Made by a program: the position numbers and the translations under genes
Notes under the pieces: model-generated
Database searches by the model: none
Seen by the model: only the letters and a program-made list of their open reading frames with translations
What the model was told of the DNA's origin: nothing
Shown: positions 1-27,090 of the stretch, piece by piece
How the letters are laid out: every line of letters begins with the position of its first letter
How positions within the stretch are numbered: the first letter of the stretch is position 1
Virus record (IMG/VR): IMGVR_UViG_3300044568_000506
Span: 1-27,090 of that record
Direction: 5' to 3' (one strand)
Origin: a virus
DNA: 27,090 nucleotides

Positions 1-228
1 GGATACACCGAGAATCAAAACTACGGTCACATCCTTCAAGATTTGTATGTGAGGTTTTCAAAAGGTTTGTGGCGCACGGAACAGAATTACTACAACCAAG
101 TGCAATACATTCGCCCGATTACTTTTCAACCATTCATTGAAACAATGGACACGGTATTGGGTGGTTATCAAATCACAGTTGGAATTGAACTGATTAACCC
201 ATGGGTGACTGATGGCGATTGCGTTTAA
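1..228 (+). CDS. Phage structural/neck protein, C-terminal part (5' truncated)
   Basis: The reading frame is open from base 1 to the TAA at 226-228, so the window begins inside this gene and only its last 75 residues are seen. A Met codon lies at position 43, but codons upstream of it (GYTENQNYGH...) are equally gene-like, so the true start is outside. The visible part has many aromatic residues and predicted beta segments (QYIRPITFQPF, YQITVGIELI). Its end overlaps the start of the neck-protein gene by 17 bases, which places it in the same late operon between the terminase side and the tail genes. A head-tail joining or minor structural role is an inference from position only; I do not recognise the family. 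Confidence 0.7.
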   Translation, partial: GYTENQNYGHILQDLYVRFSKGLWRTEQNYYNQVQYIRPITFQPFIETMDTVLGGYQITVGIELINPWVTDGDCV

Positions 229-760
229 GAATAGCGAAGCCGTTGTTGCGGAGTATTCCAATAAATGGGCAGTTTCCGCCCGTATGATGTTGGAGGTAAA
301 AAGACCACGCACATCCATCCGTGCCAAATGGAAAAAGGTTGGTGAAGGTTGGACACCCATTTCAGTTACCAAAAAGACATTCCGTGGAAACTATGTGGCA
401 AGTGGGCAATTGGTGAACTCTATTCAACTCAATCCAAACGGAATGACATTGGGTATCACCATGAACAAGACGGGTGACTATGTGCAGAATGGTCGGAAGC
501 CAGGTAAAGGCATACCACTTGAATCAATGCGTAATTGGACAAAGATGAAACGCATCCAACCCCGTGATTTATCAACTGGTAGATTCAAATCCAAGGCAAC
601 TGCCGAGGGTATGCGGTTCATGATGAATAGAAAAATAAAACACTTTGGTATTGAGCCGTTTCCGTTTGTGACAATGGCACGCACCGAGATACTACCATCA
701 TTCAACAAGGCGTTGACAAAAGCAATGGCACAAGATATTAAAAACCGATTTAAGCGATGA
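212..760 (+). CDS. HK97 gp10-like neck / tail-completion protein
   Basis: 182 residues, slightly longer than typical gp10-like proteins. The central part carries the family's usual layout: SGQLVNSI near residues 65-72, a strand ending in GDYVQNGRKPGKGIPLESM (about 87-105), then NWTKMK, which resembles the 'YG..PG..P...I..W' core of HK97 gp10/neck proteins. These proteins sit at the head-tail interface or terminate the tail tube. The protein is very basic, with many Lys and Arg. It begins inside the end of the preceding gene and overlaps the next gene by 4 bases (ATGA). Assignment is by remembered pattern, not by search; a minor tail protein of another family is possible. Confidence 0.65.
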   Translation: MAIAFKNSEAVVAEYSNKWAVSARMMLEVKRPRTSIRAKWKKVGEGWTPISVTKKTFRGNYVASGQLVNSIQLNPNGMTLGITMNKTGDYVQNGRKPGKGIPLESMRNWTKMKRIQPRDLSTGRFKSKATAEGMRFMMNRKIKHFGIEPFPFVTMARTEILPSFNKALTKAMAQDIKNRFKR

Positions 761-1875
761 TATTCAATCAACAACCCGAATCAATAGTGGGATGTAATTC
801 CCCAATCATGTATCAATTTTACGATGCACTTTATACATCAGACAAATTTTATTATCAATGTGATGTGTATGTGTGGAGTGGAACGGCAACAATTCCCGCA
901 TCGCCTAATTGGACCATCAACAGAAAGCCCGACCAATACGGAAGTGGGCGTGGATGGATTGACATTCATAAATTGGTGCAACAAGAAGTGACCCGTGATT
1001 TTTTAATTAATGGAACTTACAAACCAAACATTGGAAGCGGTGCAAAGCGATTTGCCGTAAAGGTACGGGGTGCATACTATGTTGGGGCAACACTAACATT
1101 CACAAGTTATGTTACAAGCAATGTCGGTTTGGCATCTGCGGGGTATGCTTACACTGCGGAAGGATTCAACCAAGGTTATCCAACCAAATATGTATTCACA
1201 GACAAATCAAAGGTTACATTGACCACGGCAACACCAACTGCATATCTGTGGTATGATGCAAGTGTGATTACATCAATCGTGTGTGGAAGTGCAACCATTA
1301 CCCCAAACACGGTGACGGGTTCGGATCAACTCATTCAAGGAATTGAATTAAAGCAATTAATCACGGCGGGTGGAACATGGGGTGCAGACATCAACATCAC
1401 TTTTGTAAAGGCGGGTGATGACATTGTTATTCCCGTGGATTTTGTGTGCGAGAATAAGTACGGACAACAAGATGTTTTATTCTTGAATAAATACGGGGTT
1501 TATGATTCGTTCCTTTTCAATGGCGTTTACAAATCGACCTTTGCAGTAACCAAAGAAAAGTACGAACAACCCATATTCAAACAGACGGACATGGCGGAAG
1601 CATGGACATACGGGGTGGGAATTACAACGCCCTATTTAACCAATTCAGTTGAAACCATGACAGTGAACACTGATTGGATAAGTGAAAATGATGTTGAGGT
1701 GGTTGAACAAATGTTCTATTCTACAAACATTCTGATGTTGGATGGTAGCGAAGTATTGTCCGCACGGGTGATGGATACAACATTTGAACGCAAAACAAGG
1801 GTGAACGAAAAGTTGATTTTGTACACGATTCAGTTGGAGTACAACCAACCAAAGATTAATAAAATGGTACGATGA
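757..1875 (+). CDS. Putative tail protein (unknown family)
   Basis: 372 residues, starting at an ATGA overlap with the gp10-like gene and ending in an ATGA overlap with the 879-residue tail protein. It is rich in Thr, Val, Tyr and Gly, with alternating beta-strand patterns and no membrane segment or signal peptide, as expected for a virion protein. The opening NQQPESIVGCNSPIMYQF and the Trp/Tyr-rich first third look like a beta-sandwich. The place between a neck protein and a large tail protein ahead of the tape measure suggests a distal-tail or baseplate component, similar in position to Dit-type proteins. No catalytic motif is visible. The function is inferred from context only. Confidence 0.6.
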   Translation: MIFNQQPESIVGCNSPIMYQFYDALYTSDKFYYQCDVYVWSGTATIPASPNWTINRKPDQYGSGRGWIDIHKLVQQEVTRDFLINGTYKPNIGSGAKRFAVKVRGAYYVGATLTFTSYVTSNVGLASAGYAYTAEGFNQGYPTKYVFTDKSKVTLTTATPTAYLWYDASVITSIVCGSATITPNTVTGSDQLIQGIELKQLITAGGTWGADINITFVKAGDDIVIPVDFVCENKYGQQDVLFLNKYGVYDSFLFNGVYKSTFAVTKEKYEQPIFKQTDMAEAWTYGVGITTPYLTNSVETMTVNTDWISENDVEVVEQMFYSTNILMLDGSEVLSARVMDTTFERKTRVNEKLILYTIQLEYNQPKINKMVR

Positions 1876-4511
1876 TAAGGTTCAGTTTACAAATTGACGG
1901 CACACCCGTTGACCTATTCAACGATGAATCCATTCCGCTTACAAGGCAGTTGAAGGACTTGATGAACCTTTCCACGGTGTGGACAGATTACACCAAGGAT
2001 TTTCAAATCCCCGCATCAGAAACAAACAACGCCATATTTGAAAACTGGTTTGATGAAAACATGGTGATGGGTGCATGGAATCCCAATTTGGGAAAGGATG
2101 GCACAATCTTCATCCATGGTTTGCCCGTGTTTGAAGGTAGGGTTGAATTGATAGGTTGCAAGTTTAAGGATGGATTGCCACAACTTTACAACATCATTTT
2201 TTACGGAACTACCAAAAAGATATTGGATGCGTGGGGTGAAACCTTGATGAACGAAGTGGATTGGAGTGATTACAATAATATCGTGGATGCAACCACGGTT
2301 ATCAATTCATGGAATCAAACTTTGTTCAGTGGTGACATATTGTGGCCAATTGCAGATTACAACCAACAATGGCGGTATTCTAAAATGAGTGGTGTCAATG
2401 GCAACATATTAAAACCAAGGGGTGTTGAAGTGGATGATTTGCGCCCAGCAATTAGATTGAGGGCAATGCTCACCACCGTATTTGCCGAAATTGATTTAAC
2501 ATTGAGTGGTTCGTTTTTGACACGACCTGAAATGGATGATTTGTATGTGTTACCAATGCAAACTGCGGGTCCGTTGTACGATCCCGAATATACAAGCCCA
2601 GGTACATTGGAATCGAATGTTATTGGATTTAGTTGCACGCAATGGACTGCGGGGGCATTGACAAAGAAACCAATCATATTTCCAACCGTGACATCAAACC
2701 CATCGGGCAACTATAACCCCGCAACGGGAATTTATACAGCCAACAGAACGGGCAATTACCAATTTGATTTGACTTTTAATGTAACACAACCCGCCACAAC
2801 CCCAAGGAGTATTATTTTTTATTTTATGCTCAATGGCCGTGCGGATGATGACACTGGTGCATATACAACAACAACACTACAAACAAGCACATACACAAGG
2901 CGATTGACTGCGGGTGATACCGTTCAAATCGCTTACAATTGCGTTGGCACATGGAGTGCAAATTTGGATTTTGATTGCACAAAAGCCCCACAAGGGATTA
3001 ACAACAATTCGGTGTTCATGGGTGATGCAATGCCACAAAAACCCATTAAGGACTTTGTTAATGGTGTTTTGCAAGGTTTCAACTGCATATTAGTACCCAC
3101 GGGTGAAACCACAATTGAGATTCACAACCTTCAAGATTGGTTAGCAACGGGAACAACACGAAATTGGACACGATTTGTGGATGTGAAGGACATTCAACAC
3201 GATAAAATTCCAATACCACGCCACATTTCATTCACGCATCAGGAATCAACTTGTTTGGCGAATGCGTACTATAAGCAAATCAATAAAAGGGAATTTGGAA
3301 GTATTAAAACCATGCCGTTAATTGATTACCCAACGGATGAATTTAATGTTGAAACACCATTTCACATCATTTGCCCACAAGCAATGAATGAGATAAACAA
3401 CAATGGGCAAATTGTACGCAAAACGGAATTGAACATTCCCGTGTTTTTGGATTCTGATTCCAAGCCAGTGCAACAAGATTACACATTATTTTACTACGGG
3501 GGTAAACAATCGGTATCCGATGTGTGGTATTTCAACAATGCGATTCAAATCGTTATGCCGTTAATGACTGCGTATTCGGAATATCCAACTTTATCCACAA
3601 CTTATTCAAACGCCTTTGGATTGGAATTGTCATTGCGTGGTGATGCGCCCACAAAGACCATGTACGATATGTATTGGACCGAATACCTATCCCGTATGTA
3701 TTCAACGCAATCAAGGGTTGTTAAAATGACTGCAATACTGCCCGTGGGAGAATGGTTGAACCTTGAATTGAACGACACAATCGCCATTTCATCCAATTAT
3801 TACAAAGTGCAATCAATCCAATACGATATGTTAACGGAGGTTGCAAACTTGGAATTGGTGACTTATCCCGATGTTGAAATCATGAGGTTCACAACCACTG
3901 GTCAAAAGCCCGATTTCAGTAACCCAACGGAAACGCCATTTGGCCAAACTTACTTGAAGGATTATTCGGTTGCAAAGGGAATCATGAATTCGTATCGGTA
4001 TAACAACCAAGATTATTTGGATACAAACCAAGATACGGATTACAACAAAAACAATGTGTTTAGTTTGGTTCAGCAAATGGACAATGTGCAAGCCATTTTA
4101 CAATTCAACCAAGTTACCATGTATCGTGATTCCGCAATATCACGAACCACTGATTCAACAATATGGGATCCGATTCCAATGGAAAGTGAAGTATCAATTG
4201 GTTATGTTGACAACATCACATCTAATATGTCTTTGTCAAAGTATGTTTGCACCGAAGGTGGCCAATACAAGTTCACGGCCATGTGTGCATTTGGGCAAAG
4301 TGGGAACAAACAAATTGAGTTTGAAATACAAATTAATGGTGTTGACACAAGCGCATACGGATTGACCGATTCAAACCACCATAGCGTGAACATGGAAACC
4401 ATTTTGGATTTAGCCCCTACGGATGAAGTGACATTTGTTTGGAAAAATGTAACGGGTGGAAGCCATACAATCGTAATTCAAAAAGCAAACTTTTTAGTAC
4501 TGAAAAAATGA
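1872..4511 (+). CDS. Large tail / baseplate protein with two jelly-roll-like domains
   Basis: 879 residues. The first about 240 residues (FSLQIDGTPVDLF..., TDYTKDFQIPAS) resemble the N-terminus of a large tail protein that recurs in Bacteroidetes phages. Two segments look like C1q/TNF-type jelly rolls: about 275-365 (GIYTANRTGNYQFDLTFNV ... FYFMLNGR) and the last about 130 residues (GQYKFTAMCAF ... FEIQINGVD ... VTFVWKNV). Such domains often bind receptors or form trimers on phage tips. The middle (GEWLNLELNDTIAI, YYKVQSIQYDML) resembles tail-hub strand-turn modules. Coupled by 4-base overlaps on both sides. A Tal-like or baseplate hub role is inferred; no peptidase or glycosidase motif is obvious. 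Confidence 0.65.
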   Translation: MIRFSLQIDGTPVDLFNDESIPLTRQLKDLMNLSTVWTDYTKDFQIPASETNNAIFENWFDENMVMGAWNPNLGKDGTIFIHGLPVFEGRVELIGCKFKDGLPQLYNIIFYGTTKKILDAWGETLMNEVDWSDYNNIVDATTVINSWNQTLFSGDILWPIADYNQQWRYSKMSGVNGNILKPRGVEVDDLRPAIRLRAMLTTVFAEIDLTLSGSFLTRPEMDDLYVLPMQTAGPLYDPEYTSPGTLESNVIGFSCTQWTAGALTKKPIIFPTVTSNPSGNYNPATGIYTANRTGNYQFDLTFNVTQPATTPRSIIFYFMLNGRADDDTGAYTTTTLQTSTYTRRLTAGDTVQIAYNCVGTWSANLDFDCTKAPQGINNNSVFMGDAMPQKPIKDFVNGVLQGFNCILVPTGETTIEIHNLQDWLATGTTRNWTRFVDVKDIQHDKIPIPRHISFTHQESTCLANAYYKQINKREFGSIKTMPLIDYPTDEFNVETPFHIICPQAMNEINNNGQIVRKTELNIPVFLDSDSKPVQQDYTLFYYGGKQSVSDVWYFNNAIQIVMPLMTAYSEYPTLSTTYSNAFGLELSLRGDAPTKTMYDMYWTEYLSRMYSTQSRVVKMTAILPVGEWLNLELNDTIAISSNYYKVQSIQYDMLTEVANLELVTYPDVEIMRFTTTGQKPDFSNPTETPFGQTYLKDYSVAKGIMNSYRYNNQDYLDTNQDTDYNKNNVFSLVQQMDNVQAILQFNQVTMYRDSAISRTTDSTIWDPIPMESEVSIGYVDNITSNMSLSKYVCTEGGQYKFTAMCAFGQSGNKQIEFEIQINGVDTSAYGLTDSNHHSVNMETILDLAPTDEVTFVWKNVTGGSHTIVIQKANFLVLKK

Positions 4512-4663
4512 TAACGCAGATAATTCAACTTTTACAATCACAAGAATGGTACGGGGTATCCGACACGGTGGAAATCGCCAAAGGAAAGAACCAATACAAC
4601 CAAACATTAACGCAAGTTGCAAAACAATACAAAAGAAAAATTAAGTCATGGCGGAAGAATTAG
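4508..4663 (+). CDS. Small hypothetical protein before the tape measure
   Basis: 51 residues from the ATG at 4508, which overlaps the TGA of the tail gene (ATGA). An upstream in-frame ATG at 4439 would add 23 residues read inside the tail gene and is unlikely. The product is basic and Gln/Lys-rich (QYNQTLTQVAKQYKRKIKSW). The end overlaps the tape measure start by 16 bases, so translation is probably coupled. The place just before a tape measure gene is where tail assembly chaperones are usually found, but this one is far shorter than those and I see no slippery site, so I give no function. Confidence 0.55.
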   Translation: MITQIIQLLQSQEWYGVSDTVEIAKGKNQYNQTLTQVAKQYKRKIKSWRKN

Positions 4664-6546
4664 ATTATAAAGTAAAGGTGGACACCACCGAGGTTGACCA
4701 AGCGGGATCCTCGTTTAGCAAGTTCACCAACAAGGCCAAACAAGCGGCATCGGGTTTGACATCCAAATTGTCCGATATGAGTGATAAGTTTGGTGAATTG
4801 CCAGGTTCATTGGGGCGAACTGCATCCGCATTTACGGGCGTAGGTAAATCAATGATGGCATTGGTAGCCAACCCACTTGGTGCGATATTGGCTGCGCTTG
4901 TGGGTATCTTTGCGGGGCTTCGTGCTGCGCTAACAAAGAGCGAAGAAGGTATGGATGCCCTTGCCCGTGTTACATCCATTTTCGGGGCTATATTGAACCC
5001 AATCATCCAAGCCGTTTCAGGATTTGCCACATTGCTTGTTGATGGATTGGCAAATGGTTTGGAATTGGTGGCGGGTTTGTTTGGAACGGCTGCAACCGAA
5101 GGGCGTAAACTTGCCGATATGCAAGATGAATTAGAGGATAGAGAATTGGCATTGAATGAAGCCCGTGCAAAAGGGAACAAGGAATTGGCACAAGCCCGTG
5201 AATTGTTATCGGATTCAAACGCATCATTGGCCGACAGACAAAAGGCGTTAGAACAAGTGCGCAAAAGCGAAACCGACTTGGCAGCGAAGGAATTGAAGTT
5301 TGCACAAGATAGGTTGGCCGCAGCCCGTTTAGACCAAAAGTTAAATGGACAAACCGAGGAATCCAAAAAGGCAATCAGTGATGCCGTTGTTGCAACTCAA
5401 AACGCAGAAACGGAATTGGCAGCCAAACGAAGGTTGTTCAATCGTGAAGCCAAAAAACTTGATAGGGAAGAAGAAGAACGCAAAAAGGAAATGGCAAAAG
5501 CGGAAGCGGATCGCCAAAAGGAACTGGCTGAAAAGCAAAAAGAATACGCATCACAAAGGCGCGAAGCATCGGACAAAATCCGCGAAGCCGACAGAAAGAA
5601 CATCATTGATTCCATTCAAGACGAAGAAGAAAAGGCAAAGAAACAAGCCGAGTTCGATTTGGATAACGCCAAGCGGGAAATTGCACGGGGCAAATACACC
5701 AAGGCAGAAAAAGACAGATTGATTCAAGAAGCGGAAGAAGCCAACCAAATCAAGTTGGGGCAAATCGCATCGGATGCCGAAAAGAAAAAGTTGGATGATA
5801 AGAAAAAGGCAGACGAAGAATTAAAGGCGTTCATGGAAAAATCCGCCGAGGATGAAGTCAAGTTCATTGATGACCAATACGCCAAAGAACAATTGCGGTT
5901 GACACAAACTTTGACCAACGAAAAAGAACTTCAAGACGCGTTGACCAAATTGGAATTGGAAAGATTACAAAACCAAATCCAAGCCCGAAAATTAAACGGG
6001 CAATCCACAACCGAATTGGAACAACAATTGGCAAACAAGCGAATCGACATTGCCAAGGATGAAGAAGCCAAAAAGAAGGATTTGGCACAAAAGGAATTTG
6101 ATGCAAAGATGGCAATCATGGATGCCACATCAAACGCACTTTCAGCATTGGGAAATGCAGTTGGTGAAGAAACGGCCACGGCAAAGACATTGGCGGTTGC
6201 GGGTGCAATCATCGACACCTATGCGGGTGCAACCAAGGCATTGGCAGCGGGTGCGGGAACTCCCGTGGGTTATATCAATGCAGCGGCCATCATCGCAGCG
6301 GGATTTGCGAATGTCCGTAAAATGACATCTGTACCCGTGCCAGGTGCAAGTGATACGGCATCATCCGCACCAAGTGGACCAAGTGTATCAATTGTGGGTG
6401 GTTCGGCGGACCCATCAGCGCAGATTGCAAGGTCATTGGCACAACAAAACCAAAAGCCAATCAAGGCGTATGCAGTTGCAACGGACATGAGTACACAACA
6501 AGCCCTTGACCGCAGAATCCAACAAAACGCAACATTCCCAGGATAA
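4648..6546 (+). CDS. Tail tape measure protein
   Basis: 632 residues with the typical tape-measure layout: a Ser/Thr/Gly-rich N-terminus, hydrophobic helices at about 68-95 and 110-147 (ALVANPLGAILAALVGIFAG), a long charged coiled coil at about 150-500 dominated by Glu, Lys, Ala and Gln, then a hydrophobic Ala/Gly-rich segment (about 512-560) and a flexible Ser/Pro tail. Tape measure proteins fix tail length, fill the tube and help DNA cross the membrane. At the usual 1.5 angstrom per residue this predicts a tail of roughly 95 nm. The gene sits after the two large tail proteins and before the protease and capsid genes, unlike the usual order. Confidence 0.9.
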   Translation: MAEELDYKVKVDTTEVDQAGSSFSKFTNKAKQAASGLTSKLSDMSDKFGELPGSLGRTASAFTGVGKSMMALVANPLGAILAALVGIFAGLRAALTKSEEGMDALARVTSIFGAILNPIIQAVSGFATLLVDGLANGLELVAGLFGTAATEGRKLADMQDELEDRELALNEARAKGNKELAQARELLSDSNASLADRQKALEQVRKSETDLAAKELKFAQDRLAAARLDQKLNGQTEESKKAISDAVVATQNAETELAAKRRLFNREAKKLDREEEERKKEMAKAEADRQKELAEKQKEYASQRREASDKIREADRKNIIDSIQDEEEKAKKQAEFDLDNAKREIARGKYTKAEKDRLIQEAEEANQIKLGQIASDAEKKKLDDKKKADEELKAFMEKSAEDEVKFIDDQYAKEQLRLTQTLTNEKELQDALTKLELERLQNQIQARKLNGQSTTELEQQLANKRIDIAKDEEAKKKDLAQKEFDAKMAIMDATSNALSALGNAVGEETATAKTLAVAGAIIDTYAGATKALAAGAGTPVGYINAAAIIAAGFANVRKMTSVPVPGASDTASSAPSGPSVSIVGGSADPSAQIARSLAQQNQKPIKAYAVATDMSTQQALDRRIQQNATFPG

Positions 6547-6561
6547 ATCGTTATATAGAAT

Positions 6562-6942
6562 ATGAAAACATCATTTGAAAAATTCATGGCATCGAGTGCC
6601 GTTCAATCAGTTGAGTTGTCAACTGTTAAGGTTGATTTGGCATTGGTTGATGAAGTTGATAAAATAGTACAAAACGCAAGTGGCATTGCTAAGGAATTGC
6701 GTGTGTTTGATGCGGAATTAAACAAAATTAGCGGTGTTATTGATAAAGCAAAACAAAAGTCAGTTGATGGAACTAAATTGTACGATTCTGCCAAATCAGT
6801 TGCTACAAAATTTGCAAGTCAAATGGAAAATTTGGGAATTGATCCACGAAGCAACGCAAAATACAATGGGTTATGGGAAGCCATTAACGATGTGCAAGAT
6901 GTTGCAAATCGGATTAATACCAAAATCAAACAATTGAAGTAA
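6562..6942 (+). CDS. Hypothetical helical protein between tape measure and protease
   Basis: 126 residues, almost entirely predicted helix, with heptad-like spacing (VDLALVDEVDKIVQ, ELNKISGVIDKAKQK) and a Lys-rich end. There is no signal peptide, membrane segment or known motif. It starts 15 bases after the tape measure stop and ends on the first base of the protease ATG (TAATG). Its codons use more T (gttgattt, aaatttgg) than its neighbours, which may indicate separate acquisition. It might be a small tail or head assembly factor, but nothing in the sequence proves that. Confidence 0.6.
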   Translation: MKTSFEKFMASSAVQSVELSTVKVDLALVDEVDKIVQNASGIAKELRVFDAELNKISGVIDKAKQKSVDGTKLYDSAKSVATKFASQMENLGIDPRSNAKYNGLWEAINDVQDVANRINTKIKQLK

Positions 6943-7544
6943 TGCGTATCGTTGAACTTATATTGGATGAACAACAAATGGCAAGTGGCATTGATGCAAT
7001 AAGCATCGTGGAAGCCCCCGCCATTGAATCCAATTTTGTTGCGTTAAAATCCCATGAAGTAAAGTTTGCCAAGGTAGATGCAGAAAAACGCATCTTAATG
7101 GGTCCGATATTGATTCCAGACAAACCCATATACCGCAAACAAATTGTGGATGGGGCAATGGATGAATTTTACATTTACTTTTCCAAGGATACCGTTCGTA
7201 AGGCATCACAGATGTTTTTGATGAAGGGGAATCAAGGCAACGCCACTATTGAACACGAATTGGCGGTTCAAGGTGTTTGCATGGTTGAAACTTGGATTAA
7301 GGAAGATATGGAAAAGGACAAATCGGCCATCTATGGGATGAACGATCCGATTGGCACATGGATGGGTTGTTTGAAAATCACGAACGATGATGTGTGGAAC
7401 GATGCCAAGGATGGCAAGTTCAAAGGATTCAGCATTGAAGGTTATTTTGCAGACAAAATGAAGATGAGTAAACAACCATCATTACTGGACGAGGTCAAAG
7501 ACCTTTTATTGGAATATCAAAAATCTAACAATCTAAAAAAATAA
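6942..7544 (+). CDS. XkdF-like prohead serine protease (Peptidase S78-2 type)
   Basis: 200 residues resembling the putative phage serine protease XkdF family. The opening ELILDEQQMASGIDAISIVE and the strand ILMGPILIPDKPIYR are typical. Likely catalytic residues are His105 in ATIEHE and Ser164 in KGFSIEGYF, with GTWMGCLKI between them. Such proteases mature the prohead by cutting scaffold and sometimes capsid protein. The gene is directly followed by an acidic scaffold-like gene and the major capsid gene, the classical protease-scaffold-capsid set. It starts at a TAATG overlap with the preceding gene. The family call is confident from motif and context, though I could not run a profile search. 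Confidence 0.85.
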   Translation: MRIVELILDEQQMASGIDAISIVEAPAIESNFVALKSHEVKFAKVDAEKRILMGPILIPDKPIYRKQIVDGAMDEFYIYFSKDTVRKASQMFLMKGNQGNATIEHELAVQGVCMVETWIKEDMEKDKSAIYGMNDPIGTWMGCLKITNDDVWNDAKDGKFKGFSIEGYFADKMKMSKQPSLLDEVKDLLLEYQKSNNLKK

Positions 7545-7550
7545 AGTTTT

Positions 7551-8186
7551 ATGAGTATGAACGCAGAATCAATCTTGGACCGCATCATGGTAAAATTGGG
7601 TATCAATGAACCCGTTGCCGTTGCGTTGGAACAAGTAAAAACCGAAGATGGCCAAGCCATTTTTGAAGCGGATGCCTTTGAAGTAGGCCAAGCCGTGTTT
7701 ATCGTAACCGAAGATGGAAAGATTCCCGCACCCGCAGGTGAATTTGCCATGGAAGATGGTAACATCGTTGAGGTTGATGAAAACGGTGTAATCGTTGAAA
7801 TCGCAAAGAAAGAAGCCGAAGTTGAGGAAGAAATCGTTGAGGAAGTTGAAGCCCAAAACGATATCATGAAAGATGAAATCAAGGAAGAAATGGGAATGAA
7901 ACCAAAGAAAACCGTGAAATCTAAAACCGAAATGGAAGAATCTTATTTCAGCGCACAAATCAAAGAACTTGAAGCCAAGTTTGAAGCCCGTTTGTCAGCG
8001 TTGGAAACTGAAAAGGTTGCATTGTCAGCGCAGAACGCTGAATTGGAAGAAAGATTGGCGACTGAACCCGCCCCACACACTCCATTCAACCCCGAAGCAA
8101 CAACCACAAGCAAAATGAATTTTCACATTTCAAGTAAGCGTGAAAAGACAATTAAAGACCGAGTATTCGACCAACTTTTTAACTAA
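7551..8186 (+). CDS. Capsid scaffold-like acidic coiled-coil protein
   Basis: 211 residues, strongly acidic. Residues about 17-85 carry short repeated strands around Glu-Asp-Gly turns (KTEDGQAIFEAD, VTEDGKIPAPAG, MEDGNIVEVDENG), followed by a Glu-rich helical part (about 86-165) and a flexible basic end. This is the composition of phage scaffolding proteins, and it lies between the protease and the major capsid gene. It is probably the protease substrate, removed during head maturation. Two starts are possible, ATG at 7551 or ATG at 7557, with no strong ribosome site to decide. The repeated EDG strands resemble a small beta-barrel turn motif of uncertain role. Confidence 0.75.
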   Translation: MSMNAESILDRIMVKLGINEPVAVALEQVKTEDGQAIFEADAFEVGQAVFIVTEDGKIPAPAGEFAMEDGNIVEVDENGVIVEIAKKEAEVEEEIVEEVEAQNDIMKDEIKEEMGMKPKKTVKSKTEMEESYFSAQIKELEAKFEARLSALETEKVALSAQNAELEERLATEPAPHTPFNPEATTTSKMNFHISSKREKTIKDRVFDQLFN

Positions 8187-8195
8187 ACCACTAAA

Positions 8196-9137
8196 ATGAA
8201 CAATAAATTAAACAAAATCAATTTGAGTGGCCCAACAGTATCTCCAAATACCTACGCGGGTTTATTTGGTAACAAATACATTGCGGCTGCGTTGTTGTCA
8301 GGCGAGACCTTGGCAAAAGAACTTATCACATTGCACCCCAATGTTGCCTTCAAAGAAGTTATCCGTAACTACCAAGATTCAATCACCATTGCCGATGCAA
8401 CTTGTGATTTCACTGATTCTTCATCAGTAACTTTGGGTGAATATGTGTTGACTACCATTGAAAAGCAAGTGAACTTACAACTTTGTAAGAACCAATTGCG
8501 TACTACATGGGAAGCAGCACAAGCGGGTTTCAGTGCATTTGAAAAATTGCCTGCAACTTTCGAAGAATTCATGTTGGCACAAACCGCCGCCGAAGTAGCA
8601 CAAGCAAACGAATTGGGTATTTGGAAATCAAATTTGTGGTATGATTCCGCATTGGTTCCTGGTCAAGATGGTATGGTTGGTTATTTGATTGACAACTCTG
8701 CAATCGTTCGTGCGTTCAGTGGTGCAACTACTGGATCAAATGTTGTTGCTCGTTTGCAAGAAGCATTGGACAACTCACCCGCTGCATTGTATGGCAAAGA
8801 AGGATACCAATACTATGTTGGTCCATCTACCATGAAGGCGTACCAAGCCGCTTTGTCAGCAGGTAACTACAACTTCCAATTCTATGTTGGTGAAAAGCCA
8901 ATGAACTTCCAAGGTATCCCCGTAACCATGTGTCCTGGTCTTAACGACTTTGACTGTGTATTGGGTATGAAGTCAGATTTGCACTTTGGAACTGGTTTGT
9001 TGAGCGATTACAACGAAGTTAAAGTTATCGACATGAGCGATATCGATGGTTCACAGAATGTGCGTGTAATCATGCGTTTCACTGGTGGTATCATCGCTAC
9101 CAACCCAACTCAACAAGTTGTAATTAATGTAACCTAA
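8196..9137 (+). CDS. Major capsid protein
   Basis: 313 residues, within the usual range for HK97-fold major capsid proteins. It follows protease and scaffold genes and is closed by a strong terminator, as expected for a very highly expressed gene. Visible features are an N-terminal arm, a long helix-like stretch (WEAAQAGFSAFEKLPATFEEFMLAQTAAEVAQANELGIW, about 107-145), a central A-domain-like segment (GYQYYVGPSTMKAY), and a C-terminal beta region (FQGIPVTMCPG ... VRVIMRFTGG). Codons shift to a more T-ending, probably host-optimised set (gttggt, actggt, cgttt) compared with neighbours. No cleavage site is obvious. Confidence 0.85.
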   Translation: MNNKLNKINLSGPTVSPNTYAGLFGNKYIAAALLSGETLAKELITLHPNVAFKEVIRNYQDSITIADATCDFTDSSSVTLGEYVLTTIEKQVNLQLCKNQLRTTWEAAQAGFSAFEKLPATFEEFMLAQTAAEVAQANELGIWKSNLWYDSALVPGQDGMVGYLIDNSAIVRAFSGATTGSNVVARLQEALDNSPAALYGKEGYQYYVGPSTMKAYQAALSAGNYNFQFYVGEKPMNFQGIPVTMCPGLNDFDCVLGMKSDLHFGTGLLSDYNEVKVIDMSDIDGSQNVRVIMRFTGGIIATNPTQQVVINVT

Positions 9138-9160
9138 TAATATAGGAACAATATAAACAC

Positions 9161-9192
9161 GGGGTGGGCGTAAACACCCGCCCCTTTTTTTT
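9161..9192 (+). terminator. Intrinsic terminator after the capsid gene
   Basis: A GC-rich hairpin is followed by eight T. GGGGTGGGCG at 9161-9170 pairs with CACCCGCCCC at 9175-9184 around a TAAA loop, with one G-U pair and one C-A mismatch. It lies 23 bases after the capsid stop. Confidence 0.85.
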
Positions 9193-9212
9193 AACCAACA
9201 AAATAGAAAAAT

Positions 9213-9782
9213 ATGCCAACTTGTGGAACTTTATTAGGAAGATACGAACCATGTAAGCAGTTTGTGGGCGGTATCAAAGGTGCGTTCTTCGTACCCTTTG
9301 AATTTGCAAACGCAATCACAACTGATGGAAGCGGTTTAGTAACTCAATTGAATAATGGTGCAACTCCACCCGTAAAATTGTCGGGTTACTTTTGGGAGTT
9401 GAAAGGTTTGTCTACCATTGAAACTGCGGTTATCGCATCACGCGATAACGGAACATCTGCATACGAAACCACCTTTACTTTGTCATTCAAACCAAGCGGA
9501 AAAACCCCCGTAACGGGCGATTCTGATATGGATCAATTGAAGGTTTTGACACAAGGTAGATGGCAAATCATCGTGTGGGATAGAAACGACCAATTTTGGT
9601 TGATTGGTGCAACTTTGGGTTGTGATGCCAATGGCGGAACATCTTCATGGGGTGTGCAAATGGGTGATGCTCGTTTGAATACTTTGACTTTCATGTCAAG
9701 CGAACCAAACCCTCCGATGGCAGTAGATGCCGACAATTATGCTGAATTGGGAAGTGTAATTAACATTGTCACTGCGGCTTAA
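9213..9782 (+). CDS. Probable major tail tube protein
   Basis: 189 residues, mostly predicted beta strand, isolated between two intrinsic terminators, which suggests strong separate expression as for a major virion protein. The start (CGTLLGRYEPCKQFVGGIKGAFFVPFE) and the later strands (GYFWELKGLSTIETAVIASRDNGTSAYET, GRWQIIVWDRNDQFWLIGATLGC, LTFMSSEP) match the pattern I associate with tail tube proteins of Bacteroidetes siphoviruses. Three or more Cys residues occur in the N-terminal and central parts. A minor capsid or head decoration role is the main alternative. Assignment is from remembered pattern and context. Confidence 0.7.
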   Translation: MPTCGTLLGRYEPCKQFVGGIKGAFFVPFEFANAITTDGSGLVTQLNNGATPPVKLSGYFWELKGLSTIETAVIASRDNGTSAYETTFTLSFKPSGKTPVTGDSDMDQLKVLTQGRWQIIVWDRNDQFWLIGATLGCDANGGTSSWGVQMGDARLNTLTFMSSEPNPPMAVDADNYAELGSVINIVTAA

Positions 9783-9809
9783 TTTGATTTCAGTTTTATA
9801 GTTTGACGA

Positions 9810-9839
9810 CCCTCACCAAATCGGTGGGGGTTTTCTTTT
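9810..9839 (+). terminator. Intrinsic terminator after the tail tube gene
   Basis: CCCTCACC at 9810-9817 pairs with GGTGGGGG at 9823-9830 around an AAATC loop (one G-U pair), followed by TTTTCTTTT. It lies 28 bases after the stop of the tail tube candidate. Confidence 0.85.
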
Positions 9840-9872
9840 GTAACAAAAAGTTAGAATTGCGTTTTATAGTAT

Positions 9873-10220
9873 ATGCACATCAATAACACATCCACATCAG
9901 TTACATTCACATCGTTCGTGGATTTTGAAGGTGTGTCAACGGCAACCATTGAGGTATGGCATAAACCCACAAAAACGATGGTTTCCACCACGACTGCGTG
10001 TGTGAAGTCATATTCCTTCATCACAATGAATTTACCCGCTTTAACGCCAATTAACGCAGTGGCAAAGAACACGGATGAATTATTGTTTCGTGTGTACAAT
10101 GGGAATGTGTTGATTTGGGAGGTTTTGGGATATTGGATTACGGGAACAACAAACATTTACAACACTTGGAAGCAGTTCACGACAACTGCGCCTGGTACAC
10201 CTAATTGGAAAACACTATGA
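9873..10220 (+). CDS. Small beta-rich structural protein
   Basis: 115 residues, Thr-rich, with repeated beta-strand patterns (SVTFTSFVDFEG, TATIEVWHKP, ELLFRVYNGNVLIWEVLGYWI). It has no signal peptide or membrane segment. It lies between the terminator after the tail tube gene and the portal gene, sharing ATGA with the portal start. It resembles a small virion protein such as a decoration or tail accessory protein, but I do not recognise a family. No promoter of the TAnnTTTG type is visible in the 90 bases before it, so it may depend on read-through. Confidence 0.6.
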   Translation: MHINNTSTSVTFTSFVDFEGVSTATIEVWHKPTKTMVSTTTACVKSYSFITMNLPALTPINAVAKNTDELLFRVYNGNVLIWEVLGYWITGTTNIYNTWKQFTTTAPGTPNWKTL

Positions 10221-12001
10221 GTTTAGAATTTATACAATTACAATCATACACCGCACCATCCATCATTGAGCAAAAGAACAAAGATTGGGTTCAGTATGGG
10301 GATGATAATAATTACTACCAATATCTGATTGACTTATACCATTCGTCACCCACCAACAATGCGTGTATCAAAGGCACTGTTGACCAAATCTTTGGTAAGG
10401 GGTTGGAGGTTACAAGGGCATCAAGGGATTTGCCAGGTTACATTGAATTCAAAAAGTTGTTTAGTGCGGATGACCTTCGTGCCGTTGCAATGGATTTGAA
10501 AATGTTGGGGCAAGCGTCATTCCAACTTGTAAAGTCAAAGGACCGCAAAAAGTATGTCCAAGCCAAGCACTTTCCACAACAAACCCTTCGCCCCGCCAAG
10601 TGCAACGAAAAGGGTGAAATTGAAAAGTATTACTATTGTCCCGATTGGGCAAACATGAAGCGTAACCATACGCCAATTGAATTTAGGGCGTTCGGTTATG
10701 ACCAAAGTGCAAACGAATGTATTTTAACCATCAAACCATATTCAACGGGTTCGTTTTACTTCGCACCCGTGGATTACCAAGGCGGTACGCAATATGCCAA
10801 CTTGGAAGCGGAGATTTCCAATTTCCATATTAACAACATCATGAATGGCCTTGCGCCAAGTATGTTGATTAACTTCAACAACGGGCAACCACCCGCAGAG
10901 GTTAAAGACACTGTGGAAGCCCAAATAAAACAAAAGTTTGGCGGATCGTCAAACGCGGGAAGGTTTATTATTAGTTGGAACGATGGCAAGGATTCAAGTG
11001 CGGATATTACACCCGTGCAATTGAGTGATGCCCACAATCAATATCAGTTCCTTTCCCAAGAATCCATGCAGAAAATCATGGTGGCGCATCGTATCGTTTC
11101 GCCATTGCTTTTGGGTATTAAGGACAACACTGGTTTTGGTAGCAACGCAGACGAATTGAAGTCAGCGTCTATCTTGTTTGATAATGTTGTGGTACGACCT
11201 TTCCAACGATTGATAATTGATGCAGTCACCAAGGTGTTAAACTTTAACGGGTTTAATTTGAATCTTTATTTCAAGACCTTACAACCTTTGGAATTCACCG
11301 ATTTAAGTGGCAATGTCATTGATGATGAAACCCGCGAGGAAGAAACGGGTGTATCGTTGGCAAGTCAAAAAAAAAAGATTGATTTAGCGGACATGACCAT
11401 CCAAGACGAAAAATCTTGGATAGAACATTTGAAAGACAAGGGGGAAATAATTAACACCGATGAATGGGAACTTATTGATGTTCAAGAAGTTACAGACGCG
11501 GATGAAGAACTAAGATTTAATTTGGCGTATGACAACCCCAATAAAAAAAGTGATGACGATAAAGGGGTTTACAAAATCCGATACCGTTATGGTCCTGATT
11601 TCATTTCCAACAAATCAAGGGAGTTTTGCTCTGCAATGGTTCAAGAAGCCAAAAGCGGAGTGATATTCCGTAGGGAAGATATCATCCAAATGGGTGATGC
11701 GGGTGTGAACGGACAATTCGCCCCAAGTGGTCAAAGTTCCTATTCAATTTGGAAGTACAAAGGCGGTGTAAATTGCCACCACAGATGGGAACGATTGACA
11801 TTTAGGCGCAAACAAGTCAAAGGAAAGTTTTTACCAAAGCAACCAAATGAGGTTGGGGAAAGTAGGGATTTAGATAATTACAACGAAGTATCAAACAAAA
11901 GCGCAGACAATGCGGGTGTACCATTCTCACCAAGTGGGTGGAATACCGCCAAGACACGCCCCATTGATATGCCAAACAAAGGATCATTAAAGAATAAATA
12001 A
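10217..12001 (+). CDS. Portal protein with an extra C-terminal Cys/His domain
   Basis: 594 residues from the ATG at 10217, which overlaps the preceding TGA; an upstream in-frame ATG at 10205 is less likely. The first about 385 residues look like a portal core: DWVQYGDDNNYYQYLIDLYHSSPTNNACIKGTVDQIFG, the stem/clip region with ISWNDGKDSS, and MVAHRIVSPLLLGIKDNTGFGSN. The portal forms the dodecameric channel and terminase docking site. After an acidic linker, residues about 455-560 form a second domain with SREFCSAM, IIQMGDAGVN, IWKYKGGVNCHHRWER, resembling the Cys/His C-terminus of head-morphogenesis (SPP1 gp7/Mu gpF-like) proteins. An A10 tract at 11367-11376 lies exactly at the core/extension border. 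Confidence 0.85.
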   Translation: MSLEFIQLQSYTAPSIIEQKNKDWVQYGDDNNYYQYLIDLYHSSPTNNACIKGTVDQIFGKGLEVTRASRDLPGYIEFKKLFSADDLRAVAMDLKMLGQASFQLVKSKDRKKYVQAKHFPQQTLRPAKCNEKGEIEKYYYCPDWANMKRNHTPIEFRAFGYDQSANECILTIKPYSTGSFYFAPVDYQGGTQYANLEAEISNFHINNIMNGLAPSMLINFNNGQPPAEVKDTVEAQIKQKFGGSSNAGRFIISWNDGKDSSADITPVQLSDAHNQYQFLSQESMQKIMVAHRIVSPLLLGIKDNTGFGSNADELKSASILFDNVVVRPFQRLIIDAVTKVLNFNGFNLNLYFKTLQPLEFTDLSGNVIDDETREEETGVSLASQKKKIDLADMTIQDEKSWIEHLKDKGEIINTDEWELIDVQEVTDADEELRFNLAYDNPNKKSDDDKGVYKIRYRYGPDFISNKSREFCSAMVQEAKSGVIFRREDIIQMGDAGVNGQFAPSGQSSYSIWKYKGGVNCHHRWERLTFRRKQVKGKFLPKQPNEVGESRDLDNYNEVSNKSADNAGVPFSPSGWNTAKTRPIDMPNKGSLKNK

Positions 12002-12002
12002 G

Positions 12003-12515
12003 ATGTACGCAAACGATGACATATTACTGGTTGACAAAGAACTAATCTTCAAATACACCCAATTGGGTGGTAATGTGGATGTGGACAAAATCTATCCCTT
12101 TGTTAAAATCAGTCAAGACATACAAGTTCAAGAACTTTTGGGAACGAAGTTGTATCGGTACATTTTAACCCAGGTGGAAAACGGGACATTGACGGGCAAC
12201 TATCAAACTTTGGTTTCGCACTATGTTCAACCGATGTTGATTCATTACGCCATGGCCGATTTGTTGTTGTTTCATGGCTACGAGGTAAGCAATGCGGGTA
12301 TTTTGAGGAATTCACCCGAAAACACAACATTGCCAGACAAAACCGAAATTGATACATTGGTTCAACGCCAAAGAAATATCGCTGAAACTTATCGCCGTAG
12401 GGTTGTGGATTATTTGAGTTACTACCCACAATTATTTTCACAGTACACCGAGGACCAACAAGCGGGGGAATACCCAAATACAAATCCGTCTAACTATGTT
12501 TCATGGAATCTGTAA
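12003..12515 (+). CDS. Head-tail adaptor / connector protein
   Basis: 170 residues, starting one base after the portal stop. It is largely helical: the N-terminal FKYTQLGGNVDVDKIYPFVKISQDIQVQELLGTKLYRYIL, then LVSHYVQPMLIHYAMADLLLFHGYEV, then QRQRNIAETYRRRVVDYLSYYP. This helix arrangement and the position directly after a portal gene fit the gp6/gp15-like connector proteins that close the head, and the protein resembles a DUF6712-type family common in Bacteroidetes phages. The final Asn/Pro-rich residues are flexible. It overlaps the next gene by 13 bases. Confidence 0.7.
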   Translation: MYANDDILLVDKELIFKYTQLGGNVDVDKIYPFVKISQDIQVQELLGTKLYRYILTQVENGTLTGNYQTLVSHYVQPMLIHYAMADLLLFHGYEVSNAGILRNSPENTTLPDKTEIDTLVQRQRNIAETYRRRVVDYLSYYPQLFSQYTEDQQAGEYPNTNPSNYVSWNL

Positions 12516-13018
12516 AAAAGACATACAAACCAAAGGATGAAAAGGTCAAGAAATTGACCAACTACATGACGCAGTTGAAAACCATCAATAAGGTGAAGTG
12601 CGATTTGTTTGTCAAAGGTGGTAAATTATTAACACTTATCATCTTGTTGACGGGGTGTTCTGCGCAGTGGCATTTGGAACAAGCCATCAAAAAGAACCCC
12701 GCCATGGCACAAATAAGCGTGTATGGCATTGATACCGTGTTTGTGCGTGATTCTGTGACCATTACAGACACTTTTACAACAAAAACGATTGATACCCTCA
12801 CAATTGAAAAAGATGGCGTTAAAACGATTGTTTACAGAAATCACGATGTGATAAGAGTTCAAACAATTGTGAAGGCAGACACCATCCGTTACACCAAGAC
12901 CATTCAATTACCACCACAGATTCAGTATAAAGAAAGAATAAGTGTCCCCCAAAAAATTGGTGTGGCGATTGGATCGGTGTTATTTTTACTTTTACTTTTT
13001 GCATTGATAAGAAAATGA
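12503..13018 (+). CDS. Candidate unimolecular spanin (lipoprotein with C-terminal membrane anchor)
   Basis: 171 residues as drawn. A lipoprotein signal is visible: a Lys-rich stretch, a hydrophobic core and the lipobox LTGC with Cys52. Because 51 residues is long for a signal peptide, the true start may be the ATG at 12566, giving a 30-residue signal. The mature part is Thr/Val/Ile-rich and beta-like (DTVFVRDSVTITDTF, VKTIVYRNHDVIRVQTIVKADTI). The C-terminus is a clear membrane helix (IGVAIGSVLFLLLLFAL) ending RK. An outer-membrane lipid anchor plus an inner-membrane helix joined by a beta-rich linker is the architecture of T1 gp11-type u-spanins, which fuse the two membranes at lysis. It is separated from holin and amidase by about 2.5 kb. 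Confidence 0.6.
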   Translation: MESVKKTYKPKDEKVKKLTNYMTQLKTINKVKCDLFVKGGKLLTLIILLTGCSAQWHLEQAIKKNPAMAQISVYGIDTVFVRDSVTITDTFTTKTIDTLTIEKDGVKTIVYRNHDVIRVQTIVKADTIRYTKTIQLPPQIQYKERISVPQKIGVAIGSVLFLLLLFALIRK

Positions 13019-13275
13019 GCAATTGGAACAACCCAAACAATCCGAACAACACACAGAATGGGTGGAAAACCCCATCAAGGTCATCACCGCAAGGTGGCGG
13101 AACGCGGAGTTGTTTATGCAAGGACAAAAATACATATTCCAAAAAGTGTTGTGATGGCACTTTGTGGGCGCAAGGCATTGGGCAAATAACACGAAACCCG
13201 ACCTTTGCAACCTTGGAATGGCAACAAATTAACACACAATGGAATTCAATTAACGATACTTGGAATAATATATAA
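13015..13275 (+). CDS. Small Cys-rich phage protein
   Basis: 86 residues, sharing ATGA with the spanin candidate. The N-terminus is Asn/Pro-rich and disordered; the core is CLCKDKNTYSKKCCDGTLW followed by AQGIG. This Cys-containing 'C-x-C-K-x-TYS-x-K-C-C-DG' block recurs, as I remember it, in small proteins of Bacteroidetes phages near the tail fibre gene. The four Cys at about 33, 35, 45 and 46 could bind metal or form disulfides. The C-terminal part is Trp/Asn-rich (QINTQWNSINDTWNNI). The function is unknown; the position directly before the tail fibre suggests a tail-tip or fibre-attachment role. Confidence 0.6.
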   Translation: MSNWNNPNNPNNTQNGWKTPSRSSPQGGGTRSCLCKDKNTYSKKCCDGTLWAQGIGQITRNPTFATLEWQQINTQWNSINDTWNNI

Positions 13276-13277
13276 TC

Positions 13278-14468
13278 ATGGGAATATCATTAAACGGCTT
13301 AACCCCTGCGGGAACATACCCAGGACTAATAAAAACGGGCGATAACACCGCCATAAGTGGAACACCAAAGGTACTTTCTGATGGTAATGGTAACAACCTA
13401 CCAATGGAAGTATCCACAACGGGTGTAAACTTCACAAACAACCTAACACAAGGAGGAACGGCATTACAACCCGTTTTGGTGAGTGGCACAAACATCAAAA
13501 CCATCAATGGTGCAAGTTTGTTAGGTTCAGGGAATATCCCCGTAGTAACATCACCAAGCGGTGTTGCGGGTGCTATTCAGTTCAGCAATGGGAGTGCGTT
13601 CGCAAGTGATGCGTCTAACTTGTTTTGGGATGATACCAATAATAGGTTGGGAGTTGGAACTAATGCACCATTGCACCCTTTATCGGTTCAAGCACCAAGT
13701 GGTGATTCTGTGACGATTTGTTCATTTCAAAACAACTCAAATCCAACACAAAAATTGTCTATAATTAAGCAATTTGATGCGTTGAACATTTTCAAATTTG
13801 GAACTGAAAACACGGGTCTACAAATTTATGAAAATCAAACTGTTGGTTTATTTGTTGCCAATTTTTCAACTGCAAAAGCACTTATTAATTCATCGGGTAA
13901 TTTCGGCATCGGAGAAACATCACCAACGGCAAGAACACACATCAAAGGCAGTGGCTCAACATCCGCCACTACATCGCTTTTGGTGCAGAATAGTGCGGGA
14001 AGTACGGCAATGGAAGTTAAAGACAACCTAACTGTTGGTATGGGTGGGGCTTATGTAAGTGGGATAAGTGGATTTGGTATAACCGTTGCTTCTATTACTG
14101 CGTCATATCCTTGCTTTTTGATGAACTCGACAGGGGGAGGTGGCTCAAGGATTGGACTTAACATGGATACGGCAAAACTGTATTTTTCAGAAGAAACAAG
14201 CGGAGCAGTTTATGGTCATAGAATTATGGCTGATACTCGTAATGGGGGCTTGGTTGTTCTTAATAATACGGCAGCAGGTTCTACCGCAGCATTAAATTCT
14301 TCTGCTTGTTTACAAGCCGATTCTACTACAAAAGGTTTCCTACCACCACGAATGACAACAACCCAAAAGAACGCCATCGCATCACCCGCAGCGGGGTTGG
14401 TTGTTTACGATTCCACAACTAACAAACTATGTTGCTACAATGGTAGCACTTGGAACGATTTATTCTAA
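13278..14468 (+). CDS. Tail fibre / receptor-binding protein
   Basis: 396 residues, Gly/Ser/Thr/Asn-rich, low in charge. Residues 73-87 (IKTINGASLLGSGNI) are the well-known phage tail-fibre repeat. NNRLGVGTNAPLHPLSVQ (about 120-137) and NFGIGETSPTARTHIKGSG are head-repeat-like segments of trimeric fibres. The C-terminal 50 residues (ADSTTKGFLPPRMTTTQ ... GLVVYDSTTNKLCCYNG) are a conserved fibre tip seen in many Bacteroidetes phages. Function: trimeric fibre that recognises the host surface. The middle (about 13700-14340) uses more T-rich codons than both ends, as if replaced by recombination. A self-cleaving chaperone domain is not visible. Confidence 0.8.
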   Translation: MGISLNGLTPAGTYPGLIKTGDNTAISGTPKVLSDGNGNNLPMEVSTTGVNFTNNLTQGGTALQPVLVSGTNIKTINGASLLGSGNIPVVTSPSGVAGAIQFSNGSAFASDASNLFWDDTNNRLGVGTNAPLHPLSVQAPSGDSVTICSFQNNSNPTQKLSIIKQFDALNIFKFGTENTGLQIYENQTVGLFVANFSTAKALINSSGNFGIGETSPTARTHIKGSGSTSATTSLLVQNSAGSTAMEVKDNLTVGMGGAYVSGISGFGITVASITASYPCFLMNSTGGGGSRIGLNMDTAKLYFSEETSGAVYGHRIMADTRNGGLVVLNNTAAGSTAALNSSACLQADSTTKGFLPPRMTTTQKNAIASPAAGLVVYDSTTNKLCCYNGSTWNDLF

Positions 14469-14480
14469 TTTTGTAAATAT

Positions 14481-14825
14481 ATGAAAGCAATATCAATCCT
14501 TACAAGCGTAAACCTAACAAGCGGTTTATCAATCCCATCGGGTTCAGTAGTAGTAATCGCAGAAGGTTACGCAGATGTAAAAAGTCAAAAAGACGGAATC
14601 ATCCCCGCCCAAATCGCAACCTTTGTATTTGCAAGTGTACAAGCATTGGCAGAAGGCAAAGCACCGATTCAAGGCATTGAGGATTTTAACACCACTTTTT
14701 CAAACCTTGAATTATCAGTGGTAGCGTACGAAACAATCCCCGCAGAATCATTGTTGGTGAATGCCGTGTACGATGCCTTGGTAGCCATTTATGGTGCGGA
14801 GAATGTGGAACAAATAACCATCTAA
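14481..14825 (+). CDS. Hypothetical protein following the tail fibre
   Basis: 114 residues with mixed beta and helix: SILTSVNLTSGLSIPSGSVVVIAEGYADVKSQKDGIIPAQIATFVFASVQALAEG, then VVAYETIPAESLLVNAVYDALVAIYGAENV. It is neutral to acidic, with no signal peptide or membrane helix. The position directly after the fibre fits a fibre assembly chaperone or a small virion protein, but I see no motif that decides. A TAATTTTG sequence (14466-14473) lies just before it, but it has no -33 partner and is too close to the ATG to serve as its promoter. Confidence 0.6.
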   Translation: MKAISILTSVNLTSGLSIPSGSVVVIAEGYADVKSQKDGIIPAQIATFVFASVQALAEGKAPIQGIEDFNTTFSNLELSVVAYETIPAESLLVNAVYDALVAIYGAENVEQITI

Positions 14826-14840
14826 TCGTTTTATTAAGAC

Positions 14841-15119
14841 ATGGCAGCAATTAAAAAACCCAATGCCCTACCCGTGTCGTTTGACCAATTTCGCAAAAAC
14901 CCAATTGCTGCCGTTGCTTTTTGTATGCTTTTGGCCGTTTCTTATCTTTACTTTGACCTTCGTTCGGGCTATAAAGAACAGATTGAAAAGGCAAACCAAA
15001 AGATAGAAGCATTGGATGTGAAGATTGACAAACTCACATACGCCCTCAAAAAGTCCGATTCGTGTTTGGCTGCAACGATGACCGAAATACGCATCATGCA
15101 AACAATGAAAAAACTATGA
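14841..15119 (+). CDS. Small membrane protein with coiled coil (i-spanin-like)
   Basis: 92 residues. After a short N-terminus there is one membrane helix (PIAAVAFCMLLAVSYLYFDL, about 22-41), then a coiled coil (YKEQIEKANQKIEALDVKIDKLTYALKK) that should lie in the periplasm. An inner-membrane anchor plus periplasmic coiled coil is the layout of Rz-type i-spanins, and also of many small phage membrane proteins. It ends in an ATGA overlap with an exported protein and lies in the same cluster as holin and amidase. Whether it works in lysis is uncertain because another spanin candidate exists upstream at 12503. Confidence 0.6.
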   Translation: MAAIKKPNALPVSFDQFRKNPIAAVAFCMLLAVSYLYFDLRSGYKEQIEKANQKIEALDVKIDKLTYALKKSDSCLAATMTEIRIMQTMKKL

Positions 15120-15463
15120 AAAATCTTTTAATCGTATTTAGTGCGTTGTTTATCACTGGTTATGTGTTCACAATTGCCCACGCCAAAACAAGCCCACAGA
15201 TTGACGAAATAGATGCGTTGCTTAACAAGGTATCAAAAAACATTCAAAGTGCGGGAGAAGCCACGAAAATGGCTCAAACGATGAACGCGGAGATGGTTGA
15301 ATCAAAGGTTGCAGAAAAAGAAGCGTTAAAAGCAGATGTTGCCAAGGCACAAGCCAAGGCGGAAAAGTATGCAAAGACCATGATGTTCATGGGTGTTGAT
15401 ACGGCCATTGCGGACATGGACACTGTGAGTTTGAACAATATGCTAAAACTAAACGGAATGTAA
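15116..15463 (+). CDS. Exported helical protein in the lysis cluster
   Basis: 115 residues from the ATG at 15116, overlapping the preceding TGA. A start at 15062 would place 18 residues before the signal peptide and is rejected. The N-terminus is a clear Sec signal (MKNLLIVFSALFITGYVFTIAHA, cleavage likely after AHA at 23). There is no lipobox Cys. The mature part is an Ala/Lys/Glu-rich helix (MNAEMVESKVAEKEALKADVAKAQAKAEKYAKTMMF). It might be a periplasmic partner of the membrane protein encoded just before it. The function is otherwise unknown. It ends at TAATG, shared with the next small gene. Confidence 0.6.
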   Translation: MKNLLIVFSALFITGYVFTIAHAKTSPQIDEIDALLNKVSKNIQSAGEATKMAQTMNAEMVESKVAEKEALKADVAKAQAKAEKYAKTMMFMGVDTAIADMDTVSLNNMLKLNGM

Positions 15464-15573
15464 TGGCAACCAACACAACGACATTCCGTGTAAAACCCAA
15501 GAAGAAGTTGGGCAGACATACGAAGCACATCAATAAACACAAATCAAAAAAGCCCAGTGTGGGTCAAGGATAA
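15463..15573 (+). CDS. Very small basic peptide (36 residues)
   Basis: A 36-residue gene joined to its neighbours by TAATG overlaps on both sides (ATG at 15463 and next ATG at 15573), so the coding call rests on tight coupling. The product is Lys/Arg/His-rich (FRVKPKKKLGRHTKHINKH) and ends KKPSVGQG. I remember similar tiny basic peptides ending in a Gly-Gln-Gly motif in other Bacteroidetes phage genomes between structural and lysis genes. A nucleic-acid or membrane interaction is possible, but no function can be assigned. Confidence 0.6.
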   Translation: MATNTTTFRVKPKKKLGRHTKHINKHKSKKPSVGQG

Positions 15574-15779
15574 TGGACAAATTCAAAGCAAATGTAACGG
15601 GCATTGTTGCCATCCTAATTTTGGCATTGAGTTATGCCATTCTATTTTCAATTATCTTTTGGGATTTCCCAACGGATCAAAAGGACATTTATTTTACCAT
15701 TGCGGGTGGGGTAACATCCATTGTGACTATGGTAGTATCATTCTATTTTGGCGCATCAAAGAAACAAGATGAAAATTAA
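15573..15779 (+). CDS. Putative holin
   Basis: 68 residues with two membrane helices: about 9-31 (TGIVAILILALSYAILFSIIFW) and about 41-60 (FTIAGGVTSIVTMVVSFYFG), joined by a short acidic/polar loop (FPTDQKDIY), and a charged C-terminus (SKKQDEN). Small size, two helices and direct coupling to the amidase gene fit a class II holin, which opens the inner membrane so that the endolysin reaches peptidoglycan. It starts at a TAATG overlap, and the amidase ATG lies within its last codons. The holin call rests on topology and context. Confidence 0.75.
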   Translation: MDKFKANVTGIVAILILALSYAILFSIIFWDFPTDQKDIYFTIAGGVTSIVTMVVSFYFGASKKQDEN

Positions 15780-16407
15780 ACAAGTACCATTCAGAGCATA
15801 CAATCGCGAAGCGGTTAAAAAGACCCAGGTGTATTTACACCACACTGCGGGAAATGGAAGCGGTGAACAAACCTTTGCGTATTGGGAAAAGGTTGCCAAC
15901 AAGGTTGCCACTTGCGTTGCCATCTCAACTGACGGCACAATCGTACAAGGGTTTGGCAGTGAGTATTGGGCGTACCATTTAGGATTAGGCACAAAGCATT
16001 TCATGGGGCATGGTTGCCCGTATCTACCTTTGGATAGAACATCCATTGGTATTGAGGTTTGCAACTGGGGACCAATCACCAAAAAAGGCACAAAGTATTA
16101 CAACTATGTGGGTGGTGAAATACCATCGGATGAAGTGACTGAACTTTCAACGGCCTACAAAGGATACAAATTGTGGCATAAGTATACAGACGAACAGATT
16201 CAATCCGTTAAGGACTTGTTAATCCTTTGGAATGAAAAGTACGGCATTGATTTAACCTACAATGAAGATATTTGGGTTGTAACCAAACGGGCATTGAAGA
16301 ACGAATCAGGTGTTTTCACCCACAATTCAGTTCGTGCGGACAAGGCGGATGTGTATCCTTGCCCCCGTTTAATTGAAATGTTGAAGTCACTTACAAAGGA
16401 AAAGTAA
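15769..16407 (+). CDS. N-acetylmuramoyl-L-alanine amidase endolysin (Amidase_2)
   Basis: 212 residues from the ATG at 15769; a TTG at 15748 gives a longer frame inside the holin gene but is less likely. The zinc-dependent Amidase_2 fold is shown by VYLHHTAG (His24/25), VATCVAISTDGTIVQGF, the WAYHLG segment, SIGIEVCNWG (about 92-101), and THNSVRADKADVYPCP, giving His185 and Cys198 as the other zinc ligands. It cuts the amide between muramic acid and the stem peptide. There is no signal peptide, so it needs the holin encoded just before. A terminator follows. No separate cell-wall-binding domain is seen. Confidence 0.92.
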   Translation: MKIKQVPFRAYNREAVKKTQVYLHHTAGNGSGEQTFAYWEKVANKVATCVAISTDGTIVQGFGSEYWAYHLGLGTKHFMGHGCPYLPLDRTSIGIEVCNWGPITKKGTKYYNYVGGEIPSDEVTELSTAYKGYKLWHKYTDEQIQSVKDLLILWNEKYGIDLTYNEDIWVVTKRALKNESGVFTHNSVRADKADVYPCPRLIEMLKSLTKEK

Positions 16408-16420
16408 CCATTTACAAAAG

Positions 16421-16444
16421 AAAGGGGTTAAAATCCCTTTTTTT
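16421..16444 (+). terminator. Intrinsic terminator ending the late operon
   Basis: AAAGGG at 16421-16426 pairs with CCCTTT at 16435-16440, extended by a G-T pair, around a TTAAAA loop. The T run is 16438-16444. It lies 13 bases after the amidase stop and just before the first early promoter. Confidence 0.85.
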
Positions 16445-16457
16445 ATTTGTGTATATG

Positions 16458-16488
16458 TTTGGAATTTCAAATATCAAATGTATATTTG
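16458..16488 (+). promoter_or_regulatory. Bacteroidetes-type promoter with palindromic operator-like box
   Basis: TTTG at 16458-16461 (-33) is separated by 19 bases from TATATTTG at 16481-16488 (-7, a perfect TAnnTTTG). Transcription would start near 16492-16495. The -33 box lies in TTTGGAATTTCAAATA (16458-16473), whose first 14 bases form an imperfect palindrome (TTTG-x-AATT-x-CAAA). Almost the same 16 bases recur at the promoter at 16925. Confidence 0.75.
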
Positions 16489-16498
16489 CTGTATGGAA

Positions 16499-16738
16499 AT
16501 GACACAAACACAAAATAACATGACACACGAGGACTTTCAAAAAGCAGTAAAAAGCGGAAACACACAAGTAGTTTTGACTTGTGCAAGGTCGGGCAAAGAA
16601 CTTATTTGCACAATTGTAAGTGCAGGTGCAAAACGGGTTATCATCAAAGTAAGTGAGTATTATTCTTTTTCTTTATGGAAAGATGGAGTAAAGAACGACG
16701 GAAACACTTACAGATTATTAAACAACATGGGGGCTTAA
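16499..16738 (+). CDS. Small early protein of unknown function
   Basis: 79 residues from ATG 16499. ATG codons at 16478 and 16493 fall inside or at the edge of the promoter, so they should not be in the transcript. ATG 16520, preceded by A-rich sequence, is another good candidate and gives MTHEDFQKAV. The product is mixed alpha/beta (FQKAVKSGNTQVVLTCARSGKELICTIVSAGAKRVIIKVSEYYSF), with an early-protein character, and no motif that I know. It is the first gene after the promoter at 16458. Its stop codon lies in the loop of a G5C hairpin. Confidence 0.6.
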   Translation: MTQTQNNMTHEDFQKAVKSGNTQVVLTCARSGKELICTIVSAGAKRVIIKVSEYYSFSLWKDGVKNDGNTYRLLNNMGA

Positions 16739-16745
16739 TGCCCCC
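16729..16745 (+). other. GC-rich hairpin across a stop codon
   Basis: GGGGGC at 16729-16734 pairs with GCCCCC at 16740-16745 around TTAAT, so the TAA stop lies in the loop. TTAAAAC follows, not a T run, so this is not a standard intrinsic terminator. It may slow decay or pause transcription. Confidence 0.5.
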
Positions 16746-16753
16746 TTAAAACT

Positions 16754-16924
16754 ATGGAAGCAATCATCAACATATACGAGTGCGTTTACCGCACAGAAAG
16801 CGGAAAGGAATTGTACACCAAAACATGGTATGCACCAACATGGGAACACGCATTTCGCATGGCGGAAATTTATCGCACAGTCACTTTACACGAAGCGTTT
16901 GATTTTATATTAAAACGCATTTAA
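16754..16924 (+). CDS. Short hypothetical protein (56 residues)
   Basis: A 56-residue frame with ATG at 16754 and TAA at 16922-16924. The product reads MEAIINIYECVYRTESG and later YTKTWYAPTWEHAFRMAEIYR, mixed strand then helix with many aromatic residues, like other small early phage proteins. It starts 15 bases after the preceding stop, beyond a hairpin, and its stop directly touches the -33 box of the next promoter. Without it the stretch from 16739 to 16970 would be empty, which is unusual for this compact genome. I cannot assign a function. Confidence 0.55.
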   Translation: MEAIINIYECVYRTESGKELYTKTWYAPTWEHAFRMAEIYRTVTLHEAFDFILKRI

Positions 16925-16956
16925 TTTGGAATTACAAATACTTTAACCTATTTTTG
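16925..16956 (+). promoter_or_regulatory. Second early promoter with the same operator-like box
   Basis: TTTG at 16925-16928 and TATTTTTG at 16949-16956 (TAnnTTTG) are 20 bases apart. TTTGGAATTACAAATA (16925-16940) matches the box at 16458 in 15 of 16 bases and keeps the TTTG-x-AATT-x-CAAA palindrome. Start of transcription is expected near 16961; the next ATG is at 16971. Confidence 0.7.
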
Positions 16957-16970
16957 AAAAGACAAATAAC

Positions 16971-17177
16971 ATGGATATCATTTACTTAATCATCGGAACA
17001 CCCATTGCATTTGCCATTGGTTATTCATGGCACTGCATCAAACGCAACAACAAGCGTTTTGAACAAATCGAAGAAGCAACCCCATACCAGTTTGAAAAGG
17101 ATGAGTACATCCCCGAATTCAATGAGTTCACTCAAATGTTGGTTCAACGCAGAATGTATAAAGGCAAAGCAAAATGA
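16971..17177 (+). CDS. Small membrane protein, early region
   Basis: 68 residues. The N-terminus is one membrane helix (IIYLIIGTPIAFAIGYSW, about 3-20) without a preceding charged stretch, followed by a basic patch (KRNNKR) and an acidic soluble tail (EQIEEATPYQFEKDEYIPEFNEF). By the positive-inside rule the C-terminal part is probably in the cytoplasm. It is the first gene behind the promoter at 16925 and overlaps the next gene by 4 bases (ATGA). Early membrane peptides can take part in superinfection exclusion, but that is a guess. Confidence 0.6.
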   Translation: MDIIYLIIGTPIAFAIGYSWHCIKRNNKRFEQIEEATPYQFEKDEYIPEFNEFTQMLVQRRMYKGKAK

Positions 17178-17371
17178 TAGAAACACTTTGGATTACGCAA
17201 AAGCAATTGGATAAGATGAAAGATTACATCATCCAATACAGAAAGCCATGGAGTGTGGATGCCAAACTCATGCACGATGACCACATGATATTGTGGGAAG
17301 TAACCATTGAGGGGCAAATGACATACACCGAAGCATTTCACTTTGGCATGGCAATAGAGGGAACTATATGA
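17174..17371 (+). CDS. Small hypothetical early protein
   Basis: 65 residues in an ATGA-coupled chain. A helical N-terminus (QKQLDKMKDYIIQYRKPW) is followed by strands and another helix (HMILWEVTIEGQMTYTEAFHFGMAIEG). It contains several His, Met and Asp residues but no known metal site. I do not recognise the family. Tight overlap with both neighbours supports that it is a real gene. Confidence 0.55.
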   Translation: MIETLWITQKQLDKMKDYIIQYRKPWSVDAKLMHDDHMILWEVTIEGQMTYTEAFHFGMAIEGTI

Positions 17372-17592
17372 CACTATATTTTAGAACCCTTTTTGAGTTG
17401 GATGCGGTTGAAACCATTTTACAACGCAAGACATACAAGAATGTCAACATCATTGAAAAGCACTACCAAAACAACGGCACTTATTCCATAACCTTTGAAG
17501 GACATGAGGATTGGCAGTTGTTCACACTCGGACAAGCACATCAAATAATCATCATAAATGACAACACACGAAGCACTAACACAAGTATTTAA
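17368..17592 (+). CDS. Small hypothetical early protein
   Basis: 74 residues, starting in an ATGA overlap. It alternates strands and one helix (LYFRTLFELDAVETILQRKTYKNVNIIEKHY, then TYSITFEGHEDWQLFTLGQAHQIIII). The last 35 bases overlap the next gene, which is longer than the usual 4-base overlap, so the C-terminal residues (NDNTRSTNTSI) are probably not under strong constraint. No motif is recognised. Confidence 0.55.
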   Translation: MTLYFRTLFELDAVETILQRKTYKNVNIIEKHYQNNGTYSITFEGHEDWQLFTLGQAHQIIIINDNTRSTNTSI

Positions 17593-17770
17593 CAAAAGCA
17601 ACAAAGAATTGGCGGAGTTATTACACGCCAACTACGCAACAGTTACTACCTGGAAATTCCAATTCAAACGAAACGGCCTTTCAATGGAAAAACAATTTGA
17701 GATTTTAACAAAACTAAACTACCAATTAAAAAACAAAATAGTATGGAACAACAAAAAAGAAGCGCAGTAA
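17558..17770 (+). CDS. Small HTH DNA-binding protein
   Basis: 70 residues. NKELAELLHANYATVTTWKFQFKRNGLSM (about 15-43) has the form of a helix-turn-helix, with LAELL as the first helix, an Asn-Tyr turn and TVTTWKFQFKR as a recognition helix, as in XRE/Cro-like or RepC-type small regulators. The rest is a Lys/Asn-rich tail. It overlaps the preceding gene by 35 bases and the SSB-like gene by 28 bases. Being early and downstream of two promoters sharing a palindrome, it is a candidate for their repressor; this is inference only. Confidence 0.6.
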   Translation: MTTHEALTQVFNKSNKELAELLHANYATVTTWKFQFKRNGLSMEKQFEILTKLNYQLKNKIVWNNKKEAQ

Positions 17771-18213
17771 CCAATGTAACTGCCAACGGAACTTACAATG
17801 GTCAGTACGGCACATTGTACAAATTTGAAGTAACCTTTGCCAATGGCGATTCAGGTGAGTATGCATCCAAAAGTGCGGATCAAGCCAAATTCAAAGTGGG
17901 TGTGGAAACCGATTACACCATCACATCCAAGGAATTCAAAGACCGCATTTACTACAAGATTGCACCCGTGATGGCACAACCAGGTGCAACGCAACAAGGC
18001 GGATTCACACCAAAACCCAAAGACCCCGAAACGGACAAACGCATTACCCGTATGAGTGTATTGAAAGTGGCGGGTGATTTGGTCATCAATGGTGACATCA
18101 AGTTACATGAGGTATTGTCTTATGCGCAAATCTTTGAACAGTATGTTATCACTGGGATGGATACATTGGACAAATTCAAAGTTGAACAATCTAAATCAGA
18201 CCTTCCATTTTAA
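17743..18213 (+). CDS. Single-stranded DNA-binding-like protein
   Basis: 156 residues. The first about 75 residues form an OB-fold-like strand pattern (GQYGTLYKFEVTFANGDSGEYASKS, KFKVGVETDYTITSKEFKDRIYYKI), followed by a Gln/Gly/Pro-rich linker (AQPGATQQGG), a helical part, and the extreme C-terminus SKSDLPF. A DLPF tail is the classical partner-binding end of bacterial SSB. It should protect ssDNA during phage replication and recruit replication proteins. Its site upstream of the replication genes agrees. It is not a close SSB relative in the N-terminal sequence, so the call is by tail plus strand pattern. Confidence 0.65.
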   Translation: MEQQKRSAVTNVTANGTYNGQYGTLYKFEVTFANGDSGEYASKSADQAKFKVGVETDYTITSKEFKDRIYYKIAPVMAQPGATQQGGFTPKPKDPETDKRITRMSVLKVAGDLVINGDIKLHEVLSYAQIFEQYVITGMDTLDKFKVEQSKSDLPF

Positions 18214-18218
18214 CCATT

Positions 18219-18572
18219 ATGACAAATAACGATATGACACAACAACAATTATTCAACCAATTCACACCGAGTGATTTGGAAACCTTGAAAAAGGCGATGG
18301 AAATTTTGGGTAAGTTATTCCCAAATGAAAAACCAAAACAAAACCGAGGTTGGAGGGTTCGCCAATCAACACGGGATTTCATGGATGATTTGCAAAGGTT
18401 TTACGGAAACCAATGGATTTACAGATACGATGATGAACTATTGAATCTTTGCAAAAAGTACAATGTTTACGAACTGCGAAATTGGATCCGTATGTATGAC
18501 CAGGCGGGATTGATTGAAGTGGTAAGGGTTCAAAATGCAAACAAGAACATCGTTAAATTTAGGTTTGTATGA
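18219..18572 (+). CDS. Hypothetical winged-helix-like protein
   Basis: 117 residues from ATG 18219; ATG 18234 is also possible. The C-terminal part (FMDDLQRFYGNQWIYRYDDELLNLCKKYNVYELRNWIRMYDQAGLIEVVRV) resembles a helical domain ending in a wing, and a patch KPKQNRGWRVRQSTR is basic. This may bind DNA or a replication partner. It starts with MTNND, like several other genes here beginning ATGACAAA. It ends in an ATGA overlap with the next gene. I do not recognise the family with certainty. Confidence 0.55.
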   Translation: MTNNDMTQQQLFNQFTPSDLETLKKAMEILGKLFPNEKPKQNRGWRVRQSTRDFMDDLQRFYGNQWIYRYDDELLNLCKKYNVYELRNWIRMYDQAGLIEVVRVQNANKNIVKFRFV

Positions 18573-18973
18573 AAAAAATGATTGAGCAACTATCGGACAC
18601 GATGTTGGAAATAGGGGGTGGCAATTACTGCCCCCTACAATTCCACATTGAATTAAAGGAATTGGCGGATACCATCAAGAACTTTCAGGACCAAGTAAAA
18701 CCCCTTGCATTGACCGAAGCGGGTAAATGGCATGGGCAAGTGTACCACGGCTACGAAATCACACGCAAAGCGGGTGGGGGTCGGTATAATTACGACCACA
18801 TCCCACAAGTGATGGAATTACGGGCGGAGTTAAAGGAACGCGAAAAACTGCACCAACACGCCTACAAACAAATGAACCTTGGTATTTTTTTGAACGAACA
18901 AACGGGTGAAGTATACGAACCCGCCCAGTACCTTCAAAATGAGGATACTATAATGTTGAAAGCGGTTAAATAA
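18569..18973 (+). CDS. Hypothetical phage protein of the YDHIP/VYEPA type
   Basis: 134 residues. A helical N-terminus is followed by HGQVYHGYEITRKAGGGRYNYDHIPQVMELRAELKEREK (about 50-92), a long charged helix, and a C-terminal EQTGEVYEPAQYLQNEDTIMLK. This arrangement, with strand, 'Y-D/N-Y-D/S-HIP', helix, then 'E.TGEV..PA', recalls a small family often found next to phage recombination or ssDNA proteins. That link is from memory. A strong hairpin (18612-18637) lies inside the first fifth of the gene. The gene ends just before the non-coding control region. Confidence 0.6.
   Translation: MKKMIEQLSDTMLEIGGGNYCPLQFHIELKELADTIKNFQDQVKPLALTEAGKWHGQVYHGYEITRKAGGGRYNYDHIPQVMELRAELKEREKLHQHAYKQMNLGIFLNEQTGEVYEPAQYLQNEDTIMLKAVK
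18612..18637 (+). other. Strong hairpin inside a coding region
   Basis: TAGGGGG at 18612-18618 pairs perfectly with CCCCCTA at 18631-18637 around a 12-base loop, in the codons for EIGGGNYCPL. Similar G5-G6 stems occur at 16729 and 18978. Confidence 0.4.
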
Positions 18974-19000
18974 AAAATGGGGGGCATCGGCAACCCCCCA
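18972..19000 (-). terminator. Leftward intrinsic terminator
   Basis: TGGGGGG at 18978-18984 pairs with CCCCCCA at 18994-19000. On the minus strand the hairpin is followed by TTTTTT (18977-18972) and TATTTAA, so it should stop leftward transcripts. On the + strand no T run follows. No minus-strand gene is present, so its purpose is unexplained unless an antisense RNA exists. Confidence 0.6.
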
Positions 19001-19037
19001 CTAATCCCATGAAATGACAAATAACAAGAACGGATTG

Positions 19038-19067
19038 TTGCAAAGATAGTTCTTTTTTGTATATTTG
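19038..19067 (+). promoter_or_regulatory. Bacteroidetes-type promoter of the RNA locus
   Basis: TTG at 19038-19040 and TATATTTG at 19060-19067 are separated by 19 bases, the same spacing as the promoter at 16458. It lacks the TTTGGAATT box. Transcription should begin near 19071, exactly at the foot of the first hairpin of the RNA. Confidence 0.75.
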
Positions 19068-19101
19068 TTGCGGTAACGGAATGTCGCATATTCCAAAGTT
19101 A

Positions 19102-19134
19102 CAAAGATATTTACCCCATTAAGTTAGTGTGCAA
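19102..19134 (-). promoter_or_regulatory. Possible leftward promoter inside the RNA locus
   Basis: CAAAGATA at 19102-19109 reads TATCTTTG (TAnnTTTG) on the minus strand. A minus-strand TTG (CAA at 19132-19134) lies 22 bases upstream of it, at the loose end of the allowed spacing. A transcript would run to the leftward terminator at 19000-18972, about 120 nt. A second CAAAGATA at 19041-19048 lacks a -33 partner. Confidence 0.35.
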
Positions 19135-19166
19135 TGCGACTGCCACTCACTTGGTGGGGTTTTTTT
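19113..19166 (+). terminator. Terminator/attenuator hairpin abutting the replication gene
   Basis: Bases 19113-19129 pair with 19144-19160 over 17 positions (two G-U pairs, one mismatch). Seven T follow (19160-19166), then ATG at 19167. Without antitermination or translation through it, transcription should stop just before the replication gene. Confidence 0.75.
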
Positions 19167-19874
19167 ATGGAAAATTTAGGACAAATTATCAGAAGTAAAA
19201 AGACGGGAAAAAGCAGATACACCCCCATCAGTAATGAAATTTTACAGAGTTTGACACTCACCGCAGAGGAAAAAAGCATTTTAGTACACTTGTTATCACT
19301 GCCAGAGGATTGGATGGTTTACAAAATAAACTTTGGCAAGTCATTGAACATGGGACGGCATCGTTTTAATAACGCATGGAAAGGGTTGGTTGAAAAAGGT
19401 TACATCGTTTCGATACGCATGATTGACACAAACACAAATTTGATGCGTGGATGGAATCACATGGTGTATGAAGAACCAACAAATTCTGAATCACGGATTG
19501 ACACATCTACGGACTTACCGAAAATCGGACACTCCGAGGATCAGGTTATATATAAAGTAATAACTGAACAAAGTAATAAATTAACAAAGGAACTGCGTGA
19601 AGTTGTGACAGAAAAAGAAAAAGAAGAAACAACAAGCCCCCCGAAAAATGTGGGGTTGCCGACCTTGGAACAGTGCATGGAACATTTCAAAGAATCCAAG
19701 TATTCACCAAGCGATGGCGCAGAATTTTTTTATTATTGGGAATCTATGGATTGGAAACGAAAAGGCGGGGCAAAGATTCAAAAATGGAAGTCCGCCGCCA
19801 ACCAATGGATGCAAAAATTACAACCAAATAAACTTGAATTTACACCAAATAAACCGAAAATTGCAACACTATGA
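19167..19874 (+). CDS. Winged-helix replication protein (initiator / helicase-loader type)
   Basis: 235 residues from ATG 19167; the ATG at 19134 in the same frame lies in the loop of the terminator hairpin and would add MRLPLTWWGFF. The N-terminal about 100 residues form a winged helix (RYTPISNEILQSLTLTAEEKSILVHLLSLPEDW ... FNNAWKGLVEKGYIVSIRMI), as in phage replication-initiation proteins. After a Glu/Lys-rich linker, the C-terminal domain (LEQCMEHFKESKY, EFFYYWESMDWKRKGGAKIQKWKSAANQWM) resembles helicase-loader C-terminal regions. It probably marks the origin and brings in the helicase, which is encoded next with an ATGA overlap. Initiator versus loader cannot be separated from sequence alone. 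Confidence 0.75.
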   Translation: MENLGQIIRSKKTGKSRYTPISNEILQSLTLTAEEKSILVHLLSLPEDWMVYKINFGKSLNMGRHRFNNAWKGLVEKGYIVSIRMIDTNTNLMRGWNHMVYEEPTNSESRIDTSTDLPKIGHSEDQVIYKVITEQSNKLTKELREVVTEKEKEETTSPPKNVGLPTLEQCMEHFKESKYSPSDGAEFFYYWESMDWKRKGGAKIQKWKSAANQWMQKLQPNKLEFTPNKPKIATL

Positions 19875-21118
19875 ACATTGAACGAATGATTTTAAGCAAT
19901 GTATTGTTTTACAACGATGCAAAACATTTCCTTCCACGCATAAACAAAAATTGGTTTACTGATAAGGTATCGGTGAAACTGATTGAGGTGATGACGGATA
20001 TGTATTACAACAACATTGAGATTGATTATGTGAGTTTATCACAACACTTTGAACGCAAAGAAGTGATTGAAATAATTCAGTTGCAACAAGAAGCCAGTGG
20101 AATCATGGATTTGAAACCACACTTACTGCAATTGGAATACGAATACATCAAACGCCAAGTGGTTGCGGGGGTGTTGGCATTAAACATTGAAAAGGATTTG
20201 GAAGGGTTGATTGGTGACATTCAAAAGGTGTTGGATGAAACCACATTTTCAACACACAAAGAACCATCAAGTATTGTCAAGGTGACAAACAAGGTTGTGG
20301 ATCAAATCGTTTACAACGCGGAAAAGGGTGGAACATTAACGGGAAAACCAACGGGGTGGCAATTTTTGGATAAGTACATTGGCGGTTACAACGAAGGAGA
20401 TTTGATTGTAATGGCGGGTAGACCTGGAATGGGTAAAACTGCAATTGCACTTACATTGACCAAAGAGTTTGCCCAACGAGGTGGAAAGGCGTTATTCATT
20501 TCCCTTGAAATGAGCAACGAACAATTGGCCAAAAGATACATTTCATTAATTGGTGATATTGAGAATTGGAAGATTCGCAACGGGGTGTTGAAGTCACATG
20601 AGATTGAACAAGTGTGCAACATCGCAAACAACCAACGGATTGAATTTTTTATTGATGACGATGTGGATTCACGAATTGCCCAAATCAAAGCAAAGGCGAA
20701 ATTGCACAAATCACGCAAAGGTTTGGACTTGCTTGTGATTGATTACATTCAGTTGATTAAAGGGACAAAGACAAACCGCGAACAAGAAGTTGCAGAGATT
20801 TCACGGACTTTGAAATTGTTGGCGAAAGAACTCAAAATCACCGTGATGATACTTGCACAGTTATCCCGCAAATCCGAAGAACGGGCAGACAAACGCCCCA
20901 TGTTAAGTGACCTTCGTGAATCAGGTGCAATCGAACAAGATGCGGACATCGTGATGTTCCCGTTTAGGCCGATGTATTACGAACAAGATAAACCCGAAGT
21001 GGAGGATGCGGAGTTGATTATTGCCAAAAATAGAAACGGGGAATGTGTAACCATCCCAACATATTTTGAAGGTAGGTATACAATTTATCGGGAAAATTTA
21101 ACACCACGACAATTTTAA
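19871..21118 (+). CDS. dnaB: Replicative DNA helicase (DnaB family)
   Basis: 415 residues, a little shorter than bacterial DnaB, because the N-terminal domain (about 1-110) is compact. Walker A is GRPGMGKT (183-190), Walker B LLVIDYIQL (287-295). AQLSRKSEER (329-338) and SDLRESGAIEQDADI (346-360) are the classical H3/H4 DnaB motifs, and KNRNG (386-390) carries the trans-acting basic residues. The hexamer unwinds DNA at the fork in the 5'-3' direction. It is translationally coupled to the winged-helix protein before it. No DNA polymerase or primase gene is in the window, so host enzymes may complete the fork. Confidence 0.95.
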   Translation: MNIERMILSNVLFYNDAKHFLPRINKNWFTDKVSVKLIEVMTDMYYNNIEIDYVSLSQHFERKEVIEIIQLQQEASGIMDLKPHLLQLEYEYIKRQVVAGVLALNIEKDLEGLIGDIQKVLDETTFSTHKEPSSIVKVTNKVVDQIVYNAEKGGTLTGKPTGWQFLDKYIGGYNEGDLIVMAGRPGMGKTAIALTLTKEFAQRGGKALFISLEMSNEQLAKRYISLIGDIENWKIRNGVLKSHEIEQVCNIANNQRIEFFIDDDVDSRIAQIKAKAKLHKSRKGLDLLVIDYIQLIKGTKTNREQEVAEISRTLKLLAKELKITVMILAQLSRKSEERADKRPMLSDLRESGAIEQDADIVMFPFRPMYYEQDKPEVEDAELIIAKNRNGECVTIPTYFEGRYTIYRENLTPRQF

Positions 21119-21130
21119 TAATAAAATAAT

Positions 21131-21138
21131 TATATTTG
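21131..21138 (+). promoter_or_regulatory. Isolated -7-like element
   Basis: TATATTTG fits TAnnTTTG perfectly in the 29-base gap after the helicase gene, but there is no TTG/TTTG at the right distance upstream, and the next ATG at 21148 would leave a leader of only about 5 nt. A weak or activated promoter is possible. Confidence 0.3.
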
Positions 21139-21147
21139 TATCGACAA

Positions 21148-21456
21148 ATGAAACAAGAAACAAGAACGGTGGTTATTGAGTTGTTAACGCAATACCCCAC
21201 ATTTAGAGATTCGGACGAACAATTGGTTGCATGGATTTGGGGTTTGGAAATGAACGCCAAGGGTTATTCAACTGGAACACTTCCAACACAAAAATTCTTA
21301 CGCATTTTGGCGGATGGGCAATTAACATCAAGTGATTCCATCACACGGATGCGAAGAAAGGCACAAGAAGAACACCCCGAATTGCGTGGTGCGAAATACA
21401 ACCAACGCCAAGACAGACAATCATCGGTTAAAAAGGATTTGGGATATGGACAATAA
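21148..21456 (+). CDS. Hypothetical helical DNA-binding-like protein
   Basis: 102 residues from ATG 21148; a TTG at 21136 would overlap the -7-like element and is rejected. The protein is helical and basic toward the end: VVIELLTQYPTFRDSDEQLVAWIWGLEM, then TGTLPTQKFLRILADGQLTSSDSITRMRRKAQEEHPELRGAKYNQRQ. The segment ILADGQLTSSDSITRMRRK looks like a small DNA-binding helix pair, as in several phage early proteins that precede accessory genes. I do not recognise the family. The stop lies in the first copy of the reused junction sequence. Confidence 0.6.
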   Translation: MKQETRTVVIELLTQYPTFRDSDEQLVAWIWGLEMNAKGYSTGTLPTQKFLRILADGQLTSSDSITRMRRKAQEEHPELRGAKYNQRQDRQSSVKKDLGYGQ

Positions 21457-21640
21457 ACAACTCTCACTTATTGATGCATTGTGCATCGTAAAAACAGGAT
21501 GCGGAACAGAGCAAGAAAGAGAATTATTAGACAATGCGTATTTATTAATCAAACAACATTCGGAAGTGTTGCATCTTGAATATCAAAGACAATGCATTGA
21601 TAAAAAACTTAATGCTATTAAAGGAGATGACAAACAATAA
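21446..21640 (+). CDS. Small hypothetical accessory protein
   Basis: 64 residues from ATG 21446, which lies inside the end of the preceding gene; an ATG at 21332 would read through most of that gene in another frame. The protein is helical (SLIDALCIVKTGCGTEQERELLDNAYLLIKQHSEVLHLEYQRQCIDKKL). The end (GDDKQ) is read from the same DNA that begins the next gene. It has no known motif. Similar small MDNKQ-type proteins seem common in Bacteroidetes phages, from memory. Confidence 0.55.
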   Translation: MDNKQLSLIDALCIVKTGCGTEQERELLDNAYLLIKQHSEVLHLEYQRQCIDKKLNAIKGDDKQ

Positions 21641-21655
21641 ACAACAAACGGCGGT
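21620..21655 (+). repeat. Junction repeat copy 1 (stop nested in start)
   Basis: This 36-base stretch matches 22047-22082 with two differences; the 26 bases from the ATG (21627-21652) are identical. Its core ATGACAAACAATAAACAAC holds the ATG of the next gene and, in another frame, the CAA TAA end of the previous one. Confidence 0.8.
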
Positions 21656-21872
21656 TGATATTGCAGAATTAGCGATGAAACTTTATCCATTCAGTAATTC
21701 AGAAAGAAATGCTTTTATTGCTGGTTATAACAAAGCCAAAGAAATGGAAAAGGAAGGAATGATTGGATTATTAAAATGGATGAACTCAGTAAACCAATCC
21801 GACCCCATGCGGTTAGAAACCGATAATGATGACATAGTTGAGCAATATTATAAAGAAACATACGGAATTTGA
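21627..21872 (+). CDS. Small phage protein of the MTNNKQQTAV / KEMEKE type
   Basis: 81 residues from ATG 21627, which has a good AAAGGAG ribosome site 1-7 bases upstream; ATG 21576 is rejected. The protein contains MTNNKQQTAV, a helix FSNSERNAFIAGYNKAKEMEKEGM, and the end DIVEQYYKETYGI. The same beginning, KAKEMEKE-like middle and YYxExYG end are found in the gene at 22054, so the two are paralogs, and I recall a wide family of this kind in Bacteroidetes phages. The function is unknown; it is small, acidic and probably cytoplasmic. Confidence 0.65.
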   Translation: MTNNKQQTAVDIAELAMKLYPFSNSERNAFIAGYNKAKEMEKEGMIGLLKWMNSVNQSDPMRLETDNDDIVEQYYKETYGI

Positions 21873-22067
21873 ATGGCGTGGTATTCAGAAAAATCAGTTT
21901 TCGCCTTCGGTAAGTATAAAGGTAAAAAAGTATCAGAAGTTGATGATGACAAATATATTGATTGGCTACACCACAGTAATTTTAATGTATATTTTACACC
22001 AGAAGTAATAAATAGATTGAAGATAGAAAATAAAGGACTTAAATACAAAGGACATGACAAACAATAA
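21873..22067 (+). CDS. Small ExoX C-terminal / DUF3820-like protein
   Basis: 64 residues, starting directly after the preceding TGA. FAFGKYKGKKVSEV (about 10-23) followed by DDKYIDWL matches the 'FGKYKGK..SEV......Y..W' signature of DUF3820 and of the C-terminal part of exodeoxyribonuclease X-like proteins, small DNA-associated modules. No exonuclease catalytic domain is present. The C-terminal residues (KGHDKQ) are read from the second junction repeat. The function is uncertain; nucleic-acid binding is likely from family knowledge. Confidence 0.65.
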   Translation: MAWYSEKSVFAFGKYKGKKVSEVDDDKYIDWLHHSNFNVYFTPEVINRLKIENKGLKYKGHDKQ

Positions 22068-22082
22068 ACAACAAACGGCAGT
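22047..22082 (+). repeat. Junction repeat copy 2 (stop nested in start)
   Basis: Second copy of the 36-base repeat; identical to 21627-21652 over the 26 bases 22054-22079. Here it joins the end of the ExoX-like gene to the paralogous gene at 22054. A shorter relative, ATGGACAATAAACAAC, lies at the junction at 21446. Confidence 0.8.
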
Positions 22083-22269
22083 GGAGTGGTTATGGGAAAT
22101 TGCATATAACAGAGAATTAACCTTTGAAGATTGGAAACAAGCCAAAGAAATGGAGAAGGAGCAAATTGCCAAAGCGTTTGATGATGGCGATTACAATTAT
22201 CACTATTCACGCAAAACGGGAGATGATTTTGAAGATGGCAAAGAATACTATCAAGAAGTTTACGGATGA
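22054..22269 (+). CDS. Small phage protein of the QTAVEWL / KEMEKEQI type
   Basis: 71 residues. MTNNKQQTAVEWLWEI, then TFEDWKQAKEMEKEQIAKAFDDG, then GKEYYQEVYG form a pattern very familiar from Bacteroidetes phage genomes, where it occurs in several copies. It is a paralog of the protein encoded at 21627. It begins within the second junction repeat and ends in an ATGA overlap. No enzyme motif is present; the molecular role is unknown. Confidence 0.7.
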   Translation: MTNNKQQTAVEWLWEIAYNRELTFEDWKQAKEMEKEQIAKAFDDGDYNYHYSRKTGDDFEDGKEYYQEVYG

Positions 22270-22478
22270 TTAAAATAGTGGTACACGATAAGCAATGGTT
22301 CATTGACCGAATAGGAAAAAGGATTTACAGAGAAAAAAATGTCTGTAATTGCCAAGTGTGTACCACAGTTCATAAAGAAGGATTAATTATCACCGATGAG
22401 CAACACGCCAATTATTTATACGATTGTCAGGAATTAGATTTAATTTATTATGAAAACACCAATAGAAAGATTCGTTGA
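22266..22478 (+). CDS. Small CxCxxC protein, putative zinc-binding
   Basis: 70 residues, starting at an ATGA overlap. Residues 27-32 form CNCQVC, with a His at 36, followed by KEGLIITDEQHANYLYD, which I remember as a conserved block of small Bacteroidetes phage proteins. The Cys cluster may bind zinc. It overlaps the next gene by 29 bases in a different frame. The function is unknown. Confidence 0.6.
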   Translation: MIKIVVHDKQWFIDRIGKRIYREKNVCNCQVCTTVHKEGLIITDEQHANYLYDCQELDLIYYENTNRKIR

Positions 22479-22620
22479 GTGGTTGGAAGAAAACCACCCC
22501 ACGGCAGTACCAGGACCCGAAGTGATTCACCACCTGAAACGATTAGAACAAATGGACCAACAAATGGCATACAATGCGGGTTTTACAAAAGCCAAGTCAT
22601 TGTACCTTGACGCTGAATGA
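22450..22620 (+). CDS. Short helical accessory protein (56 residues)
   Basis: A 56-residue gene from ATG 22450 to TGA 22618-22620. It begins within the preceding gene and ends in an ATGA overlap with the nuclease gene, which supports translation. PIERFVEWLEENHPTAVPGPEVIHHLKRLEQMDQQ resembles the QTAVEWL-type small proteins nearby, with a TAVP motif and helices. The last part (YNAGFTKAKSLYL) recalls their KAKE segment. The function is unknown. Confidence 0.6.
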   Translation: MKTPIERFVEWLEENHPTAVPGPEVIHHLKRLEQMDQQMAYNAGFTKAKSLYLDAE

Positions 22621-22970
22621 AACATCTTGAAAGCCGTTTACAAGTCAACTGCGTTAAGTGGTTTCGGTTGGCATACCGCAAGTGGGCAAACCATTTGATT
22701 CATGTTCCCAACGGAGGATCACGCGATTTGCGAACGGCTCAAAGATTAAAAGCCGAAGGAGTATTGCCAGGGGTGGCCGACCTTGTGTTGTTCATCCCCA
22801 ACAAAACACACCACGGGTTATTCATCGAACTTAAAATCAAACCAAACAAGCAAAGCACACACCAAAAGGATTGGGAAAAGTTAGTCACTGCAATGGATTA
22901 CCATTATGTGGTTGTATATTCGTTTGACGATTTCAAATTACAAATAGAAGCATACATTGGTAACACTTGA
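22617..22970 (+). CDS. VRR-NUC domain nuclease
   Basis: 117 residues, the size of single-domain phage VRR-NUC proteins. The PD-(D/E)xK core is visible: Glu5 in the first helix, LIHVPNGGSRD (27-37), RLKAEGVLPGVADLVLF (43-59) with Asp55, and LFIELKIK with Glu71 and Lys73, then Gln83 in a helix. Enzymes of this family cut branched or structured DNA, such as replication or recombination intermediates, and may act like a Holliday junction resolvase before packaging. It is coupled by ATGA to the small gene before it. Confidence 0.9.
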   Translation: MKHLESRLQVNCVKWFRLAYRKWANHLIHVPNGGSRDLRTAQRLKAEGVLPGVADLVLFIPNKTHHGLFIELKIKPNKQSTHQKDWEKLVTAMDYHYVVVYSFDDFKLQIEAYIGNT

Positions 22971-23565
22971 AACCATAGCGAAAAGGCACAACGAATGGTT
23001 GAAAATTGCCAAATACCTTGGTGCAACGGGTGACGAATCGGATGACATGGTACAATCAATGTATTTGAAGTTGGCAGAAATACAATTGGCGGAAGGAAAT
23101 TTCACACGGCTAACAAACCACCACGGAACAATCAACACCATTTATCTTTTCAAGATGCTTCACAATGCGTTTATGGACATCAAACGAAGCCAAAAGAACA
23201 CAATACCACACCAAGACCATTTTGTTCCCGTAGAAAGCCCCGAAATGGCTGAAATGGCACATTCTGATTTGATGGGTGAGGTGAAGAACGCAATTGATGA
23301 ACTCCGTGACTATGACCAAATGTTATTGGAACTTCATTTTGTGTATGGGCATAGCATGAGGGAGATAGAAAAACGCACGGGGATTCCAACACATTCGGTG
23401 TTTAACTCCATCAAGAACGCCAAACAATTTATCAAACAAAGGACACAAAACAAATACAAGATATATGCAGAAGAAAAGCGACACACGGAAACAATTTACC
23501 GAATCACGACCATCCATCGGGGTGGGGGATATGATTCAGAAGGTAACGAAGGCCACGGGGATTGA
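22957..23565 (+). CDS. Sigma-70-like transcription factor (TTG start)
   Basis: 202 residues when begun at TTG 22957, 14 bases before the upstream stop. The first in-frame ATG (23047) would delete much of region 2, so a TTG start is preferred. Residues about 10-78 (HNEWLKIAKYLG ... DDMVQSMYLKLAEI ... NAFMDIKR) fit sigma region 2, and about 107-162 (VKNAIDELRDYDQMLLELHFVYGHSMREIEKRTGIPTHSVFNSIKNAKQFIK) fit a region 4 HTH. It may direct RNA polymerase to late phage promoters. The last about 35 residues (after NKYKIY) overlap the next gene by 101 bases and are probably unconstrained. Confidence 0.7.
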   Translation: MVTLETIAKRHNEWLKIAKYLGATGDESDDMVQSMYLKLAEIQLAEGNFTRLTNHHGTINTIYLFKMLHNAFMDIKRSQKNTIPHQDHFVPVESPEMAEMAHSDLMGEVKNAIDELRDYDQMLLELHFVYGHSMREIEKRTGIPTHSVFNSIKNAKQFIKQRTQNKYKIYAEEKRHTETIYRITTIHRGGGYDSEGNEGHGD

Positions 23566-24466
23566 ATTGGATATCCCAATTGTAAAAATTGATGGCATTG
23601 ATGTAAAAGAAATACCAAATTACGAAGGGTATTATATAACAAAAAATGGGGAGGTGTTTTCTAATCGCGGAAGATGGGGAACAGAAGCACCAAAAAAATT
23701 GAAGGCAACATTGCAAAATGGGTATCCATCAGTAACTTTATACAAAACGGGGAACAAAGGCAGTGGGTATGGTGATACACTTTATGTGCATCGTTTGTTA
23801 GCAGATGCCTTTATTGACAAAATTGAGGGTAAAACATTTGTGAATCACAAAGATGGGAACAAAGAAAACAATGCATTGGACAATTTAGAATGGGTTACCC
23901 AACAAGAAAACAACTTACACGCATTTCAAACTGGACTTATGACACAACTAAAATACACCAAAGAACAACACTTGGAAGTGTTAGACCGCTATCATGTTAA
24001 AGGGCAAAAACAAGTTGACATCGCAAATGAAATGGGTGTGCCTACAACTTTTGTAAATGATTTGATTGGCCGAGGTACGGGAGTGCGTTCACAAGGTTTG
24101 GGCGATGATATTGAAAGGTTTTTGAACCAACCATTAATTAAACCAATTACCGAAAAAGTAAAGAAGTTGATTTGGAAGGATTCGGAAGATTGCGGATGCG
24201 ATGCCCGTAAACACAAATTGAACAAGATATTCCCAAACCGCAAACCATTGTGCATGACTCAATGGGATTACGATTGGTTTACACATTTTAAATCAGTAAA
24301 TTCCACGACCTTATCACCGATGGAAGCGGACCACCTATCCAAAATGTGGTCAAGGATATTCCAAAGCAAAAGAATTTACAAGCCGTGTACTTGCAACCCA
24401 AAGGCATGGCAAACTATGATTAACGAGTTGACACAAGTTTATGAAACTTATCAAGTGCAAGAATGA
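23465..24466 (+). CDS. Phage protein interrupted in frame by a NUMOD4-HNH endonuclease
   Basis: 333 residues. Residues 1-34 (KKSDTRKQFTE ... GVGDMIQKVTKATGIE) and about 211-333 (GLGDDIERF ... DCGCDARKHKLNKIFP ... LCMTQWDYDWF) look like two parts of one Bacteroidetes phage protein which I recall as a single short protein with DCGC-ERK-KLNK motifs. Between them lies a complete homing endonuclease: NUMOD4 (IPNYEGYYITKNGEVFS, 50-66), HNH_3 (HRLLADAF, NHKDGNKENNALDNLEWV, about 109-144) and a DNA-binding HTH (QVDIANEMGVPTTFVNDLIG, about 183-202). The frame stays open throughout. The joined product may be a fusion protein, or the endonuclease may act from within it. Cys-x-Cys pairs at 243/245 and 308/310 may bind metal. 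Confidence 0.8.
   Translation: MQKKSDTRKQFTESRPSIGVGDMIQKVTKATGIELDIPIVKIDGIDVKEIPNYEGYYITKNGEVFSNRGRWGTEAPKKLKATLQNGYPSVTLYKTGNKGSGYGDTLYVHRLLADAFIDKIEGKTFVNHKDGNKENNALDNLEWVTQQENNLHAFQTGLMTQLKYTKEQHLEVLDRYHVKGQKQVDIANEMGVPTTFVNDLIGRGTGVRSQGLGDDIERFLNQPLIKPITEKVKKLIWKDSEDCGCDARKHKLNKIFPNRKPLCMTQWDYDWFTHFKSVNSTTLSPMEADHLSKMWSRIFQSKRIYKPCTCNPKAWQTMINELTQVYETYQVQE
23567..24082 (+). mobile_element. Homing endonuclease insertion (approximate limits)
   Basis: Codons 35-206 of the host frame. Borders are judged by where host-like protein stops and resumes, so each may be wrong by tens of bases. The insert is more A/T-rich than its surroundings. Motifs resembling each other, GVGDMI and GLGDDI, lie on the two flanks. 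Confidence 0.6.
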
Positions 24467-24656
24467 ATGTGAGGTTTGTGACCATTACAAAGTATCAACG
24501 GAAGAAAAAATCAACCCCACTGGCCCACACATCGATTCCAATTTGATTTATATTTGTGATAAGTGCAAAGTAAGGTTTGCGGATCGTGAACGATGGGGCG
24601 AATGGTTAAAACAAATTAGGCAACTCAATGCAGAAACACACACGGATATATCTTGA
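24441..24656 (+). CDS. Small zinc-ribbon-like protein
   Basis: 71 residues overlapping the interrupted gene by 26 bases. Cys at 6, 10 and 13 and CDKC at 39-42 suggest a zinc ribbon (CKNECEVCDHYKV ... YICDKCKVRF), followed by a basic/aromatic helix (DRERWGEWLKQIRQLN). It may bind nucleic acid. It overlaps the following HNH gene by 29 bases. Function unknown; the position between HNH genes and terminase suggests a packaging or recombination helper, which is speculative. Confidence 0.55.
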   Translation: MKLIKCKNECEVCDHYKVSTEEKINPTGPHIDSNLIYICDKCKVRFADRERWGEWLKQIRQLNAETHTDIS

Positions 24657-24879
24657 TTACTTTGGATACGATACAAGCGATTGGATTGGTTGCGAAGTTC
24701 CTGATTGTGGAAAGCAATGTGTGGATGTACACCACCTTATTCCAAGGTCAAAAGGAGGCAAGGACACGATTGAAAACCTTATGGGGTTATGCCGTGATTG
24801 TCACCATGAAGTACACTTTGGAACGAAATTGAAAAACGAATATCTGATAACAGTACACCAAATAAATATGCACAAATGA
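24628..24879 (+). CDS. HNH endonuclease (terminase-associated type)
   Basis: 83 residues, a minimal HNH protein. Zinc-binding Cys22 and Cys27, then VDVHHLIPRSKGGKDTIENLMGLCRDCHHEVH (about 32-63) with His35/His36, Asn50, Cys55 and Cys58 and final His63, give a complete beta-beta-alpha metal motif. HNH proteins encoded close to terminase genes can cooperate with terminase in cutting DNA during packaging. Here it lies about 1 kb before the small terminase. It ends in an ATGA overlap with the ParB-like gene. Confidence 0.85.
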   Translation: MQKHTRIYLDYFGYDTSDWIGCEVPDCGKQCVDVHHLIPRSKGGKDTIENLMGLCRDCHHEVHFGTKLKNEYLITVHQINMHK

Positions 24880-25382
24880 TTGAAGCGTACAATATAAACG
24901 ACATTCATCCCAACGATGCGAATCCAAGGTTCATCAAAGACCACAAGTTTGAACAGTTGGTAAAGTCAATAAGGGAATTTCCCGACATGACGATGGTTCG
25001 CCCATTGATTATCAACCAAGACAATATGATATTGGGTGGAACAATGCGGTACATGGCAATGAAGGAACTCGAATTTGTAACCATCCCATGTCAAAAGGTA
25101 GATTGGAGTAAGGAAAAACAACAAGAATTCATCATCAAAGACAACCTAAATTTTGGGGAATGGGATTGGGATGCACTTGCCAACGATTTTGACGCGGACG
25201 ATTTGGAAGATTGGGGATTGGAACTGCCAAAAGTTATTGACGAAGTGGAAGATGAACCAAAGATTGATACCCAAAAAATCACATTGGAATACACCCCCGA
25301 TGAATACAACCAAGTAAAAAAAGCATTACAAAAAATAGCATCAACACCTGAACAAGCAGTTTGGAAACTATTAGAACTATGA
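24876..25382 (+). CDS. ParB N-terminal-domain protein
   Basis: 168 residues. The first about 95 residues are a ParB/sulfiredoxin-like domain: IHPNDANPRFIKDHKFEQLVKSI, then MVRPLIINQDNMILGGTMRYMAMKELEFVTIPCQ, with GGTMRY in the place of the ParB GxRRxxA box. DNLNFGEWDWDAL is a familiar continuation in phage proteins of this kind. CTP or nucleotide binding and DNA contact are known for the family. The C-terminal part is acidic then helical (YTPDEYNQVKKALQKI). There is no ParA, so plasmid partition is unlikely; a role near packaging or in DNA modification is inferred from its place. Confidence 0.8.
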   Translation: MIEAYNINDIHPNDANPRFIKDHKFEQLVKSIREFPDMTMVRPLIINQDNMILGGTMRYMAMKELEFVTIPCQKVDWSKEKQQEFIIKDNLNFGEWDWDALANDFDADDLEDWGLELPKVIDEVEDEPKIDTQKITLEYTPDEYNQVKKALQKIASTPEQAVWKLLEL

Positions 25383-25552
25383 AAGCATGGAGAGAAACCC
25401 GCGACACCACACCACATGACCAAGTGTGGGTATTAATTGACACCAAAGAGGTTGCCTATATTTTAGACGGGCAATGGTATTTGTCACATGATGATTCACC
25501 AATCAATGCACCATTTATGTGGATGCCTATCCCCCTTTTACCAAATGATTAA
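25379..25552 (+). CDS. Short hypothetical protein (57 residues)
   Basis: 57 residues from ATG 25379, overlapping the preceding TGA; an ATG at 25361 in the ParB-like gene is rejected. The chain is Trp/Asp-rich with strands (QVWVLIDTKEVAYILDGQWYLS) and the end APFMWMPIPLLPND. The strand-turn-strand plus 'FMWMPIP' ending looks like a small DUF551-type module, in which a protein end 'WMPLP' is usual. Function unknown. Confidence 0.6.
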   Translation: MKAWRETRDTTPHDQVWVLIDTKEVAYILDGQWYLSHDDSPINAPFMWMPIPLLPND

Positions 25553-25554
25553 TC

Positions 25555-25806
25555 ATGTGGGTAGTCAAGTACACAACGGGAACTTATGACGATTTTATGC
25601 GTCACAATATATTTGTGACTAAAAATGAAGAATTGGCAAAAGCGTATGTTGAAAAACACAATAAGGTATTAACGAAATGGCAGAAGTATTGGGAACAATT
25701 TGAAAACGAAGATGATTGGATGGAAGACCCAACAAAAGATTGGAATCGGTGGTATCAAATTGTAAATAGAAATGAGGCATACTACGATAAAATTGATGTC
25801 AGATAA
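25555..25806 (+). CDS. Small hypothetical acidic protein
   Basis: 83 residues, beginning three bases after the previous stop codon. It has a strand start (WVVKYTTGTYDDFMRHNIFVTKNEELAKAYVEKHNKVL), then a Trp/Glu/Asp-rich helical segment (KWQKYWEQFENEDDWMEDPTKDWNRWYQI). The N-terminal half recalls small phage proteins that carry an 'F.T...A..Y..K.N' pattern. No enzyme motif. Its codons are more A/T-rich than in neighbouring genes. Confidence 0.55.
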   Translation: MWVVKYTTGTYDDFMRHNIFVTKNEELAKAYVEKHNKVLTKWQKYWEQFENEDDWMEDPTKDWNRWYQIVNRNEAYYDKIDVR

Positions 25807-25828
25807 TTAGCAAATAATTAGTAAACAC

Positions 25829-26152
25829 ATGGAAAACAAAGATTATTTAATTCCTGCACAACCTGGTGAAGTACGCAACCCCAATGGCAGACCAAAGGGA
25901 AGCAAGAACCGAAGCACCATCGCACGGAAGTGGTTGGAGGTAATGCAAGAAAGTAAAAACCCCATCACGGGTGAATTGGAAAAACTATCCCAAGAAGATT
26001 TAATAACCCTTGCAATGATACACAAGGCAAGGAAAGGTGATGTGGGTGCGTACAAACAATTGATGGATTCGGGATTTGGTATGCCCACCCAACAAATTGA
26101 TGTTACCACCGAAAAGCCAATTTTCAATGGTATTGACTTGGATGTGAAATAA
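25829..26152 (+). CDS. Probable small terminase subunit
   Basis: 107 residues directly before, and joined by TAATG to, the large terminase. The start (PAQPGEVRNPNGRPKGSKNRST) has the GRPKGS basic motif common to DUF5681-like and small terminase-like phage proteins. It continues with helices (IARKWLEVMQES, LSQEDLITLAMIHKARKGDVGAYKQLMDSGFG) and a flexible end. Small terminases recognise the packaging site and stimulate the large subunit. The call rests mainly on position and the basic N-terminus. Confidence 0.7.
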   Translation: MENKDYLIPAQPGEVRNPNGRPKGSKNRSTIARKWLEVMQESKNPITGELEKLSQEDLITLAMIHKARKGDVGAYKQLMDSGFGMPTQQIDVTTEKPIFNGIDLDVK

Positions 26153-27090
26153 TGCTTCAAAAAACCACCGCCCAAACCAAGATTTCACAACTGCGAAAGC
26201 GGGTTAGAATTGTGCGCGGTGGAACATCATCATCAAAAACATTCAGTATTATTCCCATGCTTATCACATACGCGGTGCAAAACCCAAAGTGTGAAATTAG
26301 CGTGGTATCGGAAACCATCCCGCATTTGCGAAGGGGTGCAATCCGTGACTTTCTTAAAATCATGGACATGGTGGGAATGTATGATGTAAACAAGTGGAAC
26401 AAATCTTCACTCACTTATACATTCTCAAATGATTCATACATTGAATTCTTTTCAGCGGATCAACCCCAAAAGTTGAGGGGCGCAAGGCGTGATGTTTTAT
26501 TCGTAAACGAGTGCAACAACATAGATTGGGAATCATACTACCAACTTTCCATTCGTACAAGAAAGTTCATTTATCTTGACTACAACCCAGTAAGGGAATT
26601 TTGGGTAGATTCGGAACTCATTAATGACTCTGATTCCGAAATGATAATCCTTACATATAAGGACAACGAAGCGTTGGACCAATCCATTGTGGCGGAGATT
26701 GAAAAGGCCAAAGAAAAGGGAAAAACAAGTAGGTATTGGGAAAATTGGTTCAGAGTATATGGGCTTGGTGAAATTGGAAACCTTCAAGGGGTTATCTTTT
26801 CCAATTGGCAAACCATTGACAAGATTCCTGAGGATGCAAGGTTACTTGGTTGCGGTGTCGATTTCGGTTATACAAACGACCCTACGGCCATTGTGGCCGT
26901 ATATGAGTACAATGGCCAACGAATCGTTGATGAGGTCGCATATCGAACGGGGATGCTTAATTCGGATATTGCAAAGGCATTGCCCAACTTTGTGCCAGTG
27001 TATGCGGATAGTGCAGAGCCAAAATCAATTGATGAGATACGGAGATACGGGATAAGAATAAAGGGCGTAACCAAAGGAAAGGATTCCATC
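26152..27090 (+). CDS. terL: Terminase large subunit, N-terminal 313 residues (cut by window end)
   Basis: The frame is open from ATG 26152 to the last base; the C-terminal part lies outside. Walker A is RGGTSSSKT (22-30), Walker B VLFVNE (115-120) with the catalytic Glu in NECN, and the coupling region YLDYNP (141-146) follows. The nuclease domain begins with GVDFGYTNDPTA (235-246), giving a first metal-binding Asp237, and YADSAEP (284-290) gives a second, Asp286. The enzyme pumps DNA into the prohead and cuts it. The start overlaps the small terminase stop. Similarity is to the pfam Terminase_3/6 type; the exact class and packaging mode cannot be told. Confidence 0.95.
   Translation, partial: MLQKTTAQTKISQLRKRVRIVRGGTSSSKTFSIIPMLITYAVQNPKCEISVVSETIPHLRRGAIRDFLKIMDMVGMYDVNKWNKSSLTYTFSNDSYIEFFSADQPQKLRGARRDVLFVNECNNIDWESYYQLSIRTRKFIYLDYNPVREFWVDSELINDSDSEMIILTYKDNEALDQSIVAEIEKAKEKGKTSRYWENWFRVYGLGEIGNLQGVIFSNWQTIDKIPEDARLLGCGVDFGYTNDPTAIVAVYEYNGQRIVDEVAYRTGMLNSDIAKALPNFVPVYADSAEPKSIDEIRRYGIRIKGVTKGKDSI

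Follow-up and report, generated by a model that had tools for sequence, protein, structure and literature searches.

The window, meaning the whole 27,090-nt stretch of DNA analyzed here, represents a tailed phage (27-kb record) that encodes a large terminase and a portal protein, and its −7 promoter boxes and relatives point to a host in the Bacteroidota. Its replication genes, a winged-helix initiator gene followed by dnaB, are directly preceded by a predicted leader RNA whose U-tract adjoins the initiator start codon, both as described in the first-pass annotation (Table 1). Three other features of the window are recorded here as observations: a strong GC hairpin (GGGGGGCATCGGCAACCCCCC; 18976–19002) upstream of the promoter that is terminator-like on the minus strand; two small adjacent genes (21624–22269) sharing a common stretch MTNNKQQTAV and a KEMEKE motif, which are apparent tandem paralogues; and a region (22957–23565) weakly similar to a phage sigma factor and to a Q-like antitermination protein, a possible regulator of the same operons.

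Table 1. Predicted leader RNA and replication genes in the window
Feature	Position	Strand	Basis and remarks
−33 promoter element, TTG	19038..19040	+	Sequence reading; compare the Bacteroidota consensus TTTG/TANNTTTG (PMC6847099)
−7 promoter box, TATATTTG	19060..19067	+	Sequence reading; kept upstream of the relatives' cassettes
Predicted ~95-nt leader RNA (exchangeable cassette)	19072..19166	+	Covariance model and fold
Hairpin I	19073..19102	+	Outer stem 19073–19077 (GTAAC)/19098–19102 (GTTAC); inner stem 19078–19082/19090–19094
Loop I, GTCGCAT, putative type-specific key	19083..19089	+	Loop matching and covariation
Terminator hairpin II	19113..19160	+	Fold prediction; arms 19113–19133/19141–19160
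Loop II, ATGCGAC, putative lock, exact complement of loop I	19134..19140	+	Loop matching and covariation
U-tract, abutting the start codon at 19167	19160..19166	+	Sequence reading; present 3′ of hairpin II in nearly all relatives
Winged-helix/DnaD-like replication initiator gene	19167..19874	+	PHROG 4707, replication initiation protein; PHROG 186, DnaD-like helicase loader
DnaB-type replicative helicase gene	19871..21118	+	Pfam DnaB_C, E = 2.6e-86

Because the Bacteroidota −7 box spans −12 to −5 (PMC9723704; PMC6847099), transcription is predicted to start at 19072, rather than at 19071 as first proposed, and this 5′ end coincides with the outer stem of hairpin I. The leader folds at −35.3 kcal/mol (z = −5.7), and none of 200 shuffled sequences folded as well. 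Loop I and its exact reverse complement in the terminator hairpin, the observation that had drawn attention to the locus, are both present as described. The terminator loop had been read as 14 bases long; an inner GCA/TGC stem leaves instead a loop II of 7 nt, with a bulged pyrimidine at 19130, three pairs beneath the loop, and the proposed pairing of the whole of loop I holds, all seven bases of both loops being pairable. A detector for hairpins with complementary loops and a T-run gives a single match in the window, none on its minus strand, and about one per 1.2 Mb of shuffled sequence. Given this rarity, the fold z-score, and the loop covariation reported below, we reject a chance origin of the two-hairpin, matched-loop layout. 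The in-frame ATG within loop II (19134) was considered as the true start codon and rejected; it is incidental, since most other loop types carry no ATG at that place. At the level of sequence, a promoter, a terminator hairpin, and a U-tract preceding a gene make up the layout of an intrinsic-terminator attenuator, as had been suggested, and the initiator gene may be under control of the leader.

Relatives of the leader show the same structure in diverged sequence. In an alignment of 37 diverse sequences (A1), chosen partly by exact loop matching and thus possibly biased, 92.3% of cells in the whole proposed structure are paired and both sides have changed in 29 of the 36 base pairs, with a covariation of 0.540 versus 0.198 after shuffling (0 of 500 shuffles as high). 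The loop-loop helix in these 37 sequences is paired in 98.1% of cells, with both-side changes in all 7 pairs and a covariation of 0.695 versus 0.159 (again 0 of 500 shuffles); both sides have also changed in 5 of 5 pairs of the hairpin I inner stem and in 16 of 19 pairs of hairpin II. Compensatory changes, whose absence among relatives the first-pass annotation had named as evidence against its RNA, are thus strongly present in stems and loops alike, and its two-hairpin RNA with loop-loop pairing is borne out. Loop I and loop II are spaced 43–44 nt apart in 35 of the 37 aligned rows.

Because A1 was selected in part by exact loop matching, the loop claim is founded on two loop-blind approaches, a covariance model (R1) that encodes the stems with no loop pairing and a DNA pattern scan. 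R1 matches the window at 19070–19166 (75.6 bits, E = 3.5e-13), the window being also a row of its seed, and identifies 121 full-length viral loci. In all 121, loop I matches the terminator loop by exact Watson-Crick pairing over 6–9 nt, at least 7 nt in 115 of them, and the 121 include five loci (L018, L023, L049, L055, and L057) missed by the loop-based detector. The loop-blind pattern scan likewise found 7–8 nt of loop complementarity in 43 of 43 loci, and one-sided loop intermediates were seen in neither set. Computationally, the structure and its exact loop pairing are both clear.

The position of the RNA is similarly constant, with dnaB lying no more than 5 kb downstream in 118 of the 121 loci. 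Its predicted start lies at a TAnnTTTG promoter, and its U-tract touches the AUG or ends close by. Wherever a DnaB relative is at least 67% identical and enough sequence is available upstream, the RNA lies just before the operon; it is absent from seven loci at 60% DnaB identity (L063–L069). A distant member with loop GTGCAGA (L331) comes from a Bacteroidota assembly, on a 26-kb contig that carries phage genes, and a 35-bit match (L330), in which the detector finds no matching loops, was taken as chance. No DNA-level relative was found among GenBank phages, and the RNA is absent from the leaders of Muminvirus, Lillamyvirus, Elemovirus, Olleya phage Harreka_1, Flavobacterium phage 11b, Riemerella phage RAP44, one Porphyromonas phage, and one Vibrio phage. 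A pattern scan of genome contigs, followed by a model search of its Bacteroidota loci, gave no convincing chromosomal case of a host or prophage copy, nor did 395 Bacteroidota genomes, with few candidates scored per genome. The window has no match in Rfam 15 at gathering thresholds (including the c4 RNA [RF01695], Flavo-1, and Bacteroidales-1 families), in keeping with the earlier statement that no described RNA class is known to have this layout, and at E ≤ 1 the only match among eight loci was to a nematode snoRNA, which we took as chance. No tyrosine integrase was found in the records of 14 relatives, which may be fragments; classical lysogenic immunity therefore seems unlikely and is not assumed here. 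We take this to be an undescribed, widespread, and hypervariable phage RNA preceding the DNA-replication genes of many Bacteroidota phages.

There is substantial variation in the loops, with about 23 loop types in all; loops mostly begin with GT and end with G, and variation is greatest at positions 3–5. The closest phages, with initiators 99% identical to that of the window, have the same promoter flank and gene and, between them, a different ~100-nt stretch with loop pairs such as GTACGAG/CTCGTAC and GTAGAAG/CTTCTAC. Identity to the window is ~98% in the upstream flank and 23–65% in the ~100-bp cassette, and in two loci (L003 and L004) the downstream gene is 97% identical to the window's despite the divergent cassette. 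Five loop types occur among phages with ~98–100% identical DnaB; the window's own clade on the DnaB tree has five types in eight members, seven are found in a clade whose 36 DnaB proteins are nearly identical, and two pairs of loci (L053/L054 and L036/L029) have identical DnaB proteins and different loop types. When the 18 loop types are mapped on a tree of 115 DnaB proteins, at least 53 changes of type are required, compared with a mean of 82 (lowest 75) for shuffled labels and 17 if no swapping had occurred; whole cassettes have been exchanged, and the same types recur across distant DnaB lineages. Several types occur together within single samples; sample 3300043436 holds GTAGAAG, GTACGAG, GTTGCAG, GTGAGAG, and GTCGCAT, and one 62-kb genome (G415) with a 127-bp end repeat carries two self-matched RNAs of different type (L334:853–950 and L335:1113–1208), GTCGCAT preceding a replication-type gene and DnaB, and GTGAGAG preceding another gene. 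The distribution of types is what frequency-dependent selection for diverse alleles would be expected to produce, although recombination with drift could account for part of it. In several loci (L018, L023, L026, L055, and L331:265–780), the interval from the RNA to the replication gene contains open reading frames similar to HNH or GIY-YIG homing endonucleases, which might drive cassette exchange.

The 7-mers are inverted repeats at a fixed spacing in front of an initiator gene, and could be read as DNA-binding sites for the initiator, the RNA stems being incidental. The same initiator (99% identical) nevertheless stands behind GTCGCAT, GTACGAG, and GTAGAAG, the flanking stems carry compensatory changes, and the 7-mers lie in hairpin loops, all of which make this explanation highly improbable. 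A loop pair that is hypervariable, exchangeable, and exactly matched also argues against that part of the attenuator proposal in which the leader senses a fixed ligand or protein, and for loop-by-loop, RNA-to-RNA self-recognition. Predicted duplex energies average −9.6 kcal/mol within types and −2.85 kcal/mol across types; near types do cross-pair in prediction (GTCGCAT with the partner of GTCGCAG at −8.7 versus −9.0 kcal/mol), so that types differing by one base would pair almost as well as identical ones and orthogonality would be graded. Third copies of the loop sequences within 300 nt of the RNA show no general excess (12 found, 10 expected), and hence the surroundings of the RNA generally reveal no separate target site. 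Loci of the TCGCAGC type (L018, L023, L049:1815–1835, L055, and L057) have a third copy, TTCGCAGC, between the U-tract and the start codon, and pairing of loop II with this copy could block translation.

A rival explanation is that the leader is a cis-only attenuator, in which contact between the loops of one nascent transcript sets how often termination gives way to read-through, or responds to a protein of phage or host, and the diversity reflects compensated drift and recombination between conserved flanks. Both loops do lie on one transcript at a nearly constant spacing, and the terminator and U-tract touch or almost touch the start codon; in Flavobacterium, translation is reduced by structure close to the start codon (PMC6847099), and the leader hairpin could therefore also act on translation. 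A purely internal contact, however, needs neither ~23 types nor the exchange of whole types between ~98–100% identical phages, and it sits poorly with the lack of one-sided intermediates in both loop-blind checks. Geometry is also against kissing within the fully folded molecule: we estimate that the ~11 bp of hairpin I, the 7 bp of kissing helix, and the ~19 bp of hairpin II, stacked end to end, would measure about 100 Å, whereas the 9- to 10-nt linker between the hairpins would span about 60 Å, such that a folded molecule could hardly kiss itself unless the weak outer stem opened, and kissing between molecules would be favored. Cis-only action is on balance less likely than not.

Two mutually complementary loops per molecule would permit dimers or rings. 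The leader could be a free or self-assembling phage RNA (a dimer, ring, or cage joined by I–II′ kissing) with a role away from the operon, for which the intermolecular kissing loops of ROOL and GOLLD offer a precedent (PMC12286853). Against such a role, the RNA is very small, ends at the start codon, and is nearly always found directly before replication genes. The phi29 motor requires pRNA, but the window's large terminase is of the ordinary kind and not a phi29-type packaging motor. We consider a free or self-assembling RNA with such a separate role improbable.

The reading we prefer, and to which we give an even chance, is that the leader is a type-specific, self-recognizing RNA controlling termination before the replication genes, in the manner of P4 CI RNA and ColE1 RNA I; we infer its transcription and termination in vivo, its action in trans, the sign of its effect, and interference between phages. 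Transcription would begin at GGTAAC (GTTAAC in most relatives), with hairpin I folding first and terminator hairpin II after it, and much of it would halt at the U-tract to yield a free ~95-nt RNA. Loops I and II can pair along their full length by Watson-Crick rules, so that kissing (I–II′ and II–I′) is possible among leaders and free RNAs of one type, and RNAs of another type would pair worse or not at all. Before the terminator closes, pairing in cis would be feasible, and read-through would be favored in a nascent leader whose own loop I seizes loop II. Free RNA, becoming more abundant as phage genomes multiply in the cell, would instead kiss nascent leaders of its own type, prevent the cis pairing that delays the terminator, and so favor termination before the initiator gene and dnaB. 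The outcome would be negative feedback on replication, together with type-specific interference among co-infecting phages, which would select for new loop types and cassette swapping.

Taken further, type-specific control of this kind would amount to RNA allorecognition in virulent phages, in which one sense transcript is both key and lock, recognizes its own copies within the cell, and shuts down replication of same-type genomes only, with negative frequency-dependent selection maintaining dozens of recombining, interchangeable types; we advance this tentatively, as a possibility with less than even prospects. Were the RNA to act in trans, it would serve as an RNA-coded identity tag that determines which phages can replicate together in one cell, it would explain mutual interference among virulent phages of an abundant bacterial phylum, and its loops would be a source of many kissing-loop pairs that are naturally tested and partly orthogonal.

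Control of replication by RNA loop-loop pairing is textbook knowledge for plasmids, but we know of no phage family that has both partners in one leader RNA and dozens of matched types traded between nearly identical genomes. By analogy, P4 CI RNA, c4 RNA, and the loops of ColE1 RNA I show that such control and such specificity exist. The P4 CI RNA of the SeqA/SeqB/SeqC immunity system resembles the leader in setting: this short phage RNA derives from a replication-operon leader, with which it pairs to cause premature termination before the replication genes (PMC4825925). It is, however, a processed, antisense-like segment with separate targets up- and downstream in the leader, whereas the present RNA has both partners as loops of a single terminated transcript, with an intrinsic terminator and hypervariable loops, and the 14 records yielded no integrase. 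In ColE1, kissing between the loops of RNA I and RNA II sets replication, and the loop sequences define mutually compatible types (PMC9458437); the 7-nt loop-loop kissing and loop-defined types seen here resemble this as far as sequence goes, but ColE1 uses two opposite-strand transcripts to control a primer, and we see one sense transcript with both loops and no antisense gene. Since it has neither separate targets nor an opposite-strand partner, we do not file the leader under P4 CI RNA or ColE1 RNA I. In the c4 RNA of P1 and P7, pairing segments of a phage RNA set heteroimmunity (PMC12197685), but c4 (RF01695) is an antisense RNA that targets the ant ribosome-binding site, and the leader differs from it in architecture, host group, and neighboring genes, with no Rfam match. 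ROOL, GOLLD, and phi29 pRNA are likewise phage-associated RNAs that multimerize through complementary loops, although ROOL and GOLLD are much bigger RNAs, pRNA has its function in a packaging motor, and none is a replication-operon leader with its terminator against a start codon.

The cultivated Cellulophaga phages phi19:3 and phi13:2 carry a leader that is similar in plan (L338:1890–2000 and L346:1390–1500, respectively). It has a TACATTTG promoter and a 5′ segment, CTCTCACAA, whose exact 9-nt complement, TTGTGAGAG, sits near the apex of an intrinsic terminator hairpin, and it precedes a replication gene with a product matching DUF6291-containing proteins of the family. It was missed by the covariance model, its hairpin I has a large loop and a weak fold, and the two phages have one type in common. 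Homology of this leader to the family is probable, and phi19:3 and phi13:2 offer a practical entry for experiments.
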